Below, in pieces: positions 1 through 64,000 of a stretch of DNA of 64,000 nucleotides. Position numbers and translations under genes: made by a program. The DNA is taken from the NCBI RefSeq assembly GCF_900169565.1, contig NZ_LT828648.1:3074501-3138500 (forward strand), read 5' to 3'. Within the stretch, counting starts at the first letter, position 1. Every line of letters starts with the position of its first letter. The DNA comes from Nitrospira japonica. GTDB lineage: Bacteria; Nitrospirota; Nitrospiria; Nitrospirales; Nitrospiraceae. The notes under the pieces are model-generated. The model worked only from the letters and a program-made list of their open reading frames with translations. It ran no database searches and was not told where the DNA came from.

Positions 1-978
1 AGAGGAACTCATTGAGGATCGTCTGCTCCGCGCCCAGGCTGAGAAGTTGGCTCTTCACGCCAGGCACGAGCGTGTTGTTGGAGAGAATGTCCACGTCGGC
101 GGACAGGGTCAACGTCGAATACGGATTGACGGCCATACCGCCTCTCACTTGAGGTCCGAGCTTCAATTCGCCGGACTGACTTTTGAAGGTCGGTTGCGTG
201 ATGTCCTTGGCCACCACCCCGAATCGCAGCCAGGAAGAAGGCCGGTAGATCGCGCCCAAGTCCAAGCTCAGCGCCGTAGACAACACCGGCTTCCCGAAGT
301 TATCGCGCAGGGACACGTCCGTTCCGCCCGTCAACGTGGTCGACCCGTTGTAGGCCGCGCCTTGAATGATCTTTCCCGTCATGCCGATGGCGAAGGTCTT
401 GTCGGCGAACGCATAGGCATAGGACAGGGCGACTTGTCTGGCTTCGAGTCCCCGAAGGGCCATCTGTCCGGTCAGGCTGATCGGCGTGTTGGGACCTCCA
501 GGCTGAGTGGCTTGAACCGGCGTCGAGACGAAACTGCCTCCCGTCGCGACATCGGAGACGTTGATGCCGAACGCGTGCTCCCCGAAATGACCTTTGACGT
601 AGAGACCGGCCGAGCCGTTCATGGACACGTTGGCGCCCGGCTGGTTGATGCGGCTGGCGATGTTCTGAGCGTTCGCGAGGTTGCCCGCCGAGGTATCGTT
701 GACGTTGAAATTTTCCAGGTCGTGGATGGCGTTGGCAATACCCATCCGGTCGATCCCTTGTCCGCCGGCCTGAATACGGATGTCCACGGTTTGCGTCATC
801 GCCAACCCGGCGGGATTCCAATAGGTGGCCAGCGCGTCCGTCGTCACCGCCACGCCGGCTCCGCCCATACCCATTGCACGGGGACCGACGATCACGAATT
901 CCGTGGCTGCCGCCTGGGTCGAAAAGAGGAGGGCCGTCGCCGCGGCGCAAAACCGGAGCACGCTCGCACGGTCCATGG
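1..978 (-). CDS. TraF/FadL-like outer-membrane barrel protein (partial)
   Basis: The reading frame is open from an ATG at 978 down to base 1 (326 codons) and continues outside the window, so the C-terminus is missing. The N-terminus is a signal peptide (MDRASVLRFCAAATALLF, then an Ala-rich cleavage region). It is followed by RAMGMGGAGVAVTTDALA and YWNPAGLA, a pattern typical of TraF_2/FadL/PorV-type outer-membrane barrels. The rest is rich in alternating hydrophobic strands, Gly, Asn and Thr, as expected for a beta barrel. It lies 90 bp downstream of lolD on the same strand and may be the last gene of that run. The exact family (conjugal-transfer TraF-like versus FadL-like) cannot be fixed without the C-terminus, and the substrate is unknown. 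Confidence 0.7.
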
Positions 979-1068
979 ATGAAGGACTCCTTCGCATCGG
1001 AGAACTGCCGCCGAGTCTATTGGATGAACAGGCCCCCGTCAAGGATTTGCGGGACTGCGGCGGTTCTC

Positions 1069-1731
1069 TCAGATGATCAGGCCGTCCTGAATATGGATGA
1101 TCCGATCCGCCTGCGCCGAGAGCTTGTCGTTGTGAGTGACGATGACAAACGTCGTCCCGCGCGCCTTGTTGATGTCCCGCATCAGGCCGAACAGCGCGTC
1201 ACCGGTGTGGGTGTCCAGATTGCCGGTCGGCTCGTCCGCGAGCACGAGGTCGGGTTCCATCAGCAGGGCGCGGGCGACGGCCACGCGCTGCTGCTCGCCT
1301 CCGGACAGTTCTCCCGGCTTGTGATGGAGGCGCGCGCCCAAGCCGACATCATTCAGGAGCGCGACGGCCCGATCTTCGACCTCCGTCAATCGTTTGCGTT
1401 GGATCAAGGCGGGCATGCAGGCGTTTTCCAACGCCGTGAATTCCGGGAGCAGGTGGTGGAATTGAAAAATGAAGCCGATGCGCCGGTTCCGAAAATCGGC
1501 CTGCGCCGATTCCGACAGTCGAAGGACGTCCTGCCCTTCGAACAACACGGTTCCCTTTGTCGGACGATCCAACAGACCCAGGATGTGGAGCAAGGTGCTC
1601 TTTCCCGCGCCGGACGCGCCGATGACGGCGACGAGTTCACCCCGCTCGATGCGCAGGTTGATGCCCTGCAGCACCGTCATGGTCCGCTCGCCCATCAGGA
1701 ACGACTTATGAACGTCCGTGACCGTGATCAT
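1069..1731 (-). CDS. lolD: Lipoprotein-releasing ABC transporter ATPase LolD
   Basis: ATP-binding subunit of the Lol complex, which extracts mature lipoproteins from the inner membrane for delivery to the outer membrane. At 220 aa it has the usual LolD size. Visible motifs are Walker A GASGAGKST (residues 38-46), the ABC signature LSGGEQQRVAVARAL and Walker B LVLADEPTGNLD, followed by the H-loop region FVIVTHND. The FQFHHLLPEFTALENACMPA stretch matches the LolD/MacB-type Q-loop region. It sits 48 bp downstream of the permease gene on the same strand, so the pair forms a transporter. The window encodes many lipobox proteins that would be clients. MacB or FtsE are alternatives on sequence alone, but the LolC/E neighbour favours LolD. 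Confidence 0.9.
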   Translation of the reverse strand: MITVTDVHKSFLMGERTMTVLQGINLRIERGELVAVIGASGAGKSTLLHILGLLDRPTKGTVLFEGQDVLRLSESAQADFRNRRIGFIFQFHHLLPEFTALENACMPALIQRKRLTEVEDRAVALLNDVGLGARLHHKPGELSGGEQQRVAVARALLMEPDLVLADEPTGNLDTHTGDALFGLMRDINKARGTTFVIVTHNDKLSAQADRIIHIQDGLII

Positions 1732-1779
1732 GCCGGTGTACGCCCATGGACGGTACCTGTGCGGTTCGATACGTGACGG

Positions 1780-3060
1780 CTATTCATACCGTAGCGCGTC
1801 CACCGGTTCGAGTTTCGCCGCTTGGAGCGACGGATACACCGTCGCCGCGAAACTGATGAGGATCGCCGAGCCGGCGACGAGCAGGACGTCTTCGCCGAGC
1901 ACGTGCACCGGAATCTTGGAGATGTAATAGACCGTGGGATCGAAGGTCCAGAACGTCTGGATCAGCCAGAGAAACGTGTAGCCCAACGGAATGCCGATCG
2001 CGGTGCCGGACAGTCCGATGATCAGCCCGTTCAGCATGAAGATCCGCCGGATGCTCTTCCTGGTCGCGCCCATGGCCTTGAGGATGGCGATTTCCTTCTG
2101 CTTCTCGTTGACGATCATCGTCAGGGTGCTGACGATGTTGAACGAGGCCACGATCGTGATCAGCACCAGCAGCAGGAACATCATCGTCTTTTCCAGTTTG
2201 AGGGCCGACAGCAGATTGCGGTTCATCTGCATCCAGTCCCGTGCGCCGTAGGAAAATCCCAGCGCCTGCTCGACCGACCGGGCGACCTCGTTCGCGCGGA
2301 AGACGTCCGTGACCTTCAACTCGATGCCCGTCACCGTGTCTCCCATGCCGAAGAACTTTTGCGCCTCGGCCAGATCGATATAGGCGAGCGAGGAGTCATA
2401 CTCATACATGCCCGAATGGAAGATCCCGATCACTGCAAAGGGCCGGATCTTCGGCACCATGCCCATGGCGCTGATCGGGCCGACCGGAGACACGATACTG
2501 ACGATGTCGCCCGGAAAAGCGCCGAGCCGGAGCGCAAGCTCCTTGCCCAGGATGATGCCGGGTTTCTCGCTGGGCTGCGGTGGACCGTTGGGATTGTCGG
2601 CCGGAGGCAGATTCACCGTCACCGGATGGCCGAGATCGGACAGATTCCCCGCCGCCAGGTTCTTCTCCAGCTCGGTCACCTTGCCTTCCTTCGTCGGATC
2701 GATGCCGCGCAGAACCACGCCGTGAGCCCCGGCCTGGGTCGTCAGCATGACCTGCTTCAGGATGAACGGCGTGGCCGCCACGACGTCTGGCACCGTCTCG
2801 GCCCTCTGGACGACCGGACCGTAGTCGCTCATCGCGTCCTTCATCCGGTCCTGCACGATGACGTGGGCCGTCGTCCCGACGATCTTCGCCTGGATGTCTT
2901 CCTTGAAGCCCGTCATGATGCCGACGGTGCCGATCAACGCCGCGACGCCGAGCGTCACGCCGGTGACCGAGACGAACGTATTGAGCGAGATGGTCCGGTT
3001 GCGCCGCTTGGCGCGGAGGTAGCGGAGGCCGACGAAAATTTCATAGGGAAGCGCGGCCAT
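1780..3060 (-). CDS. lolC: Lipoprotein-releasing ABC transporter permease LolC/LolE
   Basis: Inner-membrane permease of the lipoprotein release system. At 426 aa it has the family length. The N-terminus has FVGLRYLRAKRRNRTISLNT, then a first membrane helix (TGVTLGVAALIGTVGIM). A periplasmic MacB-like domain follows (about residues 50-270). Three C-terminal helices begin near MMFLLLVLITIVASFNIVST and include the FtsX-type segment with KEIAILKAMGATRKSIRRIF. Only one permease gene is present beside lolD, so it may act as a homodimer or pair with a partner elsewhere; LolC and LolE cannot be told apart here. The start is only 6 bp from the lysS stop, which indicates co-transcription. Its stop codon is TAG. 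Confidence 0.9.
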   Translation of the reverse strand: MAALPYEIFVGLRYLRAKRRNRTISLNTFVSVTGVTLGVAALIGTVGIMTGFKEDIQAKIVGTTAHVIVQDRMKDAMSDYGPVVQRAETVPDVVAATPFILKQVMLTTQAGAHGVVLRGIDPTKEGKVTELEKNLAAGNLSDLGHPVTVNLPPADNPNGPPQPSEKPGIILGKELALRLGAFPGDIVSIVSPVGPISAMGMVPKIRPFAVIGIFHSGMYEYDSSLAYIDLAEAQKFFGMGDTVTGIELKVTDVFRANEVARSVEQALGFSYGARDWMQMNRNLLSALKLEKTMMFLLLVLITIVASFNIVSTLTMIVNEKQKEIAILKAMGATRKSIRRIFMLNGLIIGLSGTAIGIPLGYTFLWLIQTFWTFDPTVYYISKIPVHVLGEDVLLVAGSAILISFAATVYPSLQAAKLEPVDALRYE

Positions 3061-3066
3061 CGCGGG

Positions 3067-4548
3067 CTATTTCTCCGGCCTCAGCTGGGGGAACAACACC
3101 ACGTCGCGGATGGAGGCTTGATTCGTGAACAGCATGACCAGGCGGTCGATGCCGATGCCTTCGCCGGCCGTGGGCGGCATGCCATACTCCAGCGCCCGAA
3201 GAAAATCCTCGTCGACGAGGTGGGCTTCTTCATCCCCGGCCTCCCGCTGCGCCGCCTGCCCCTCGAACCGTTCCCGCTGATCGAGCGGATCGTTCAACTC
3301 TGAAAAGGCATTGGCGATTTCCCGCCCGGCAATGTACAGCTCAAACCGGTCGGTCAAGGCGGGATCGGAATCCTTTCGACGCGCGAGGGGAGAAATTTCG
3401 ATCGGGTAGTCGGTCACGAACGTGGGTTGCTGCAGGTTGGGCTCGACTGTTTCCTCGAAGATCTCGTTCACGATGTTGAAGAGCGGCCAGGCAGGATCGA
3501 CCGCCACGTTCAATGTCTTCGCCGCCGCCAGCGCCTTGTCCCTGTCGCGCAGCACGGACTCGTCCAGCCCGTTCACCTCCAGAATGGCCTGATGGTAGGA
3601 CCAGCGCCGCCACGGCGGCGCAAGGTCGATGGCCTTGCCCTGGTAATCGATCGTCGTCTTGCCCAGCAGCTGTGAGGCCAGCGTGGAGACCAATTGCTCC
3701 GTCAACGCGATCAAATCCTGGTAGTCCGCGTAGGCCACGTAGAATTCCAGCATCGTGAACTCGGGATTGTGGATCGTCGAGATGCCTTCATTCCGGAAAT
3801 TCCTGTTGATCTCGAACACGCGCGGAAATCCGCCGACGATCAGCCGCTTCAGATACAGCTCCGGCGCGATCCGCAGATAGAGGTCCACGCCCAGCGCGTT
3901 GTGATGCGTCACGAACGGCTTGGCCGCGGCGCCGCCCGGAATCGGATGCATCATCGGGGTTTCGACCTCGAGAAACCCGCGGTCGATCAGGAACGAGCGG
4001 ATGCCGGCGATGATGCGGCTTCTCGCCGCGAAGATCCCGTGGACGTCCGGATTCGCGATCAAGTCCACATACCGCTGCCGGTACCGGGTCTCGACGTCCG
4101 TGAGCCCGTGCCATTTCTCCGGGAGCGGCCGCAGCGCCTTGCTGAGAAAGGTCAATTCTTTGACCTCGACCGTGAATTCGTTGGTCTTGGTGCGGAACAG
4201 CGTGCCGGTGACGCCGATCCAGTCGCCGAGATCGAGTTGTTCGGTCACCGCGTACGCCTGCGGGGAAAGCAGATCCTTCTTCAGATAGACCTGCAAGCGG
4301 TCGGATCCGTCCTGCAGCACCGCGAAGGCCGCCTTGCCGAACCGGCGAAGCGCCACGACGCGGCCCGCAAACGTGCAGGTGATTTTCTCCTGTTCCAGGA
4401 CTTCCTTGGACTTTTCGCCGTGCACCGCAATCAGGCGCTCGGCCCGATCCTTGATTTCGAACCGGCCGCCGTAGGGGGCCACGCCGGACGCGCGCAATTG
4501 CTCGAGTTTCTTGATCCGCTGCTGTCTCTGCTCGTTCAGTTCGTCCAT
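3067..4548 (-). CDS. lysS: Lysyl-tRNA synthetase, class II
   Basis: Charges tRNA-Lys with lysine in the cytoplasm. The 493-aa length is normal for the bacterial class II enzyme. An N-terminal OB-fold anticodon-binding domain (about residues 50-145, containing TCTFAGRVVALRRFGKAAF) precedes the catalytic core. Motif 1 lies around RGFLEVETPMMHPIPGGA, motif 2 around FPRVFEINRNFRNEGISTIH with NPEFTMLEFY, and motif 3 is the C-terminal GEGIGIDRLVMLFT. It follows prfB by 9 bp and precedes the Lol permease by 6 bp on the same strand. A prfB-lysS pairing is common in bacteria. Its stop codon is TAG. Nothing unusual is seen. Confidence 0.96.
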   Translation of the reverse strand: MDELNEQRQQRIKKLEQLRASGVAPYGGRFEIKDRAERLIAVHGEKSKEVLEQEKITCTFAGRVVALRRFGKAAFAVLQDGSDRLQVYLKKDLLSPQAYAVTEQLDLGDWIGVTGTLFRTKTNEFTVEVKELTFLSKALRPLPEKWHGLTDVETRYRQRYVDLIANPDVHGIFAARSRIIAGIRSFLIDRGFLEVETPMMHPIPGGAAAKPFVTHHNALGVDLYLRIAPELYLKRLIVGGFPRVFEINRNFRNEGISTIHNPEFTMLEFYVAYADYQDLIALTEQLVSTLASQLLGKTTIDYQGKAIDLAPPWRRWSYHQAILEVNGLDESVLRDRDKALAAAKTLNVAVDPAWPLFNIVNEIFEETVEPNLQQPTFVTDYPIEISPLARRKDSDPALTDRFELYIAGREIANAFSELNDPLDQRERFEGQAAQREAGDEEAHLVDEDFLRALEYGMPPTAGEGIGIDRLVMLFTNQASIRDVVLFPQLRPEK

Positions 4549-4557
4549 GGCCTTCGT

Positions 4558-5698
<1,141 letters not shown>

Positions 5699-5717
5699 CG
5701 CGGGGTCCTTTCCCTTG

Positions 5718-7343
5718 TTACACGGGGGTCGCGGCAATCGCGTCCGGTTCCGGCCCTTCCGTGCGGAAGAGTCCGAACAGACACAAGACGGCGCAGATTA
5801 ACACACAGCCATAGGCAAACACATCCCCATGGCGGCTATAAAACGTATGCGGCTGGAGCACGGGAACGGCCGCCTGCATCGCGGTCTGGGTAAAAATGGG
5901 AGACGTGTCCAGAATTCGTCCGAACGGATCGATGAAGCCGGACACGCCGGTATTGGCGGCGCGCGCAAACGCCAGATGATTTTCCACGGACCGGAACACG
6001 ACCATCGAGAAATGCTGCATCGGCGCCGACGATTCGCCGAACCAGGCGTCGTTCGTGATGGTGACGAGGAACTCGGCACCGTTCTGCGCGAACCGGCGGA
6101 CCAGGTCGGGGAAGATGACTTCGTAGCAGATCAGGACTCCGAATTTGACCGGCCGCCCTCCGTCGCCTTCTCCCGCGGCCTGAGCCTGCCGGGGCATGAA
6201 GGAAAAGACGGTCGGGCCCGGCCCGGCCTGAAAATCTCCGATGCCTTCCACCAGCTTGTCGAGAAAGAAGAGGAGCGAGGACTTGAGCGGGATGTATTCC
6301 CCGAACGGCACCAGATGCTGCTTGTCGTAGCGGCCGAGCAGCGTGCCGCCCGGAGCGACCAGATAGGCGCTGTTGAGCAGATAGGGCCGCCGTTCGTTGT
6401 CGAACCGCACCGCCGGGCTCCCGAAGAGAAGCGGCGCCGAGGCTCGATTGGCGATCGCCAGCACGCGCAACTGATATTCGGGCTCACGCTCGAAGAAAAA
6501 CGGCGTCGCCGCCTCCGGCCATACGACCAAATCCGCTCCGCCGCCGAGCGTGTCGGTCAGCCGGTCGTACCGGAGGAGGGTGTCGTCTCGATGCGCCGGA
6601 TCCCACTTGATCGACTGATCCACGTTCGGTTGGACCACGCCGACGCGAAGCGACGTCTTCGGCGTCTGAAATCCTTCCCCTACGATCAGCGACGTGCTGT
6701 AGGCCCAGGAAAGTCCCAGCAGAATCGCCGCCGTCGTCACGAGTTCCCAAGGGAGCCGCGCCGGCACGAACCCGCGAAAGAGCGGCATGAGCCAGGCGAT
6801 CAGCTCGGCGATCGCCACGTTGACCAGCACCAGCAGAAATGAAACCCCATAGACTCCCAGATGATCCGCGATCTGAATGACGTCCAATTGCCGGTATTGA
6901 GAATAGCCGAGCAGTGACCAGGGAAGACCGCTGAACAGGTAGGTGCGTGCCAATTCCAGCGTCACCCATAAACAAGGCGCGACGAACAAGCCATAGCGGG
7001 GGATCAGTGAACGGAACCAGACGTAGCCGGCGCTGTAGAGCGCCACGAAGAGGCCGAGGTAACTCGTGAGCAGCAGCAGGACGGCATAGGCGACAAGCAG
7101 GGGCACCTTTCCGTAGGTATGCATGGCCGTCACGACCCAGGCCATGATGCCCGTGAACCCGATCGTGCCGCTGAGCCATCCCAGGCGAAACGCCCGCCAC
7201 TTGCTGGGGCTATCGAGGGCGAGGTGAAGCGGGATCAGCGCCACCCACGCCAGCAACCCGATGTCGAATTTGGGAAAACAAAAGGGGAGGAGGAGACCGC
7301 TCGCCACCGCGAGCACGATTGAACGCACAGGCCACCGATACAT
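5718..7343 (-). CDS. lnt: Apolipoprotein N-acyltransferase
   Basis: Adds the third acyl chain to the N-terminal cysteine of lipoproteins at the inner membrane. The 541-aa protein begins with about 200 residues of membrane helices (for example [17 protein letters not shown] and [19 protein letters not shown]). A C-terminal nitrilase-like domain follows. The Glu-Lys-Cys triad is visible as [26 protein letters not shown] and [14 protein letters not shown]. The neighbouring TNDAWFG and [20 protein letters not shown] are family hallmarks. It is the first gene of the minus-strand run lnt-prfB-lysS-lolC-lolD, so lipoprotein maturation and lipoprotein export genes share one transcription unit. Confidence in function is high. 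Confidence 0.95.
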
Positions 7344-7531
7344 CGCGCTAACTTAGCGGAAGGTAAGGACCGATGCAACCAAGCCCTCATGGTCGCCTTG
7401 GCCAACCGGTGACAGTCCCCGGATCTCGACGACCCGGGCGCCTGACGGACTCTCACGCCCAAGGCGAATGACAATCAGCATGAAACGGTCAGGTGCAAGA
7501 TATAAGGAACCGGCTGCGCCGAGACCAACCT

Positions 7532-7870
7532 CTAGTGCGTCATCAACGACAGTGGCGTCCGCTGATCGAAGGCGACCTGATCCAGCTCCCACGACGTCGC
7601 CGTGTCGTTGTGGTCGAGTTGCACCCCGAAGAACTGGTCGCGCACCCACCGCACCGTGGCCTTCCTGATCAAGAGAGCCGACTGAGTCGGCGGGATGAGC
7701 AGCACCATCAGCTCCATCCCGACCGCCACGTTGTGCGATCCCTGCAGGCAGCCGCCGCTATGGTTGAGATTTGCGGTCACTCCGCTCGCGTGAAACGCGC
7801 CGTCGGAATAGTACACCGCACAGGTGATGGGAACGCGCAGGCTCCTGCGTTTGTCAGAATGAACCATCAT
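7532..7870 (-). CDS. PilZ-domain protein
   Basis: A 112-aa protein beginning MMVHSDKRRSLRVPIT. The N-terminal KRRSLRVP (RxxxR) and the later LNHSGGCL (resembling (D/N)xSxxG) match the c-di-GMP-binding PilZ domain, and WVRDQFFGVQLDH fits the closing strands. It probably acts as a c-di-GMP receptor or a degenerate PilZ adaptor. The start at 7870 is chosen because an AGGAGG lies 8 nt upstream and the ATG overlaps the VanZ stop as ATGA, which indicates translational coupling. A longer in-frame extension inside the vanZ-like gene is not supported. The target pathway is not shown by the neighbourhood. Confidence 0.75.
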   Translation of the reverse strand: MMVHSDKRRSLRVPITCAVYYSDGAFHASGVTANLNHSGGCLQGSHNVAVGMELMVLLIPPTQSALLIRKATVRWVRDQFFGVQLDHNDTATSWELDQVAFDQRTPLSLMTH

Positions 7871-8310
7871 GAGAGCAACCTCCTCAAAGACAAGATTGAC
7901 GACGACCCGATTCGTTTCACCGAGAGCATGACCGGCCTGGCGGCCCGTCCCTCGGTCCGATTCTGCGCGAGCATGGCGCACGCGATCAGGGTAATGCCGC
8001 CGGCGTTGACGGCAAGATCATCGGAAGACGTGCTCCGGCCGGGCACCAGGCCTTGAAGCACCTCGGTCCATAGACCAAAGACGAAGGCGGCGCTCGAGGC
8101 GGCCAACACCGCGTAGACGATCGGCCAGCCGCGTCCGCGCAGACTCCGGGTCAGCAACCACGCCAAGATTCCGTATCCTGGTGCATGAGCCCATTCGAGG
8201 AGAACGGGCGGCATCTGCGTGATAAGCCGGCCGCTCATTCCCACACCCGGGGCGATCATCGCGCCGAAACACAGGAGCATCATGTACCCCAATGTCGTAA
8301 TCAATCCCAC
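7867..8310 (-). CDS. VanZ-like membrane protein
   Basis: A small polytopic membrane protein. The signature EVLQGLVPGRSTSSDDLAVN resembles the VanZ consensus (E-x-x-Q-x-(F/L)-x-P-x-R-x-x-(S/D)-x-x-D-x-x-x-N). Hydrophobic segments include GYMMLLCFGAMIAPGV, YAVLAASSAAFVFGLW and AGGITLIACAML. A GTG at 8310 preceded by GGGAG at 7-nt spacing is preferred as start; an in-frame ATG at 8394 would add 28 mostly polar residues. The stop overlaps the PilZ start, so the two are a translationally coupled pair. VanZ family members are tied loosely to glycopeptide tolerance or envelope functions; the role here is unknown. Confidence 0.7.
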   Translation of the reverse strand: MGLITTLGYMMLLCFGAMIAPGVGMSGRLITQMPPVLLEWAHAPGYGILAWLLTRSLRGRGWPIVYAVLAASSAAFVFGLWTEVLQGLVPGRSTSSDDLAVNAGGITLIACAMLAQNRTEGRAARPVMLSVKRIGSSSILSLRRLLS

Positions 8311-8719
8311 TCGTATTCTCCCGAGGTGACACACGTGTCTCGCACACGCAATTGGGAACCTACACAACATGTAAACGCTGAAACTACTAGGCATTGGTAG
8401 GGGACAGCCACACCGTCTCGCCCAATTACTGTCTGCGACGTTCGAGGTTCCCGTTCTTTAGCTGGGTATCCTTTCGGCACAATCCGGCCCGATTCAAGGC
8501 TTGCGACGACTCCATTTGGACCTACTCAGTCGACGCTCCTGCCGCATGGATTCCTGATGATGAAAGAGCCTGAATCGAACGGAATGCCGAACGCCCGGGT
8601 CTGATTGCCGTGGCGTCCAGGGATCTGCCCAGGCTCGGCCTGTGGCGTCTGCCCGTTACAGTGAGTGTATTCGCACTTGATTCCACAGAGTTCTCTTTCT
8701 GAACCAAGGAGGATGAACC
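8311..8719. other. Intergenic region between divergent genes
   Basis: About 410 bp between the minus-strand vanZ-like gene and the plus-strand lipoprotein gene. It should hold both promoters. I see no gene, repeat or convincing -35/-10 pair. A strong Shine-Dalgarno (AGGAGG) for the lipoprotein starts near 8708. Confidence 0.4.
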
Positions 8720-9037
8720 ATGGCAGGAGGATGGAAAGGGTGGGCGGTCGCGTCGGCAATCGTGCTGTGTTTCACCATGACGGGCTGCGCCAAGACCGGC
8801 CCGGAAAAGCACACGGCCGTTCCCAGCAAGGGGGAACGAGTCATGAATGATGCGGTCACCGGCCAGATTAGCGAGATGGGATCGGATCACGTGTCCATTA
8901 CCCAGGCGGGCGGCAAGATCAGGCATGTTCGCGTAGACAGCCACACGAAGATGGACCAGATGGCCAAGGGCGACTATGTGAAGGCCTTCGTCTCGGACGA
9001 CGGTTACGCCTCCACCATTCAGCGGGTCGGACCATAA
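8720..9037 (+). CDS. Small lipoprotein, DUF5666-like fold possible
   Basis: A 105-aa predicted lipoprotein. The signal peptide ends in a lipobox at FTMTGCAKTG (Cys about residue 23). The mature part, GQISEMGSDHVSITQAGGKI followed by HVRVDSHTKM and KGDYVKAFVSDDGYASTIQR, looks like a small OB/beta-barrel domain of the kind seen in periplasmic DUF5666-like proteins; that family link is tentative. A strong RBS (AGGAGG, 7 nt spacing) fixes the start. It lies 17 bp upstream of another lipoprotein gene on the same strand, so the two are probably co-transcribed. Function is unknown. Confidence 0.75.
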   Translation: MAGGWKGWAVASAIVLCFTMTGCAKTGPEKHTAVPSKGERVMNDAVTGQISEMGSDHVSITQAGGKIRHVRVDSHTKMDQMAKGDYVKAFVSDDGYASTIQRVGP

Positions 9038-9054
9038 ACGAAAGCGACGATTTG

Positions 9055-9714
9055 ATGGCGCATCTCCCATCTCGCCGCTGGTTCCTCGGCGTCTGCGCAG
9101 CCGCCCTTCTGATGGGCGGCTGCACAGGGCCGGCGTATGTCCCGGAGATCACCGTCGCGGAAGCGAGGCCGATCGTCGATGCCACCGCCGAGTTTCATGG
9201 TCTCTTCCCCGCACGGGCACTCGTGTCGGGTAAACGGACGTATGGACTCGATGCCCCGAAAGCCAGGCGACAACCTCCCACGGAATTGACGAGACAACTC
9301 GAACAGGAGATGCTGAAAGAACTCGCGGCGGCCGGAGTCTTTTCCCGGGTGACCGGATTCGACCCTAAACCGGACGTCATTATTGCCGGCCGTATCGACG
9401 CATTTCACGAAGAGTACCGCCCACGTGCCTGGACCTACGTTCCAATCCTCGATAAACAACTGGTGTCCAGGCTGCTGAATCTCAAGAGCCACACGAGCAC
9501 GGGGGAGGCGAGTCTGACATTGTTCGTGTTGACGCCGGATGGAGCCCTCATCGGGACCTACGAAGGCCGATCCACCTTCGACGAGCAATTCAACCCGACG
9601 AACGAAGTTCCTCCGGGTGCACGCCTCAACCGCGCGCTCTCCGACGCGGTCAAGGACATTCAAGACCAGATCGTCCGCGACGCGCAGCTGCGCAAACTGG
9701 CGTCGCGATCCTGA
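9055..9714 (+). CDS. Outer-membrane-type lipoprotein of unknown function
   Basis: A 219-aa predicted lipoprotein with signal peptide MAHLPSRRWFLGVCAAALL and lipobox LMGGCTGP. The mature region carries ELTRQLEQEMLKELAAAGVF then DVIIAGRIDAFHEEYRPRAW, which resembles LPS-assembly or curli-type lipoproteins that combine an alpha helix with a beta sheet; no family is firmly recognised. The alternative TTG at 9052 has no better RBS, so the ATG at 9055 is used. It follows the upstream lipoprotein gene by 17 bp. Confidence 0.7.
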   Translation: MAHLPSRRWFLGVCAAALLMGGCTGPAYVPEITVAEARPIVDATAEFHGLFPARALVSGKRTYGLDAPKARRQPPTELTRQLEQEMLKELAAAGVFSRVTGFDPKPDVIIAGRIDAFHEEYRPRAWTYVPILDKQLVSRLLNLKSHTSTGEASLTLFVLTPDGALIGTYEGRSTFDEQFNPTNEVPPGARLNRALSDAVKDIQDQIVRDAQLRKLASRS

Positions 9715-9830
9715 CCCACGCACGGCCCGCCATCGCACTACGTGATTTTTCTTGAAGAACCGGCCGCTTTCGTCCACGATGAGCCGTAATACCGGCCGTA
9801 GCGCGCATCGAACCTTCGAGAGAGATCGCC

Positions 9831-10523
9831 ATGCACATCGTCACATGCCGTCCCGCTGCATCACTGGGTATCAGCGTCCTCCTCTTTGCACCAGGCTGCG
9901 CCTGGCAAAGTACCTACGACCAGGCGGTCGCCGAACGGGAAGGCGTCAAGGCGGAATTGCAGAGCGTCAAGCTTGAGCAGGACCGTCTGATGGAACAGGT
10001 CAAGGAAATCGAGCCCCTGACGAAACAGGCCAGACTGCAGGCGGAACAGGCCAATGCCTCGCTCAGGGACGCCGTCGATGCGGCGGAGGGAGCACGCCAG
10101 ATCGGCGAAGAACGCCAGGCCAAACTCGCGCTTCTCATCGACCAGCTGTCCGCCCAGCAGAACAGTCTGCGCCAGTCCATGCGGAAGATGAAGGCGGAGC
10201 GACCGGGCTTGCAGTCCGCCGTGGACAAGTATCGGGCGCAGCTCGACGAGGCAGACCGGCTCAGCGCCGCCGCGTCGTTCCCGCCACCGCCTCCCGTTCA
10301 TGACCCCATTGCCTCCGCGACGGTACCGCCGCCGCCGTCACTCCCCGGACCGACCGTAACCCCGACGTCCGTTTCTTCCTCGGCGTCCGTGCCGTCGTCC
10401 GATCCCCTTGCCGTTCCTGCGACAAGACCGGCAACCAAGCGGGGAGTCGAGCCGGCCGAGGAGGGATTTTTTGCGAGCATGAAGGATTGGCTGGTCTCTA
10501 TCTGGCGATCAGTCTTTTCTTAA
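9831..10523 (+). CDS. Coiled-coil lipoprotein with Pro-rich linker
   Basis: A 230-aa predicted lipoprotein. The lipobox is LFAPGCAW (Cys about residue 23). Residues about 28-145 are a long heptad-like coiled coil rich in Glu, Gln, Lys and Ala (AELQSVKLEQDRLMEQVKEI). A Pro/Ser/Thr/Val-rich low-complexity linker follows (about 146-205). A C-terminal amphipathic segment, FFASMKDWLVSIWRSVFS, may touch a membrane. The design resembles tethered periplasmic spacer proteins. No enzymatic motif is seen and the function is unknown. Confidence 0.65.
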   Translation: MHIVTCRPAASLGISVLLFAPGCAWQSTYDQAVAEREGVKAELQSVKLEQDRLMEQVKEIEPLTKQARLQAEQANASLRDAVDAAEGARQIGEERQAKLALLIDQLSAQQNSLRQSMRKMKAERPGLQSAVDKYRAQLDEADRLSAAASFPPPPPVHDPIASATVPPPPSLPGPTVTPTSVSSSASVPSSDPLAVPATRPATKRGVEPAEEGFFASMKDWLVSIWRSVFS

Positions 10524-10686
10524 GCGACAGCATTCCTCGAGTCTGTAGACTCCGGTTGCTCCAGTGCGCCTCGCACCCTCGTGTGACTTTCCCGCAGACC
10601 AGGTCGCATTTCGTCCTCTCCTTCATCTATGATGACTCACCCGACAGGTCCTTTATCTGAACGTTCAACTCCCTGGCCCATCACCT

Positions 10687-12009
10687 TTGACGGAATCAGC
10701 CTCGCAGAACGCAACGGATCAGGACGGCCTCGCACCTGGCCGTCGCCGGTCCATTCCTCTCTATACCAGGGTCCTGATCGGCGCTCTCTGCGGCACGGCG
10801 CTCGGACTGCTCCTCGGAAAGGCTCCTTACCTCGGCCCGTTCGGCAATGAACACCTGGGCTTGATCGGTCTGGCGGTCATTACCCTGCTGAAGGCGCTCG
10901 CAATTCCGCTCATCTTCTTCGCCATCCTCGATGCCTTCCTCCGCATGAGCCTGCCCCTTCGGCAGGGAACCAGGCTGCTCGCCATCTGCCTCATCAACGT
11001 CTCGGTGGCCATGACGATCGGGCTCGTGATCATGAACCTCTGGAATCCGGGGGCGGCCTGGCACGGTCATCTGGATCAATTGCTCACGACAGATTCGAGG
11101 GGAGCCGGCCCAACCCGAACCGGCCCTGGTGAGGCCATCGAACACCTGGCCTCCTATATTCCCAGCACCATGTTCCGGCCCTTCACGACCAACAACGTCA
11201 TTGGCGTGGTGCTCCTCGCCGTCGTGTCCGGCGCGGTATTGCGGCATCTCCGAGTCAATCGCCCGCTCCATGCGCTCGAGCGCACCGTCGAAATCGTCGA
11301 GCGTGTCTATCATTGGCTCATTCGCATCCTCGGGTGGATCATCGAAGTCGTTCCGTTTGCCGTGTTCGGCGTGCTCGCCAACGTGGTCGGAAAGGCCGGC
11401 GCGGGGGTCTTCTCGCTCTTGTGGATCTTTCTTGTCGCGATCCTGGCGGGGCTCCTGGTCCATGCGCTCGTCTACTATCCGGCCGTCGCCTGGCTCGTCG
11501 GCCGGAAACCGCCCGGCATCTATATCGGCAAGGGCGCGGACGCGATTACGACGGCGCTGTCCTGCAACAGCAGTCTGGCCACCGTCCCGATCACGCTCCG
11601 TTGTCTCGAGCGGATGCAGGTCTCGCCGGAATCGGCACGCCTGGCCGCTTGCGTGGGAACGAACCTGAATAATGACGGCATTACCCTCTACGAAGCGATG
11701 GCCGCGCTGTTTTTGGCCCAGGCGTTGGGCTTCGAGCTGGCCCTCGGGAATCAGCTCCTGATCATTGCGGCCTCCATCGTCGCCGGCATCGGCGCGGCCG
11801 GCATACCCGAAGCCGGCTTGGTCGTGCTCCCCCTGGTCCTTTCGGCCGCCGGGCTGCCGGACCAGATCATCACGGCCGCCATCCCACTGATCATGACGGT
11901 CGACTGGATCCTGGCCAGGGTCCGATCGGGAGTCAACGTCATGAGCGACATGCTGGTGGCGATACTGCTCGATGCGGCGGAACGGAAGCGTCTGCCGTCC
12001 GGCCCCTGA
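10687..12009 (+). CDS. Dicarboxylate/amino acid:cation symporter (DAACS family)
   Basis: A polytopic inner-membrane symporter of about 440 aa, related to GltP, GltT and DctA. Helical-hairpin motifs are recognisable: ALSCNSSLATVPITLRCLER stands where the serine-rich HP1 motif normally is, and CVGTNLNNDGITLYEAMAAL corresponds to the GxxxNMDG motif of TM7. FRPFTTNNVIGVVLLAVVSG and IIEVVPFAVFGVLANVVG are also typical. It probably takes up glutamate, aspartate or C4-dicarboxylates with H+ or Na+; the altered motif residues mean the substrate is unsure. The only start in frame upstream is TTG at 10687, which lacks a clear RBS, so the N-terminus is uncertain. Confidence 0.85.
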   Translation: MTESASQNATDQDGLAPGRRRSIPLYTRVLIGALCGTALGLLLGKAPYLGPFGNEHLGLIGLAVITLLKALAIPLIFFAILDAFLRMSLPLRQGTRLLAICLINVSVAMTIGLVIMNLWNPGAAWHGHLDQLLTTDSRGAGPTRTGPGEAIEHLASYIPSTMFRPFTTNNVIGVVLLAVVSGAVLRHLRVNRPLHALERTVEIVERVYHWLIRILGWIIEVVPFAVFGVLANVVGKAGAGVFSLLWIFLVAILAGLLVHALVYYPAVAWLVGRKPPGIYIGKGADAITTALSCNSSLATVPITLRCLERMQVSPESARLAACVGTNLNNDGITLYEAMAALFLAQALGFELALGNQLLIIAASIVAGIGAAGIPEAGLVVLPLVLSAAGLPDQIITAAIPLIMTVDWILARVRSGVNVMSDMLVAILLDAAERKRLPSGP

Positions 12010-12198
12010 AATTCCATACCGGCCGTCGGGGTGATTTTCCTTAGAGAAAACAGGTATCCTGGCGAGTGGGCAGCGGCGGCGGCGCCATGGTACTGTGTAG
12101 TGTCGTTCGAAAGAGGATAGCGCCCGATTGCGTCACGCACAAACATCCAATTCAGCAGACCGGCATCTCACCGGATTTCACGCGAGGGGGAATCACAC

Positions 12199-12594
12199 AT
12201 GAACTACAAATGGGTACTGTGGGGGCTTTGTCTCTCGATCGGTCTCGCCGGATGCGGCGGAAGTCAACCGGCCGAAATCAAGGACGAACGCTTGACGGTC
12301 GGAAGAGTACAAAGCGAAATCAAGGTCGGCATGCCGGCTTCCCAGGTCGTGGAAATCCTGGGCTCACCCAACATCGTGACCACCGACGAGAAGCGGCGGG
12401 AAGTCTGGATGTACGACAAGGTGTCGACCGACCGGGTAGATACCGCAAGTTCCTCGTACGGCACCTTGATCATTCTGGGAAAAAACTCGCGGGATGCCTC
12501 GAGTTCTCAGCGGCAACGCACGCTCACGATCATCATCAAGTACGACGATGACAAGAAAGTCCGTGATCTTGCGTATAACTACACCCAGTTCTGA
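12199..12594 (+). CDS. BamE/SmpA-like lipoprotein
   Basis: A 131-aa predicted lipoprotein with lipobox IGLAGCGGS. The segment VQSEIKVGMPASQVVEILGS followed by PNIVTTDEKRREVWMYDKV has the SmpA/OmlA (BamE) signature, in which a G-M-(T/S)-xxxVxxxLG-xP turn precedes a tryptophan strand. Such proteins assist outer-membrane assembly or act as small binding modules. It is the first of four lipoprotein genes in tight tandem: its 3' end overlaps the next start by 47 bp. A good start follows GAGGGGGAATCACAC. The role in this cluster is unknown. Confidence 0.7.
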   Translation: MNYKWVLWGLCLSIGLAGCGGSQPAEIKDERLTVGRVQSEIKVGMPASQVVEILGSPNIVTTDEKRREVWMYDKVSTDRVDTASSSYGTLIILGKNSRDASSSQRQRTLTIIIKYDDDKKVRDLAYNYTQF

Positions 12595-13192
12595 TCGCCT
12601 CGCCGCCCGCTCCGGCCGGCTTGCCGGGTGGGCGGCCTGTTTGGCCTGCACAGCCGGCCTGGCCCTGTTGGCGGGTTGCGTCCAGGAGACGAAGCCCGAC
12701 GAGCTGTTCCAGCTGAAGCCGGAAAGCCTCCGGAACCGGGCGATGTCCATACGCACCTTCGACACTTCCAACGAGCTCGAGCTCCTGTCGGCTTCCGCGG
12801 CCGTTCTCCAAGACCTGGGGTACCAGGTGGAGGAGAGCGTGCACGAGGTCGGGTATTTCCGCGCGGTCAAGGAACGGAGCGCCAGGGAACATGGCCAGGA
12901 CTGGCAGCGGGTCATGTTCTTCTTTTTCTCGCTGGGCGGAGCCGTCATCCCGGTCGATCTCCACCAACAGCTCGTGGCGAATCTGGTCACCAAACCCCTC
13001 AATCCGGAGGGCACCAAGCAACAGGTGCGCATCAGCTTCTACCGCATCGTCTGGAAGGGCGACGGCCAGGCCAATCGGCAATACATCCCGCCTGGGGAGC
13101 AGTATATGGAGATGATCCATGATCCGGAGATCTACCAGCAATTCTTCGCCAAACTGTCCAAGGCCGTGTTCCTGGAAGCCCACGACATCTAG
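12548..13192 (+). CDS. Lipoprotein, tandem paralogue 1
   Basis: A 214-aa predicted lipoprotein starting at the ATG inside the previous gene. The lipobox is ALLAGCVQE. The mature domain starts MSIRTFDTSNELELLSASAA, continues VLQDLGYQVEESVHEVGYF and ends DPEIYQQFFAKLSKAVFLE. The same framework recurs in the two following genes, so the three are paralogues made by duplication. A hydrophobic MFFFFSLGGAVIPVDL insert is specific to this copy. No known family is recognised by eye. The 47-bp overlap with the BamE-like gene suggests coupled expression. Confidence 0.7.
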   Translation: MTRKSVILRITTPSSDRLAARSGRLAGWAACLACTAGLALLAGCVQETKPDELFQLKPESLRNRAMSIRTFDTSNELELLSASAAVLQDLGYQVEESVHEVGYFRAVKERSAREHGQDWQRVMFFFFSLGGAVIPVDLHQQLVANLVTKPLNPEGTKQQVRISFYRIVWKGDGQANRQYIPPGEQYMEMIHDPEIYQQFFAKLSKAVFLEAHDI

Positions 13193-13210
13193 CACGAGGA
13201 GCCGGAATCT

Positions 13211-13675
13211 ATGCGGAACGCATTAATGGCCCGACGGTGGGGGTGGGGAATCGTCATCGGCCTCTGGGGTGTGCTCTTATACGGATGTACGACCCCGGAG
13301 CAGCCGCCGACCCTGCTGGCGCCGACGGAGGCACAGCTGAAGATCCGCAACTTTCAGACGCGGGTCTTCGACATGACCGACCGAAACTTTGCGATCCGAT
13401 CCGTCATCGGTTCGCTCCAGGACTTGGGCTTCATCATCGAACGGGCCAACGACGTCCTGGGGCTCGTGACGGCCGCCCGTTTCGCCGAACCGAACTACTA
13501 TGACGTCGTCACCATCACCGTGACCGTGCGGCAGCTCAATGCGACGCAGCTCACGATCCGGGCCAACGCGATCTACAACAACCGGCCGATCGAGGATCCC
13601 AAAGTTTATCAGAACTTCTTCTTCACCCTCGAACGGTCGTTGTTCATCACCAAGGAGAGCCCGACCGCGCCATGA
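13211..13675 (+). CDS. Lipoprotein, tandem paralogue 2
   Basis: A 154-aa predicted lipoprotein with lipobox LLYGCTTPE. The conserved framework is AQLKIRNFQTRVFDMTDRNF, then SLQDLGFIIERANDVLGLVT, and a C-terminal DPKVYQNFFFTLERSLFI. It is the shortest of the three paralogues and lacks their inserts, so it may represent the minimal domain. It starts 18 bp after paralogue 1 behind an AGGAG and overlaps paralogue 3 by four bases (ATGA). Function is unknown. The domain looks like a small alpha/beta module anchored in the envelope. Confidence 0.7.
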   Translation: MRNALMARRWGWGIVIGLWGVLLYGCTTPEQPPTLLAPTEAQLKIRNFQTRVFDMTDRNFAIRSVIGSLQDLGFIIERANDVLGLVTAARFAEPNYYDVVTITVTVRQLNATQLTIRANAIYNNRPIEDPKVYQNFFFTLERSLFITKESPTAP

Positions 13676-14280
13676 GAAGTTCAGCGGGATACCAGTCGAC
13701 TTGGCTCGGTCCGGCGACCGGATCGATGTGCCGGACCGTCGTGGCGCTGGCCTGCCTTGCCGGTCTCTCAGGCTGCAACACCTATGAGCTGCGCCAGGAA
13801 AATCAATCGAACGCGCGCAATCAGGTGTGGCTGTCCGAAACGAGCCAACTCAAGATCCGCGCCGCCCAAACCAGAGTGTTCGACACGACCGACCGCCTGA
13901 AGCTTCTGCAAGCGGTCGTCTCGACCATGCAGGATCTGGATTTCAAAGTCGAAGTCCTCGACCAGGATCTGGGAATCGTCTCGGGAAAGAAGTTCGTGGA
14001 GGTCGAGACCGGCTACATGGCTGACCCGGTCTATTACTATCTCTATCGGCCCGATACGATGATGTTCCTCGCCCGAAACTACCGATCCTGGGGTCCCTTC
14101 TACTATCGCAGCAACCTCGTGCGGTTCACCGCCACGATCCGCCCGCGCGGCGAAACGCAGTCGCTCATCCGTGTCAGCGTGCAGTACTACATGCACGCGC
14201 TCGAAGATCCGAAGGCCTATCAAGAGTTCTTCCGCACACTCGAACAGTCGCTCTTCCTTCAAGGCCACGAAGATACGTAG
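13672..14280 (+). CDS. Lipoprotein, tandem paralogue 3
   Basis: A 202-aa predicted lipoprotein with lipobox AGLSGCNTY. Framework: LKIRAAQTRVFDTTDRLKLL, VVSTMQDLDFKVEVLDQDLG, and DPKAYQEFFRTLEQSLFLQG at the C-terminus. Compared with paralogue 2 it carries an extra Tyr-rich insert (MADPVYYYLYRPDTMMFLAR). The ATGA overlap with paralogue 2 shows coupled translation. The start ATG at 13672 gives a longer than usual n-region before the hydrophobic core. Function is unknown. Confidence 0.7.
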   Translation: MRSSAGYQSTWLGPATGSMCRTVVALACLAGLSGCNTYELRQENQSNARNQVWLSETSQLKIRAAQTRVFDTTDRLKLLQAVVSTMQDLDFKVEVLDQDLGIVSGKKFVEVETGYMADPVYYYLYRPDTMMFLARNYRSWGPFYYRSNLVRFTATIRPRGETQSLIRVSVQYYMHALEDPKAYQEFFRTLEQSLFLQGHEDT

Positions 14281-14396
14281 CCGCTGTTCAGAAAGGCCCA
14301 TCCAGCAAGGCCGTCTCCCCATTGAACCTCGGCTCCCGCTCCGCTAAGCTGAACGGAATCTTACGACGATCACCCCTAACTGGCATTCGGATCACG

Positions 14397-14702
14397 ATGG
14401 ACGAACTCGAAGAAAAGGCCAACACGCTCTTCACCGGCAAGACGAGTCAGCTGGCCGCCTCGCACAATCATATCCGGTGCACGGTGGACGGCTGTCTGCA
14501 GCACGCGACCGTCGCCTGCGAAGTCGCGGTCAAGAACTCCCACCTGGGACCGGACGGGGAGATCCATCACATCCCCCTCTGCTCCAACCATGCCCAGGCG
14601 GGCGATACGTTGCGCTGGGAATGGAGACGGGACCCTGACGCAAGCGCGACGCGCAAGCTGCGGCTGGACAATCTCTTTGCGTTGGACACGGTCGAGGATT
14701 AA
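14397..14702 (+). CDS. Small cysteine-containing hypothetical protein
   Basis: A 101-aa cytosolic protein beginning MDELEEKANTLFTGKTSQLA. It contains HNHIRCTVDGCLQHATVAC and later HHIPLCSNHAQ. The Cys/His spacing (CxxxxC, C, then CxxH) suggests a structural metal site, though no known zinc family is recognised. An upstream in-frame extension from 14322 is possible but has no RBS. A zinc-ribbon microprotein gene follows 38 bp downstream on the same strand, so both may belong to one unit. Function is unknown. Confidence 0.55.
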   Translation: MDELEEKANTLFTGKTSQLAASHNHIRCTVDGCLQHATVACEVAVKNSHLGPDGEIHHIPLCSNHAQAGDTLRWEWRRDPDASATRKLRLDNLFALDTVED

Positions 14703-14740
14703 CCACACTCAGTCCGTCTCAAAGGAGAAGGAGCACCTGC

Positions 14741-14890
14741 ATGGCCGAGCCGCTCAATTCACCGATACCAACCGGCAGTAATCCTCCAAAGGCCCAGTTC
14801 ATCTGGCAATGTCCCTCCTGCTCCCGGCGCTATTTGACCGAACAGGCTCCGGCGCAATGTCCCTATTGTCTGCAACCGGTCAAGGGGTGA
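14741..14890 (+). CDS. 49-aa zinc-ribbon-like microprotein
   Basis: A short reading frame, MAEPLNSPIPTG and onward, with two CxxC knuckles: WQCPSCSRRYL and AQCPYCLQPVKG. The 14-residue gap between the knuckles fits a small zinc ribbon of rubredoxin or regulatory-ribbon type. AGGAG motifs (aaaggagaaggagc) stand about 6-12 nt before the ATG, supporting real translation. It probably binds Zn or Fe in the cytoplasm. The partner is not known. Confidence 0.6.
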   Translation: MAEPLNSPIPTGSNPPKAQFIWQCPSCSRRYLTEQAPAQCPYCLQPVKG

Positions 14891-14958
14891 TGACGCAAGG
14901 TTCCTTGTTTGTTCCCGCGCCGATACCGGGGCGGGCCGTCCGGTCATGATGCAACGAC

Positions 14959-15579
14959 ATGATGACCCCGCGTAGATTTTCGATGATCCGCGAGTTCCAC
15001 CTTGCGGATTTTCTGACGCTGGCCAACGCCGCCTGCGGCGTCGGCGCGGTGCTCTTCAGCATGCGCTACATGGGCAGCGGCGCCTCGGCTGATTTTCTCA
15101 CGGCGGCGGCGCTGGTTCCCGGAGCGCTGCTGTTCGACTGGCTCGACGGACGCGTCGCCCGCTGGCGGCACGAGCATACCGCGCTCGGTCGCGAACTCGA
15201 TTCGCTTGCCGACATTCTCTCCTTCGGCATGGCGCCCGCCGCGCTCGGCTATGCCGCCGGCCTGCGGGGCGGATGGGATTGGTTCGCCCTGACCTTTTTC
15301 GTCTGCTGCGGAGTGAGCCGCCTGGCCCGTTACAACGTCACGGCCGAACAGCTGTCCGCCGGCGGTGACAAAGTCGCCTACTTCGAAGGGACGCCGATTC
15401 CGACCACGGTCCTGCTCGCCGGCCTCTTGGCGATCCTCCTGTGGCAGGATCGGCTGGGCGAACGACTCTATGGAGGAGTCTGGACAATCGGCGTGGCCGA
15501 TCTGCATCCCCTGTCACTGTTGTTCGTGCTTTCCGGGAGTCTCATGATCAGCAAAACCCTGAAGATCCCCAAGATCTGA
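14959..15579 (+). CDS. pssA: CDP-diacylglycerol-serine O-phosphatidyltransferase
   Basis: Makes phosphatidylserine, the precursor of phosphatidylethanolamine, in the inner membrane. The 206-aa protein holds the CDP-alcohol phosphotransferase motif DGRVARWRHEHTALGRELDS, followed directly by LAD, which fits D-G-x2-A-R-x8-G-x3-D-x3-D. Around it are the helices expected for the family (ALVPGALLFDWL, LTFFVCCGVSRLARYN, IPTTVLLAGLLAILLW). The motif SFGMAPA after the catalytic segment is typical of PssA rather than PgsA. Two adjacent ATGs (14959, 14962) are possible. It is followed 18 bp later by the nuclease-helicase gene. Confidence 0.9.
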   Translation: MMTPRRFSMIREFHLADFLTLANAACGVGAVLFSMRYMGSGASADFLTAAALVPGALLFDWLDGRVARWRHEHTALGRELDSLADILSFGMAPAALGYAAGLRGGWDWFALTFFVCCGVSRLARYNVTAEQLSAGGDKVAYFEGTPIPTTVLLAGLLAILLWQDRLGERLYGGVWTIGVADLHPLSLLFVLSGSLMISKTLKIPKI

Positions 15580-15597
15580 ATTCATCCGGAGGATCGG

Positions 15598-18500
15598 ATG
15601 AGAAAGTCGGCGGACCGTCTCCGCTATGCTCCCAGCGACCTGATCACGTTTTTAGCCTCCCCCTTTGCATCCTGGATGGATCGTTACCATCTGGAGTACC
15701 CCGGCGCCGCCGAACCGGACGAGCGGACTGAAGACGACGGGCTGATCGCCAAGACCGGAGCCCGGCACGAACAGGCCGTCCTCGAAGAGTTCCGGACGTC
15801 CGACGCCCGCATGGTAGAGATCACCACGCGGGACTTCACCCAGGCGCTGACGCAGACCAAGTCCGCCGTCACGGCCAGAACCCCGGTCATCTATCAGGCC
15901 GCACTCGAAGAGGGAGATTTCTCTGGCTTCGCGGACTTTCTCCTGCTGGATCCGTCCGGCGATTATCAGGTCTGGGATACGAAGCTTGCCCGCTCGCCCA
16001 AACCGTACTATGCCATTCAGCTCTGCTGTTATTCCGAGATGCTCGCCTCGATCACAGGCGTACGGCCCGACACGTTCGGCGTGATCCTGGGCAACGGCGA
16101 GCGTGTCCCGTTCAAGCTCGAATCCTTCGTGTATTACTACCGCCATCTGAAACAGCAATTCCTCATGTTACAGGCCGGTTTCACCGGCGACCTCCACGAC
16201 CGGCCTGAGCCGGCCCCCCGCGCCGACCATGGCCGCTGGACTTCCCATGCAGACCGCTTTTTTCGAGACCGCGACCACCTCGTCATGGTCGCCGGCATCA
16301 CGACCGGCCAGATCAAAAAGCTCTTGAAGGCCGGCCTCACGACCGCGGCGCAGTTGGCCGACGCGTCCTCGGTGAAAGTTGCGAACCTCGACCAGGCTTC
16401 GCTCGACAAGCTCGCGGCGCAGGCCAGACTCCAGCGGCAGACGATCGAAGACCGGCTGACCGATCCTGAGGCGCCCCCGCGATTCGAGATCCTGCCGCAC
16501 GCCGGTCCGAACGGAGAGGCAGTCGGATTTGCCGCGCTGCCTCCTGACGATCCGGGCGACGTCTGGTTCGACATGGAGGGCTACCCGCTGGCTCCCGGCG
16601 GCCTCGAATATCTGTTCGGCTGCTGCACACGGGAACCGAGCGGACCAGTCTATCGATATTGGGATTGGTGGGCCCACGACCGGGACGGGGAGAAGCGCGC
16701 GTTCGAAGAGTTCGTCGATTGGGCGTTCGACCGGTGGAAGAAGTATCCCCGCATGCACATCTACCATTACGCGCCCTATGAGCCGAGCGCCATACGGCGG
16801 CTGAGTACGCGCCATGACAGCCGGCAGGACGAAGTGGACGAACTGCTGCGGCGCAACGTGTTCGTGGATCTCTTTCGCATCGTCCGGCAGGGACTGCGCG
16901 TGGGAGCCGACAACTATTCCATCAAGTCCGTCGAACGTCTGTACCGACCCAAGCGGGCGACGGAGGTCGCGAGCGGAGCCGATTCGATCGTGGCCTATAG
17001 CCGGTGGATCGAAAGCGGGCAGGCCGGCGATTGGCGGCAGAGCGCCGTGCTCAAGAACATTCGGGACTACAACGAGGACGATTGCCGGTCCACGGCCGAG
17101 CTCCTCGACTGGATGAGGGCTCTGGCCACAACACGACATCTCCTTCCACCGTCTCCACGATCTGTTCCAGCGCAGGACGAGCCACGTGAACTCCCGCAGG
17201 CCGTGATTGACAGGATCGAAACCGTGGCGCAGCTGCGGAAGCGGCGGGACTCTGTCGCTCTCACGCTCGCCGACCTGGTCGAATTTCACCGGCGCGAACA
17301 GAAGCCCGTATGGTGGCGGATGTTCGATCGTGCCGCCGCGACGCCGGATCAGCTGCGCGACGATCCGGGATGCATCGAAGGATTGACGGCCGACGGACCC
17401 TGCTCGACGGAAAAACGTTCACTTCTCCAAGCCTACCGATTCGATCCGGCGCAGGAATGCAGGCTGGCCGCCTCCGACCAGGTGCGGTTCGTCCATAACC
17501 TTGACGCCACGTTCACCATCGCCGATCTCGATGCAGCCATGGGCCGGCTGACGTTGAAAATCGGCCGACAGAGCCTGGGAGACAAGTGCGGTGGAGTCTT
17601 TCCGACCGAGGGATCGCTGCTGCAGAATGAATTCGTCTCGCCGGCCGGCATCCCTGATGCCTTGGCCAGGGTGGCGGCCTCCCACCTGTCCGATACGCTG
17701 CCCAAACCGGTCACGGCATTGTTGACCAGGCAGGCGCCGGCTGCGCCGATGCAACAGGCAGGTGAATCCACCATCGACGCGGCTCTACGTATCGCCCGCT
17801 CCATGGACGGAGGTTGCCTCGTCGTTCAAGGCCCTCCGGGTACGGGAAAGACCTATGCGGCATCCCGCGTCATCGTGGCATTGCTCGAGAGGGGCAAGAG
17901 AATCGGCATCGCCTCGAACAGCCATAAAGCCATTATCAATCTGGTGAAAGCATGCGGCGAAGCGCTCGGTCCCGGTTTGAAGGGCGTCAAGGCCGGAGGC
18001 GAGCTGGATAGAGATCTGCACGAAGCCTATCCCGGATTGCTCCATGTTGCGAGCAACAATGACGCGAAGAGTCGATACGTGGAGGGCCTGGTGGGCGGCA
18101 CGGCGTGGCTCTTCACCAGGGACGAATGGATCGATACGCTCGACTACCTGTTCATCGACGAAGCGGGACAAGTTCCGCTCGCCAACGCGGTCGCCATGGC
18201 CGGAAGCGCCCGTAACCTCGTCCTGCTGGGCGATCAGATGCAGTTGGAACAACCGATTCAAGGTTCCCATCCCGGAGACGCGGGCCTGTCGGTGCTGCAA
18301 TATGCGCTCAAGGATGAAGCAGCCAGCCTGCCGGACGCTCCCGTCTTCCATGCGGTTGTGCCGCCGGACTACGGACTCTTTCTTGGAGAATCCCGACGGA
18401 TGCACCCCTCGGTGTGCCGGTTCATCTCCGAAAGCATCTACGAAACGCGTCTCACGTCTCATCCCGATTGCGCGAGACAACGGATCGAGGCCAATCCAGT

Positions 18501-19005
18501 CACGCGTCGGTTCGTCGGCAAGGAGGCAGGCCTGATCTTGAGCCCCGTCGAACACGACGGGAACGTCCTGCGGAGTGACGAGGAAATCATCCGGGTCCAA
18601 GCCCTCTACCGGGAACTGCTCGGCCGGCCCTACACGGACAAGCACGGGAAGACGAGACCGCTCGCCCTCGCGGACTTTCTCTTCATCGCGCCGTATAACG
18701 CCCAGGTGCGGGCCCTGCAAGACACGCTGCCGGCCGGCGCGCGCGTGGGCAGCGTCGACAAGTTTCAGGGGCAAGAGGCGCCGGTCTGCATCCTCTCTCT
18801 CTGTTCGAGCTACGGAGAATATGGCTCTCGCGGGCTGGCCTTCATTCTGGACCGCAACCGCATCAACGTCGCGGTCTCGCGCGCCCAATGCCTGGCCGTC
18901 GTGGTCGCGGATCCTCGTATTGCCTGCTCGTTCCCTGGATCGGTGAAGGACATGATGCTGCTCAACTTGTTCTGCAAACTGGCCGACGCATCAGCGGGCG
19001 ATTAG
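15598..19005 (+). CDS. RecB-like nuclease / RNase H-like exonuclease / SF1 helicase fusion (TM0106-type)
   Basis: A 1135-aa multidomain protein. Residues about 1-180 are a RecB/Cas4-like PD-(D/E)xK nuclease, with DFLLLDPSGDYQVWDTKLAR supplying the D...DxK residues and the Q-x3-Y motif (AIQLCCYSEML). Residues about 315-510 resemble a DEDD (RNase_H_2/YprB-like) exonuclease starting VWFDMEGYPLAPGG. Residues about 735-1120 are a Dna2/UPF1-like SF1B helicase: Walker A QGPPGTGKTYAAS (near 743), DEAGQ box FIDEAGQVPLAN (near 852), GSVDKFQGQE and the arginine-finger motif INVAVSRAQ. The domain order matches the TM0106-type RecB-like family. It is likely active in DNA repair or nucleic-acid processing; the exact role is not established. 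An AGGA lies before the start at 15598. Confidence 0.85.
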   Translation: MRKSADRLRYAPSDLITFLASPFASWMDRYHLEYPGAAEPDERTEDDGLIAKTGARHEQAVLEEFRTSDARMVEITTRDFTQALTQTKSAVTARTPVIYQAALEEGDFSGFADFLLLDPSGDYQVWDTKLARSPKPYYAIQLCCYSEMLASITGVRPDTFGVILGNGERVPFKLESFVYYYRHLKQQFLMLQAGFTGDLHDRPEPAPRADHGRWTSHADRFFRDRDHLVMVAGITTGQIKKLLKAGLTTAAQLADASSVKVANLDQASLDKLAAQARLQRQTIEDRLTDPEAPPRFEILPHAGPNGEAVGFAALPPDDPGDVWFDMEGYPLAPGGLEYLFGCCTREPSGPVYRYWDWWAHDRDGEKRAFEEFVDWAFDRWKKYPRMHIYHYAPYEPSAIRRLSTRHDSRQDEVDELLRRNVFVDLFRIVRQGLRVGADNYSIKSVERLYRPKRATEVASGADSIVAYSRWIESGQAGDWRQSAVLKNIRDYNEDDCRSTAELLDWMRALATTRHLLPPSPRSVPAQDEPRELPQAVIDRIETVAQLRKRRDSVALTLADLVEFHRREQKPVWWRMFDRAAATPDQLRDDPGCIEGLTADGPCSTEKRSLLQAYRFDPAQECRLAASDQVRFVHNLDATFTIADLDAAMGRLTLKIGRQSLGDKCGGVFPTEGSLLQNEFVSPAGIPDALARVAASHLSDTLPKPVTALLTRQAPAAPMQQAGESTIDAALRIARSMDGGCLVVQGPPGTGKTYAASRVIVALLERGKRIGIASNSHKAIINLVKACGEALGPGLKGVKAGGELDRDLHEAYPGLLHVASNNDAKSRYVEGLVGGTAWLFTRDEWIDTLDYLFIDEAGQVPLANAVAMAGSARNLVLLGDQMQLEQPIQGSHPGDAGLSVLQYALKDEAASLPDAPVFHAVVPPDYGLFLGESRRMHPSVCRFISESIYETRLTSHPDCARQRIEANPVTRRFVGKEAGLILSPVEHDGNVLRSDEEIIRVQALYRELLGRPYTDKHGKTRPLALADFLFIAPYNAQVRALQDTLPAGARVGSVDKFQGQEAPVCILSLCSSYGEYGSRGLAFILDRNRINVAVSRAQCLAVVVADPRIACSFPGSVKDMMLLNLFCKLADASAGD

Positions 19006-19028
19006 GCGGCAGACGGGCACGGGCAATC

Positions 19029-19781
19029 TCATCGTCGGCTTCGCTCGAGGACGTTTCTGATGCCGGCCTGGAGACGGGATTCAGTCCATTCAACGGATGG
19101 CAACACGGCATGCCATACAAGAGCCATTGCCTGCTTGAGATCGTCCGGCTTTGCATCGATGGTTCGCACGAAATCCTCGTGAGGCCGATCCTGCCGGTAA
19201 TTGGGCTGCCTCGCCGGCTGTTTCAGATATCGCGCGATGAGCGCGCCGTCCATGCCATGCAGGAGAGTCCCATGGAACAAGAGGGAACGTCTGGTCCTCC
19301 GCTGCGCGTTCCCGGATATCTTCCTTTCACCGACGGCCAGGTCGCTGATGCCGCAAAAGACCGTATCGGGCTCCCAACGGCGGATCACCGATGCGATCCG
19401 GTCGAGGACGAACCGGTTGGTCGTGCGGATGCTCTCCAAATCCGGATGCAGGTCCTGCCTCGCGACAAGCGCGTAGGACAGGCAGCCAGGCCCCTGTAAG
19501 ACGGTCCCGCCACCGCTGATCCGGCGTAGGATTTCCACCCCGTCGCGTTCGCAGGCGGCCACGTGCACGTCGTCGCCGGCGCGCGAGCTTCGGCCCAGCA
19601 CGACGAAGCAGCGGTCGCTCTCCCAGAAGCGCAGCAGCGGTTCGCCGCCGTGCTCTTCCATCTGATCGAGTAAGACTTCGTCGAGCGCGATGTTCTCGAC
19701 CGGCGAGGGCAGGGTCAGATCCAGCAGACGGAACCGATGCCGTCCGTTAGCGCTTGGAGTAGAGATGGGTGGGATATCCAT
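19029..19781 (-). CDS. Lipoate-protein ligase A family protein
   Basis: A 250-aa protein of the biotin/lipoate ligase fold. Motifs are RRISGGGTVLQGPGCLSYAL (the RRxSGGGxVxHxxG loop, with Gln where His is common) and GERKISGNAQRRTRRSLLFH (K-x-SGNAQ, with the catalytic lysine). It would attach lipoic acid, or octanoate, to lipoyl domains. It overlaps the 3' end of lpdA by 35 bp and closes the aceE-aceF-lpdA run, so the E2 lipoyl domain encoded next to it is the obvious substrate. It might instead be a LipM/LipL-like octanoyltransferase. Confidence 0.85.
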   Translation of the reverse strand: MDIPPISTPSANGRHRFRLLDLTLPSPVENIALDEVLLDQMEEHGGEPLLRFWESDRCFVVLGRSSRAGDDVHVAACERDGVEILRRISGGGTVLQGPGCLSYALVARQDLHPDLESIRTTNRFVLDRIASVIRRWEPDTVFCGISDLAVGERKISGNAQRRTRRSLLFHGTLLHGMDGALIARYLKQPARQPNYRQDRPHEDFVRTIDAKPDDLKQAMALVWHAVLPSVEWTESRLQAGIRNVLERSRR

Positions 19782-21156
19782 GAAACGCTTCGGCTGCTTC
19801 CATCACCGTCTCGCTCAACGTCGGGTGGGGGTGGATCGACGCGGCGACGTCCTCCGCCACGGCCCCCATTTCGACGGCGAGAACTCCCTCGGCGATCAAC
19901 TCGCCGGCGCCGACGCCGCAGATGCCGACGCCGAGCACGCGGCCTGATTCTTTGTCGAGGATCAGTTTCGTGAGACCGTCGTTGCGACCCAACGTCGTGG
20001 CGCGTCCGGATGCCAGCCAGGGAAACTTGGTGACGGTCACCGCTTGGCCTGCAGCCTTGGCCGCTTCCTCGGTCAGACCGCACCAGGCGATCTCGGGGTC
20101 CGTGAAGACGACGGCTGGAACCGCTGTGGCATCGAAGGCGGTCTGTTGGCCGGCAATCACCCTGGCGGCGATCAGGCCTTCATGCGTCGCCTTGTGGGCG
20201 AGCATCGGCTCGCCTGCGACGTCGCCGATTGCGAAAATCGCCGGCTCGGCCGTGCGCAGCTGTCGGTCCACCTGCACGAAGCCTTTGGCGGTCAGCGCGA
20301 CCTTGGTGGTCTCGAGTCCCAGCTGCTCCGTATTGGGGCGCCGCCCGACTGCGACGAGCACCCGGTCGAACACCTCGGTCGTGCTTCCGCCGGATCCGGC
20401 CAGCGTCGCGGCAATCCCGTCCTTCCGCGATTCCAACTTATCGACCTTCGTTTCGAGCTTGATCGCTTTGAAGCGCCGTTCCATCCGCTGCTGCAGCGGC
20501 CGTATCAAGTCTAGATCGGCGCCGTTCAATAGCCGGGGCAGGGCTTCGACCACCGTCACCTCGGATCTCAACGCATGATAGACCGTACCCAGCTCAAGAC
20601 CGATGTAGCCTCCGCCCACGACCAGCAACCGGGCGGGAACATCCGGCAGGTCCAGCGCACCGGTCGAATCCATCACCCGAGGATCGTCGATCGCAAGCGA
20701 GCCCGGTACGACCGGACGAGAGCCGGTGGCCAGGATGGCGTGGGCGAAGGTCAATTCGCGGGAGCCTCCGGAGCCGTTCAACGACAGTGTCGTCTTGTCC
20801 TTGAAGGTCGCGCGCGCCTGGATCAACTCGACCTTGCGGCTGCCAGCCAGTGCCTGCACCCCCTTCGTCAGTTTGGCGATGATCGTCTTCACCCTGCGGC
20901 GCAGCGTCTCGAGATCGACGCGAGGCTTGTCGAACTCAATGCCCCAGGCCCGGGCGTCTTCCGCTTCGCTGATCACGCGCGCCGCATGCAACAGCGCTTT
21001 CGACGGGATGCAGCCGCGCAGCAGGCACACGCCGCCCGGCTGGGCTTCCTGATCGACCACCACCGTCCGTAACCCGAGGTCCGCAGCTTGAAAGGCGGCC
21101 GCATAGCCTCCCGGCCCGGCACCGATCACCACCACATCGCACTCTGTTTCAGCCAT
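19747..21156 (-). CDS. lpdA: Dihydrolipoyl dehydrogenase (E3)
   Basis: The FAD enzyme that reoxidises dihydrolipoamide and passes electrons to NAD+. The start is placed at ATG 21156 (MAETECDVVVIGAGPGGYAA), preceded by AAAGGGG; an in-frame start at 21177 is less likely. The disulfide is CLLRGCIPSK (C44 and C49), the NAD site is LLVVGGGYIGLELGTVYHAL, and the C-terminal catalytic base motif is HPHPTLSETVMEAAEAFHG. Length is 469 aa, normal. It sits after aceF, separated by 129 bp containing an AT-rich repeat, and overlaps the ligase gene downstream. Confidence 0.95.
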   Translation of the reverse strand: MAETECDVVVIGAGPGGYAAAFQAADLGLRTVVVDQEAQPGGVCLLRGCIPSKALLHAARVISEAEDARAWGIEFDKPRVDLETLRRRVKTIIAKLTKGVQALAGSRKVELIQARATFKDKTTLSLNGSGGSRELTFAHAILATGSRPVVPGSLAIDDPRVMDSTGALDLPDVPARLLVVGGGYIGLELGTVYHALRSEVTVVEALPRLLNGADLDLIRPLQQRMERRFKAIKLETKVDKLESRKDGIAATLAGSGGSTTEVFDRVLVAVGRRPNTEQLGLETTKVALTAKGFVQVDRQLRTAEPAIFAIGDVAGEPMLAHKATHEGLIAARVIAGQQTAFDATAVPAVVFTDPEIAWCGLTEEAAKAAGQAVTVTKFPWLASGRATTLGRNDGLTKLILDKESGRVLGVGICGVGAGELIAEGVLAVEMGAVAEDVAASIHPHPTLSETVMEAAEAFHGYPTHLYSKR

Positions 21157-21177
21157 CGATTCCCCTTTGACGATCAA

Positions 21178-21282
21178 ACCCTAAATACCAAGCTCCAAAT
21201 CCCAAGTTTCGGATTTTGTGCTTCGGATTTCGAGTTTGGATTTCCAGTTTCGTATTTCGACATTCGTATTTCGTATTTGTAA
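21178..21282. repeat. AT-rich GAAATCCGAAA-type repeat array (inside PDH operon)
   Basis: Between aceF and lpdA lies a low-GC stretch built from imperfect 10-12 bp units such as TTTCGGATTT, TTTCGAGTTT, TTTCGTATTT and CCAAATCCCAAG. The same vocabulary recurs in many other gaps of this window. It is striking because it splits an otherwise compact operon. Confidence 0.85.
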
Positions 21283-21285
21283 CTC

Positions 21286-22755
21286 TTACAGTCCTAGAAA
21301 CATTCCCTGGAAATCTTCCAGCACCTTCACGATCTCGTTCGTAAACCGCGCGCCATCGGCGCCGTCCACCAGGCGATGATCGTACGCAACGCACAATCGG
21401 AGGATATGGCGCGGGACCAGTTGGCCATCGCGATATACCGGCGTCATGCGGGCCTTGCCCACTCCGAGAATGCCGACCTGCGGCGGATAGATGATCGGCG
21501 TGAACGGCCCCGCGCCCAACCCGCCCATGTTGCTGACGGTGAACGTGGCTCCGCGCAACTCCTCGAGCTTTACCTCGCGCTTGCGCGTCCGCTCGGCCAG
21601 ATCGGCCAGTTCCAGGGAAATCTGCAGCAGATCTTTCTGATCGACGTGATGGACCACCGGGACGATGAGTCCCGCGGGCGTCTCCACGGCCACGCCGATG
21701 TTGTAGTAGTCCTTGTAGATCACTTCGCCGTTGGTCAGATCGAGCGTGGCGTTCAGCTGCGGATAGAGTTTGAGCGCATGCACCGAGGCTTTGAGGAACA
21801 GGCTGGACAGGGTGAGTGTGGCGCCCTTCTTCTTGAACTGCGGGGCATACCGTTTATGGAGCTGCATCAGGTCAGTGATATCGGCGTCCTGGAACTGGTG
21901 GACGTGCGGAATGTTCGTCCAGGCCTGGGTCATGTTGGAGGCGATCTTCCGGCGAAGCGATGGGAGAGTTTCCCTGCGTTCGGTTCCGTACATCGTCGAA
22001 AAGACTTTGCCCGGCAGTCCTGCGTGACCAGCAGGGGCGGCGGCGCCACGCGACCGTTCACGCACATGGGCTTTGACGTCTTCCGCCGTGATCCGCCCGC
22101 CGGCCTCCGATCCTTTGACCTGAGTCAAATCGACTCCCAGTTCACGCGCCAGCCTGCGGACGGACGGAGGCGCAGGAATGGCGGCGCCGGAAGATGCCGA
22201 CTGAACGGCTTCACGCTTGACTGACGCCGGGGCAACCGATGGTTGCGGAGCCTGGGCTCCATCGGAGTTTGGCTGACTGTGTAACGCGGGTTCCGCCGTC
22301 GCTTGAGACGACGTGGCGTCCTTTTGTTCGACCGGCTCCTCAGGCGGTTTTTGCTCGGCCGTTTTCTGTTCGGCTGGTTTCTGTTCAGCTGGTTTTCGCT
22401 CGACCGGTTTCTGTTCGGCCGGTTTGGCGGGCGCTGGAGCCTTCGACGTCGCCGGTTGGGCAATTTGTTGAGGCGTCGACGCCGCTGCAGGCTGCTCCTG
22501 TTCAGCTGTCTTGGGAGGCGACCCGCCGCCATCCAAATCGACGAGAGCCTGGCCGACCTTCACATGATCGCCCTGGCGGACCAGCAGCTTCATCACCGTT
22601 CCACCGGACGGCGCCGGAACCGGCACGGTGGCCTTTTCCGTTTCGAGTTCGATCAGTGATTGGCCTTCTGCGACATGATCACCTTCCTTGACGAGGACCT
22701 GGACCACGTCGCCGCCTTCGACGCCGTCCGCCAAAAATGGAAGTTCTACTTTCAT
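21286..22755 (-). CDS. aceF: Pyruvate dehydrogenase E2, dihydrolipoamide acetyltransferase
   Basis: Core acetyltransferase of the PDH complex, 489 aa. One N-terminal lipoyl domain carries LIELETEKATVPVPAPSGG with K41 as the lipoylated lysine. A long Pro/Glu/Lys linker follows (about 80-175) with repeats of the type AEQKPAEQKTAEQKPPEE. A peripheral-subunit-binding domain (PSVRRLARELGVDLTQVKGS) is at about 198-233. The catalytic domain ends with the active-site motif CVAYDHRLVDGADGARF. Only one lipoyl domain is present, against three in E. coli. It lies 67 bp downstream of aceE. Confidence 0.95.
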   Translation of the reverse strand: MKVELPFLADGVEGGDVVQVLVKEGDHVAEGQSLIELETEKATVPVPAPSGGTVMKLLVRQGDHVKVGQALVDLDGGGSPPKTAEQEQPAAASTPQQIAQPATSKAPAPAKPAEQKPVERKPAEQKPAEQKTAEQKPPEEPVEQKDATSSQATAEPALHSQPNSDGAQAPQPSVAPASVKREAVQSASSGAAIPAPPSVRRLARELGVDLTQVKGSEAGGRITAEDVKAHVRERSRGAAAPAGHAGLPGKVFSTMYGTERRETLPSLRRKIASNMTQAWTNIPHVHQFQDADITDLMQLHKRYAPQFKKKGATLTLSSLFLKASVHALKLYPQLNATLDLTNGEVIYKDYYNIGVAVETPAGLIVPVVHHVDQKDLLQISLELADLAERTRKREVKLEELRGATFTVSNMGGLGAGPFTPIIYPPQVGILGVGKARMTPVYRDGQLVPRHILRLCVAYDHRLVDGADGARFTNEIVKVLEDFQGMFLGL

Positions 22756-22822
22756 AACTGTTCCTTTAGATACATTGGATCAGCGGGAACACTACCCGTA
22801 CCATTGATCAGGCGCCTGCCGC

Positions 22823-25522
22823 TCAACGTTTCCAGGGCGCCTCATCGTGCGGATTCAGTCCCAGATCCTTGACGGCATTCCGGATCGTCTCAGGCTTGAC
22901 CGTCCCATCGCGCCGATGCAGCGCATAGAGGGCAGCCACGACCATGTGCTCCGCGTCGATCTCGAAAAAGCGCCGGAGGGCCTTGCGCGTATCACTCCGC
23001 CCAAAGCCGTCCGTGCCCAGCGCCAGCAGGCCCCCCGGCAACCAGGGGGAGATCTGTTGACTCACCAACCGCACGTAGTCGCTCACGGCCACGCAGGGTC
23101 CGTCGAGCGATCGTGCGATCTTCTGGAGATAGCTCTCCCGCGGCGGCTCCTCCGGATGCCACATGTTCCACCGCTCGGCTTCGAGCGTCCTCATACGCAG
23201 CGTCTTGTAACTGGTCACGCTCCATACGTCCGCCGATACGCCGTAGCGTTCCCGTAATAGGTCCTGCGCGCGCAAGGCCTCGATGACCAACGTGCCGCTG
23301 GCCAACAGATGGGCGCGAGGTTCGTGCCGTCCGCCATGCGCGGGGGCCGGCCGGAAACAATACATCCCCTCGCGGATGCCCTGCTCGGCGCCGGCGGGCA
23401 TGGCCGGCATCGGATAGGATTCATTGTAGAGCGTCACGTAGTACGACAATTCTTCCTGATCCTGGTACATGCGTTTCATGCCGTCCTGCAGAATGACCGC
23501 CAGCTCGAACATGAAGGCGGGATCGTAGCAGGCGATCGTGGGAAACGCGTCCGCCAGCAGATGGCTCTGCCCGTCCTGGTGCTGCAGCCCTTCTCCTTCC
23601 AACGTCGTACGCCCGGCCGTCGCGCCCAACAGAAAGCCCCTCGTCCGCATGTCGGAGGCGGCCCAAATCAAGTCCCCCACGCGCTGGAACCCGAACATGG
23701 AATAGAAAATAAACAGGGGAATGGTGTTGAGCTTGTGCGTGGCGTAGGCGGTACCGGCGGCGATGAACGAGGACATCGCTCCGGCCTCCGTGATGCCCTC
23801 TTCGAGAATCTGGCCGTTGGTCGCCTCGAAGTAATAGAGCAGCGAACTCTTGTCGACCGGTTCATACAGCTGCCCGACGTGCGAGTAGATGCCGTATTGC
23901 CGGAACAGCGCTTCGAGTCCGAACGTGCGGGCCTCATCGGGAATGATCGGCACGAGATGCTTGCCGAAGTCTTTGATGCTCAAGAGCCGGCCCAACATGC
24001 GGGCAAACCCCATCGTGGTCGAGACCGGCCGGTCTCCCGATCCTCCGATGAACTCCTTGAACTGCTCCAGCGGCGGCGGCTCGAGCGGTTCCACGTTCAC
24101 CCGGCGTTCCGGCAAAAACCCGCCCATCGCTTCACGGCGCTCGACGAGGTACGCCGCCTCGGGACTTCCGGCCGGCGGCTTGAAGAACGGCGTCGAGCCC
24201 AGCTGATCATCCGGTACCGGCACGCCGAACCGGGTGCGGAACTCGCGCAGCTCGTGCTCGTTCATCTTTTTCTGTTGATGGGTGACGTTGCGGCCTTCGC
24301 CCGCTTCACCCAATCCATAGCCTTTGATCGTTTTCGCCAGGATCACCGTCGGCCGGCCCTTGTGCTCGACGGCGGCCTTGTAGGCCGCGTAGACCTTCCT
24401 CGGATCGTGGCCGCCGCGCATCATCTTGTGGATCTGTTCGTCCGACAGGTTCTCCACCATCTTCAACAGCTTCGGCTCGACGCCGAAAAAGTGCTTGCGG
24501 ACATAGGCGCCTCCTTCCACGGTGTACTTCTGATACCACCCGTCGAGAACTTCGCCCATTCGCCTCACCAACAGCCCTTCGTCGTCCTTCGCGAGCAGCG
24601 GATCCCAATCGCTGCCCCAAATGACCTTGATGACGTTCCAGCCGGCGCCACGGAAACTCGCCTCCAATTCCTGGATGATCTTGCCGTTGCCGCGCACCGG
24701 TCCGTCGAGGCGTTGAAGATTGCAATTCACCACCCAGATCAGATTGTCGAGCCGTTCGCGCGCTGCCAGCGAGATCGCTCCAAGGCTCTCCGGCTCGTCG
24801 GTTTCGCCGTCGCCCACGAACGCCCACACGCGGCGGCCGGCCGTGTCTTTCAAACCCCTGTCTTGGAGATACCGGTTGAAGCGCGCCTGGTAGATCGACA
24901 TGATCGGGCCGAGTCCCATCGAGACGGTCGGAAACTCCCAGTAGTCAGGCAGCAGCCATGGATGCGGATACGACGGAAGTCCCATCCCGCCGGTGGCCAG
25001 CTCGCGCCGGAAGTGATGCAGCGATCCTTCGGACAGGCGGCCTTCGACGAAGCCGCGCGCATAGATGCCGGGAACGGCATGGCCCTGGAAGTAGACGAGG
25101 TCGCCTCCGCCGGGATGGTCCTTTCCACGGAGAAAGTGGTTGAACGCGACCTCGTACAGGGTCGCAGCCGACGCAAAGGTGGAGATATGTCCGCCGATAC
25201 CGGGATGCTGCTTGTTGGCCTTGACGACCATCGCCATCGCATTCCAGCGGACGAAGCTGCGGATGCGGCGTTCGATTTCCAGGTTTCCCGGATAAGCCGG
25301 TTCCTGTGAGGCAGGAATGGTATTGACGTAGGGTGTATTGAGCGGAGCGGACACGGGCGTCCCCCGCGAACCCAGCCGCTCGCGGAGCCGCTCGAACAGA
25401 TAGGACGCGCGGTCGGCGCCCTTCGCTTCCAGCACGTAGTCCAGCGACTCCAGCCACTCGCGGGTTTCTTCCGGATCGCCGTCGGTCTGCGCGTCTCGAT
25501 GAGTACGATCGTCGTCGCCCAT
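22823..25522 (-). CDS. aceE: Pyruvate dehydrogenase E1, homodimeric type
   Basis: Thiamine-diphosphate-dependent decarboxylase that commits pyruvate to acetyl-CoA. The 899-aa length and the conserved segments KANKQHPGIGGHISTFASAA and HAVPGIYARGFVEGRL show the single-chain gammaproteobacterial-type E1. The ThDP/Mg motif is WAFVGDGETDEPESLGAISL continuing to VVNCNLQRLDGPVRGNGKI. It heads the minus-strand run aceE-aceF-lpdA-lipoate ligase. An RBS (GGAGATCGT) precedes the ATG at 25522. No regulator gene is adjacent. Confidence 0.96.
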   Translation of the reverse strand: MGDDDRTHRDAQTDGDPEETREWLESLDYVLEAKGADRASYLFERLRERLGSRGTPVSAPLNTPYVNTIPASQEPAYPGNLEIERRIRSFVRWNAMAMVVKANKQHPGIGGHISTFASAATLYEVAFNHFLRGKDHPGGGDLVYFQGHAVPGIYARGFVEGRLSEGSLHHFRRELATGGMGLPSYPHPWLLPDYWEFPTVSMGLGPIMSIYQARFNRYLQDRGLKDTAGRRVWAFVGDGETDEPESLGAISLAARERLDNLIWVVNCNLQRLDGPVRGNGKIIQELEASFRGAGWNVIKVIWGSDWDPLLAKDDEGLLVRRMGEVLDGWYQKYTVEGGAYVRKHFFGVEPKLLKMVENLSDEQIHKMMRGGHDPRKVYAAYKAAVEHKGRPTVILAKTIKGYGLGEAGEGRNVTHQQKKMNEHELREFRTRFGVPVPDDQLGSTPFFKPPAGSPEAAYLVERREAMGGFLPERRVNVEPLEPPPLEQFKEFIGGSGDRPVSTTMGFARMLGRLLSIKDFGKHLVPIIPDEARTFGLEALFRQYGIYSHVGQLYEPVDKSSLLYYFEATNGQILEEGITEAGAMSSFIAAGTAYATHKLNTIPLFIFYSMFGFQRVGDLIWAASDMRTRGFLLGATAGRTTLEGEGLQHQDGQSHLLADAFPTIACYDPAFMFELAVILQDGMKRMYQDQEELSYYVTLYNESYPMPAMPAGAEQGIREGMYCFRPAPAHGGRHEPRAHLLASGTLVIEALRAQDLLRERYGVSADVWSVTSYKTLRMRTLEAERWNMWHPEEPPRESYLQKIARSLDGPCVAVSDYVRLVSQQISPWLPGGLLALGTDGFGRSDTRKALRRFFEIDAEHMVVAALYALHRRDGTVKPETIRNAVKDLGLNPHDEAPWKR

Positions 25523-25616
25523 ACGATCTCCTCGGGACTGTCAGTTCATCTTACAGAGGGGAGGGGAGCGAGCGCAAAAGAAACCGGCGGGTCTCTGAAC
25601 AGGACGGGCGCAGGCC

Positions 25617-25664
25617 CGAAGAGCGGCCGGGCCTAAAAGTGTATCGCCCCGGGGCCGCTCTTCG
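25617..25664. terminator. Hairpin with 12-bp perfect arms
   Basis: CGAAGAGCGGCC at 25617-25628 pairs with GGCCGCTCTTCG at 25653-25664 over a 24-base loop. It lies just beyond the 3' end of the beta-propeller gene and upstream of aceE, both on the minus strand. A T-run is not evident, so intrinsic termination is plausible but not proven. Confidence 0.55.
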
Positions 25665-25698
25665 AAAGCCATTCCCTATCTCGCGGCGCGTAACGAGC

Positions 25699-26868
25699 TC
25701 AGCGGCTGCTGACCTGCGTCTTGGCGTCGCGGAAATGATTCGGCAGCGGCATGATGCAGTTGGGATTGAACCCCGCCGCTTTCAACGTATCGATGCTCCC
25801 CAGCACCTTGTCGTTCTTGAGGTCGATCACGGTGATGGATCCGTCGCTCATGCCCTCCAGGTTGAGCAGGCTGTTCTGCACGAACAGATACCGTTCGTCC
25901 GGCGACAGGACCGTATGGTGCGCGCCGGCGGCGGCCGGAATGGCCTTGAGAAATTTCGGATGCGCGGGATCGCTGTTGTCATACAGGTTGACGAATCCGG
26001 GTTTGGCCGTCGTGACGTACAGCCGATCTCCTTTGGCGTTGTACATCATTTCCAGCGGCATGCCCTGGTCTCGCGGGCCGAAGTCGTCCACTTGATGGAA
26101 GGAGAAGGTCTTAGTCTTGGGGTCCCAGATTCCGGCCCACAGCGTGGCTTCCAGCATGTTGGTGATGTGCACGACCGGCGGATTGGTATTGGGTGAGAAC
26201 ATGATTTCAACCGGCGCCGATTTCGTCGAGGGCTTGGACGACAGCTTGTGCGTCGAGAGCACCTTCCCGGTGCTGGCTTCCAACACCGACACCGTCTCGC
26301 CCTGCTCCGACATGTCCGGCTTGACCGTGCTGGTCACCAGGACCCGGTCGATGCCGTTGTGGATGGCGATCCCATGCGGATAGAGGACGAACGCGGCAGG
26401 ATCGGTCGAACTCAGGGTCTTGATCGGCTTGTCCTTGACGGCATCGCCCATGATCACGTTGCTCGATCCCATACAGGTCAGATACCAGGTCTTGTTGTCT
26501 TCCGACACCACCAGATCCTCGCCGACCTTGCAATCCGGCACCTCGATCGCGCGCAGGCGATAGGGGAACTTCGTGAGATCCACGACGTGGAGGAGACTCT
26601 TTCCCAGGGCCGTGACGTACGCCTTGGTACGATCGCGGTTGAAGAAGATGTGATGGGCGACCAGATCGGATGGCAGCGGAATCTCCATCAGGATCTTGCC
26701 GAAGTCCTGCGACTCGGGATCGATCTCCATGATGGCGATGCCTTCGCGCCGCACGGGCTGATCCGGTTTGCTTTCATAGTTCAACAGGGCGAGCAGTTCC
26801 GCCGACGCGAGGGACGCGCATGAGAGCAGCAGGCCGAGCGTCAACGATAGAAGTCTGATTGGTTTCAT
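25699..26868 (-). CDS. Secreted beta-propeller-type protein, copy 1
   Basis: A 389-aa exported protein; the start at 26868 (MKPIRLLSLTLGLLLSCASL) is chosen for an AAGGAGG 5 nt upstream, giving a clean signal peptide. The mature chain is made of repeating blades such as DRTKAYVTALGKSLLHVVDL, GDRLYVTTAKPGFVNLYDNS and GSITVIDLKNDKVLGSIDTL, as in YncE/YVTN-like seven-bladed propellers. VVHITNMLEATLWAGIWDPK is another distinctive blade. It is very close in sequence to the protein at 38010-39182. It probably works in the periplasm or outside the cell; ligand or enzyme activity is unknown. Confidence 0.8.
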   Translation of the reverse strand: MKPIRLLSLTLGLLLSCASLASAELLALLNYESKPDQPVRREGIAIMEIDPESQDFGKILMEIPLPSDLVAHHIFFNRDRTKAYVTALGKSLLHVVDLTKFPYRLRAIEVPDCKVGEDLVVSEDNKTWYLTCMGSSNVIMGDAVKDKPIKTLSSTDPAAFVLYPHGIAIHNGIDRVLVTSTVKPDMSEQGETVSVLEASTGKVLSTHKLSSKPSTKSAPVEIMFSPNTNPPVVHITNMLEATLWAGIWDPKTKTFSFHQVDDFGPRDQGMPLEMMYNAKGDRLYVTTAKPGFVNLYDNSDPAHPKFLKAIPAAAGAHHTVLSPDERYLFVQNSLLNLEGMSDGSITVIDLKNDKVLGSIDTLKAAGFNPNCIMPLPNHFRDAKTQVSSR

Positions 26869-27052
26869 GGAAGCCTCCTTGTCTGAAAGCGACTGAGGGA
26901 AGAACGGTACACCTCTCCGTGGAGACAAGCAATGGCTTTACGACCATGACACGAGAACCCGTGCTTTCAATGCGTGCTTTCTCCATGGCATCGGCGTATC
27001 TTAGAAGAAACGAGCAGGAGAGATTGCCCATGAAACACATGCAGGTACGCTG

Positions 27053-28702
27053 ATGAAAGTTGCCGTAGGTCTCCTGATCGCACTGGTGGTACTGGTCGCC
27101 ATCGTCCTGTCGCTGCCGTTTCTCATCGATCTCAACAAGTATCAAGACCAGTACAAACCGCTCATCGAAGAGGCGCTCAATCGCAAAGTCCACTTGCAGG
27201 ATATTCGCCTGACGATTTGGCCCAGGATCGGCGCCAGAGTCGCCGGCTTCACCGTGCTGGATGATCCGTCCTTCGGCGCAGAGGCCTTTGCCTCGCTCGG
27301 GTCGCTCGACGTCGGCGTCAAACTCATGCCCTTGCTCAGCGGGCAGGTGGTGGTCGAAGAGATCACGCTTCGCGATCCGGTGATCACGGTCATCAAAAAC
27401 AAGAACGGCGTGCTGAACGTCTCGACCATCGGCCGCACCGGCGCGGCAACCCCGCAGAAGCCGTCACGGGCGCCGGTTCCGTCCGCGGAAGGCCCGCTCA
27501 AGATCCTGGCCATGCTGGCCGTCGATCAGGTATCGATCGAGCGGGGCAAATTGACGTATCGGGATCTCTCGTCCGGCAAGCAGACCGAATACGTTCTGCA
27601 AGATATGGATCTGTTGCTCCAATCCGTTCAGCTCGGCGAGACCCCCACCCTCCACTTCCGCACGCTGGTCCAACCGATGAACATCCCGGTGCGGCTCGAC
27701 GGGGCCTTCGGCCCCCTCAAGGAATCCGCCGATCTCGACGCGATCCGGTTCAAACTTGCCGTCGGCAAGATCGACGCCGTCATCATCGGCAAGACGGCGG
27801 GACGGAACATGAACCTGAACGTCAGCGCCCCTGTCATCAATACGGCGGACCTGCCGATCGCGCTCCCGCTGCAGAAGCCGGTCGAACTGAACAGTCTCGA
27901 GATCGCTGCGGAGGTTCAAGGTCAGGAAGTGCATCTACGCAATGCGTCGTTCCAAATTTTCGGCGGGCAGATCGCGGCGCAGGGATCACTCACATCCGGT
28001 TCCGAGGCCCCGCCCTTTACCGGAAAACTGAAGATGCAGGGTGTGCAACTCGGCCCGGCGCTCAACGCACTGGCGACAAGCAAAGTCACAATGAGCGGCA
28101 CAACAGATGCCGATCTATCACTGCAAGGTCAAGGCTTTACCATGCCAGACCTCACGAAACACTTGAAAGGCACGGGACGCGTTGCCGCGAAAGACGGCAG
28201 GATCGAGCAGGTGGGTCTGCTCGCAGAAGCGTTCACCATTCTCAAGGTGGCCGGCATCCAGCTCGACCATCCGAAAACGACGGTCTTCTCCACGGTCCAG
28301 ACCGACCTGGGGGTCGAAGAGGGAACCCTGCAGCTGCGCAATCTCTTGATGGACAGTCACGATTTCCAGGCGACCGGCGGCGGGACGGTCGGGTTCGATC
28401 AGGCCCTGAACATGCTCGTGAATCTCAACCTGTCGCAGGAACTCAGCGGAAAGGTGGTCAGCTCCTCGAACGTCGCCAGGGTTGCCATGAAGGACGGGCG
28501 CCTCCGCCTGCCGCTCACGATCACCGGTACGACCCAGGCGCCATCATACGGCATCGATCTCAAATCTCTCACCGGCAGGGTACAGGAACAGGCGAAGAAA
28601 AAAGCCGAGGAGACGGTCAGGGGTCTGCTCAAAGGCACCGTGAAGCCGGAAGACCTGAAGCAGCAGGGCAAGGATTTCCTCAAAGAACTGTCGATTCCCT
28701 GA
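27053..28702 (+). CDS. AsmA-family protein
   Basis: A 549-aa protein with an N-terminal membrane anchor (GLLIALVVLVAIVLSLPFLI) directly followed by DLNKYQDQYKPLIEEALNRK, the standard opening of AsmA proteins. The body consists of beta strands typical of bridge-like lipid-transfer proteins (RVAGFTVLDDPSFGAEAFAS, QVVVEEITLRDPVITVIKNK). The C-terminal AsmA_2-like part (TDADLSLQGQGFTMPDLTKH and LTITGTTQAPSYGIDLKSLT) is also present. AsmA-like proteins span the periplasm and affect phospholipid transport to the outer membrane. It is divergent from the propeller gene and an AT-rich repeat follows its stop. Confidence 0.85.
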   Translation: MKVAVGLLIALVVLVAIVLSLPFLIDLNKYQDQYKPLIEEALNRKVHLQDIRLTIWPRIGARVAGFTVLDDPSFGAEAFASLGSLDVGVKLMPLLSGQVVVEEITLRDPVITVIKNKNGVLNVSTIGRTGAATPQKPSRAPVPSAEGPLKILAMLAVDQVSIERGKLTYRDLSSGKQTEYVLQDMDLLLQSVQLGETPTLHFRTLVQPMNIPVRLDGAFGPLKESADLDAIRFKLAVGKIDAVIIGKTAGRNMNLNVSAPVINTADLPIALPLQKPVELNSLEIAAEVQGQEVHLRNASFQIFGGQIAAQGSLTSGSEAPPFTGKLKMQGVQLGPALNALATSKVTMSGTTDADLSLQGQGFTMPDLTKHLKGTGRVAAKDGRIEQVGLLAEAFTILKVAGIQLDHPKTTVFSTVQTDLGVEEGTLQLRNLLMDSHDFQATGGGTVGFDQALNMLVNLNLSQELSGKVVSSSNVARVAMKDGRLRLPLTITGTTQAPSYGIDLKSLTGRVQEQAKKKAEETVRGLLKGTVKPEDLKQQGKDFLKELSIP

Positions 28703-28708
28703 AAGAGA

Positions 28709-28766
28709 ATCCAAATCCTAAAACTCAAATCCCAAATACCAAAGTCTGAAATTCGAAATCCGAAAC
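28709..28766. repeat. AT-rich GAAATCCGAAA-type repeat
   Basis: Just after the asmA-like stop: AATCCAAATCC, AAACTCAAATCCCAAATACC and GAAATTCGAAATCCGAAA units. Same family as the arrays at 21178, 32087, 39389, 42719, 54346 and 61780. Confidence 0.85.
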
Positions 28767-28877
28767 CGCATTCTCCGATCTTGCAATTTTCTCCCGGCCA
28801 ACCGTAAGCTCCGGCCTGGCCGGACTACCCATTCCTGCCTCACAATGCCGTACACCTTCATACTCTGGAGGAACGTA

Positions 28878-29606
28878 ATGGTACCTCTCTCCCGCATCCT
28901 GCTCATCGGACTGATCGTGACGCTCTGCGGATGCCCCGCGACCAAACAGGCCAGAACCGTCGACAAGCTGGGATTCCTGAAGGACCTCTATCCCATCATG
29001 ACGAAGGGCAATGAGGATGCGGGAGAATCGCTCTTGATCTACAAAAATCCCAAGGTCGCCACCATACCCCCCAATTCCTACACGAAGATCCTCCTGGATC
29101 CGGTCCTGATCTTCCGAGGTCCGGAGTCGAAGATGGGCGGCATTTCCCAGAGCGAAACGCAGATGCTCGCCGACACGTTCTATGCATTGATTTACCAGGA
29201 GCTTTCCAAGGACTACGACATGGTCGACAAGCCCGGGGCGAGCACGCTACGGGTACAGGTCGCCGTCACCCACCTGGAGGAATCGTGGCCCATGCTCGAC
29301 GTCGTCTCGAACGTCCCGGCTCCGATGAACGCGCTGGCAGCTGGGTCGGTCATCAAGACCATCGCGACGGGCAAACCCGCCTTCACCGGCGAGGCAGTCA
29401 TCGAAGCGAAGGTGACCGATGCGCAAACGGGCGAGGTGCTGCGGGCGATGGTCGATCGGCGGGTGGGGACGAAGAAGCTGGAAGCCCAGTCTTTCAATTC
29501 CTGGGCGGACGTCTACGAATCACTGCGCTACTGGGCGGAAAACGGCCGCTATCACCTGTGCAAGGCGCGGCAGATCCGCACCGATTGTCCCAAGCCGCGG
29601 GCGTGA
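28878..29606 (+). CDS. DUF3313-like lipoprotein
   Basis: A 242-aa predicted lipoprotein. The start at 28878 follows GGAGGAACGTA and gives MVPLSRILLIGLIVTLCGCP with lipobox TLCGCP. The segments YTKILLDPVLIFRGPES, SETQMLADTFYALIYQELSK and a later TGEVLRAMVDRRVG match the general plan of DUF3313 outer-membrane lipoproteins (a beta sheet plus helix). It ends 21 bp before the convergent phosphoesterase gene. The function of the family is not established. Confidence 0.7.
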   Translation: MVPLSRILLIGLIVTLCGCPATKQARTVDKLGFLKDLYPIMTKGNEDAGESLLIYKNPKVATIPPNSYTKILLDPVLIFRGPESKMGGISQSETQMLADTFYALIYQELSKDYDMVDKPGASTLRVQVAVTHLEESWPMLDVVSNVPAPMNALAAGSVIKTIATGKPAFTGEAVIEAKVTDAQTGEVLRAMVDRRVGTKKLEAQSFNSWADVYESLRYWAENGRYHLCKARQIRTDCPKPRA

Positions 29607-29627
29607 TCGCGCTGGAATAGCGCTCAA

Positions 29628-31376
29628 TCACGACGGCCGATTCTGCTTCAGGAACTCGATCGATTCGTTGATCGTGTGGACTCCCGGCGGCATGGCATCG
29701 CTGCCCGTGGCCACGGCATTGACCATCTTGACCAGATCGGCCGCGACCGCCCCGGGCGGATTTTCTCCGTCGCTGAGCGCCTCCTGAGGCAACAGTCTCC
29801 GCAGCCGTAAACGCGGCATGTCCGTGCGCGCACGCGGCTGCGGCAAGCAGGGGAGACTCGACAGGCTCGTGGATGCCGCGTCTCGCTTGGTCAGCGGAGT
29901 CAGATTGAATTTTTCCTCCAACGTCTTCATGAGCGAGGTGGCGTCCAGCGCCCCGTTGAAGACCGTCCCCTTCGGAATCCACGGCGAGATCAGCAGCGTG
30001 GGAATTCTCTGCCCCAATCGGTCGAACTGAAATCCGTCCTCGCCCGTAAACCCGTCCCCAGGAGGCGTGGCCTGCGGCGGCGGCACATGATCGAAACAGG
30101 TCCCGCCCTCGTCGAACGTGATGATCAGGAGCGTATTCAGATAATTACTCCCGTTCGGCGAATTGGAGTTGCGGATCGCCTGGTACACGTCGTTGACGAG
30201 AATCTCGCCGCGCTTCACGGCCGGCGCTCCGTAATCGGGATGGTAGCTGTTCGTGTCCAGCAGAAAGCGCGGCTGGATGAACGTATAGTCCGGCAGGTTC
30301 CCGCTCTCCACGTCGTCGTAAAACGAAGTCATGTCTTTGAAGTAGGGCGCGGCATCAGGGAAATTGCCCAACGTCGGATAATGCAGCAGCCGCGTGAGCG
30401 GCACGATGTCGAAACCGTCATAGTAGATCGTCCAGGTCCGGCCGGCGTCACTCAGCGATTGAAAGATCGTGGGGGCCGTGTTTTCGAACGGCCAGCGGAT
30501 CGACGGAGCGTTGATGATGAACCCCGACGATGACGCGGCATGGAAGAACGCCCGGTTGGTATAGGTCTGGCTGGGTACGGCGCAATGCCAGCTGTCGCAG
30601 ACCGCGTAGTTCTGGGCCAGCTGGCTGATGGCCGGGACGATGTTGGGCGGATAACACTGCATGATGGTCGAATATTCGTCATAGGTTCCCGCCTTCCCCA
30701 TCGACAGCAGACTCCAGTAGAACGCCGTGATGAATCCCGTCATCGGCGGAGGAAAGAAGGCTCCCTGGTCCGGCACGTTATAGGGCGCCGTGAAGTCCGA
30801 CTGCTGCTTGGCCAGCTGGTTGAGCAAGGGATTGAATTCGTTGTAGAGGGCCACGTTGACCGCGCCGTACTGCTCAGCCGGATCGACGACGGGATTCAGC
30901 AGACCGGTAGCCTTGGAAACCGGAATCGATCCGAGATTTGATTGGGGCGCATACGGCGGGATTGGATTCGAAAGGTTCTTGGTCGCGACTCCGTTGAAGG
31001 GTTGCCCCGACGGGCTCACGTCTTTCGGATAGAGATAGCCCAGCAAATTATCCAGCGTCCGGTTCTCGAGCTGGAGCACGACGACGTGCTTGAACGATTC
31101 CATCAGATTGGCCGGCGTCCCGATCGGACCTCCCGTAAAGGTCGGATCCGGTCCGAAGAACCGCGCCGCATTGGGAATTTCGGTCGGAGGCATCTCTCCG
31201 GGCGCGGTCAGATCGGCAGGGTCCGGCTCCCCGGGGAACAGCGTGGTCGAGGTCGAGCTTGGCGAAGACGGCTGGCTGGAATCATCCTTGCCGCAGCTCG
31301 CGAGTGCGGCTGCCATCGCCAGGCTGACTTTGAGAAACACTCGGCGATCCACTTTGTTCTTGTCGGATTCGTCCAT
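29628..31376 (-). CDS. Tat-exported phosphoesterase (PF04185-type)
   Basis: A 582-aa exported hydrolase. The N-terminus has a twin-arginine-type signal (DRRVFLKVSLAMAAALASCG) that also ends in a possible lipobox (ALASC). The phospholipase C/acid phosphatase family motif is present as HVVVLQLENRTLDNLLGYLY, with Thr where Ser is often found. Later come PDYTFIQPRF and LIITFDEGGTCFDHVPPP, the metal-binding region. It likely cleaves phosphate esters or phospholipids outside the inner membrane. The substrate cannot be read from sequence. Transcription converges with the DUF3313-like gene. Confidence 0.85.
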   Translation of the reverse strand: MDESDKNKVDRRVFLKVSLAMAAALASCGKDDSSQPSSPSSTSTTLFPGEPDPADLTAPGEMPPTEIPNAARFFGPDPTFTGGPIGTPANLMESFKHVVVLQLENRTLDNLLGYLYPKDVSPSGQPFNGVATKNLSNPIPPYAPQSNLGSIPVSKATGLLNPVVDPAEQYGAVNVALYNEFNPLLNQLAKQQSDFTAPYNVPDQGAFFPPPMTGFITAFYWSLLSMGKAGTYDEYSTIMQCYPPNIVPAISQLAQNYAVCDSWHCAVPSQTYTNRAFFHAASSSGFIINAPSIRWPFENTAPTIFQSLSDAGRTWTIYYDGFDIVPLTRLLHYPTLGNFPDAAPYFKDMTSFYDDVESGNLPDYTFIQPRFLLDTNSYHPDYGAPAVKRGEILVNDVYQAIRNSNSPNGSNYLNTLLIITFDEGGTCFDHVPPPQATPPGDGFTGEDGFQFDRLGQRIPTLLISPWIPKGTVFNGALDATSLMKTLEEKFNLTPLTKRDAASTSLSSLPCLPQPRARTDMPRLRLRRLLPQEALSDGENPPGAVAADLVKMVNAVATGSDAMPPGVHTINESIEFLKQNRPS

Positions 31377-31681
31377 GACACATCTCCTCGCATCGTCGGT
31401 CGCGTAGTGCGTCTTCAGTAGGCAAAACTGGCAGGACCTTAGCTCGTGCCAGAGGGACTGTCAACGGCGGCCAAACACGCGTAATGGATGTAATCGCCTT
31501 TCTGATCTGCTTGAAGGCTGTGAACTCGATCATGCCGTTTTATCCTTTCTCAACGTCTTTGAGTGTGCGCGACGAGCGATTCCGCGCGAATTACGGCCTG
31601 TTTCCACCGAGCAGAATCATGGTCGAGTGCTATAGTTTCAACCATGAACGGCGTCGCAATCACACACGAAGGGAGAACGCC
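31377..31681. other. Intergenic region between divergent genes
   Basis: 305 bp between the phosphoesterase start and the small secreted protein. It should hold promoters for both. An open frame upstream of 31682 is not supported by an RBS. No repeat is seen here. Confidence 0.4.
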
Positions 31682-32077
31682 ATGCGACACGCGCCATGGG
31701 TGAGCATTTCACTGCCGGTACTGATCGCCTTCGCCACATACTCCTGGGCGGGCGTTGCTTTGAAACTCCACTCGGTGCTCGCGCATCCGGAGTCCTATCA
31801 ATCGAGCGTGATCCAAGTGACAGGAGTCGTCTCCAACCATCAGTTCCAGCGCGTCAAGAAATGGATGGCCAACGTGGATAAATGCGTCCAGACCTTCACG
31901 GTGACGGACGGAGCCGACTCCATTCAAGCGGTGTATGGAGCAAACTGTGCCGGGGCGCTGGACTTGCTGCGCAATCGCGATCGCGTCACGTTGCAAGCCC
32001 GGTTTGATTGGAAGCCGGGTAAAGCGGGAATGCTTACCGTGCAATCGGTGGTGTCAAAGGTGACGCCGTACCCATAA
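31682..32077 (+). CDS. Small exported protein, OB-fold-like
   Basis: A 131-aa protein with signal peptide (MRHAPWVSISLPVLIAFATY, then SWA). The mature part, LHSVLAHPESYQSSVIQVTG and VVSNHQFQRVKKWMANVDKC, followed by RVTLQARFDW, resembles a small OB-fold domain in which a beta strand with a VxVxGxV pattern leads. The ATG at 31682 follows GGGAG. Two cysteines (one in DKC, one in ANCAG) might form a disulfide. Function is unknown. Confidence 0.6.
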   Translation: MRHAPWVSISLPVLIAFATYSWAGVALKLHSVLAHPESYQSSVIQVTGVVSNHQFQRVKKWMANVDKCVQTFTVTDGADSIQAVYGANCAGALDLLRNRDRVTLQARFDWKPGKAGMLTVQSVVSKVTPYP

Positions 32078-32086
32078 ACCACAGGA

Positions 32087-32166
32087 TGAAAACTCAAATT
32101 CCAAACTCCAAATACCAAGTGTGAAAATTCGAAATGTCGAAATACGAAATCCGAAACAATAGGATG
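32087..32166. repeat. AT-rich GAAATCCGAAA-type repeat
   Basis: Directly after the small exported protein gene: AACTCAAATTCCAAACTCC, AAATACCAAGTG and GAAATACGAAATCCGAAAC units, ending in AGGATGGGA. Confidence 0.85.
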
Positions 32167-32310
32167 GGAACGCCAGTCCGCTCGATCCAATAGCCCCACG
32201 ACCTGATCTCACGATCTGATCCCTTCCAATCAATGCCAGGCCTCTGCGGCGCGGCATAGCAGCGGCCGTCGTCTTTATGGTACCTCTAGAGGTCACTTGG
32301 AATCGGACTC

Positions 32311-33747
32311 ATGGATCCCGCTGAGCTGCTCAACCTTCCACTATTTGCCAACCTGTCTCAGGATGAACGGACCTGCCTCGATCAGGGCGAAGTCCTGTCG
32401 GTTCCTGCGGGAACGATGGTCACGCGCGAAGGGGAATCGGTAGAGTACTTCTATGTGATCCTCGAGGGCGAGATCCGCGTGACGAAGAACTACGACGGCC
32501 AGGAAGTGGTATTGGCGCTGCACAGCACGGGAAAATTTTTCGGGGAAGTGCCCTTGCTGTTGGACATGCCCTACTTCGTCGACAGCGAGACGCGAACCGC
32601 CTGCCGATTGTTACGCTACTCCAAGGAGCAGTTTTGGTCCGTGATGCGCATCTGCCCCACGGTGGCAAAGGAAATCCTCCGCACCATGGCGGCGCGCGTA
32701 CGGGGCCTGGAAGGATATTCTCAACAACGTGAAAAACTGGTCTCACTCGGGACCATGGCGGCGGGTCTCGCTCATGAACTGAACAATCCGGCCGCAGCGG
32801 CCCGCCGAGCGGCTGCCGATCTGGTAACGGTCGCGAGCGGGTTGCCATCTCTTGCCTGCCAGCTGAACAAACAGCAGCTCTCCGCCGAGCAGTCCGAAAC
32901 GGTCGCGCAGATTCTGCGCGACCTGGCCTCCCGGCCCAGTCCCTCGGTGCCACCGGATCCTCTGACCCGAAGCGATCGAGAGGAAGACATCCTGAAATGG
33001 CTCGAACAGCACCCCATCGACAATGCCTGGAATCTCACCGGCATCCTGGTCGGCGCGGGGTTGGATCGAACCTGGCTCGAGAGAATCAGCAACCGGTTTC
33101 CGAATGACGCAATAGGGGATGTCTTGCGATGGATGACCGGCACGCTCTCATTGCGGGACCTGACTCAGCAGGTCGAACGGAGCACCAGCCGCATTGCAGA
33201 CCTGGTCAATGCCGTGAAGGCCTATTCGTACGAAGGACGGGCCCCCATTCAAGACGTCGATATCCACGAAGGGCTCGAGAGCACGCTCACGATGCTGTCT
33301 CACAAGCTCAAGAGCGTCACGGTGGTCCGAGACTATGACCGGTCGCTGCCTGTGATTCCGGCATATGGAAACGAGTTGAACCAGGTGTGGACGAACCTCA
33401 TCGACAATGCGATCGATGCCGTCGGCGGAAAAGGAGAGGTCCGGATTCGCACCGCACACGAGGACCACCACGTGCTCGTGGAGATCCACGATGCCGGATC
33501 AGGCATTCCGAAGGAAGTTCGGCCGCATCTCTTCGAGCCGTTTTTTACCACCAAGGGCGTCGGCAAAGGGACGGGGCTTGGATTAATTATCAGCTACCGC
33601 ATCGTCACGGATCGCCACAAGGGTGAGATCGATTACGATTCGGAACCGGGCCACACCGTGTTCCGGGTCCGCTTGCCGATGATGCGCAAGCCATTGGCGA
33701 CTTCAGCCGGCCCGAGCGATCCGCCGGTAGAGAGCGCCGGACCATGA
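32311..33747 (+). CDS. Histidine kinase with N-terminal cyclic-nucleotide-binding domain
   Basis: A 478-aa soluble sensor kinase. Residues about 10-130 form a CRP/cNMP-type beta barrel (PLFANLSQDERTCLDQGEVL, then GKFFGEVPLLLDMPYFVDSE). Residues about 140-170 hold the H-box LGTMAAGLAHELNNPAAAAR with H155 as phosphorylation site. The ATPase domain has the N-box NELNQVWTNLIDNAIDAVGG, G1 IHDAGSGIP, F-box FEPFFTTKGVGKG and G2 GTGLGLIIS. There are no membrane helices. It overlaps the next gene, which starts with a receiver domain, by ATGA, so the pair should form a two-component system. The ligand of the sensory barrel is unknown; it may be a nucleotide or another signal. Confidence 0.9.
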   Translation: MDPAELLNLPLFANLSQDERTCLDQGEVLSVPAGTMVTREGESVEYFYVILEGEIRVTKNYDGQEVVLALHSTGKFFGEVPLLLDMPYFVDSETRTACRLLRYSKEQFWSVMRICPTVAKEILRTMAARVRGLEGYSQQREKLVSLGTMAAGLAHELNNPAAAARRAAADLVTVASGLPSLACQLNKQQLSAEQSETVAQILRDLASRPSPSVPPDPLTRSDREEDILKWLEQHPIDNAWNLTGILVGAGLDRTWLERISNRFPNDAIGDVLRWMTGTLSLRDLTQQVERSTSRIADLVNAVKAYSYEGRAPIQDVDIHEGLESTLTMLSHKLKSVTVVRDYDRSLPVIPAYGNELNQVWTNLIDNAIDAVGGKGEVRIRTAHEDHHVLVEIHDAGSGIPKEVRPHLFEPFFTTKGVGKGTGLGLIISYRIVTDRHKGEIDYDSEPGHTVFRVRLPMMRKPLATSAGPSDPPVESAGP

Positions 33748-35402
33748 AACCCTTTTTGGTCACGGTGGATGACGACCCCGAGGTCTCGCGTGCGGTGGAA
33801 CGGGATCTCCGCCGCAGGTTTGCCGAGCAGTACCGAATCCTGCGAGCGGAATCCGGCCCGGAAGCGCTGGTGTCGCTGGAGCAGCTCAAGCTTCGTAATG
33901 ACACCGTCGCCCTGTTCCTCGTGGATCAACGAATGCCTCAAATGACGGGGGTTGAATTCTTGGCCCAAGCGATCACGCTGTTTCCTGACGCCAAACGCAT
34001 CTTGCTCACCGCCTACGCCGATACGGATGCGGCGATCCGCGCCATCAACGACGCGCAAGTCGACTACTACTTGATGAAGCCCTGGCATCCTCCCGAGGAA
34101 CGTTTGTATCCCATCATCGATGACCTCCTGGAGGACTGGCGCGCCTCGTTCAAAGCCCCGTTTCAAGGCATCCGGGTATTGGGACACCGCTGGTCGCCCC
34201 AAACGCATCAGATCAAGGAATTCCTCGCCAAGAACCAGCTCCCGTATCAATGGCTGGACGTGGAGAAGGATGCCGAGGCCGAACAGCTGCTTCAATCGAC
34301 CCATGCAGGGAATGATCAACTGCCCGTGGTGGTCTTTCCCGACGGCTCGTCTCTGATCCAGCCCACGACGCTTCAGGTGGCGGAGAAAGTCGGCTTCCGA
34401 ATGAAAGCCGAGCAGCCGCTATATGACCTCATCGTCATCGGCGCCGGGCCGGCCGGATTGGCCGCCGCCGTCTACGGAGGGTCCGAAGGGCTCAAGACGG
34501 TCTTGATCGAGCGTGAAGCGCCGGGCGGCCAAGCCGGCATGAGTTCCCGGATTGAAAACTACCTGGGCTTCCCGGCTGGCCTCAGCGGCCAGGATCTCGC
34601 CCGGCGCGCCCTGACGCAGGCGCAGCGATTCGGCGTCGAGATTCTGAATCCGCAGCAGGCCGTCAGCCTGCGCGTGGCAGGGCCGGCGCGGATCGTCACG
34701 CTCGCCGACGGCAGCGAGCTCAGCGGGAAGACCGTGCTCATTACGACCGGCGTCTCCTACCGTACGCTCGATGTGCCTGGCATGGCCGAGCTGACCGGCG
34801 CGGGTGTCTATTACGGAGCCGGCATGACGGAAGCGCTCGCGTCCAAGGGAGAAGACGTCTTCATCATCGGCGGCGCGAATTCTGCCGGCCAGGCGGCGGT
34901 CTATTTTGCCAGTCACGCCCGCCAGGTGACGATGTTGGTGCGTGGTGACAGCCTCACGGCCACGATGTCGCACTACCTGATCGAACGCCTCAAGCAAACG
35001 CCGAACATTCTCGTCGAAACCAGCGTGGAGGTGGCCGAGGCCTGCGGCACATCCCGGCTCGAATCGTTGGTCCTCCAACATGCCAAGACCAGGGACCGGC
35101 GCAGGGTGCAGGCCCAATCGCTATTCATTCTGATCGGCGCGTCTCCCCATACGGACTGGCTTGGAGACAGTGTCCTTCGCGACGAGTATGGGTTCATCCT
35201 GTCCGGTCCTGACTTGGTACGGGACGGCTGTCTGCCGTCGAGCTGGCCGCTCCAGAGACCCCCATACCTTTTCGAAACGAGCGTGCCCGGCATCTTCGTC
35301 GCGGGCGACGCGCGCCATGGATCGATCAAACGGGTCGCATCGGGGGTTGGTGAAGGCACGATCGCAGAGAAGATGATCGAACGCTATTTGGATGGAGTCT
35401 AG
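33744..35402 (+). CDS. Receiver domain fused to thioredoxin-reductase-like flavoprotein lacking CxxC
   Basis: A 552-aa fusion. Residues 1-125 are a response-regulator receiver: acidic VTVDDDPEVS, phospho-acceptor D61 in FLVDQRMPQMTG and K112 in YYLMKPW. Residues about 143-225 look like a glutaredoxin/thioredoxin-fold spacer (WSPQTHQIKEFLAKNQLPYQ, QLPVVVFPDG). Residues about 231-552 are a TrxR-like FAD/NAD(P)H module (LIVIGAGPAGLAAAVYGG, VFIIGGANSAGQAAVYFA, GIFVAGDARHGSIKRVASGV). Where thioredoxin reductases have CATC, this protein reads GAGVYYGAGMTEAL, with no redox cysteine pair. A phosphorylation-controlled oxidoreductase is inferred. Fused receiver/TrxR-like proteins are known from annotation, but their physiology is unclear to me. 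Confidence 0.85.
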   Translation: MKPFLVTVDDDPEVSRAVERDLRRRFAEQYRILRAESGPEALVSLEQLKLRNDTVALFLVDQRMPQMTGVEFLAQAITLFPDAKRILLTAYADTDAAIRAINDAQVDYYLMKPWHPPEERLYPIIDDLLEDWRASFKAPFQGIRVLGHRWSPQTHQIKEFLAKNQLPYQWLDVEKDAEAEQLLQSTHAGNDQLPVVVFPDGSSLIQPTTLQVAEKVGFRMKAEQPLYDLIVIGAGPAGLAAAVYGGSEGLKTVLIEREAPGGQAGMSSRIENYLGFPAGLSGQDLARRALTQAQRFGVEILNPQQAVSLRVAGPARIVTLADGSELSGKTVLITTGVSYRTLDVPGMAELTGAGVYYGAGMTEALASKGEDVFIIGGANSAGQAAVYFASHARQVTMLVRGDSLTATMSHYLIERLKQTPNILVETSVEVAEACGTSRLESLVLQHAKTRDRRRVQAQSLFILIGASPHTDWLGDSVLRDEYGFILSGPDLVRDGCLPSSWPLQRPPYLFETSVPGIFVAGDARHGSIKRVASGVGEGTIAEKMIERYLDGV

Positions 35403-35413
35403 AACGCTTCGCC

Positions 35414-35956
35414 ATGGCCGAGCCGCATCATCATGGACAGTCACTCGATCTCACGGAGCATGACCACGTGCAAGGAGAGGTATCGGCTCCGGTCGTCCTG
35501 ATCGAATACGGGGATTTCCAATGTCCGTTCAGCCGGGAAGCGGTCAAGACCGTGCGGGCCTTACAGCGTGAGTTCGATCGGTCTCTTCGATTCGTGTTCC
35601 GGCATTTTCCGCTGGTGGACAAACATTCCCATGCCCTCCAGGCTGCCGAAGCGGCTGAAGCGGCGGCCGCCCAAGGACAGTTTTGGGCCATGTACACGAT
35701 GTTGTTTGCCAATCAATGGGAACTCGAATACGGCGATCTGATGGAGTATGCGAAGCAGCTTGAATTGGATCGCACGCAGTTCAGCGAGTCCCTGACCACC
35801 CATCGACACCTCGACCGTATCCGCACGGACGTGGGCACGGGCCGCCGGCATGGAGTGACGGGGACGCCGACATTTTTTATCAACGGCCGTCGCCAGGACG
35901 GCAATGACGACCTACGCGCATTGGCGGCTGCGATGCGCCACGCGCTGGGCTCATAA
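35414..35956 (+). CDS. DsbA-like thioredoxin-fold protein with CPFS motif
   Basis: A 180-aa protein without signal peptide. VLIEYGDFQCPFSREAVKTV is the DsbA/Thioredoxin_4 active site, but as C37-P-F-S40 rather than CxxC, so it is monothiol. LRFVFRHFPLVDKHSHALQA and the cis-Pro loop GVTGTPTFFINGRRQDG complete the fold. The His-rich N-terminus (EPHHHGQ, then EHDH) could bind metal. It starts 11 bp after the receiver-flavoprotein gene, so it may be a redox partner of it. CPxS variants occur in this subfamily; disulfide formation by the usual dithiol route is not expected. Confidence 0.85.
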   Translation: MAEPHHHGQSLDLTEHDHVQGEVSAPVVLIEYGDFQCPFSREAVKTVRALQREFDRSLRFVFRHFPLVDKHSHALQAAEAAEAAAAQGQFWAMYTMLFANQWELEYGDLMEYAKQLELDRTQFSESLTTHRHLDRIRTDVGTGRRHGVTGTPTFFINGRRQDGNDDLRALAAAMRHALGS

Positions 35957-35971
35957 ACCTCGACCGGTCCT

Positions 35972-36946
35972 ATGCAACAAGCGCTCGATTTTCTGCTTCA
36001 TCATATCGAGCTGGTGGTGTTTCTGACCGTTCTCGCAGAGCAGGTCGGACTGCCCGTTCCCGGCATTCCGCTCCTGCTGGCCGCCGGCGCCGTGGCGGGA
36101 GAAGGGCAGGCGAACCTCGCCGTGCTGACTTGCATCTCGGTTGCCGCATGCCTGCTGGGCGACATGGTGTGGTATGAACTCGGGCTTCATCGAGGCCGGC
36201 AGGCGCTGTCTCTCCTGTGCCGGATTTCGCTCGAGCCAGACGCCTGCGTCAGACGCACGGAAAACTTTTTCGTCGCACATGGCGTCCGCGCGCTGGTGTT
36301 AGCCAAGTTCATTCCGGGGTTGAGCACGCTCGCGCCGGCGTTGGCCGGTCTCTTCAAGGTGTCCCTCGGACGGTTTTTCCTCTTCAACGGCGCCGGATCG
36401 CTGCTCTGGAGCTTGTCTTTCCTCCTTCTCGGCTATGTGTTCAGCGATCAGATCGGATACGTCGCGGACCTCGCCGTGCGCTTTGGGACCACCGCGGGAA
36501 TCATCATCGCCGTCAGTCTCGCCGGCTATGTGGTCTTCAAGTATTTCAACCGGCAGAAACTCTTGAGGGAACTCCGCGTGGCACGCATCACGCCGGCCGA
36601 ACTGAAGCAACTCTTGGACGATGGCCAGCAGTCGGTTATCGTGGATTTGCGCGGCAACGTCGATCATGTGGCCGACCCCTATACGATCCCGGGCGCACTG
36701 CGTATCTCGGCCGAGGAGCTCGAGCACCGTCATCATGACATTCCCCGCGATCGGGACATCATTCTGTTCTGCGCCTGCCCGAATGAAGCCACCGCGGCCA
36801 GGATGGCGTTGATGCTGAAGCGGCGAGGGATCAGCCGGGTGCGGCCGCTCTTGGGCGGCATCGATGTGTGGCGTGAGCTCGCCTATCCGCTCGAATTGGT
36901 GATCGCAAAGGAGAACGCCGTCGGAACCTCCAAGATATCAAGCTGA
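35972..36946 (+). CDS. DedA membrane protein fused to rhodanese domain
   Basis: A 324-aa protein. Residues about 1-190 are a DedA/VTT-type membrane domain with FLTVLAEQVGLPVPGIPLLL, the arginine-containing segment VLAKFIPGLSTLAPALAG, and FFLFNGAGSLLWSLSFLLLG. After a last helix (TTAGIIIAVSLAGYVVF), residues about 205-310 are a rhodanese domain (VIVDLRGNVDHVADPYTIPG and the active-site loop ILFCACPNEATAARMALML with Cys present). DedA proteins are lipid scramblase-like transporters; rhodaneses carry persulfide or sense thiols. The fusion and the position as fourth gene of the kinase/flavoprotein operon suggest a membrane effector under redox control; this is inference. Confidence 0.85.
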   Translation: MQQALDFLLHHIELVVFLTVLAEQVGLPVPGIPLLLAAGAVAGEGQANLAVLTCISVAACLLGDMVWYELGLHRGRQALSLLCRISLEPDACVRRTENFFVAHGVRALVLAKFIPGLSTLAPALAGLFKVSLGRFFLFNGAGSLLWSLSFLLLGYVFSDQIGYVADLAVRFGTTAGIIIAVSLAGYVVFKYFNRQKLLRELRVARITPAELKQLLDDGQQSVIVDLRGNVDHVADPYTIPGALRISAEELEHRHHDIPRDRDIILFCACPNEATAARMALMLKRRGISRVRPLLGGIDVWRELAYPLELVIAKENAVGTSKISS

Positions 36947-37061
36947 TCCCTATTATTTTGTGCCGCTAGGGAACCTCCTAGTTAAGCCGGACCTCCTGCC
37001 ATGCAAAGCTGATCATCTTGCGATCACGAGGACAGAAATTAGGAAGGGGAGGGTGTCCATC

Positions 37062-37304
37062 ATGAACATTCAACGTTCCGTGAGCCGATTTGTCGCGCAA
37101 AGCAACGATATATTTCATCAACTTCGCTCCAAAGGCGAGATCCTGTCCGATGTGGATTTGGTGACGCTTCGGGAGCAGCTCTACATTCTCGACACGGAAG
37201 CCGACCATCTGCAGAATCTCAAACAACCTCGTTCGGAGATGTCCCGTTTGATCCCTGCCGGTCGTCTCCCCAAAGTGCGGACAGGGCGTCACGGGCAATC
37301 GTAG
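37062..37304 (+). CDS. 80-aa hypothetical protein
   Basis: A small soluble protein, MNIQRSVSRFVAQSNDIFHQ and onward, mostly helical (LVTLREQLYILDTEADHLQN). The ATG at 37062 is preceded by AAGGGGAGG. It lies 115 bp after the DedA-rhodanese gene in the same direction and may be part of that transcript. No family is recognised. Confidence 0.5.
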   Translation: MNIQRSVSRFVAQSNDIFHQLRSKGEILSDVDLVTLREQLYILDTEADHLQNLKQPRSEMSRLIPAGRLPKVRTGRHGQS

Positions 37305-37495
37305 TAAACCGGTATCTTCCTGGGTCATGCCCGCTCGCGAATCATGAAATCCAGTGCTTCGATATGAACTGACTAATAGCCCGGTCAATTTCAGCCTGGA
37401 CATCGAACGCAACAATCTGGTAAGCCAAGGAGTCGAGACCACTCTTGTAGGGATCTGCCTAGCTGCGTCCCTGCCTCAGGCTGTTATCGTCAAAA

Positions 37496-37930
37496 ATGAT
37501 GCGAGTCGTACTCTTATTATTACTGGCCGTACTCACCGGATGCGCCCATCACGATTTGGACGCGCTCCGGGCGAGCAAACCCGACCTCATGCAAGAGGTC
37601 GTCGGCCCCTATGACGGTCTCTCAAAATGCGCGAAAGAGCGATTCGATCAGGACCGATCGGACAATCTGACCCTGTCGGAGAATCCGAATAAGGGCATCA
37701 ATCGCCTCGCCATGCTCAGGAATCGTAGCGGATTCCTTTCCAAACGCGGACAAGACGCGCTCTTCGAGTTCACATTCGTCCGGCAATCCGCAAAGTCCAC
37801 GCTGGTCGAATTCCGCTCGGTGAGTTCCACGAACCAAACCGATCCGGCATGGAGAGCCATCGCCGAGTGCTCCGCTTCCTTGAGAATCGAACCTCCACCT
37901 TCTCCCTCAGCGGCCCTCGGAAATTCCTGA
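37496..37930 (+). CDS. Small lipoprotein of unknown function
   Basis: A 144-aa predicted lipoprotein with signal MMRVVLLLLLAVLTGCAHHD and lipobox VLTGCA. The mature domain includes DALFEFTFVRQSAKSTLVEF, suggesting a small beta sheet, and one further cysteine pair (SKCAKERF and AECSAS). Its 3' end converges on the beta-propeller gene across a strong hairpin. No family is recognised; two tandem ATGs make the start uncertain by one residue. Confidence 0.6.
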   Translation: MMRVVLLLLLAVLTGCAHHDLDALRASKPDLMQEVVGPYDGLSKCAKERFDQDRSDNLTLSENPNKGINRLAMLRNRSGFLSKRGQDALFEFTFVRQSAKSTLVEFRSVSSTNQTDPAWRAIAECSASLRIEPPPSPSAALGNS

Positions 37931-37961
37931 GTGCCCTGCCGAAATTCGTCCCAGTTGGGTA

Positions 37962-37989
37962 CGTGCACGCATGGATTCATGCGTGCACG
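37962..37989. terminator. Bidirectional hairpin between convergent genes
   Basis: CGTGCACGCATG at 37962-37973 and CATGCGTGCACG at 37978-37989 form a perfect 12-bp stem with a GATT loop, exactly between the convergent lipoprotein and beta-propeller genes. No long T-run follows. A transcription terminator for both sides is the simplest reading; a dimeric protein-binding site is the alternative. Confidence 0.6.
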
Positions 37990-38009
37990 CGTTGAATCCT
38001 GACCACGTC

Positions 38010-39182
38010 TCAATGCATCATCGCCCGCATGGTCGGCTTCTGAAAGTGATTCGGCAGCGGCATGATGCAGTTAGGGTTGAACCCCGCTGACTTCAGGGTA
38101 TCGATACTCCCCACGACCTGATCGTTCTTCAGATCGATCACGGTGATCGATCCGTCGCTCATCCCTTCCAGATTGAGAAAACTGTTCTGCACGAACAGAT
38201 ACCGTTCATCCGGCGACAGCACCGTATGATGGGCGCCTCCGGCGGTCGCGATCGCCTTGAGAAACTTCGGATGCTTGGGATCGCTGTTGTCGTACAGATT
38301 GACGAATCCCGGCTTGGCCGTCGTCACGAACAGACGATCACCCTTCTTGTTGTACATCATTTCCAACGGCATCCCTTGCTCGCGCGGACCGAAGTCGTCG
38401 ATCTGATTGAACGAAAAAGTCTTGGTCTTTGGATCCCAGACGCCCGCCCACAGCGTCCCCTCCAGCATGTTGGTGATGTGCACGACCGGCGGATTCGCAT
38501 TGGGGGCGAACATGACCTCCACAGGCGCGGTCTTCGCCGGAGCCGGCTTCGACGTGACGCGATGCGTGGACAGAACGGTCCCGGTGCTGGCCTCGATGAC
38601 CGTCACCGTGTCGCCCGCCTCCGACAGGTCCGGCTTCACCGTGCTGGTGATCAGAATGCGATCGATGCCGTTGTGAATGGCGATACCGTGCGGATAGAGG
38701 ATGAAGGCATCGGATCCGGCCGCACTGATCGTCTTGACCGGCTGGTCCTTCACCGCGTCGCCCATGATCACGTTGCTCGAACCCATGCAGGTGAGGAACC
38801 AGGTCTTGTTGTCCTCCGACACCACGAGGTCTTCGCCCATCTGGCAATCCGGAACGGCGATCGCCCGCAGCTGGTAGGGAAACTTGGTCAGGTCGACGAC
38901 GTGCAGGATGCTCTTCCCCAGGGCCGTGATATAAGCCTTGCTCTTGTCGCGGTTGAAGAAAATGTGATGGGCCACGAGATCGGACGGAAGCGGAATCTCC
39001 ATGAGGATCTTCCCGAAGTCCGACGAATCGGGCTCGATGTTCATGATCGCAATGCCTTCCCGCCGCACCGGCTGATCAGGCTTGCTCTCATAGTTCAACA
39101 ACGCATACTGCTCGGCCGCGACGACGGACGGACCAGCGAGCATCAGTGCAAGAGCCGAAACTAGGAATCTGAACGGTACCAT
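38010..39182 (-). CDS. Secreted beta-propeller-type protein, copy 2
   Basis: A 390-aa exported protein; ATG 39182 has AAGGAGG upstream and gives signal peptide MVPFRFLVSALALMLAGPSV. The mature sequence matches copy 1 (25699-26868) almost blade for blade: ALLNYESKPDQPVRREGIAI, MEIPLPSDLVAHHIFFNRD, LTCMGSSNVIMGDAVKD and VLSPDERYLFVQNS occur in both. The signal peptides differ, so the duplication is old or the N-terminus has been replaced. The role is unknown; a structural or scaffolding propeller in the envelope is possible. It is bounded at its 3' side by a perfect hairpin. Confidence 0.8.
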   Translation of the reverse strand: MVPFRFLVSALALMLAGPSVVAAEQYALLNYESKPDQPVRREGIAIMNIEPDSSDFGKILMEIPLPSDLVAHHIFFNRDKSKAYITALGKSILHVVDLTKFPYQLRAIAVPDCQMGEDLVVSEDNKTWFLTCMGSSNVIMGDAVKDQPVKTISAAGSDAFILYPHGIAIHNGIDRILITSTVKPDLSEAGDTVTVIEASTGTVLSTHRVTSKPAPAKTAPVEVMFAPNANPPVVHITNMLEGTLWAGVWDPKTKTFSFNQIDDFGPREQGMPLEMMYNKKGDRLFVTTAKPGFVNLYDNSDPKHPKFLKAIATAGGAHHTVLSPDERYLFVQNSFLNLEGMSDGSITVIDLKNDQVVGSIDTLKSAGFNPNCIMPLPNHFQKPTMRAMMH

Positions 39183-39388
39183 GACAGACCTCCTTGTGAT
39201 GGCGAATCGAGCCATGACTCGATTCGGATGGGTTATGCATCACCAGTACGATGCCTGCGGCGGACTATAGCGAGTACCGTTGCGGGGGTCTTATCCGAGC
39301 GTCTGGATCTATTGATACGGATGGTGGCAGGAAGCGGGTGACTTGTCCTATCGTCCGGACAGCTTAGCAGGAAAGGGGAGAAAATGCC

Positions 39389-39522
39389 TCAATCCGAAAC
39401 TCGAAATCCGAAATCTGTCCCTTCTTCGGTCATTCCCGCGGACGCGGGAATCCAGGTCTCTTCAGAGCAAATCCGAAACTCGAAGTTCGAAATACGAAAC
39501 GATAAGATGGAAAACCCAAAAG
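39389..39522. repeat. AT-rich repeat array with embedded ATTCCCGC palindrome
   Basis: Units such as AATCCGAAACTCGAAATCCG and CGAAGTTCGAAATACGAAAC flank a palindrome at 39429-39455 (GTCATTCCCGCGGACGCGGG, then AATCCAGG). No gene is seen in 39183-39543 apart from this composite repeat, which ends in AAGATGGAAAACCCAAAAGG. Confidence 0.85.
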
Positions 39523-39543
39523 GCAGGAAAGACTGGATGGTGG

Positions 39544-39933
39544 CTACGGAAGCGGTCCGATATGCTGCTCGATGGTACGGAAGCGATGCTCGAGCCGTTC
39601 AACTCGTTCCTGTATCTGACCGTACGAGAGCTGAACCAGGGCGCGTGTCTCTCGAAACTGTTCGTCCATGTGGGATCGTTCTTCAGCATGAAACTGGCTC
39701 ACATGCAGCTGAAAACTTTCGGCGACAAGCTGAAGCTCATGCCTGAGCCCCTCCGTGAGAATACCCGTCTGGCGTCGACTTTCCATGATGTCGGTGCGCA
39801 ACGAGTCGGCAACCAGTTGAAGCTCTTCCCTGAGAGCACCTGTGTTGCGTTGTGCTTCGGCAATATCGGTCCGTAGCGACTCGGTCGCCGCGCCAATAAT
39901 CCTTTGAATTTGTATCAGCGATTCCTGGTCCAT
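39544..39933 (-). CDS. Coiled-coil protein, 129 aa
   Basis: An almost entirely helical protein (SLRTDIAEAQRNTGALREEL, then a second similar segment SLRTDIMESRRQTGILTEGL). The two segments look like an internal duplication of about 30 residues. No signal peptide or membrane helix is seen. It resembles small coiled-coil proteins of the DUF1640 kind in style only. The start at 39933 (MDQESLIQIQRIIGAATESL) lacks a clear RBS. It is flanked on both sides by dispersed repeats. Confidence 0.6.
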   Translation of the reverse strand: MDQESLIQIQRIIGAATESLRTDIAEAQRNTGALREELQLVADSLRTDIMESRRQTGILTEGLRHELQLVAESFQLHVSQFHAEERSHMDEQFRETRALVQLSYGQIQERVERLEHRFRTIEQHIGPLP

Positions 39934-40057
39934 GCGGTCTGCCTCAAGACGGTCGAAGTCTAGGCCTCGGCATTTGCAAAGTCAACGGTCACGACGTCGA
40001 AAAGCCGCGCAGCAATGGGCGAATACAACCATTTCACTTGAGTCGGGCCTGGCGTGC

Positions 40058-40092
40058 GGACTGACTCCGTCGTCTCCGACGGTGCCAGTCTC
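40058..40092. repeat. 36-bp hairpin repeat, variant copy
   Basis: A diverged copy of the hairpin found at 41980 and 42683: a CCGTCG-TCTC-CGACGG core within outer arms GGACTGACT and GTGCCAGTC. It lies downstream (in the plus direction) of the coiled-coil gene and is followed by TCACTTCCC, as in the other copies. Confidence 0.75.
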
Positions 40093-40097
40093 ACTTC

Positions 40098-40256
40098 CCA
40101 AACAAATCCGAAATTCCAAATCTAAAACTACAAGAGGGAAATCTCAATGGCAGGAGGGACTGGATGACGGTTGTTGCTGAAGCAATTCAACCATCTATTC
40201 CGTCATTCCCCCAAAGGAGTTTCGGATCTCGAGTTTCGAATTTCGTATTTTCCCAG
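40098..40256. repeat. AT-rich GAAATCCGAAA-type repeats, two clusters
   Basis: Clusters at 40098-40150 (AAATCCGAAATTCCAAATC) and 40211-40256 (TTTCGGATCTCGAGTTTCG, AATTTCGTATTTTCCC) lie in opposite sense, pointing towards each other. The gap 39934-40263 holds these and the hairpin copy, and no gene. Confidence 0.8.
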
Positions 40257-40263
40257 GAAGGGT

Positions 40264-40953
40264 CTACCAGGGAATAACCTTGCGGTCTTTGATGAACTGG
40301 CCGGTGAGTGAAATGGGCGCCTCGGTCGCCAACCACACGATCGTGTCGGCGCCTTCCTCGAGGGAACGCGGCGCTTCATTCCCGCCCATGTCCGTTCTGA
40401 CCCAACCGGGACAAACGGAATTGACCGCGATGTTCGAGTCTTTCAATGCGGCGGCAAACTTACCGGTCACGCCGTTCAGCGCCGTCTTGGAGATACTGTA
40501 TGCGGGCGCCCAGGTGTCCATGTCGGTCAATTGGCCGGCCCCGCTGGACACGTTGATGATTCGAGCAGAACCACTTTTACGAAGGAGCGGCAGGAACGTC
40601 TGGGTCATGAGCAACGATCCGATCGTATTGGTCTCGAACATTCTCCGGAGCCGCTCCGGAGGCAGGTCGAAGATCGAACCCTCGTCTTGATCCAGGATTC
40701 CGGCATTGTTGATCAGCACGTCCAAATGATCCACCGTCTGTGAGACGATGCCGAAGGCGGCTTCGATGCTGACTCGACTGGTGACGTCGAGTGGGATTGG
40801 CGTGACCGAGGAGTCGATGGAAGAGGCCGCTCTCTTGACCGCGGCGAGCGTCCGCCCGGTCAAGAATACAATCCAACCGCGCGTCGCCAATTGCCGCGCG
40901 ACCTCGTACCCGATCCCTCTGTTGGCTCCCGTAACCAGGGCGATGCTCGGCAT
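40264..40953 (-). CDS. Short-chain dehydrogenase/reductase
   Basis: A 229-aa SDR. The NAD(P) site is VTGANRGIGYEVARQLATRG, the structural motif is LDVLINNAGI, the catalytic Ser is in IINVSSGAGQL and the catalytic YxxxK is APAYSISKTALNGVTG. CPGWVRTDMGG is the usual loop after the active site. ATG 40953 is chosen over TTG 40959. The arginine in TGRTL after strand 2 hints at NADP(H). The substrate is unknown. The gene stands alone between repeat clusters. Confidence 0.88.
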   Translation of the reverse strand: MPSIALVTGANRGIGYEVARQLATRGWIVFLTGRTLAAVKRAASSIDSSVTPIPLDVTSRVSIEAAFGIVSQTVDHLDVLINNAGILDQDEGSIFDLPPERLRRMFETNTIGSLLMTQTFLPLLRKSGSARIINVSSGAGQLTDMDTWAPAYSISKTALNGVTGKFAAALKDSNIAVNSVCPGWVRTDMGGNEAPRSLEEGADTIVWLATEAPISLTGQFIKDRKVIPW

Positions 40954-41030
40954 GGCCAAGTCTCCGTTTCCTCCCAGCCGCTAGTCCATTATACAATGCG
41001 CCTCACTACAGGTCCTGCCAATGTCTCAGG

Positions 41031-41070
41031 TAAATCCGAAACTCGAAATCAGAAATTCGAACCAACGGGA
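41031..41070. repeat. AT-rich GAAATCCGAAA-type repeat, short
   Basis: AAATCCGAAACTCGAAATC and AGAAATTCGAACC units in the gap upstream of the SDR gene and the DUF4160 pair. Confidence 0.75.
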
Positions 41071-41187
41071 ACAGATATCCTAAGCGAGCCAGCATAAATA
41101 CAAGTATTTCATCTATGTTCGCTTGCTTTCATTCACAGAAGTTAGTATCACATTTGCCTCTTCCTAACTCTTGCATCGACATGACCC

Positions 41188-41430
41188 ATGCCCACTGTTC
41201 TTCACGTAAAGGGCTATCGTTTCTTCTTCTTCAGCCTGGAAGGAAAAGAGCCTCCGCACATTCATGTTGAGCAAGCTGAGCGATATGCAAAGTTATGGTT
41301 AGCCCCTGTATCTATTGCCCGTGCGAAAGGGTTTCGGAACAATGAGTTGACGGAAATCCTTCAGATCGTTCAGAATAACTAGACGTTGTTCCAGGAGCGA
41401 TGGCATGAGCGCGTTGGCAGTAAAACTTGA
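41188..41430 (+). pseudogene. DUF4160 protein gene interrupted by an in-frame TAG
   Basis: The frame opens MPTVLHVKGYRFFFFSLEGK, then EPPHIHVEQAERYAKLW, the DUF4160 signature (HIHV). It halts at TAG 41380-41382 after 64 codons. Reading on in the same frame gives TLFQERWHERVGSKT before TGA at 41428-41430, which supplies the family's expected C-terminal ...W-H/N-E segment. The natural gene therefore probably ended at 41430 and overlapped the DUF2442 start at 41405. DUF4160-DUF2442 pairs are widespread and resemble toxin-antitoxin modules, though activity is not settled. A 64-aa truncated product may still be made. Sequencing error cannot be excluded. Confidence 0.7.
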
Positions 41431-41647
41431 GCCGTTGGCCGTCGAAGTGACATTCACAGATTCGATGTTGCGCGTCGTGTTGGCTGACGGCCGCAAAGTA
41501 TCGTCACCTTTGGCATGGTTTCCACAGTTGCTCAACGCCACGCCAGAACAACGCCGGAAGTGGCGTCTCATCGGCGGAGGAGTCGGCATCCACTGGGAGA
41601 CGGTAGATGAAGACATTTCAGTTGAGAGTCTGCTCGCAGTCAAATAG
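41405..41647 (+). CDS. DUF2442 protein
   Basis: An 80-aa protein: VEVTFTDSMLRVVLADGRKV, SSPLAWFPQLLNATPEQRRK and WRLIGGGVGIHWETVDEDIS match DUF2442 (the VxLaDGR-x-I/V...W.P.L and GIHWxxLDEDI core). It is paired with the interrupted DUF4160 gene and its start lies inside that gene's natural 3' end. DUF2442 is the usual partner of DUF4160. The role as antitoxin or DNA-binding protein is inferred from such pairings only. Confidence 0.85.
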   Translation: MSALAVKLEPLAVEVTFTDSMLRVVLADGRKVSSPLAWFPQLLNATPEQRRKWRLIGGGVGIHWETVDEDISVESLLAVK

Positions 41648-41689
41648 CCTTACAATCCCCTCGCATTTCGCCCCCGCGTGATCCTGTCC

Positions 41690-41814
41690 TCAGTTCCCGA
41701 AAAGTTCCAAAACTCAAATTCCAATAGCCGCCATTCACTCGCATATCCCGCTCTTCTCCGTCATTCTCGCGAAGCTTGTCCCCGCATGTTTTAAGCGGGG
41801 AGCGGGAATCCAGG
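41690..41814. repeat. Composite repeat: AT-rich units plus ATTCTCGC/AGCGGGAAT palindrome
   Basis: TTCCCGAAAAGTTCCAAAAC and ACTCAAATTCC are followed by a palindrome variant at 41761-41814 (GTCATTCTCGCGAAGC ... GCGGGAATCCAGG) with an inner hairpin CCCCGCATGTTTTAAGCGGGG. The gap 41648-42077 contains this and the 36-bp hairpin at 41980, and no gene. Confidence 0.75.
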
Positions 41815-41979
41815 CGATGCCTTCTCTCCCAGGATGAAGCCATAGCCAATCTTCTTATCTTTCGCATGAGATACTGCATGTAAAGTGCTGTTTAGATTCA
41901 ATTATATTTACTCAATAATCTACATTCCCACTGTGACATTTCCTGTCACAGTCTTCAGTATACTGACCGGCATCGGGAG

Positions 41980-42015
41980 GGGACTGGCTCCGTCGTCTGC
42001 GACGGTGCCTGTCCC
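41980..42015. repeat. 36-bp hairpin repeat, copy 1
   Basis: The core CCGTCG-TCTG-CGACGG sits inside outer arms GGGACTGGCT and TGCCTGTCCC, so nearly the whole 36 bp folds into one stem with T:T mismatches. An identical 36-bp copy lies at 42683-42718, about 700 bp away, on the far side of the vWA gene. Confidence 0.9.
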
Positions 42016-42077
42016 ACTTCTTGGCCTTTGATCCGGGCACTCGAACCCGGGTAACCATATTTTATATGGAGGGACTC

Positions 42078-42632
42078 ATGGACCAGCAACAGAACGGCCA
42101 AGCGAACGGTGCACCTCTGCCGCTCTACGTCACGCTCATTCTGGACGAGACAGGCTCAATGCAGTCCTGTAAGGGTTCAGCCATTGCCGGCATCAATCAA
42201 TATCTCGCCTCACTCAGAGAGGAAGAAGCCGAAACCCGGTTCACGCTCACCCTCTTTAACTCGAAGAAGACGGAAGTCCGCCACAACGCCGTGCCGGTCC
42301 GGCAGGTGAACGACCTCGACGTAGAGACCTATCGTCCCGACGCAACGACGCCGCTCTACGACGCGATCGGCCGGACGTTGTCAGCGGCGAAGCAGGAAGC
42401 ACCGAACGACGCCAAGAAACTCTGCGTCATTCTCACGGACGGACTGGAGAACGCCTCGCAGGAATATACCCGCCCGCAGATCTTCGACATGATCAAGTCG
42501 TTCGAACAGGGCGGCTGGAGATTCCTGTACCTTGGAGCCGATCACGATGTGTGGGCGGCAGGGGAATCGCTCGGCATCGCGGGCGACGGTCGAGTGTGCT
42601 TCAGCAAGCTTGAAGTGGCAGAAACGTTTTAA
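42078..42632 (+). CDS. von Willebrand factor A-domain protein
   Basis: A 184-aa cytosolic vWA protein. The MIDAS site is present as LPLYVTLILDETGSMQSCKG (DxTGS), with DATTPLYDAIGRTL supplying the conserved Thr and LCVILTDGLENASQEYT the TDG aspartate. GGAGG lies 5 nt before the ATG at 42078; an upstream ATG (42066) overlaps that RBS and is less likely. Stand-alone vWA proteins of this size mediate metal-dependent protein contacts. The gene is bracketed by two identical 36-bp hairpins, which may reflect movement or insertion of the cassette. No partner is visible. Confidence 0.85.
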   Translation: MDQQQNGQANGAPLPLYVTLILDETGSMQSCKGSAIAGINQYLASLREEEAETRFTLTLFNSKKTEVRHNAVPVRQVNDLDVETYRPDATTPLYDAIGRTLSAAKQEAPNDAKKLCVILTDGLENASQEYTRPQIFDMIKSFEQGGWRFLYLGADHDVWAAGESLGIAGDGRVCFSKLEVAETF

Positions 42633-42682
42633 GGGTTGTCCGAACTGACCTCATACTACCGCCGGAGCGACTGAGTCAGGAT

Positions 42683-42718
42683 GGGACTGGCTCCGTCGTC
42701 TGCGACGGTGCCTGTCCC
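42683..42718. repeat. 36-bp hairpin repeat, copy 2
   Basis: Identical over 36 bp to 41980-42015 and in the same orientation. It lies 50 bp after the vWA stop and runs straight into the AT-rich array. Confidence 0.9.
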
Positions 42719-42909
42719 AGTTCCCGACAAGGGCCAAAAACTCAAATACCAATCCCAAATAACACATGGCAAACTCGAAATTCGAAACTAGAAATCCCCC
42801 CCCCGTAAGAATGGAAAATCCAAGCATCAAAAACACAAATTACAAGAACGAGCCCATATCACAAAGACCGTCCCTTCTTTCGTCATTCTCGCGGAAGCGG
42901 GAATCCAAG
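42719..42909. repeat. AT-rich repeat array plus ATTCTCGC palindrome
   Basis: AACTCAAATACCAATCCCAA, AACTCGAAATTCGAAAC and related units are interrupted by a run of nine C. The palindrome CGTCATTCTCGCGGAAGCGG, continuing GAATCCAAG, lies at 42881-42909. The 474-bp gap 42633-43106 is mostly repeat and holds no gene; the promoter of the restriction locus should lie in its last 190 bp. Confidence 0.8.
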
Positions 42910-43106
42910 CTTCTAGGATTTAGCCATCCTTGGGGAAATAGGTCTAACCGTATTTCCGCACCGAAAAACTCGTAAGAATACGTGCTATTTTTCCCGAGAA
43001 CTTTGTCAATTCCGCCAGACCCACCATTGGAATGATTGCATTCGTTCGTCGAAGAGGGTAAGTCTCTCCGCGGATTCGTCCGGAATGTTCTGCAGCTTCC
43101 GCTCCT

Positions 43107-45638
43107 ATGAAAGAAGCCGCCGCCCGTATCAAGATCAATAAGCTCCTAGAGGCGGCAGGTTGGCGTTTCTTCGCCGACAGTAACAGTCCAGCTAACATCC
43201 AGCTCGAATCCAACGTCACAATAAGATCTCAAGATCTCGATTCACTAGGCAATGATTTCGAGAAGGCGTCCAAGGGCTTTATCGATTTTCTGCTTCTGAA
43301 TGAGAAGGGGTTCCCCTTTATCGTTCTCGAAGCCAAGGCTGAGGACAAAAACCCTCTCGTTGGGAAAGAGCAAGCCAGAACCTACGCCCGATCGCAGAAT
43401 TGCCGTTTCGTCATTCTCTCCAACGGCAACCTGCATTACTTTTGGGACTTAGAGCGTGGCAATCCCTACATCATTACTGCCTTCCCCAAGCCGGATTCCG
43501 TCCAGAGCTACCGAAAGATCACGCCCAATCCAAGCCGCCTTGTTGAGGAAGTTGTCGGGGATGACTATATCGTGCTTACGCAGTGGCCCAATTATGCCGC
43601 TGAGGCCGCGTGGAACAATGAAGCTGAGCGGCCTGGATTTATCGCCATCAATGGGCTTCGATTCCTGCGTCCTTACCAGAAGAAGGCGATTGCCGCGATT
43701 CAGGCAGCAGTCAAGAAGGGGCAAGACCGCTTTCTCTTCGAAATGGCCACCGGGACCGGCAAGACACTGACGGCCGCAGCGGTCATCAAGCTGTTTCTCC
43801 GAACAGGCAATGCTCAGCGTGTGCTTTTCTTGGTGGATAGGCTTGAGTTAGAAGATCAGGCCAAAAAGGCCTTTGCCAAGGTATTGGCGAACGATTACAA
43901 GACCGTCATCTACAAAGAGAATCGCGATGATTGGCGGAGGGCAGAAATCGTCGTCACGACCGTTCAGTCATTGCTCTTCAATAACAAGTATCAGCGGCTC
44001 TTTTCACCGACTGACTTCGATTTGGTGATCTCGGACGAGGCCCATCGGTCCATCGGCGGAAATGCTCGGGCGGTCTTCAATCACTTTATTGGATATAAGC
44101 TAGGCCTTACAGCGACACCTCGCGACTACCTCAAGAATTTTGGCAAGTCCGAAACAAAGACGACCGACCCCCGCGTGCTAGAGCGCCGGCTCTTGCTCGA
44201 CACCTACCGCACGTTTGGATGTGAGGATGGGCAACCGACTTTCCGCTATTCGCTGCTCGATGGCGTGAAAGATGGTTTTCTCGTGAGCCCTACGGTCGTA
44301 GACGCTCGGAGTGAAGTGACCACCAAGCTCCTTTCCGAAAGCGGCTTTGTCGTCGAATTTAGGGATGAAGAAGGCGAGAACCAGAAAGAGACCTACAAAC
44401 AACACGAGTTTGAAAAACGCTTCTTCTCCGATGCCACCAACAATCTCTTCTGCAAGACGCTTATGGAAAATGCCCTGCGTGACCCGGTAAGCGGAGAAAT
44501 GGGAAAGACCATCGTCTTCGCGGTGAGCCAGAATCACGCTGCCAAGCTCACGCAAATCCTCAATCTCATAGCCGACCGCATGTTTCCAGGGAGATACCAG
44601 TCGGACTTCGCCGTGCAAGTCACCTCGCAGGTGCCTGACGCCCAGCAATACACCATCAACTTCACTAATAACAATCTTTTAGGCTCAGGCAATTTCATCT
44701 CTGCTTATAAGACGAGCAAGGCACGCGTCTGTGTGACCGTCGGGATGATGACGACAGGCTATGACTGCCCAGATATTCTCAATCTCGGCCTCTTCCGTCC
44801 GATCTTTTCGCCAACAGACTTTATTCAGATTAAGGGCCGCGGGACCCGCAAGCACAATTTTCTAGAGCAATTGTTTGACGACGAATTAAAAGAAGGGGTT
44901 AAAACTCCCGTCAAGTCTGCCTATAAACTGTTCGACTTCTTTGCGAACTGTGAATACTTTGAAGAAGAATATGACTATGACGAAGTGATTGCCCTCCCGA
45001 AACCCAAGGGCGACGAGGGGAGGTCGGGCACGGGTAGGGTGGGTGTCATCTACAAATCCTATGAACATATCGGTGAGGACATTCTGTCGAGCATTAAGGA
45101 GGAGGAAGTCGGCGAATACGGCATGAAGATCGATCGGATGTTCTTTCAGCGGTTCGAGGATACCGTTCGCCAAGACACGTTCATCGCCGCCAACGTCGAA
45201 GCAGGGCAATGGGATCGGGTCGTGGACTATGTAAACCGGGAAGTGTTCGACAAACCGGACGCGTATTACAGTCTGGAAAAGCTAAGGAAAGCTGCTGCTG
45301 TGGATCGGCGACTGTCCCTGAGAGAGATCATTGAAAAGAGCTTTGGCCTCATTCAGGGGTTCAAATCCAAGGATGAACTGCTCGAAGAGGAATTCGCCAA
45401 ATTCGTGACGGACTATCGGCCGGAAGAGGCTACGGCGATTCCAGCCCTGAAGAACTTCTTCAAAGCATATGTAAGCAATGACCAGGTTCGGTACAGCATC
45501 GAGAATCAGCAATTTACCGACTTGGCGACGAATCCAGTCTTCACCACCAAGGATCTCAAAGCCGTACCGGAAAAGTATCGCGCAATTATTCCCAACTATA
45601 TTAAGGATTATGTGCCGCTGAATCGCTTCATGCCCTAA
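43107..45638 (+). CDS. hsdR: Type I restriction enzyme R subunit (HsdR)
   Basis: An 843-aa motor and nuclease subunit. The N-terminal nuclease (about 1-150) has FIDFLLLNEKGFPFIVLEAK, a D...ExK site. The SF2 translocase has Walker A EMATGTGKTLTAAA (near residue 215), the DEAH box LVISDEAHRSIGG, TAT motif GLTATPRDYL and motif VI IKGRGTRKH. It would cleave DNA lacking the host methylation after translocating. It lies 8 bp upstream of the methylase-specificity fusion. The length is on the short side for HsdR (often about 1000 aa), near EcoAI/EcoEI-like sizes. No interruption is seen, so the enzyme appears intact. Confidence 0.92.
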   Translation: MKEAAARIKINKLLEAAGWRFFADSNSPANIQLESNVTIRSQDLDSLGNDFEKASKGFIDFLLLNEKGFPFIVLEAKAEDKNPLVGKEQARTYARSQNCRFVILSNGNLHYFWDLERGNPYIITAFPKPDSVQSYRKITPNPSRLVEEVVGDDYIVLTQWPNYAAEAAWNNEAERPGFIAINGLRFLRPYQKKAIAAIQAAVKKGQDRFLFEMATGTGKTLTAAAVIKLFLRTGNAQRVLFLVDRLELEDQAKKAFAKVLANDYKTVIYKENRDDWRRAEIVVTTVQSLLFNNKYQRLFSPTDFDLVISDEAHRSIGGNARAVFNHFIGYKLGLTATPRDYLKNFGKSETKTTDPRVLERRLLLDTYRTFGCEDGQPTFRYSLLDGVKDGFLVSPTVVDARSEVTTKLLSESGFVVEFRDEEGENQKETYKQHEFEKRFFSDATNNLFCKTLMENALRDPVSGEMGKTIVFAVSQNHAAKLTQILNLIADRMFPGRYQSDFAVQVTSQVPDAQQYTINFTNNNLLGSGNFISAYKTSKARVCVTVGMMTTGYDCPDILNLGLFRPIFSPTDFIQIKGRGTRKHNFLEQLFDDELKEGVKTPVKSAYKLFDFFANCEYFEEEYDYDEVIALPKPKGDEGRSGTGRVGVIYKSYEHIGEDILSSIKEEEVGEYGMKIDRMFFQRFEDTVRQDTFIAANVEAGQWDRVVDYVNREVFDKPDAYYSLEKLRKAAAVDRRLSLREIIEKSFGLIQGFKSKDELLEEEFAKFVTDYRPEEATAIPALKNFFKAYVSNDQVRYSIENQQFTDLATNPVFTTKDLKAVPEKYRAIIPNYIKDYVPLNRFMP

Positions 45639-45646
45639 AGGACGAC

Positions 45647-48172
45647 ATGCTCGACATCGACACCAAGCGTCGCATCGACACCGCTCGTGACATTCTCGTG
45701 GGGAAGGTGCCTGATCCAAAATCCCAGGTCGAACAGATCACCATCGCCCTCATCTACAAGTTCATGGACGACATGGATGCCGAGGCTGAGGTGCTCGGCG
45801 GCAAGAGGAAGTTCTTTAGCGGCGACTTCGCGCGGTACGGCTGGGCCAAGCTCATGCGTTCAGGGTTGGGCGGTCATGAAACCTTGGCACTCTATGCGGA
45901 GGCGGTTACCAAAATGCCGGAGAATCCCGGCATCCCCCTCCTCTTCCGTGAGATCTTTAAGAACGCGTTCTTGCCCTATCGTGACCCAGAAACCCTCAAG
46001 GCCTTCCTGAAAGTCATCGATGAATTCGAGTATGACCATTCCGAACGGCTCGGAGATGCCTTCGAATACTTGCTGTCCGTCCTGGGCAGCCAGGGCGATG
46101 CGGGACAATTCCGCACGCCGCGGCACATCATCGATTTCATCGTCGCCATCATCGCCCCGAAAAAGCACGAGACCGTTCTTGACCCGGCCTGCGGCACGGC
46201 TGGCTTTCTGATCTCGTCGTACAAGCACATCCTCAAGACCAACACCGACAAGGACGGCCACAGCACCCTCACTCCAGATGAGCGCGGACGGCTGGCCGTC
46301 AACTTCAAGGGCTACGACATCTCACCCGACATGGTGCGCCTGTCGCTGGTCAACCTGTACCTGCACGGCTTCACCGATCCGCATGTTTACGAGTACGACA
46401 CCCTCACCAGCCAGGACCGCTGGAACGAGTATGCAGACGTCATCCTCGCCAACCCACCCTTCATGTCGCCGAAGGGCGGCATCAAGCCACACAACCGCTT
46501 CTCGGTTCAGAGCAAGCGTAGCGAGGTGCTGTTCGTGGACTACATGGCCGAGCATCTGACTCCGAATGGCCGCGCCGGCATCATCGTGCCCGAGGGCGTC
46601 ATCTTTCAGAGCCAGACCGCCTACACGCAACTGCGCAAGATGCTGGTGGAGGACTACCTCATTGCCGTCGTGTCGTTGCCAGCGGGCGTGTTCAATCCCT
46701 ACTCCGGCGTCAAAACCTCGATCCTCATCCTCGACAAGGCTTTGGCGAAGCAGACAGGTACTATCGCTTTCTTCAAGATCGAGAACGACGGCTTCGGCCT
46801 AGGCGCCCAACGCCGCCCCATCGGCAAGAATGACCTGCCTCAAGCCCGCGCCGAGATCATCGAATACCTGCGCCGCCTGTGCGCGCGGGTGTCGGTGGAT
46901 GGCTTTAAGCCAGCCCTCGGGCTTCTGGTACAGAAGGAGAAGATCGCCTCGAATGGGGACTACAACCTGAGTGGGGAGCGGTATCGGGAGAATGGCGCGA
47001 AGATGGCACAATATCCCCACAAGCAGCTTGGCGAGATTTGCGAGGTGAACCCTACACAGACCGATCCCCAGAAGCTGTTTGATGGCTGGTTCAATTACAT
47101 TGATATCTCCTGTGTCGAGAATGATACCGGAAAGTTCCTTGGAGCGAATAAGCTGAATGTAAGTGAAGCACCAAGCCGAGCCCGTAGAGTTATTGCCAAT
47201 GAGGACGTGTTGCTCTCGACAGTGCGCCCTAATTTAAGAGCATTCACTATCATCTCAGACGTTCCTGAACGTGCGATAGCCTCGACAGGATTCTCAGTTC
47301 TCCGCGCGAAGCCGGATCGGCTGATCCCTCAATTCCTGATCCAAATGCTCAGAGGAGAACACGCGTTGGATCAGATGGTCGGAATGATGGGAAAGGGCGC
47401 ATACCCGAGTATCAATCAAACGGACGTCGAGACGATCGAAATTCCCCTCCCGCCGCTAGAAGTACAGAAGGAAATCGTGGCGGATATCGAAGCCTACCAG
47501 AAGGTCATCGATGGTGCTCGCGCTGTCCTCGACAACTACCGCCCCCACATACCCATCCACCCTAATTGGCCTATGGTGGAGTTTCCCGAAGTAGTCTTTT
47601 TCCAGGAAGGACCAGGCATCCGCAACTGGCAGTTCACTTCAGCAGGGATCAAGCTGCTCAATGTAAAGAACATCGTTGGGGATCGGGTAATCCTAGAAAA
47701 TTCTGACAAGTTCATTTCTGCGGAGGAGTTTGATCAGAAGTATCACCACTTTCAGGTGGAGGATGGCGACATTATCATGGCAAGCTCCGGCGCCACCTAT
47801 GGCAAAAACGCGCATTTTATAGATCCTGGATATCCTGTGATTGTGAACACGAGTACGATCCGTGTTCATCCACGGGACGAATCCAGGATTCTCCAGGACT
47901 ACATCAAACTCTTCCTCGATAGCGATTCGTTCAAATGGCAGATCGACAGGCTGATCACAGGTTCAGCTCAGCCAAACTTCGGGCCATCACATCTCAAACA
48001 GGTGAAAATACCACTCCCGCCGCTTGCCACACAGGAGAAAATCGTGGCCGAGATCGAAGCCGAGCAGGCACTGGTCAATGCCAACCATGAGTTGGTAGCT
48101 CGCATGGAAAAGAAGATACAGGCCACGCTTGATCGCGTCTGGGGTGAAGACACGGAAGAAGGTGTGCCATGA
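45647..48172 (+). CDS. Fused type I modification-specificity protein (HsdM-HsdS)
   Basis: An 841-aa protein. Residues about 1-440 are the N6-adenine methylase: helical N-terminus, SAM motif I VLDPACGTAGFLISSYKH (residues 178 on) and catalytic NPPF (about 269-272, ILANPPFMSPKGG). Residues about 450-840 are a specificity subunit with two target-recognition domains. Each TRD ends in the usual conserved helix (IPLPPLEVQKEIVADIEAYQ and IPLPPLATQEKIVAEIEAEQ). HsdM and HsdS are normally separate genes, so the fusion is unusual. It would recognise a bipartite site. The start overlaps no gene but follows hsdR by 8 bp; the stop overlaps the RloC-like gene by ATGA. Confidence 0.92.
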   Translation: MLDIDTKRRIDTARDILVGKVPDPKSQVEQITIALIYKFMDDMDAEAEVLGGKRKFFSGDFARYGWAKLMRSGLGGHETLALYAEAVTKMPENPGIPLLFREIFKNAFLPYRDPETLKAFLKVIDEFEYDHSERLGDAFEYLLSVLGSQGDAGQFRTPRHIIDFIVAIIAPKKHETVLDPACGTAGFLISSYKHILKTNTDKDGHSTLTPDERGRLAVNFKGYDISPDMVRLSLVNLYLHGFTDPHVYEYDTLTSQDRWNEYADVILANPPFMSPKGGIKPHNRFSVQSKRSEVLFVDYMAEHLTPNGRAGIIVPEGVIFQSQTAYTQLRKMLVEDYLIAVVSLPAGVFNPYSGVKTSILILDKALAKQTGTIAFFKIENDGFGLGAQRRPIGKNDLPQARAEIIEYLRRLCARVSVDGFKPALGLLVQKEKIASNGDYNLSGERYRENGAKMAQYPHKQLGEICEVNPTQTDPQKLFDGWFNYIDISCVENDTGKFLGANKLNVSEAPSRARRVIANEDVLLSTVRPNLRAFTIISDVPERAIASTGFSVLRAKPDRLIPQFLIQMLRGEHALDQMVGMMGKGAYPSINQTDVETIEIPLPPLEVQKEIVADIEAYQKVIDGARAVLDNYRPHIPIHPNWPMVEFPEVVFFQEGPGIRNWQFTSAGIKLLNVKNIVGDRVILENSDKFISAEEFDQKYHHFQVEDGDIIMASSGATYGKNAHFIDPGYPVIVNTSTIRVHPRDESRILQDYIKLFLDSDSFKWQIDRLITGSAQPNFGPSHLKQVKIPLPPLATQEKIVAEIEAEQALVNANHELVARMEKKIQATLDRVWGEDTEEGVP

Positions 48173-50394
48173 TCGAGTCCATCACGATCACTCAAGTCGC
48201 GACTTATGGCCACGAACCCCAAGAAATGGCCGACTTGTCACAGTTCAATTTCCTATTCGGATCGAATGGTACGGGGAAGACTACAATTAGCCGCATCATT
48301 GTCGATGAGGCCGCCTTTCCAGGTTGCCAGATAACCTGGAAGGCAGGGACAAGGTTAGAGACGCTGGTATACAACAGCGATTTCGTGGAGCGGAACTTCA
48401 ATCAGTCAGTGGAACTGAAAGGAGTGTTCACCCTCGGAGAGAAACAAGTTGATACGCTGGAGAAAATCTCCGTGGCAAAAAAGGAACTCGATGAGTTGAC
48501 CAAGAAGATAGAAAATCTGACTCAGAACCTACAGGGTGTGGATGGCGCGGGTGGCAAAAAGGGCGAGTTAGTGTCTCTTGAGGAAGAGTTCAAGAACAAA
48601 TGCTGGGAGCAGAAGCAGAAGCACGACACAAAGCTACAAGGTGCCTTTGAGGGCTATCGGAACAATGCTAAGAACTTCAAGGACAAAGTCCTCCAGGAAT
48701 CGACTTCCAACAACGCGGCACTCCTGCTGCAGGTAGAGCTGGAGAGGAAAGCGGAAGTCATCTTCGGCCCAACCCCAACGACCGAACCAGCCGTCCCCAT
48801 CATTGATATGAGCAGGCTCTTGGCACACGAAGGCAATCCTATCCTGAAAAAACGAGTTATCGGCAAGGACGATGTGGACATCGCCATGATGATCCACAAG
48901 CTCGGCAACAGCGATTGGGTTCGACAGGGGCGGCCATTCTACGAGAAAAACGATGGAGTGTGTCCATTCTGCCAGCAAGATACGAAACAGTCGTTTGCGC
49001 AGGGACTGAATGAGTACTTCGACAAGGCGTTTGCCGCTGATACCAAGACCATCAGTGAACTCGTTGCCAATTACGCAACTGACGCCGATCAGGTTCAGCA
49101 ACAGCTCGCGTCGCTCACTGCATCGCTGTCGAAGTTTCTCGACATCGAAAAACTGAAGGCGGAGAAGGAACTGCTCGATTCGAAGGTCACTGTCAACAAC
49201 CAACGGCTTGAAGGCAAGAAGAAAGAGGCAAGTCAGGTTGTTGAACTGGAAACTCTCGCCAGCATGGCTGAGGCTATCAATGCACTGGCAAGTTCAGCAA
49301 ATACCGTCATCGCCGAACACAACAAGACCGTTGATAATCTACCTCAAGAGAAAAAGACATTGACAGCGCAAGTGTGGAAGTTCTTGCTGGAAGAGATCAA
49401 AACCGATTTGTCTGCATATCAGACGAGACGCGAAGGTCTGAACAAAGCCATCTCTAACTTAAGTGACCAGATTCAAACTGCCGAAGCAGACAAGAAGAAG
49501 AAATTCGCCCAAATTCGAGAACTCGAAAAGCAGACCACGAGCGTTCAGCCAACCATTGATGCCATCAACAGCCTGCTGTCCTCTTTCGGATTTCAAAGCT
49601 TCAACCTCGCCAAGGCAGCGAACGGCACATCCTACAAACTGGTTCGACCGGACGGATCCGACGCCAAAGCGACTCTCAGCGAAGGGGAGAAGAACTTCGT
49701 CACTTTTCTCTACTTCTATCACCTTCTGAGAGGGAGCAATTCGGAAAGCGGGATGACTGTCGATCGGGTCGTCGTGTTCGACGATCCGGTTTCCAGCCTC
49801 GACAGTGACATCCTGTTCATCGTGGGAAGCCTCATCAAGGGATTGTTTGATGACGTCCGCAATAACACCGGACATACCAAGCAGGTGTTCGTTCTTACTC
49901 ACAACGCTTATTTCCACAGAGAGGTTACCTTCAATCCGAAGCGAAGTAATGACAAGGCAATGAGCGAGGAAACCTTTTGGGTAGTTCGAAAATCTGGCCA
50001 ACTATCAAAGCTAGACAGACATACAACCAATCCCATCAAAACATCCTACGACTTGCTTTGGGCTGAAGTCAGAAGTCCGCATTATTCAAATCTCACAATT
50101 CAGAATACTCTTCGACGGATCCTTGAGAGCTACTTCAAAATACTCGGTGGAGTTGATCCAGATAGTATTTGCGGAATGTTTGAGGGAAAAGACAAGCTGC
50201 TCTGCAAGTCTTTGTTCTCGTGGGTGAATGCTGGTTCTCATCATGCCTTAGATGACTTATACGTGTCGTCTGATGATTCGGCGGCAGAAGCATATTTCCG
50301 GGTCTTCAGAGAAATCTTTGAGAAGTCACAGCATATCGCTCACTACAAGATGATGATGGGTGATACCTCTGCAGGGAAATCGGTTGACTTCTAA
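48169..50394 (+). CDS. RloC-like AAA_13 ATPase, putative anticodon nuclease
   Basis: A 741-aa ABC/SMC-type ATPase. Walker A is NFLFGSNGTGKTTISRII (about residues 31-39), the signature is LSEGEKNFVTFLYFY (about 503), Walker B is VVVFDDPVSSLDSD (about 534) and the H-loop is VFVLTHNAYFH (about 575). Between the ATPase halves are long coiled coils broken by CPFCQQDT (C265, C268), a zinc-hook-like CxxC. C-terminal residues LRRILESYFKILGG (R-x3-E) and SWVNAGSHHALDD (His) could form the Arg-Glu-His site of PrrC/RloC tRNases. In those systems the nuclease guards a type I enzyme and cuts tRNA when restriction fails. The ATGA overlap with hsdMS supports this. Nuclease activity is inferred, not shown. 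Confidence 0.8.
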   Translation: MIESITITQVATYGHEPQEMADLSQFNFLFGSNGTGKTTISRIIVDEAAFPGCQITWKAGTRLETLVYNSDFVERNFNQSVELKGVFTLGEKQVDTLEKISVAKKELDELTKKIENLTQNLQGVDGAGGKKGELVSLEEEFKNKCWEQKQKHDTKLQGAFEGYRNNAKNFKDKVLQESTSNNAALLLQVELERKAEVIFGPTPTTEPAVPIIDMSRLLAHEGNPILKKRVIGKDDVDIAMMIHKLGNSDWVRQGRPFYEKNDGVCPFCQQDTKQSFAQGLNEYFDKAFAADTKTISELVANYATDADQVQQQLASLTASLSKFLDIEKLKAEKELLDSKVTVNNQRLEGKKKEASQVVELETLASMAEAINALASSANTVIAEHNKTVDNLPQEKKTLTAQVWKFLLEEIKTDLSAYQTRREGLNKAISNLSDQIQTAEADKKKKFAQIRELEKQTTSVQPTIDAINSLLSSFGFQSFNLAKAANGTSYKLVRPDGSDAKATLSEGEKNFVTFLYFYHLLRGSNSESGMTVDRVVVFDDPVSSLDSDILFIVGSLIKGLFDDVRNNTGHTKQVFVLTHNAYFHREVTFNPKRSNDKAMSEETFWVVRKSGQLSKLDRHTTNPIKTSYDLLWAEVRSPHYSNLTIQNTLRRILESYFKILGGVDPDSICGMFEGKDKLLCKSLFSWVNAGSHHALDDLYVSSDDSAAEAYFRVFREIFEKSQHIAHYKMMMGDTSAGKSVDF

Positions 50395-51733
50395 AGCACG
50401 CGAAGCGTTTGGTCTGCATAGTCTTGGCTGGAGCAGCTTCCAGCAATTGTGTCTCACGATCACAAGGGAAGTTTTGGGGCAGACCGTAGAGTCGTTTCTC
50501 GATTCTGGAGATGGTGGAAGGGACGGGGCATTCGTAGGTACATGGAAGACTGCAAGACAGGAACATCTCAGCGGCCCGTTCGTAGTCCAGTGCAAGTTCA
50601 CTAGCAAGATCAACTTCACTCTAAAGGCATCCGATCTCTTCGATGAGGCGAAAAAGGTAAAGAAACTCGTTACACGGGGACTCTGTGATTCCTATGTGCT
50701 CATGACAAATGCCGAAATTTCGGGTACAGGAGCAGAGAAAATCCAGTCCGTTTTCAAGGCAGTCGGTGTGAAGCACGTCGTTACGTTCGGCTCTACCTGG
50801 ATAAATCAGCAAATCCGCGAGAGTAAGCGCTTGCGCATGCTCGTTCCACGAGTCTACGGGCTAGGGGATTTGAGCCAGATTCTCGACGAGCGTGCCTACT
50901 TGTAGGCTCAAGCCATCCTGGAATCAATGCGCGAAGACCTTGCCAAAGTTGTCGTCACCGATGCCTATCGAAGAGCCGTCGACGCGATCAACAAACACAG
51001 TTTCGTGTTACTCATCGGCGAACCTGCGGCAGGTAAGACGACCATCGCGTCCCTGCTGGCAATGGCTGCACTCGACCAGTGGAATGCCCCGACACTCAAG
51101 CTCGACGATCCCGGCAAGGTCGCTGAACACTGGAACCCAGACGAGCCATCGCAATTCTTCTGGCTGGACGATGCGTTTGGGGTCACCCAGTACGAAGACT
51201 TCCTCGTTCACCGATGGAACCACATCTTGCCGCAGATCCGGCCGATGCTCCGCAAAGGAGCGAAGATCGTCATGACCTCGCGCGACTACATCTACAACCG
51301 CGCACGCAGGGACCTGAAGGGAAGTGCTTTCCCACTGCTAAAAGAGAGCCAGGTTGTGATCGACGTTCATGACTTGTCCGCCGATGAAAAACGGCAGATT
51401 CTCTACAATCATCTCAAGCTCGGAAAGCAGCCGCACTCGTTTCGAGTCGACATCAAGCCTTACCTCGAAGGCGTTGCGAGCCATCCGCGTTTCATCCCCG
51501 AAACGGCGCGACGCCTGGCCGACCCGCTCTTCACGAGAGACTTATTTATTGATCAGTACTACGTCGGTCAATTCGTTGAAAGGCGCGAGCAACTTCTTCA
51601 AGACATCCTCCAGGGGCTCGACACCGACAGCAAAGCTGCACTCGCATTGATCTACATGCGCAATGGCCATCTGGAAAGTCCGGTCGAACTCCAGCCTTCA
51701 GAGGCACACGCTCTTGAACGCCTTGAGGGATGA
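50360..51733 (+). pseudogene. Restriction-endonuclease-STAND (nSTAND3) gene, split by TAG and 3'-truncated
   Basis: One frame runs from GTG 50360 to 51733 with a single TAG at 50903-50905. The first part (181 aa) is a PD-(D/E)xK nuclease: SFQQLCLTITREVLGQTVES, then DSGDGGRDGAFVGTW and FVVQCKFTSK (QCK). The second part continues AQAILESMREDLAKVVVTDA and has the NTPase P-loop FVLLIGEPAAGKTTIASLLA, with FFWLDDAFGVTQYED and KIVMTSRDYIYNRA, as in nSTAND3 proteins. CAG to TAG would explain the break. The 3' end runs into the GGGACAGGCTA inverted repeat and the usual long C-terminal part is absent. Separate start at 50927 (ATG) could yield a 268-aa NTPase fragment. Likely a dead defence gene, or two expressed fragments. 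Confidence 0.75.
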
Positions 51734-51737
51734 AAAA

Positions 51738-51801
51738 GGGGACAGGCTACTTTTCCCAATAATTGGCAGCTCACAAAGTTGCCAGAAAACTAGCCTGTCC
51801 C
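51738..51801. repeat. GGGACAGGCTA inverted repeat, best copy
   Basis: Left arm GGGACAGGCTACTTTTC (51738-51754) pairs with right arm GAAAACTAGCCTGTCCC (51785-51801) with one mismatch; a smaller TGGCA/TGCCA stem lies inside. A T-run (CATTTTTTGG) follows. It stands between convergent genes and could terminate both. The repeat forms the end of the truncated nSTAND reading frame. Confidence 0.88.
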
Positions 51802-51830
51802 ATTTTTTGGTCTCCTTTTTCTGTCTCAGT

Positions 51831-51860
51831 TCTTGGGATTTGAATTTTGGTGCTTGGGAG
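51831..51860. repeat. AT-rich repeat, short
   Basis: TTGGGATTTGAATTTTGGTG belongs to the same vocabulary as the larger arrays, in reverse sense. It overlaps nothing coding. Confidence 0.7.
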
Positions 51861-51865
51861 CCACC

Positions 51866-52291
51866 TCAATCCCCGTGGCGGCAGTCTCTCGTTCTCTTTC
51901 CATCAAGTGTCATAATCGGAATCTCCGTTCCGGATTTTTTCGACTTGGCGTGGCGCTTGACGGCAAACTGGGTGGCCGATACCATTCCATCTACATGAAC
52001 GGTCGAGTTGGGGGTCTCGACGTCATAGGTTATTTTCCCTCCTTGCACGGAGAGATTGCTCACGGTGAATCCTGGAACTGGGCGATACTTTTTGGCGAAG
52101 GCGTAGTTCAACACACTGTCCGGATCGGCCAGATGCTCGGCCGTCACACAGCGGTTGCGCATCTCCGAGCTCGGCCCGCCGCTCACCGCCACCTCATAGT
52201 AGCCTGGTAGCAGAGGAAACGATTCCGCCTGCGCTGCTTGTGCCGATGCCACCAATACCATCGCGACAACGGCCATGTATGCAAGCTTCAT
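51866..52291 (-). CDS. DUF3617-like exported protein
   Basis: A 141-aa protein with signal peptide MKLAYMAVVAMVLVASAQAA. The mature part, FPLLPGYYEVAVSGGPSSEM, RNRCVTAEHLADP and GKITYDVETPNSTVHVDGMV, follows the DUF3617 plan (G-x-(W/Y)-E followed by a CxT/CV motif and a beta sheet with two cysteines). Cysteines in RNRCVT and TRDCRHG may form a disulfide. The family's function is not known to me. The downstream side is the inverted repeat that ends the nSTAND gene. Confidence 0.65.
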   Translation of the reverse strand: MKLAYMAVVAMVLVASAQAAQAESFPLLPGYYEVAVSGGPSSEMRNRCVTAEHLADPDSVLNYAFAKKYRPVPGFTVSNLSVQGGKITYDVETPNSTVHVDGMVSATQFAVKRHAKSKKSGTEIPIMTLDGKRTRDCRHGD

Positions 52292-52499
52292 GAAGCTCCT
52301 TTTTTCTGTTAAGTGCCCATCACCAGTTCAAGTGCACGGCCCGAATTATTCTGCTCATCGGCTACGCCTGTCAATAATGGATCGGTCCGCAGGCTGGGTC
52401 GGCTCACACCATCCGCGCCATGCACAAAGTTCTTTGCTTCGGTCAGTAAACCAGCTAAGAATGAGTGCTCGCCTTCACTATCAAGAAGAGGAGAAGAAC

Positions 52500-52904
52500 G
52501 TGAACTTTGCCATGTGCGCTTGGAAGACGACGTGCGTTGGGCTTGCGCTCTGTACGCTACTGGCCGGCTGCGGCTCCATCATTCATGGCAGCAGACAAAC
52601 GGTTTCCTTTGATTCCACGCCTGCAGGTGCGATCGTCAAGCTGCAGAATGGCACCAGCTTCACGACGCCTCATAGCGAAGAGCTCCGCCGAGCAGAGGAG
52701 CATACGGTCACGATAGAGAAGGATGGCTACGAACCGGCAAGGATTGCGATCAAGCGAGATTTCAATGGCGTTGCGACCATTCTTGGAAATATTCTCTGGC
52801 TCATTCCGGGCGTCATTGTGGACGTTCTCGTAGGCGGGGCTTGGACGCTCGATCCTGAACACGTCAACGTGCAGTTGGTGGAACAGAAAACGAAAGTAGA
52901 ATAA
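52500..52904 (+). CDS. PEGA-like lipoprotein
   Basis: A 134-aa predicted lipoprotein starting at GTG 52500, 6 nt after AGGAG. The lipobox is TLLAGCGSI. The mature domain has RQTVSFDSTPAGAIVKLQNG and HTVTIEKDGYEPARIAIKRD, the PEGA-type pattern (V-x-S-x-P-x-G-A-x-V and KxGY). It ends in a hydrophobic hairpin (GNILWLIPGVIVDVLVGGAW) as in small phage- or plasmid-type lipoproteins. Function is unknown. Confidence 0.7.
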   Translation: MNFAMCAWKTTCVGLALCTLLAGCGSIIHGSRQTVSFDSTPAGAIVKLQNGTSFTTPHSEELRRAEEHTVTIEKDGYEPARIAIKRDFNGVATILGNILWLIPGVIVDVLVGGAWTLDPEHVNVQLVEQKTKVE

Positions 52905-52940
52905 GCGCACATTCTCTGCAGACCTGTGTTTTTCTTCCCC

Positions 52941-52965
52941 TTAGTTTCGGATTTCGAATTTGCCA
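52941..52965. repeat. AT-rich repeat, short
   Basis: TTTCGGATTTCGAATTTGCC, a short reverse-sense member of the AT-rich repeat family, upstream of the DUF433 gene. Confidence 0.75.
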
Positions 52966-53053
52966 CCCTGAGTCCATTCTGGTCCATCTTAATTGGTTGA
53001 AAATTGCATTTGACAGCCGACGAGCTTAGAATCGCGTTGATCGGAACGTTTCC

Positions 53054-53269
53054 ATGATACGTCATTCGCTCATTACTTCCAGCCCGGATATCCTCGGCGG
53101 AACGCCTGTGTTCCGTGACACCCGCGTGCCAGTCCAGACTCTCATTGAATATTTGGAGGGGGGACAGACCATCGATGATTTTCTCGAGGGATTTCCAACC
53201 GTCACGCGTGAGCAAGTGATTGCCTTCCTCGAGGAAGCGAAAACCCGCATGTTGCCCGTCGCTTCGTGA
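53054..53269 (+). CDS. DUF433 antitoxin-like protein
   Basis: A 71-aa protein: SSPDILGGTPVFRDTRVPVQ then TLIEYLEGGQTIDDFLEGFP, the DUF433 helix-turn-helix signature, and VTREQVIAFLEEAKTRML at the end. DUF433 proteins pair with DUF5615 PIN-like proteins, and the partner gene starts inside its stop (GTGA overlap at 53266). It probably binds DNA and neutralises or represses the partner. The gene looks intact while its partner is broken. Confidence 0.88.
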   Translation: MIRHSLITSSPDILGGTPVFRDTRVPVQTLIEYLEGGQTIDDFLEGFPTVTREQVIAFLEEAKTRMLPVAS

Positions 53270-53586
53270 AACTTCTCCTCGACGAGTGTATCGATTGTCG
53301 ACTGGCCAATTAGATTGAAGGCCATGAGGTTGTCACGGTCCCTCAGGCTGGCTGGTCCGGCGTTCAGAACGGCGATCTCCTGAGGCGGGCGGAGGGACAA
53401 TACGATGTTTTTGTGACAGTAGATCGCAATGTTGCATTCCAACAGCACCTTCCGCAATTTGCCATTGCGGTCGTCCTCCTCCAGGCACCGACTAATCGTC
53501 TAAAAGATCTTCGGGCGTTACTCCCTGAACTCCATCGGATTCTGCCGACTGCGCCAAAAAGTCAGATGACGGTGGTTACTGCTTAG
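53266..53586 (+). pseudogene. DUF5615 PIN-like toxin gene interrupted by TAG
   Basis: GTG 53266 begins VKLLLDECIDCRLAN, the classical DUF5615 opening (KLLLDExxxxxLA). TAG at 53311-53313 stops it at codon 16. Continuing in frame gives IEGHEVVTVPQAGWSGVQNG and YDVFVTVDRNVAFQQHLPQF, ending TVVTA at 53586; all family landmarks (D in FVTVDRN) remain. Only a single codon is bad, so the inactivation is recent or the TAG is bypassed. It is coupled to the DUF433 gene by a 4-bp overlap. Confidence 0.8.
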
Positions 53587-53685
53587 CGGCCCATTGCTCA
53601 ACTAGTGGGCGTGACATGGCTCGCACACCAGCGATGTGTAGTCCGAACGATCGTATGAGCAGAACGAAAACTGATGGGATAAAAT

Positions 53686-53750
53686 GGGGATATGCTACTT
53701 TTCCAATCAGTTAGCAACCGATGATGTTGGCTAGAAAACTAGCCTGCCCA
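53686..53750. repeat. GGGACAGGCTA inverted repeat, diverged copy
   Basis: GGGGATATGCTACTTTTCC on the left and GAAAACTAGCCTGCCCA on the right resemble the arms of the copy at 51738-51801, with an altered loop. It lies in the 238-bp gap before the CcoN-like gene. Confidence 0.75.
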
Positions 53751-53824
53751 TTTGAGAAGCCGCACAATGATGTGTTCAGTTTCAGTCTTCACTCGAATGC
53801 CACTCACCCCACATGGAGGATTCT

Positions 53825-54199
53825 ATGCTACAGAGTCCTGGAGTCCTATGGATCAAGGCAGCGGTTATTTACCTCATCATCGGAGTCGGCTTTGGCATTT
53901 ACATGGGTGCGTCGGGAAATCACCTCTTGATGCCTGTTCATGCACATTTCAATTTACTTGGGTGGGCATCCTTGGCGCTGGTCGGGTTGATCTACCACCA
54001 TTATCCCGCTGCGGGATCGAATCGATTGGCCACCGTCCAATTCTGGCTCCATAACATTGGTTTGCTGGTAGGTATGGGATTGCTCGTCGCGGTCCTGCGC
54101 GGCAACACGTCAGTCGAGCCGCTGCTCGGCGTGGCATCGATGGTCATCGGCACGGCTGTCGTGCTGTTCGCGATCAATGTTCTCCAGCGAATCAATTGA
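53825..54199 (+). CDS. Small membrane protein resembling an isolated heme-copper oxidase subunit I segment
   Basis: A 124-aa protein with about four membrane helices: WIKAAVIYLIIGVGFGIYMG, LLGWASLALVGLIYHHYPAA, IGLLVGMGLLVAVLRGN and a C-terminal MVIGTAVVLFAINVLQRIN. The HAHFNLLGW and YHHYP motifs are seen in cytochrome c oxidase subunit I-like small proteins and may bind heme through His. It is far too short for a full oxidase (about 450-550 aa). GGAGG stands 5 nt before ATG 53825. Function is unknown; related stand-alone proteins are annotated as oxidase-like. Confidence 0.65.
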   Translation: MLQSPGVLWIKAAVIYLIIGVGFGIYMGASGNHLLMPVHAHFNLLGWASLALVGLIYHHYPAAGSNRLATVQFWLHNIGLLVGMGLLVAVLRGNTSVEPLLGVASMVIGTAVVLFAINVLQRIN

Positions 54200-54249
54200 C
54201 CGGGGCCTCGGAGCCATTTGCAACTCAATATAGGAGTTGAGATGTCGGG

Positions 54250-54275
54250 ATGAAAAAAGGGATAGGCTACTTAAG
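54250..54275. repeat. GGGACAGGCTA element, half copy
   Basis: ATGAAAAAAGGGATAGGCTA followed by CTTAAG is a left half of the inverted repeat at 51738; no matching right arm is seen. Confidence 0.6.
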
Positions 54276-54326
54276 ATAGTGACGGCCGGTGCACACATCT
54301 CCGGGCCCGACGTTCAGCATGTAAGA

Positions 54327-54500
54327 GGCCTGGATTCCCGCTCCCGCTTGGGATTTGAGTTTTGGTGTTTAAGTTTTCTTTTCCATGGTCGGATCTCGCA
54401 TTTCGGATTTTGATATTTGGGATTTGAGTCTTGGCATTTGAGACTTGTGTTCTGTAAGGTTTCGTATTGCGGATTTCGAATTTCGGATTTATATACTTGG
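54327..54500. repeat. AT-rich repeat array with palindrome remnant
   Basis: A palindrome remnant (GGCCTGGATTCCCGCTCCCG, 54327 on) leads into the largest reverse-sense AT-rich array: GGGATTTGAGTTTTGGTG, ATTTCGGATTTTGATATTTG and GCGGATTTCGAATTTCGG among others, up to 54500. The gap 54200-54502 contains only repeats. Confidence 0.85.
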
Positions 54501-54502
54501 GA

Positions 54503-54730
54503 ATGCCTGTCCGCCCGGATCCTTCCTTTTCTGAATCCCTCTCCGGTGACCATCGCCGGGTCTTCTATGAAGGCCACCGGTCGATCGCGCTGTTCATGAT
54601 TCTGGTGGTGTTCCTGTCGCCGTTCGCCGGGCTCTATGTCGCGAACCTGTTCGGTACCGTACTTGGCGTCATCCTTTCCGTCGCCGCCTTTTATTTCACT
54701 CCCTACGTCTGGCTCAAGATCGCCGGCTGA
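54503..54730 (+). CDS. 75-aa membrane protein
   Basis: A short protein beginning MPVRPDPSFSESLSGDHRRV, then two hydrophobic helices (SIALFMILVVFLSPFAGLYV and LGVILSVAAFYFTPYVWLKI). The ATG at 54503 abuts the repeat array, and upstream in-frame extension would be repeat-encoded. No family is recognised; such small two-helix proteins are common and uncharacterised. Confidence 0.55.
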   Translation: MPVRPDPSFSESLSGDHRRVFYEGHRSIALFMILVVFLSPFAGLYVANLFGTVLGVILSVAAFYFTPYVWLKIAG

Positions 54731-54855
54731 TAAGACTACCGGCGCAAGACAAGGGATCGGGAGTCTTGGTTTCTCGCTTCTTCCGCACGAAGTGGATAGG
54801 GGGACGTAGTGGGCGTATGATCCATCGGTGAAACACGGTAAAATAGGATTTCTCT

Positions 54856-55353
54856 ATGGAACGGACACTCCAAGTCCTGAATGAGCTTAAGCGCGATGGC
54901 ATTTTGAGCCGCTACGCCATCGGCGGGGCGATGGGTGCCATGTTTTACATTGAACCACTCCTCACTTTTGATCTGGACATCATCGTGTTGTTGCCGGAGA
55001 CGAAAGGCGGGCTTCTCACGCTCGCCCCACTCTATGAAGCGCTGCGTATAAAGGGATACGCGGAAGAAGGGGAGTGTGTGGTGATCGAAGGTGTCCCTGT
55101 CCAGTTCTTGCCTGCGTACAATGCTCTGCTGGAAGAGGCTTTGCAAAACGCCCGCACGATGTCCTATGAATCCACATCCACACAAGTGCTTGGAGCGGAG
55201 CACCTCGTGGCCATTTGCCTCCAGACGGGGCGGACGAAGGATCGCGAGCGGGTGCGGATTCTGCAAGAAGAAGCCGATCTGGACTCTGAGTATCTCGGTG
55301 AAATTCTCCGGCGACATCAACTGGAAGGGAAGTGGAAAGAATGGACCGCTTGA
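54856..55353 (+). CDS. Nucleotidyltransferase-fold protein (putative toxin)
   Basis: A 165-aa protein. SRYAIGGAMGAMFYIEPLLT, then FDLDIIVLLP, fits the GG...DxDxxV/I nucleotidyltransferase core in the AbiEii/DUF6036-like group. EHLVAICLQTGRTKDRERV matches the downstream K-D-x-x-R segment common in the same group. The stop overlaps the next gene's start (55341) by 13 bp, so the two form a coupled pair. Such pairs are often toxin-antitoxin-like, with the nucleotidyltransferase modifying tRNA or protein. The start follows TAGGATTTCTCT. Confidence 0.7.
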   Translation: MERTLQVLNELKRDGILSRYAIGGAMGAMFYIEPLLTFDLDIIVLLPETKGGLLTLAPLYEALRIKGYAEEGECVVIEGVPVQFLPAYNALLEEALQNARTMSYESTSTQVLGAEHLVAICLQTGRTKDRERVRILQEEADLDSEYLGEILRRHQLEGKWKEWTA

Positions 55354-55562
55354 AACCCGTGATTGAAACGTTGTTTCGTGCCAAACAACAACGACGGAAG
55401 AAGCTTGTGGCCTTGCCCTTCCCAGAAAAAGTTCGGGCTGTTATCCGGATGCAGCAGATGGCCGCACCAATCTTGCTCGCCCGAGGCAAATCCGTGCGTG
55501 TTTGGGAATTGGGTCTGGTTCAAGACGGGCGTTTATCCTCCGGCGCGCGGCAAGACAATTGA
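55341..55562 (+). CDS. Partner of the nucleotidyltransferase (putative antitoxin-like)
   Basis: A 73-aa basic protein: MDRLKPVIETLFRAKQQRRK, then KLVALPFPEKVRAVIRMQQM and APILLARGKSVRVWEL. This small protein is the recurring companion of the NTase-fold genes of the same type. It overlaps the upstream gene by 13 bp. Its C-terminal tail (VQDGRLSSGARQDN) extends beyond what I would expect after the VRVW motif and may be translated repeat or read-on sequence. Function is inferred only from pairing. Confidence 0.6.
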   Translation: MDRLKPVIETLFRAKQQRRKKLVALPFPEKVRAVIRMQQMAAPILLARGKSVRVWELGLVQDGRLSSGARQDN

Positions 55563-55685
55563 ACAGGTTACCTCTCTTGCGACATGTAGTCTGGACGGGA
55601 ACTTTCGCAATCAACAAGGGCTCCCGACAAGCCTCTTCTCTTCCTCACGATGTCATACTCATTACCGTTCTTAGGAGACTCTCAC

Positions 55686-56165
55686 ATGCCTAAAATGTAC
55701 ATCTGCCTCTGGTCCAACGACAAAGCCGAGGACATGGCCAACTTCTACAAATCCGTCTTCAAGGGCACCAAGATCGGGAAGACGTGGTATTGGGGCCCGA
55801 ATCCGATGAGAGTCAAAGAAGGCTCGGTCTTGACCATGGACATCACCGTGTTGGGACAGCGGATCATGCTGTTGAACGGGTTCAGCAAGATGCCGTTCAA
55901 TGAGTCCGTCTCCATGGTCGTGCCGTGCAAAAACCAGCGCGAGATCGACGCCTATTGGAAAGCCCTGCTCCGAGGCGGGGGAAAGCCCGTGCAATGCGGC
56001 TGGCTGATCGACAAGTTCGGGGTCCGTTGGCAGGTCTTTCCCGTCGAAATCGAAAAGTGGCAGGCCAGCAAGAACAAGAAAAAGAAGCAGGCCATGAACG
56101 AAGCCATGTGGAAGATGGTCAAACTCGACGCCAAAAAGCTCAAAGAGGCCTTTGATCGCGCCTGA
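55686..56165 (+). CDS. VOC-family (PhnB-like) protein
   Basis: A 159-aa protein of the vicinal-oxygen-chelate fold: CLWSNDKAEDMANFYKSVFK, then MDITVLGQRIMLLNGFSK and GWLIDKFGVRWQVFPVEIEK. The pattern is that of PhnB/3-demethylubiquinone-9 3-methyltransferase-like proteins. Glyoxalase-type metal chemistry is possible, but the C-terminus is unusually Lys-rich (KNKKKKQAMNEAMWKMVKLD). Start at 55686 follows AGGAGACTCAC. The function is not specific. Confidence 0.85.
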   Translation: MPKMYICLWSNDKAEDMANFYKSVFKGTKIGKTWYWGPNPMRVKEGSVLTMDITVLGQRIMLLNGFSKMPFNESVSMVVPCKNQREIDAYWKALLRGGGKPVQCGWLIDKFGVRWQVFPVEIEKWQASKNKKKKQAMNEAMWKMVKLDAKKLKEAFDRA

Positions 56166-56206
56166 GCTGGTATACTCACGCCAGTAATTTGTGAAGGTGA
56201 CTATCG

Positions 56207-56422
56207 ATGCTTACAAAACGATTGTCGAGGACAACTCATACGAAGAAGCGTTACGTGACGAACCGCGCGGGAAAAAAAACGGGAGTGGTTCTATCCCTTA
56301 GACGATACTCGCAACTGATGGAAGATCTTCACGATCTGGCCATGGTGGCAGAACGACGGCAAGAGGGATTAGTCGGCGCTGATGAAATACGAAAGCGGCT
56401 GCGACGGCGTGTCCACTTATAG
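56207..56422 (+). CDS. RelB/Phd-like antitoxin
   Basis: A 71-aa protein: YVTNRAGKKTGVVLSLRRYS then LMEDLHDLAMVAERRQEGL, the typical Phd/YefM/RelB pattern (GxxxxVvlSxxxYxxLxEdLxDlAvv.eR). A basic C-terminus (RKRLRRRVHL) is present. It is adjacent to a RelE-like gene whose start lies inside its 3' end. It would bind DNA and the toxin. Intact. Confidence 0.8.
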   Translation: MLTKRLSRTTHTKKRYVTNRAGKKTGVVLSLRRYSQLMEDLHDLAMVAERRQEGLVGADEIRKRLRRRVHL

Positions 56423-56678
56423 TCTTTGTTACAAGCCATCGGTCGAAAGAGATCTTCACTCCATCCCCCATACTATAGCTTCCCGCCTTCTCGATCGAAT
56501 CGATCGCTTAACGAGTGATCCATTTCCCCCTCAATCCATCAAACTCCACGGTGCGGAACGGCTCTATCGGCTTCGCGTCGGAGACTATCGCATTGTCTAC
56601 GAAGTCGACCGCGAGTTTGCCTAGATTACGATTCACTATATCCGCCATAGACGAGAGGTCTATCGGAAGCTACGTTGA
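56382..56678 (+). pseudogene. RelE/ParE-type toxin gene interrupted by a late TAG
   Basis: The frame starts at ATG 56382 or GTG 56409 (VSTYSLCYKPSVERDLHSIP). Family landmarks are RLLDRIDRLTSDPFPPQSIK and LYRLRVGDYRIVYEVDREFA, where a TAG occurs at 56622-56624. In frame beyond it stand ITIHYIRHRREVYRKLR and TGA at 56676-56678, precisely the RelE C-terminal strand and helix (the HRxxxYR tail). That tail carries residues important in RelE-type nucleases, so the 80-aa product is probably inactive. It pairs with the intact antitoxin gene upstream. Confidence 0.82.
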
Positions 56679-56900
56679 ATGGATGGCTTGTCGCTCCCTG
56701 CGAATGAAGCAGCGGGACAACCAGCCTTTCCTCTTTTCTGAAATCAATCGTTTTGGTAAAGTGCGCCCCGCAGCACCGTATCGAGCTCAGGTCGCGCGTG
56801 ATCATGGCGCGCCGCCAAGTCTCAGCAATCCTCGAGAATGTCTCTTCGCGCGATGGTGCCCGCTGACGAAGCGACGTTCGGAAAGTCGGTAATAGATCAG

Positions 56901-59300
56901 ATGGCCGCTTCGCCCGTTTCATCCCTCTCAGACGCAGCTGCGCAGCACATCGTGCAAGTCCTGGCCGCCGAACTCAAAATCCTGCCACATCAAGTGTCAT
57001 CCACCGTGGCCATGCTGGACGGAGGCGCGACCGTACCCTTCATCGCCCGATATCGGAAAGAAGCAACCGGCAACCTCGACGATACGACGCTGCGAAACCT
57101 GGACGAGCGGTTGATCTACCTGCGAGAACTCGAAGCGCGGCGTGCCGCAATCCTGACCTCCATCGAAGAGCAGGGAAAGCTCACGGATGCCTTGCGGGCC
57201 GCCGTCGGAGCGGCAGACACGAAGCAGGCGCTCGAAGATGTGTATCTGCCGTACAAGCCCAAACGGCGCACGAAGGCCGATATTGCACGCGAGGCGGGGC
57301 TCGAGCCTCTGGCCGATTCGCTGCTGGCCGACCCGACTCGGAATCCTCTTGAGGAAGCCGCTAAGTACGTCCGCGTGACGTCGGGAACCGATGGTGCCGA
57401 CGCCGGCGCGGTTCCGGATGCGAAAGCGGCCCTCGAGGGCGCCCGCGACATCTTGATGCAACGCTTTGCGGAGACTGCCGAGCTGTTGGCGAAGCTGCGT
57501 GCGCGCCTGTGGGAGGAGGGGAGGCTGTCGTCGGCCGTCGTGCCGGGGAAAGAACTCGCCGAAGAGGAAAAGTTTCGCGATTACTATGCCTCGTCGGAGC
57601 CGATCAAGAACGTGCCGTCGCACCGCGCGCTGGCGATGTTCCGCGGATGGCACCTCGGCGTGCTGAAACTCGAATTGACCTTGGACGAAACGGCGGAGGC
57701 CATGGCAATCCATCCCTGCACGGCCATGATTGCCACGCACGTCGGGATCGCAGAGCGGGGCCGCCCCGCCGACGCCTGGCTCATGGAAGTGTGCCGCTGG
57801 ACCTGGAAGGTCAAAGTACACCTGCAACTTACGACGGAACTGCTCCTTCGCGTGCGCGAAGCAGCTGAGACCGAAGCCATTCATGTATTCGCCCGCAATC
57901 TGCATGATCTCCTGTTGGCAGCGCCTGCTGGTCCAAAAGTGGTGCTCGGCATCGATCCCGGGATTCGCACCGGCTGCAAAGTGGCAGTGGTCGATGCGAC
58001 GGGAAAACTGCTCGAGACCTCGACGATCTATCCGCATCAGCCCAGGAACGACTGGCAGGGATCATTGGCGACGTTGCGGCAATTGGTCGATCGGCATCAG
58101 GTCCACTTGATCGCAATCGGGAACGGCACGGCGAGCCGCGAAACGGATAAACTGGCGGCTGAACTGATGAAGCTCTCCACTGAGACGACGTCGGAAGGCC
58201 GTCTTGCCAAGATCGTCGTGAGCGAGGCCGGCGCTTCGGTCTATTCTGCATCCGCGCTGGCCGCGGCGGAATTTCCCAGCTTGGACGTCAGCCTTAGGGG
58301 CGCGGTCTCGATCGCGCGCCGGCTCCAAGATCCGCTGGCTGAGCTGGTCAAGATCGAACCGAAGTCGATCGGCGTCGGCCAGTACCAGCACGATGTCAAT
58401 CAGCGCGCCCTCGCGCGGTCCCTCGATGCGACGGTGGAAGATTGCGTCAATGCCGTGGGCGTGGATGTGAACACGGCGTCGGTCCCGTTGCTCGCTCGGG
58501 TCTCCGGCTTGAACCAGACATTGGCCAAAAACATCGTCGAGTATCGGGATGCCCATGGAGCGTTCCGGGACCGGCGCGCACTGTGCAACGTGCCACGGCT
58601 CGGGGAGAAGACGTTCGAGCAGGCCGCCGGCTTTCTGCGCATCAACGATGGCGACAATCCGCTGGATCGGTCCGCCGTGCACCCGGAGGCCTATCCGGTC
58701 GTCGAGCGCATTCTGACCCAGCTTGGCAAACCGATGCAGGAGTTGATGGGGCAACGGTCACTCTTACAGGGCCTCTCGGCGGCGGACTTTATCGATGAGC
58801 GGTTCGGGCTCCCGACGGTCCGCGACATCCTGGTCGAATTAGAAAAGCCCGGCAGGGATCCGCGTCCAATCTTCAAGACGGCTGTCTTCAAAGATGGCGT
58901 GGAGGCGCTGTCCGACCTTCAGCCCGGCATGATCCTGGAGGGCGTCGTCACCAATGTGGCTGCCTTCGGTGCATTCGTCGATGTCGGCGTGCATCAGGAC
59001 GGACTCGTGCATGTCTCGGCGTTGGCCAATCGGTTCGTGAAAGATCCGCACGAAGTCGTGAAGGCAGGCCAGGTCGTCAAGGTGAAAGTCTTGGAGATTG
59101 ATTCAAAGCGGCAACGCATCTCATTGACGATGCGGCTGGACGAGGCGTCCGCTGTTCCACGTTCGCCACGTGAGACGAGTCATCAGGCGTCCAAGGCCGT
59201 GATGTCCGGCTCACGATCGGGCTCTGCGGCTCCTTCTGCTCAACCAATGGGCGCCTTGGCCCAAGCGCTGGCACGGGCCAAGGCAAAGCAGGCTGGATGA
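56901..59300 (+). CDS. tex: Tex-family transcription accessory protein
   Basis: A conserved nucleic-acid-binding protein of about 799 aa. The N-terminal Tex domain is [20 protein letters not shown] with [21 protein letters not shown] YqgF/RNase H-like domain ([20 protein letters not shown], near residue 350), helix-hairpin-helix repeats ([20 protein letters not shown], near 525) and a C-terminal S1 domain ([20 protein letters not shown], near 675) follow in family order. The start at 56901 gives the usual short N-terminus; a longer frame from 56838 is less like the family. Tex affects transcription and is found near-universally. Nothing unusual. Confidence 0.94.
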
Positions 59301-59405
59301 AAATAAGTACAGTCGCTGTTCTGAAAATTAAGCATGGCGAACCCATCTTGTTGAAGGCGTCGGCCAGCTGAGCAATGAGCGCTAGAGTTCTGGTGATCGG
59401 AAGAA

Positions 59406-59490
59406 CGCGGGAATGACGAAATTCCCAGACATGCTACTTGTTCTGATGTTACGACAGGATCAAACTACTGAAAAGCCAGCCAGCCCATAG
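59406..59490. repeat. Degenerate repeat cluster between convergent genes
   Basis: CGGGAATGACGAAATTCCC followed by ATGCTACTTG ... ACTGAAAAGCCAGCC is a decayed mixture of the ATTCCCGC palindrome and the GGGACAGGCTA repeat. It lies between tex and the convergent hydrolase gene. The 222-bp gap contains no gene. Confidence 0.55.
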
Positions 59491-59522
59491 TTTTCTGTCA
59501 ACACACTGTCTTCGAACTGTGC

Positions 59523-60353
59523 TTAGCCTGCATACTGCCTAGCGAACCTCGTCAACTCCTGATTGAAACGCTCCGAATCTTCCAACTGAGGGCTATGTCC
59601 AACTCCCTCAAACACCGATACCTCGGCATGCGAGATACAGGTCAAGAGATGTTTCGTATGAGCGGGGGTGATGACGGCATCCTTCTCTCCTGTCGTAACC
59701 AGGACGGGGACCCTGATTCCCTTCATGACCGTGTCGCGATCGATGTTGCGCGAGATCATCCCCAGACGTGCCGTCGGCGGCACCACCATACTGCAGGCAA
59801 TCAAGATTTCTAGAACATCCTGCGGAGGTTGTTGTGCAAAAATGATCCGCACGAACTTGCATACCGCTTCGACGTTGGCTGTGAGATCGTCGGAACACAT
59901 ACCAGGGACGACGTTGATGAAATCGCTACCGAGCATGCTGCTTCCAGTTCCTCGACCCATGACCACAGCAGCACAGACGTAATTGATCCCACCGATCCCG
60001 CCCTCTCCATACTTCTCGAGATAATCATTGATGATATAGCCGCCATACGACCAGCCCACAAGCACTGGCTTGCGCAATGAAAGCGTGGTGAGGACGCCGT
60101 GGATATCGTCAGCCCAAAGGGTTGGCTGGCCGTACTGGTCGGATGCCGTCGGCTTTTCCGACATGCCATGACCGCGAAGATCGAGGCATACAAGGCGGAA
60201 CTCTTCAGCCAGAGCGGATTGGTATTGTTTGAGCCAGGCGAGCGAACAGAGGTTGATGCCAGGAATCAGGAGGATGGTCCTGCCGTCGGGCTGGCCGAAT
60301 TCGTGCACGGCCAACCGGAGCCCACCGCCTCCAGAGATGTGTTGTCTGGGCAT
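59523..60353 (-). CDS. Alpha/beta hydrolase
   Basis: A 276-aa hydrolase. The nucleophile elbow is PVLVGWSYGGYIINDY (S101 in GxSxG), the acid is in TTGEKDAVITP and the His in EGVGHSPQLEDSERF. An oxyanion-type loop is ILLIPGINLCSLAW and the DLRGHGMSEKP motif is the usual strand-4 landmark. No signal peptide, so cytoplasmic. It could be an esterase, peroxidase-like or C-C hydrolase; the substrate is not indicated. No RBS is obvious and start 60353 is taken from the frame. Confidence 0.88.
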   Translation of the reverse strand: MPRQHISGGGGLRLAVHEFGQPDGRTILLIPGINLCSLAWLKQYQSALAEEFRLVCLDLRGHGMSEKPTASDQYGQPTLWADDIHGVLTTLSLRKPVLVGWSYGGYIINDYLEKYGEGGIGGINYVCAAVVMGRGTGSSMLGSDFINVVPGMCSDDLTANVEAVCKFVRIIFAQQPPQDVLEILIACSMVVPPTARLGMISRNIDRDTVMKGIRVPVLVTTGEKDAVITPAHTKHLLTCISHAEVSVFEGVGHSPQLEDSERFNQELTRFARQYAG

Positions 60354-60547
60354 CGGTGTAGAGCACTCAATAGACGAATGAGGATGGTATGCCTCGATCT
60401 ATATTGTGTCAATCGGGACCATGTGGCCTTCTCCGAGTTCCGCTCACTGAAATTTCAATAGGCTTTCAGAGACTGGTCACTTCCCCAGTCGCATCGCTAC
60501 ATCGCAAAGTCCAGAGTATTAGATGGCTATCCATTGAGGAGGTTCCC

Positions 60548-61093
60548 ATGGCGAACCGTGAAGAGAAAGTGGACGCACGCAGCCTCTTCTTGGCTGCTCC
60601 TGGCCGCTCGCCAGAAATCACTGAATCAGCGGACGCATATGGATGGCTCGTTGGAAGCTGGGAATTGGATATTCGTGTGTATTGGGCGACCGATGTGAGT
60701 GCAAAGGGGCTCAAAGGTGAGGCTCATTTTGGTTGGGCGCTCGAAGGTCGTGCGATTCAGGACGTGTGGATCATGCCCCGTGTGGCGGAGCGCACCTCCA
60801 ATCAGGACAAGCACATGAATATGTACGGCACCACCCTCCGAGTCTGGGATGCCTCAATTCAGGCTTGGCGCATCACATGGATTAATCCGGCGGGAGACCA
60901 CAGGGAAGAACAGATCGGTCGATGGAGTGGCAAGGATTTCGTGCAACTCGGAGTTCGTTCCGACGGGACGCCCACACGCTGGATGTTCACGAACATCATG
61001 CCAAATTCGTTTCGTTGGACCGGCGAAGCGCTGAAGCCGGACGGTACCACCTGGACGCTTGAAGGCGACTTCCGTGTAACAAGAATGCGCTAA
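60548..61093 (+). CDS. Conserved hypothetical protein, DUF1579-like
   Basis: A 181-aa soluble protein. AYGWLVGSWELDIRVYWATD, HFGWALEGRAIQDVWIMPRV and LRVWDASIQAWRITWINPAG follow a lipocalin-like/DUF1579 scheme (GxW, then (I/V)xDxW and repeated beta strands). It is likely a small ligand-binding beta barrel. ATG 60548 is preceded by GAGGAGG at 5 nt. It ends in a clear hairpin (61116-61149). Function is unknown. Confidence 0.7.
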   Translation: MANREEKVDARSLFLAAPGRSPEITESADAYGWLVGSWELDIRVYWATDVSAKGLKGEAHFGWALEGRAIQDVWIMPRVAERTSNQDKHMNMYGTTLRVWDASIQAWRITWINPAGDHREEQIGRWSGKDFVQLGVRSDGTPTRWMFTNIMPNSFRWTGEALKPDGTTWTLEGDFRVTRMR

Positions 61094-61115
61094 CATGTCA
61101 GTTAGCCGGGAGAAC

Positions 61116-61149
61116 GGAAAAGGGGACAGGCTAAGCCGGCCCCTTTTCC
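61116..61149. terminator. Hairpin built from a GGGACAGGCTA repeat unit
   Basis: GGAAAAGGGGACAGGCT pairs with AGCCGGCCCCTTTTCC to form a compact stem between convergent genes (60548-61093 plus, 61165-61590 minus). It looks like a copy of the inverted repeat reused as a bidirectional terminator. Confidence 0.75.
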
Positions 61150-61164
61150 AGGCCGCTTGATGCA

Positions 61165-61590
61165 TTATTGAGTCTTCTTGTCTTGCTGCTCCATTTCACC
61201 CGCGGCCCGTGCCGATTTTCCTTCGCGAAGCTCCTCGGGTACTTGAGACATGTCCGGCTGCTTCCCGCTCTGCTGACGCTCCGTCGATTTCTTGGTTTGG
61301 CCGGTTCCTTTCTCGCCGATCCCCGCTGGCTCCTGAGCGGATCCTCGGATACCTTGCTGCTGCTGATTTAATTCTTGCGCAGCTTGCGCCGATTTGCCCT
61401 CCTGAATTTCCTCCGGTACCTGCGACATGTCGGGCTTGCTTCCGCTCTGTTGACGGTCCGTCGACTTTTGCGTCTGACCAGTCCCTTTTTCTCCGATGCC
61501 CGCCGGCTCTCCGGCAAATGCCGACGCGCCGAACACGAACGACGCGCCAACAAATAAGAACACAGGTAATCCGCTCTTGGTCATATTCAT
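61165..61590 (-). CDS. Secreted protein with two tandem approx. 57-residue repeats
   Basis: A 141-aa protein: signal peptide MNMTKSGLPVFLFVGASFVF, then GASAFAG. The mature part is two tandem copies, starting at residues 28 and 87, of EPAGIGEKGTGQT, KST-x-RQQSG, PDMSQVPEE and EGKSA. The chain is highly hydrophilic and Gln/Lys/Glu-rich, without Cys, and is probably disordered or helical. GGGAGG precedes the ATG. No homologous family is recognised. It may be a stress-related or surface-coat protein. Confidence 0.65.
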   Translation of the reverse strand: MNMTKSGLPVFLFVGASFVFGASAFAGEPAGIGEKGTGQTQKSTDRQQSGSKPDMSQVPEEIQEGKSAQAAQELNQQQQGIRGSAQEPAGIGEKGTGQTKKSTERQQSGKQPDMSQVPEELREGKSARAAGEMEQQDKKTQ

Positions 61591-61779
61591 AATCCCTCCC
61601 GTTTACACATGATTGGCCAATCACCCATGCTCTCATCGTAAAAAGTTCCGGTCCTCCTTTGTACTAGGGCTATCCTGAGTCGATCGTCATGGGTGGGGAT
61701 GAGATGGAACTGTGGGTTTGCTGACCTAGAGACTTTACTAGGGGGGATCTATACTCGGTGTGCGCGAATGGGCTTCTTT

Positions 61780-61970
61780 TGGAATTTGAAACTCTATTCT
61801 CTTTCTTAATTCCCGCTTCCGCGAGAATGACTTCTTTTCTATGGTTTCGGATTTGTCATTTCGAGTTTCTGAGTCTTGATATTTGGGATTTGTCCATTTG
61901 GTACTTGGACTTCCTTCATGGTTATCGTTTCGAATTTCGGATTTCGAATTTCGGATTTATTCAGTTGGTT
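61780..61970. repeat. AT-rich repeat array with palindrome
   Basis: A palindrome (TAATTCCCGCTTCCGCGAGA at 61808-61830) sits in units such as TTTCGGATTTGTCATTTCG, GATATTTGGGATTTGTCC and TTTCGAATTTCGGATTTCG. It fills most of the gap 61591-61972. It ends at the 3' end of the lipoprotein gene on the minus strand. Confidence 0.85.
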
Positions 61971-61972
61971 TT

Positions 61973-62380
61973 TCAAGGAACGCAGGTTCGAAACATTTCG
62001 TCGCATAAGTCATCTATTTGGTTTGTCTCTTTAGGAATGGGTTCGAATTCCACGCCCGTCACCTGGTCCTGCTCAATCAAGAGACTGGCCCAGCAGCCAC
62101 GATGCCGCATGTGTTGGCTGCCTTCCAGGAACGTGGTCGATCCGACAAAGGTGGACGCCTCTTTGTAGTAGCGGAGGATGACTCCGGTTTCATAGGGCAC
62201 TTCCTTGGCAGGCTGCCCTGCGCACTGGCGTATGTGCGTTTGGCTTTTCCCGACCAGGCGCTGGGCTATGGGCTTCGGCGTAGATGGCGCGGGGGGCGAG
62301 GCGCATCCCACGATGAGCAGAACGGCGAGAGACCAACACAATGAAATATACCGGTTCAATCTGCGATGTTGTACACTCAT
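61973..62380 (-). CDS. BamE-like small lipoprotein
   Basis: A 135-aa predicted lipoprotein with lipobox LIVGCASPP. AQRLVGKSQTHIRQCAGQPA and GVILRYYKEASTFVGSTTF resemble the SmpA/BamE turn and strands, but with an inserted cysteine. Three further Cys (RGCWAS, DLCDEM, RTCVP) suggest disulfides. A GTG two codons upstream of the ATG at 62380 is an alternative start. Function is unknown. Its 3' end abuts the repeat array. Confidence 0.65.
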   Translation of the reverse strand: MSVQHRRLNRYISLCWSLAVLLIVGCASPPAPSTPKPIAQRLVGKSQTHIRQCAGQPAKEVPYETGVILRYYKEASTFVGSTTFLEGSQHMRHRGCWASLLIEQDQVTGVEFEPIPKETNQIDDLCDEMFRTCVP

Positions 62381-62509
62381 TTCCACGTAACGAGCTGAGC
62401 GCGCCTGTGTCTGTATGATGTCCTGACTCGAAGAACCTGGAGCGACGTCATTCTAGGAGGCACTCGATCACGGCGCAAGTCTCTTCGCACGAAGTGAAAG
62501 GTTCATAGG

Positions 62510-63259
62510 ATGCGCGTGCCCATTCTGGTTCTAGTCTTTCTAGTCTTCGCAGCCTTGTCCACATTGTCCTGCAGCGGCAAGCCGTCACCGCACGCGACGG
62601 AGGAACCGCCGCCGTCCACGGGGCACGTCGATACTGAAGATGACCTCATGCATGGAGATCATGAGGCCGAGGCGGTGCTCGCCATGTCCAACCCTCAAAC
62701 CCATCTGGGACCGCATTTCCGATGGACCACGCTTCGCCCCACCAATCAGGCAGATCAAGCGACGGCCTGGGACTTCCTCCGGCATCTGCGACAGGATTTG
62801 GCCCCATTTCGCGAGTATCGCTTTGCCGAGGATGAAGGCTACGAAACATTCCTGCCGAACGTCCGGCAGACGCACTATCACTTTACGCGCAAGACGAACG
62901 GATTTAAGGCCAATTTCAAATTCGATCCCAAGCAGCCCACCTCGCTGTTATACCGGGACGCCCCAGGCGGCTATGAATTAGAAGGCGCGATGTTCACGGC
63001 GCCGAAGTGGGCGAGCGAGGAGGATTTGAATAAACGGATTCCTCTGAGCGTGGCGCAGTGGCATGCTCACGTGAATATCTGCCTGCCGCAGAAGAAGGAC
63101 TTGCAGCACGCGGACTGGAAGAAGTTCGGCCCCAAAGGCTCGATCCTGACCAAAGCCGAATGCGATCAAGCCAACGGGCGATTCTATCCGCAGCTCTTCG
63201 GCTGGATGGTGCACATCTATCCGTACGCGGAGACGCCCGAGCAGATTTGGGCGCACTGA
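62510..63259 (+). CDS. Exported lipoprotein, hypothetical
   Basis: A 249-aa predicted lipoprotein: signal MRVPILVLVFLVFAALSTLS with lipobox TLSCSGK. Notable segments are AWDFLRHLRQDLAPFREYRF, NVRQTHYHFTRKTNGFKANF and the His-rich SVAQWHAHVNICLP. The clustered His (HYH, HAH, MVHIYPY) might bind a metal. The C-terminal region ends WMVHIYPYAETPEQIW. I recognise no firm family. It converges on the threonine ammonia-lyase gene. Confidence 0.65.
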   Translation: MRVPILVLVFLVFAALSTLSCSGKPSPHATEEPPPSTGHVDTEDDLMHGDHEAEAVLAMSNPQTHLGPHFRWTTLRPTNQADQATAWDFLRHLRQDLAPFREYRFAEDEGYETFLPNVRQTHYHFTRKTNGFKANFKFDPKQPTSLLYRDAPGGYELEGAMFTAPKWASEEDLNKRIPLSVAQWHAHVNICLPQKKDLQHADWKKFGPKGSILTKAECDQANGRFYPQLFGWMVHIYPYAETPEQIWAH

Positions 63260-63277
63260 AAAGACGATGCCTGCCTC

Positions 63278-64000
63278 CTATTCGACGACCGTGAATTCAT
63301 ACGGCACGTCCTTGAGGGTCGCCAACAGCTGCGAAGTATGATCACCCCCGCGAGTTTCCATCGTGATATCGATCGCCGCTTCGTTCAAACCGACACCATA
63401 GTGCGCGCGGTTATACGACGTCTCCACGATGTTCGCACTCGCCTTGGCGATCACGGCGGCGAGCCCTTCCAATGCGCCGGGGTAATCCGGAAGGCGCACT
63501 CGCAGCCGTAATCTTCTGCCATCCCTGACCATACCCTGTTCGATGATTCTGGCCAGCAGCGTCACGTCGAGGTTGCCACCGGACACCAGGACGGCGATGT
63601 TCTTCCCGCGATGACCCGTCTTGGATTGAAGGATGGCGGCAAGGCTAATGGCCCCGGCACCTTCCGCCACCGTCTTTTCCCGCTCCAACAACACCAGAAT
63701 CGCCGCGGCGATCTCATCTTCGTCCACCGTCACAATGGTATCGACATACTTCCTGACGAGGGGCAGCGTATGCGTACCCGCTTTGCGGACGGCAATGCCA
63801 TCGGCCAAGGTGGATTGTGCGGGAAGACTCGCTGTTCCTTGGCCTTCGAGAGCGGCTTTCATGGAAGGGAGGCGGGCTGTTTGGACTCCGACGATCTCAA
63901 CGTGAGCATGGCGCTCCTTGACCGCACAGCCGAGCCCTCCGATCAAGCCTCCGCCGCCGACCGGCACCACGATCACATCCAGATCGGGGTTCTGCTTCAG
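63278..64000 (-). CDS. ilvA: Threonine ammonia-lyase (partial; 5' end outside the window)
   Basis: The frame is open to base 64000, so the N-terminal part with the PLP lysine is missing; about 240 residues are visible. VVPVGGGGLIGGLGCAVKER is the PLP phosphate loop of the threonine/serine dehydratase family, VAEGAGAISLAAILQ the following catalytic-domain strand, and VRLPDYPGALEGLAAVIAKA begins an ACT domain. The overall plan (single ACT domain) is that of biodegradative or short-form IlvA, making 2-oxobutanoate from threonine for isoleucine synthesis. The biosynthetic versus catabolic role cannot be settled here. Confidence 0.88.
   Translation of the reverse strand: MKQNPDLDVIVVPVGGGGLIGGLGCAVKERHAHVEIVGVQTARLPSMKAALEGQGTASLPAQSTLADGIAVRKAGTHTLPLVRKYVDTIVTVDEDEIAAAILVLLEREKTVAEGAGAISLAAILQSKTGHRGKNIAVLVSGGNLDVTLLARIIEQGMVRDGRRLRLRVRLPDYPGALEGLAAVIAKASANIVETSYNRAHYGVGLNEAAIDITMETRGGDHTSQLLATLKDVPYEFTVVE

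What the first reader, a model, noticed from the sequence alone, without database searches (positions are those of the whole stretch)
12199..14280. Four-gene lipoprotein cluster with three tandem paralogues
A BamE-like lipoprotein overlaps the first of three genes that share the framework IR-x(F/A)-x-T...QDL(G/D)(F/Y)...DP-x-(I/V/A)YQ-x-FF. Overlaps (47 bp, ATGA) indicate co-translation. I recognise no known family for the paralogues; a multi-subunit envelope assembly is plausible.
Basis: partly seen in the sequence, partly recalled or inferred. Interest (0 to 1): 0.5.

Follow-up and report, generated by a model that had tools for sequence, protein, structure and literature searches.

The report
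Mobile cassette of four surface lipoproteins
Four neighbouring genes make small lipid-anchored proteins that look like parts of the machine that builds the bacterial outer membrane; the same set, or a two- or three-gene version, turns up in several bacterial phyla, on plasmids and inside phage genomes, so it is probably a portable envelope module, perhaps one that keeps rival phages out.

Summary
Window 12199-14280 (+) holds four co-directional lipoprotein genes: A (BamE-like) and B, C, D, three members of one family absent from Pfam and NCBIfam. Of the 80 best loci found with A alone, 77 keep the order A-B-C-D; two others are cut by contig ends, and in one a transposase-like ORF stands where D would be. 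By record titles, mostly of metagenome assemblies, the set lies in Nitrospirota, Nitrospinota, Planctomycetota, Myxococcota and Pseudomonadota. Models of D and B show one helix-grip domain; BamC heads both Foldseek lists, but sequence profiles do not link them to BamC.

Best reading: an outer-membrane lipoprotein module that travels on phages and plasmids and was kept by many Nitrospira, most likely for exclusion of phages (or plasmids) at the envelope. Cassette, fold and carriage are shown computationally; exclusion is inferred. Main rival: a lineage-specific BAM accessory. No function has been tested.

The parts
12199..12594 (+). gene A: BamE-like lipoprotein, 131 aa, lipobox Cys at residue 19
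   Evidence: Pfam BamE 24.8 bits (cut-off 23.2); phrog_3135 E 1.1e-8
12494..13192 (+). gene B: first paralogue, 232 aa as listed (likely start 12548), lipobox Cys at residue 62, hydrophobic insert
   Evidence: model mc9f511267a74
13211..13675 (+). gene C: second paralogue, 154 aa, shortest core, lipobox Cys at residue 26
13672..14280 (+). gene D: third paralogue, 202 aa as listed (alternative start 13726), lipobox Cys at residue 35, insert of some 35 residues relative to C
   Evidence: model m9be1d6d69df0
12548..12594 (+). overlap of the end of A with B if B starts at the ATG at 12548 (47 bases)
   Evidence: sequence
13672..13675 (+). ATGA overlap of C stop and a D start (not certain: another D start at 13726)
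   Evidence: sequence

Best explanation
The four genes are one functional module: four lipoproteins exported by Sec, lipidated, and (no Asp at +2) probably sorted to the inner leaflet of the outer membrane, where they form a hetero-oligomer of one BamE-like subunit and up to three helix-grip (BamC-N-domain-like) subunits. The ancestral unit was probably A plus one paralogue; tandem duplication gave A-B-C and A-B-C-D. The short forms travel on temperate phages, plasmids and probably conjugative elements; the four-gene form spread across phyla and was kept in many Nitrospira. Most likely function: envelope exclusion. The complex binds an outer-membrane beta-barrel protein, or BamA/BamD, from the periplasmic side and changes the display or shape of phage (or conjugation) receptors so that a resident element keeps competitors out, as Llp does with FhuA. 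SHOWN by computation: genes, lipoboxes, paralogy, predicted fold, fixed order, phage and plasmid carriage, mixing of phyla in the tree. INFERRED: direction of the duplications, outer-membrane site, complex formation, target, exclusion.
For: Order A-B-C-D in 77 of 80 loci found with A alone. Over all 164 loci examined (sets overlap), 161 hold A, and in 158 of these a paralogue starts on the same strand at most 334 bases after the end of the A match (median 28); in the other three A lies at a contig end. Found from the paralogue side, A is in the cluster in 50 of 50 Nitrospirota genomes (6 seen, 44), 9 of 11 Pseudomonadota loci and 6 of 6 Planctomycetota loci. No Asp at +2 in 567 of 567 lipoboxes recognised in A-D; 1 of 20 in P. 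Viral carriage: 11 IMG/VR contigs; flanking phage genes confirmed by profile in L220 (terminase E 1.7e-38, portal 3.8e-61), L228 (the contig of L217; integrase, tail fibre), L222 (tail tube, portal) and L216 (terminase). Defence genes nearby: an Old/GajA-type nuclease one small ORF upstream of A in L228, and a type III-like restriction-modification pair and PDC-S06 downstream of C in L226. Integrase beside the A-P pair in L112 and L113; TraN about 3 kb from it in L168; plasmids L018, L019. Tree of A: phage copies need at least 4 changes on starred branches, four-gene copies keep together (2 changes) with phyla mixed. Precedents: T5 Llp, a periplasmic lipoprotein that jams FhuA (PMC9586334, abstract and start of introduction seen), and Rtp45 on LptDE (PMC12685063, likewise).
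Against: No exclusion phenotype is known. The proteins match no PADLOC model (0 of 5 cassette proteins at E<=1e-3) and no known exclusion protein: the Cor hits of L220 B and C cover only their signal-peptide region. The four-gene form, including this window, was not found in any of the 11 viral contigs, and its neighbours here are housekeeping or transport genes. Phage copies are rare (11 contigs in a 2.9-million-contig collection; none by tblastn with three queries in 50,697 phage records), so phages might merely have picked up a host envelope operon now and then; no background rate for other host lipoproteins in viral contigs was measured. Phage neighbours were verified by profile in only 4 of the 11 contigs. 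Most non-Nitrospira loci are short contigs of metagenome assemblies, so wrong binning could feign part of the spread across phyla.
Confidence: 0.38

Rival explanations
1. Lineage-specific BAM accessory module: A stands in for BamE and B-D for BamC, docking on BamD to tune outer-membrane protein assembly; phages and plasmids only occasionally pick it up.
For: A passes the Pfam BamE cut-off as a protein and is the best BamE match of the genome in six frames (21.3 bits, there just under the cut-off); BamD is present (E 7.4e-30) and no BamC over the cut-off; the D model's top nine Foldseek matches are BamC (E 5.2e-5 to 6.9e-4); a 2012 survey proposes that lineages evolved their own BAM lipoproteins (PMC3359395, passages seen).
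Against: Patchy: 9 of 41 genomes, own included, and 50 of 295 Nitrospirota have it; several genomes of the same family that are 98-100% complete gave no match. It coexists with partial BamC matches (C-terminal part, over the cut-off) in the Methylomonas genome G315. B-D are not linked to BamC by profile comparison. Intact sets sit among phage genes.
Confidence: 0.27
2. Lysogenic-conversion module with another benefit (resistance to envelope stress, predation or lytic compounds), comparable in role to lambda Bor (recalled), not to exclusion.
For: Same carriage evidence; a TetR-type regulator (identified by eye) lies upstream in four Nitrospinota-type loci (L088, L093, L094, L106) and a WYL regulator upstream in L167, which suggests conditional expression.
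Against: No stress gene is a constant neighbour; neighbour clustering found no gene conserved across phyla outside the cassette (a rough test on a subset of loci that also clusters shadow ORFs).
Confidence: 0.17
3. A chromosomal envelope complex for transport or lipid traffic, linked for example to the neighbouring SDF dicarboxylate symporter, unrelated to phages.
For: In the window (SDF symporter) and in L020-L022 the symporter is next door; a SulP transporter lies on the small plasmid with A-B-C.
Against: A symporter homologue was found at the locus in only 3 of the 8 other relatives examined; other loci have unrelated neighbours.
Confidence: 0.1

Closest known systems
BamE (PF04355), with OsmE and other SmpA/OmlA-type lipoproteins
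   Same: A passes the Pfam BamE cut-off; lipoprotein of similar size; the conserved core G-S-P-N...W-x-Y looks like the G-x-P...W-x-Y core of BamE (recalled)
   Different: A is followed by members of the B/C/D/P family in 158 of 161 loci, the other three being at contig ends; it has its own Ser/Gly-rich loop; a phage family close to it is phrog_3135, function unknown; binding to BamD is untested
BamC (PF06804), N-terminal helix-grip domain
   Same: Lipoproteins whose predicted fold has BamC as top Foldseek match (D: E 5.2e-5; B: 1.7e-3) and VIA Z 9.3, rmsd 4.1, 97 aligned for D
   Different: One domain instead of two; linker of about 20 (B, C) or 28 (D) residues from the lipid Cys to the first core motif; TM-scores modest (for D, about 0.36-0.43 by the query's length); no profile link
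Flpp3 lipoprotein of Francisella (PDB 6pny, 9nlt)
   Same: Best VIA match to the D model (9nlt: Z 11.0, rmsd 2.1, 89 aligned) and second for B (6pny: Z 10.4, rmsd 2.8, 95 aligned)
   Different: 5-8% identity; the family profiles match no PDB chain better than E 0.04, and those matches are unrelated proteins. A shared common fold shows no kinship
Phage superinfection-exclusion lipoproteins (T5 Llp; Cor and Ltp recalled or from listings)
   Same: Small lipoproteins carried by phages
   Different: Those are single small proteins; this is an ordered set of two to four lipoproteins; no sequence kinship beyond a signal peptide; exclusion untested

Membership tests
BamE (PF04355) for A | passes the curated Pfam score | tested here: met
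   24.8 bits against 23.2; all 10 members of alignment A2 match PF04355 at E<=1, best 6e-6; in the six-frame genome search the match is 21.3 bits, just under the cut-off
BamE (PF04355) for A | binds BamD / is part of BAM | not testable with these tools
   no interaction data; only single chains can be modelled
BamC (PF06804) for B, C, D | sequence matches the BamC profile | tested here: not met
   no PF06804 match at E<=10 for B, C, D; profile-profile probability 8-30% against 14 BamC sequences, for B, C and D over the signal-peptide end
BamC (PF06804) for B, C, D | helix-grip fold | tested here: met
   top Foldseek matches are BamC chains for D and B; VIA Z 9.3 and 8.6, tied with KA1 and Bet v 1-like proteins; C not modelled
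BamC (PF06804) for B, C, D | two tandem helix-grip domains | tested here: not met
   mature proteins of about 130-170 aa; D and B models hold one domain
BamC (PF06804) for B, C, D | long N-terminal linker that binds BamD | tested here: inconclusive
   linker present but short, about 20-29 residues to the first core motif in most rows; binding not testable
Phage superinfection-exclusion lipoprotein | lipoprotein encoded in phage genomes | tested here: met
   for the two- and three-gene forms: genes in 11 viral contigs, phage neighbours confirmed by profile in 4; the window's own four-gene form was not found there
Phage superinfection-exclusion lipoprotein | blocks adsorption or injection | not testable with these tools
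   needs an infection assay
Phage superinfection-exclusion lipoprotein | sequence kinship to a known exclusion protein in PHROGs or PADLOC | tested here: not met
   PHROG Cor match of L220 C spans residues 4-29 only (E 8e-4); none for the window proteins at E<=0.1; no PADLOC match

The most novel reading that the evidence does not exclude
A previously undescribed mobile machine: phages, plasmids and conjugative elements carry a self-contained copy of the BAM accessory folds (BamE-like plus BamC-N-domain-like lipoproteins) that docks on the host's outer-membrane assembly machinery or on assembled barrels and reprograms which receptors are displayed, giving multi-protein envelope exclusion; the four-gene form was domesticated across at least five phyla and kept by many Nitrospira.
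Probability: 0.18. Interest if true: 0.8.

Novelty: new variant of a known kind. Interest (0 to 1): 0.55.

Why it matters
It defines a lipoprotein family without a name in Pfam or NCBIfam, tied almost without exception to a BamE-like partner, found in several phyla and carried by phages, in two contigs near recognised defence genes. If it excludes phages by acting on outer-membrane protein assembly or on a receptor, it would be a multi-protein counterpart of Llp and a new class of envelope defence; if it serves BAM, it would show that BAM accessory modules move horizontally, which would change how BAM evolution is read. Either answer can be tested in one laboratory strain.

Tried and rejected
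Rejected: (1) artefactual ORFs: purifying selection and conservation over the loci. (2) True BamC: profile comparison and domain number fail, fold only. (3) Replacement of canonical BamC/BamE as the sole role: patchy distribution and coexistence with partial BamC matches in G315. (4) Link with the dicarboxylate symporter: next door only in the window and three of eight other relatives. (5) Membership in a PADLOC system: no match. (6) A conserved extra neighbour: clustering of flanking ORFs of a subset of loci found none across phyla; the largest cluster consists of shadow ORFs (an inference from its members), and a TetR gene and an ATPase gene recur only in Nitrospinota-type loci (identified by eye).

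Led nowhere: PDB sequence searches with paralogue profiles (best E 0.094 and 0.04, unrelated proteins); promoter/terminator scan; phage records by tblastn (none); viral scan with the A of L113 (none); BFVD fold search with D (none at E<=0.001; the best, E 7.2e-3, is a lipoprotein of an uncultured Caudovirales phage); a BamC background scan of viral contigs was prepared but not run, as the alignments looked too diverse for peptide patterns. Papers: the listings show no title or abstract start that describes this cassette; only open-licence papers are held, and most listed papers were not opened.

Corrected on recount: L063 lacks D not because of its contig end but because a transposase-like ORF (by eye) follows C directly.

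Not proven: physical complex, membrane sorting, function. The lipobox-to-core spacing and the lipobox count rest on regular expressions that missed some rows. The loci overlap between sets (for instance L022 and L029 lie on contigs of the same length and appear to be one). The neighbour lists come from a simple ORF picker and my reading; only genes named with a profile call are verified.
Full report
1. What is in the window. Four genes follow one another on the + strand at 12199-14280. A (131 aa) is a BamE-like lipoprotein: Pfam BamE 24.8 bits against a cut-off of 23.2. B, C and D each carry a signal peptide and a lipobox by inspection and match no Pfam or NCBIfam family beyond chance-level hits. 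Within the 4.08-Mb genome D finds C and B at E 1.5e-8 and 1.9e-5 and nothing else better than 0.2. Profile comparisons give C-D 2.7e-43, C-B 7.5e-26 and B-D 6.8e-20. dN/dS is 0.05-0.16 in 8 comparisons (four genes, two same-genus genomes). The overlaps are less informative than they look: D has a second in-frame ATG at 13726, and some relatives lack the overlaps.

2. Conservation. Of 41 genomes (40 relatives and the window's own), 9 have D, and all 9 have A-B-C-D in order. A scan of a collection of 84,980 species genomes with the alignment of A found 293 relatives, of which the best 80 were kept; 77 of these 80 have A-B-C-D in order (75 exactly, one with one and one with two extra D-like pieces). 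L101 and L104 are cut by contig ends; in L063 a transposase-like ORF (by eye) follows C where D would be. Independently, a B profile found 50 of 295 Nitrospirota genomes: 6 were already known, and of the 44 newly fetched loci 37 are A-B-C-D and 7 are A plus one paralogue P, so A is in the cluster in 50 of 50. A general paralogue profile found 12 of 398 Pseudomonadota and 6 of 199 Planctomycetota, centres included; A is in the cluster in 9 of 11 and 6 of 6 loci examined (one Pseudomonadota fragment, G580, was left out; the exceptions are L162, on a short contig, and L163). Over all 164 loci, 161 hold A; in 158 a paralogue follows on the same strand within 334 bases (median 28), and the other three (L101, L216, L223) have A at a contig end. 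The sets overlap in part. Lipoboxes were recognised in 567 of 577 A-D proteins; none of the 567 has Asp at +2, and 1 of 20 recognised in P has. By the Lol rule of enterobacteria (recalled) this predicts the outer membrane.

3. Forms. There are two-gene sets (A-P: seven Nitrospirota genomes of other families than the window's, a Vibrio replicon L175, some Pseudomonadota and one Planctomycetota), three-gene sets (A-B-C: Azospirillum plasmid L018, Acinetobacter plasmid L019, several Pseudomonadota and Planctomycetota), four-gene sets and one larger cluster of six (L159/L160, two genomes). In the tree of 79 paralogues D is one clade (100/98), B one clade (94/92), the two-gene P one clade (99/95), and D groups with the third gene of the three-gene form (98/98), apart from the four-gene C. 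This suggests that the last gene of both forms corresponds and that C of the four-gene form is the additional copy; a loss in the three-gene form would explain it as well. The root is not known.

4. Mobility. In the tree of 53 A proteins four-gene copies keep together (2 changes against a mean of 17.7 in shuffles) while phyla are mixed: a Pseudomonadota and a Myxococcota copy pair with 96/88, and Planctomycetota lie in two places. Most of these loci are metagenome contigs, so wrong binning is a caveat. Phage copies (8 rows) need at least 4 changes on starred branches. The viral collection gave 11 contigs with cassette genes: A-B-C in 5, A-B cut by the contig end in 2 (with the same neighbours, apparently near-identical contigs), A-P in 1, a lone A at a contig end in 2, a lone C at a contig end in 1. 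Neighbours verified by profile: a DNA-binding protein, terminase and portal in L220; integrase and tail fibre in L228, tail tube and portal in L222, terminase in L216. The other contigs look like phage by eye. Defence genes: an Old/GajA-type nuclease one small ORF upstream of A in L228, and a type III-like restriction-modification pair plus PDC-S06 downstream of C in L226. Chromosomal A-P pairs lie beside integrases in L112 and L113, and L168 has TraN of an F-type conjugation system about 3 kb away. The four-gene form was not seen in a viral contig, and here its neighbours are an SDF symporter, a CDP-alcohol phosphatidyltransferase, a helicase-like protein, a lipoyl ligase and a pyridine nucleotide-disulphide oxidoreductase: a resident, not an evident prophage.

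5. Fold. D (57 sequences, mean pLDDT 79.8, pTM 0.69) and B (35 sequences, 79.3, 0.69) are one helix-grip domain with poorly predicted inserts; C and A were not modelled. Foldseek's first nine matches for D are BamC (E 5.2e-5 to 6.9e-4, TM-scores modest), and BamC heads the list for B (1.7e-3; none there passes 0.001). VIA-align puts Flpp3 first for D (Z 11.0, rmsd 2.1, 89 aligned) and BamC-N at Z 9.3 (rmsd 4.1, 97 aligned), tied with KA1 and Bet v 1-like proteins; for B, KA1 of Chk1 10.7, Flpp3 10.4, BamC 8.6. The fold is common, so this shows likeness, not kinship; profile comparison with 14 BamC sequences fails (probability 8-30%).

6. Function. The genome has BamD, no BamC over the cut-off, and A is its best BamE match, so a BAM-accessory role is a serious rival, in line with the proposal that lineages evolve their own BAM lipoproteins (PMC3359395, passages seen). 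Against it as the main role stand the patchy distribution, the coexistence with partial BamC matches in the Methylomonas genome and the phage carriage. The precedent for a phage lipoprotein that acts on an outer-membrane protein from the periplasm is T5 Llp on FhuA (PMC9586334); Rtp45 excludes phages at LptDE (PMC12685063). For both papers I saw the abstract and the start of the introduction. I therefore put envelope exclusion first (0.38), BAM accessory second (0.27), other lysogenic-conversion benefits third (0.17) and transport fourth (0.10). No exclusion phenotype has been shown, and the background rate of host lipoprotein operons in viral contigs was not measured.

7. Novelty. Searches in Pfam, NCBIfam, PHROGs and PADLOC gave no described family for B, C and D, and the listings of eight paper searches no paper on the cassette; the paper library holds open-licence papers only. 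Lipoproteins carried by phages, and BAM lipoproteins, are known kinds; an ordered, mobile set combining BamE-like and BamC-fold lipoproteins is, as far as these searches show, a new variant.

Noticed in passing
L159 and L160 (unnamed 2.0-Mb Pseudomonadota genomes), about 4.6-7.6 kb: Six-gene cluster of the same kind, order P-P-A-C then two paralogues on the other strand: a further expansion beyond the four-gene form.
   Followed up: partly
L232/L231, 950-4257: In the phage-like contig that carries A-B, a gene with a reverse transcriptase domain (Pfam RVT_1) follows a small ORF and a larger ORF; the arrangement looks like a diversity-generating retroelement (by eye).
   Followed up: no
L098, 9777-13921; L049, 13371-13718; L063, 3341-3880: Disturbed D genes: in L098 D-like ORFs at 9777-10082 and 13175-13921, in L049 a second D-like ORF, in L063 a transposase-like ORF in place of D.
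   Followed up: partly
L093, L094, L105, L106 (Nitrospinota-type loci), upstream of A: An ATPase gene (SbcC/YhaN-like by eye), in L093 and L094 with a metallophosphoesterase-like gene, and in L093, L094 and L106 (also L088) a TetR-type regulator lie upstream of the cassette.
   Followed up: no
L019, 1884-3338 and 4090-4675: The 8-kb Acinetobacter plasmid that carries A-B-C also has a SulP transporter and a RelE/HTH toxin-antitoxin-like pair.
   Followed up: partly
window 9052-9714: Another lipoprotein-like ORF with a weak Lipoprotein_16 match (E 0.0062, below cut-off), a few kb upstream; not part of the cassette.
   Followed up: no

What the first reader, a model, noticed from the sequence alone, without database searches (positions are those of the whole stretch)
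50360..51733. Nuclease-STAND defence gene cut by one TAG and ended by a repeat
TAG at 50903-50905 (probable CAG origin) sits at the nuclease-NTPase joint, and both halves are otherwise well conserved. The 3' end is replaced by an inverted-repeat element, so the C-terminal sensor region is lost. It stands right behind the guard nuclease in the defence locus. It could be a recent casualty or a natural two-protein form (the ATG at 50927 permits reinitiation).
Basis: partly seen in the sequence, partly recalled or inferred. Interest (0 to 1): 0.6.

Follow-up and report, generated by a model that had tools for sequence, protein, structure and literature searches.

The report
Recently broken STAND-nuclease defence gene
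This is a dead or dying copy of a bacterial anti-phage gene (a DNA-cutting domain joined to a STAND switch and sensor) that has acquired one internal stop codon and lost its last 40% where a mobile palindromic repeat now sits; it is an ordinary case of defence-gene decay, not a new two-protein system.

Summary
In one otherwise open frame (about 50360-51733) there is a TAG at 50903-50905, and the frame ends inside an inverted repeat.

Seventy-four full-length relatives from many phyla are single genes of about 735-1080 aa, mostly 755-790. All 74 have glutamine at the TAG column. No relative found is split there. The ATG at 50927 is a methionine that intact relatives also have, so it is not evidence of a second start. 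The window frame stops at residue ~443 of ~762. The missing ~320 residues, half of the predicted winged helix and the whole helical C-terminal region, match nothing in the complete 4.08 Mb genome.

The element at the break is a REP doublet (REPIN) of a small family whose copies flank a REP-associated tyrosine transposase gene in the same genome. All catalytic and conserved residues outside the TAG are intact and dN/dS is as in intact relatives, so the loss is recent.

Best reading: a recent pseudogene with two lesions, fourth gene of a type I restriction / PrrC-like locus. 'Recent casualty' is supported; 'natural two-protein form' is not. A 90%-similar gene in Thiohalocapsa is also cut exactly at a REPIN, a curiosity worth a note.

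The parts
43107..45638 (+). HsdR-like type I restriction subunit (843 aa), first gene of the locus
   Evidence: Pfam ResIII, HSDR_N_2; PADLOC REase_I
45647..48172 (+). Fused HsdM-HsdS (N6_Mtase plus two Methylase_S stretches)
48169..50394 (+). Intact AAA_13 / PDC-S06 protein, PrrC-like at its C-terminus, with a CPFC zinc-hook-like motif (the 'guard nuclease')
   Evidence: AAA_13 E 4e-191, PDC-S06 E 2.7e-292 over full length, PrrC model E 1.4e-11; CPFC read from the translation
50360..50905 (+). Fragment 1: Mrr-like PD-(D/E)XK nuclease domain ending at TAG; start GTG 50360 or TTG 50384
   Evidence: Mrr_cat and PDC-S73 matches; D at 50510 and 50522, Q at 50588 and K at 50594 are among the columns invariant in 74 relatives
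50903..50905 (+). Nonsense codon TAG in place of a glutamine present in all 74 full-length relatives
   Evidence: Q in 74 of 74; codons CAG or CAA in nine relatives
50906..51724 (+). Fragment 2: nSTAND3 NTPase with Walker A (GEPAAGKTT) and Walker B (FFWLDD) intact, cut inside the predicted winged helix
   Evidence: PF20720 E 2.9e-44; cut position against the AlphaFold2 model of an intact relative
51727..51811 (.). REP doublet (REPIN) at the break; supplies the in-frame TGA 51731-51733
   Evidence: arms; copies; folds as one long hairpin (-41 kcal/mol); RAYT gene amid copies at G000:C1:3487357-3488070
53681..53753 (.). Second, more diverged copy of the same REP doublet

Best explanation
A recently inactivated gene. 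The intact form, seen in 74 relatives, is a single protein, mostly 755-790 aa: an Mrr-like PD-(D/E)XK nuclease, an nSTAND3 switch NTPase with a winged helix, and a ~280-residue helical C-terminal region. By analogy with Avs proteins it would sense an invader through the C-terminal part, change its nucleotide state, assemble and let the nuclease cut DNA (inferred, not tested). In the window lineage two lesions broke it: a C-to-T change made TAG at an invariant Gln codon, and the 3' 40% was deleted with a REPIN now at the junction and supplying the new stop. Shown: the lesions, absence of the 3' part from the genome, intact relatives, unaltered conserved sites. Inferred: their order, that no active protein is made, and that the REPIN or its hairpin caused the deletion.
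For: Single-frame relatives with no split. Q at the TAG column in 74 of 74. The 332-residue C-terminal query from the closest relative has no match in the whole own genome even at E 10, while the N-terminal and NTPase queries are found there. The break falls at residue ~443 of 762, inside the helix-helix-strand-strand unit after the NTPase. REP family and RAYT in the same genome. Recent loss: none of 77 columns conserved at >=97% is violated outside the TAG, and pairwise dN/dS, where dS is not saturated, is 0.04-0.10 as among intact relatives. TAG ends normal genes here, e.g. 3067-4548, so no recoding is needed. Broken relatives occur: L026 (insertion), L095 (REPIN), L105 (internal TAG).
Against: No reads, RNA or protein data. 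The intact sites and low dN/dS would also fit continued selection on the fragments. No strain with the intact gene at this site was found, so the deletion is inferred from relatives elsewhere.
Confidence: 0.88

Rival explanations
1. Natural two-protein form: the nuclease and the NTPase are made separately (re-initiation at ATG 50927) and act together, with the short NTPase needing no C-terminal region.
For: Both halves keep their catalytic motifs and low dN/dS; the ATG lies 21 bases behind the TAG.
Against: No relative is split there and all 74 full-length ones have Gln at that codon. The ATG is the Met of a motif conserved in intact relatives. The winged helix is cut in half and the C-terminal region is gone.
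Confidence: 0.05
2. The TAG is a sequencing error and only the 3' truncation is real, so one 457-residue nuclease-NTPase without sensor is made.
For: A single base decides it, no reads could be inspected, and everything else in the frame is intact.
Against: The genome is one contig, 99.96% complete. Long-read errors are mostly indels, whereas this is a substitution in an otherwise clean frame (general knowledge). A second in-frame TAG in a neighbouring gene (53311) suggests real decay in this region.
Confidence: 0.06
3. Assembly error at the repeat joined unrelated DNA and hid an intact 3' end.
For: The break coincides with a repeated element.
Against: A mis-join would leave the 3' part elsewhere in the assembly, but it is absent from the whole genome; the repeat is only ~80 bp.
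Confidence: 0.02

Closest known systems
PADLOC candidate family PDC-S73 (REase plus nSTAND3, model of 752 positions)
   Same: Both halves match consecutive parts of the one model (positions 9-132 and 162-360)
   Different: The window copy has a TAG between them and lacks the C-terminal part of the protein
Avs5 (SIR2-nSTAND3) and Avs3 (nuclease STAND, known from memory to carry an Mrr-like/Cap4 nuclease)
   Same: nSTAND3 PF20720 is shared with Avs5 as described in PMC12931631; the best PDB fold matches of the intact model are EfAvs5 9jap and Avs3 8dgc
   Different: No Sir2 domain; far shorter than Avs3; sequence identity about 9-12% and global TM-scores low (0.14-0.18)
REPs / REPINs moved by RAYT transposases (PMC3733652, PMC3116915)
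   Same: Palindromic doublet, RAYT gene amid copies, element supplies the stop codon of the flanking ORF, a habit already reported for GTAG REPs in PMC3733652
   Different: Sequence is of a GGGGACAG type not mentioned in PMC3733652; here the neighbouring 3' coding region is also missing

Membership tests
PDC-S73 / REase-nSTAND3 defence gene | N-terminal Mrr-like PD-(D/E)XK nuclease with active-site residues | tested here: met
   D, Q and K columns invariant in 74 relatives are present in the window
PDC-S73 / REase-nSTAND3 defence gene | nSTAND3 NTPase with Walker A and B | tested here: met
   (E 2.9e-44); motifs
PDC-S73 / REase-nSTAND3 defence gene | One continuous reading frame | tested here: not met
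   TAG 50903-50905
PDC-S73 / REase-nSTAND3 defence gene | Complete winged helix and helical C-terminal region | tested here: not met
   absent from gene and genome
PDC-S73 / REase-nSTAND3 defence gene | Protection against phage | not testable with these tools
   No experiment for this family was found in the papers held
Avs5 | Sir2 effector domain | tested here: not met
   the effector is Mrr-like
REPIN of a RAYT | Inverted REP pair, several copies, RAYT gene in the genome next to copies | tested here: met
   REP_Tyr_transpos E 3.8e-22, 78.8 bits against cut-off 80; Y1_Tnp above cut-off
REPIN of a RAYT | Mobility by that RAYT | not testable with these tools
   no population data

The most novel reading that the evidence does not exclude
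REPINs may be recurrent agents of 3' truncation of defence genes, acting at once as deletion junction and as replacement stop codon: two members of this gene family in different phyla (window, Nitrospira family; L095, Thiohalocapsa) are each cut exactly at a GGGGACAG-type REPIN with the rest of the gene missing.
Probability: 0.12. Interest if true: 0.45.

Novelty: new member of a known kind. Interest (0 to 1): 0.2.

Why it matters
It keeps an apparent 'two-protein defence system' out of the lists: automatic annotation would report a stand-alone nuclease and a stand-alone NTPase. It also shows what is still present at a type I restriction / PrrC-like locus after one member has been lost, and gives a clean example of a REPIN sitting at a deletion junction in a gene.

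Tried and rejected
They show at most a slight excess in the nuclease half (21 against 11, chi-square 3.1; up to 7.3 with one choice of sister and outgroup) and none in the NTPase half, so they do not date the loss. Synteny with the one same-genus genome carrying an orthologous Tex gene gave no conserved neighbours, so the empty site could not be defined. TAG recoding was considered and rejected because six of 29 long genes in the window end in TAG. Plasmid records gave only distant (67%) partial matches. Profile search against PDB sequences gave nothing credible.

Full report
What is there. The window lies in a one-contig 4.08 Mb genome (G000:C1:3074501-3138500; completeness 99.96%) of the Nitrospira family, judged from the record names of its nearest relatives. 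The locus runs HsdR (43107-45638), fused HsdM-HsdS (45647-48172), an AAA_13/PDC-S06 protein with a PrrC-like C-terminus (48169-50394), then the gene in question; adjacent genes overlap or abut, as in an operon. G+C falls from about 0.60-0.62 in the surroundings to 0.49-0.55 here, consistent with an acquired island.

The two lesions. The frame from 50360 carries TAG at 50903-50905 and otherwise stays open to TGA 51731-51733. The first part is an Mrr-like nuclease, the second an nSTAND3 NTPase, and both match consecutive parts of the single PADLOC model PDC-S73. Relatives align without a break up to CTT 51722-51724. From about 51727 the sequence is a palindromic repeat.

Comparison with relatives. 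In the family's 175 genomes, seven hold a copy at 52% identity or more, the window's own included; the five others at 69-83% identity are single open frames of 757-799 aa, and the sixth (G068) is broken by an insertion. In the GTDB collection 80 loci were fetched; 74 hold a gene of more than 700 aa in one frame, and the shorter six are contig ends (L086, L111, L121, and probably L096) or broken genes (L095, L105). Some GTDB loci are the same genomes as the family hits. All 74 full-length proteins have Gln at the TAG column; codons inspected are CAG or CAA. The ATG at 50927 codes for the Met of ESMREDLAK, found in intact relatives.

What was lost. A model of the intact relative (mean pLDDT 86) shows a nuclease domain (1-150), linker helices, an NTPase, then helix-helix-strand-strand at 435-476, which I read as the winged helix, and a helical region to ~725. 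The window copy ends at residue ~443. The missing part is not elsewhere in the window or the genome. Fold search puts Avs5, Avs3 and Apaf-1 among the best matches, so the intact protein probably works as a STAND sensor with nuclease output; this is by analogy.

How recent. Outside the TAG none of 77 columns conserved at 97% or more is altered, and dN/dS is like that of intact pairs. If constraint had been lifted, zero hits in about 173 nonsynonymous sites puts the time since then at under roughly 0.017 substitutions per site (95%, my own estimate, not a tool result).

The repeat. Its core occurs nine times in the genome, mostly within 3.482-3.490 Mb around a gene for a REP-associated tyrosine transposase, so it is a REPIN. 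REPs that supply stop codons to flanking ORFs are known (PMC3733652). What is less usual is that the adjoining 3' coding part has gone. The same happened in Thiohalocapsa sp. ML1 (L095): its gene, 90% identical to an intact relative in its best segment, stops at TCG, then TAGAAAAATAGGGGACAGACCACG..., a palindrome whose core occurs 75 times in that genome at up to two mismatches. Among the 80 loci it is the only one with such a palindrome by a simple pattern scan on one strand, and it lies exactly at the break. Two cases do not make a rule.

Verdict. A recent pseudogene with two lesions; ordinary decay of a defence gene. The two-protein reading is disfavoured.

Noticed in passing
window 53266-53583 (+): DUF5615 gene behind the DUF433 gene (53054-53269) has an in-frame TAG at 53311-53313 where relatives (L134, L136) have Glu: a second nonsense-broken gene 2.4 kb away.
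   Followed up: partly
L095:7998-8960 (Thiohalocapsa sp. ML1): Relative of the same gene truncated exactly at a GGGGACAGACCACG REPIN, 3' part missing; 75 copies of the repeat core in that genome.
   Followed up: partly
L026:6425-8899 (-) (G068): Relative broken in its C-terminal region by an insertion of roughly 200 bp; the rest of the gene continues behind it.
   Followed up: partly
L105:9582 (Granulicella sp. dw_53): Relative with an in-frame TAG in the C-terminal region, open on both sides.
   Followed up: partly
L021:9118-14240 (G159): Intact nuclease-STAND gene followed by an AAA_13 gene 68% identical to the window's 48169-50394 protein: same pair, reverse order.
   Followed up: no
L025:1065-13303 (G147): Intact relative stands behind a type I restriction locus with a HamA-like gene and a helicase gene (Hachiman-like).
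   Followed up: no
window 51733-54275: Three copies or remnants of the same REP family (51733, 53681, 54259) within 2.6 kb at the right edge of the defence locus.
   Followed up: partly
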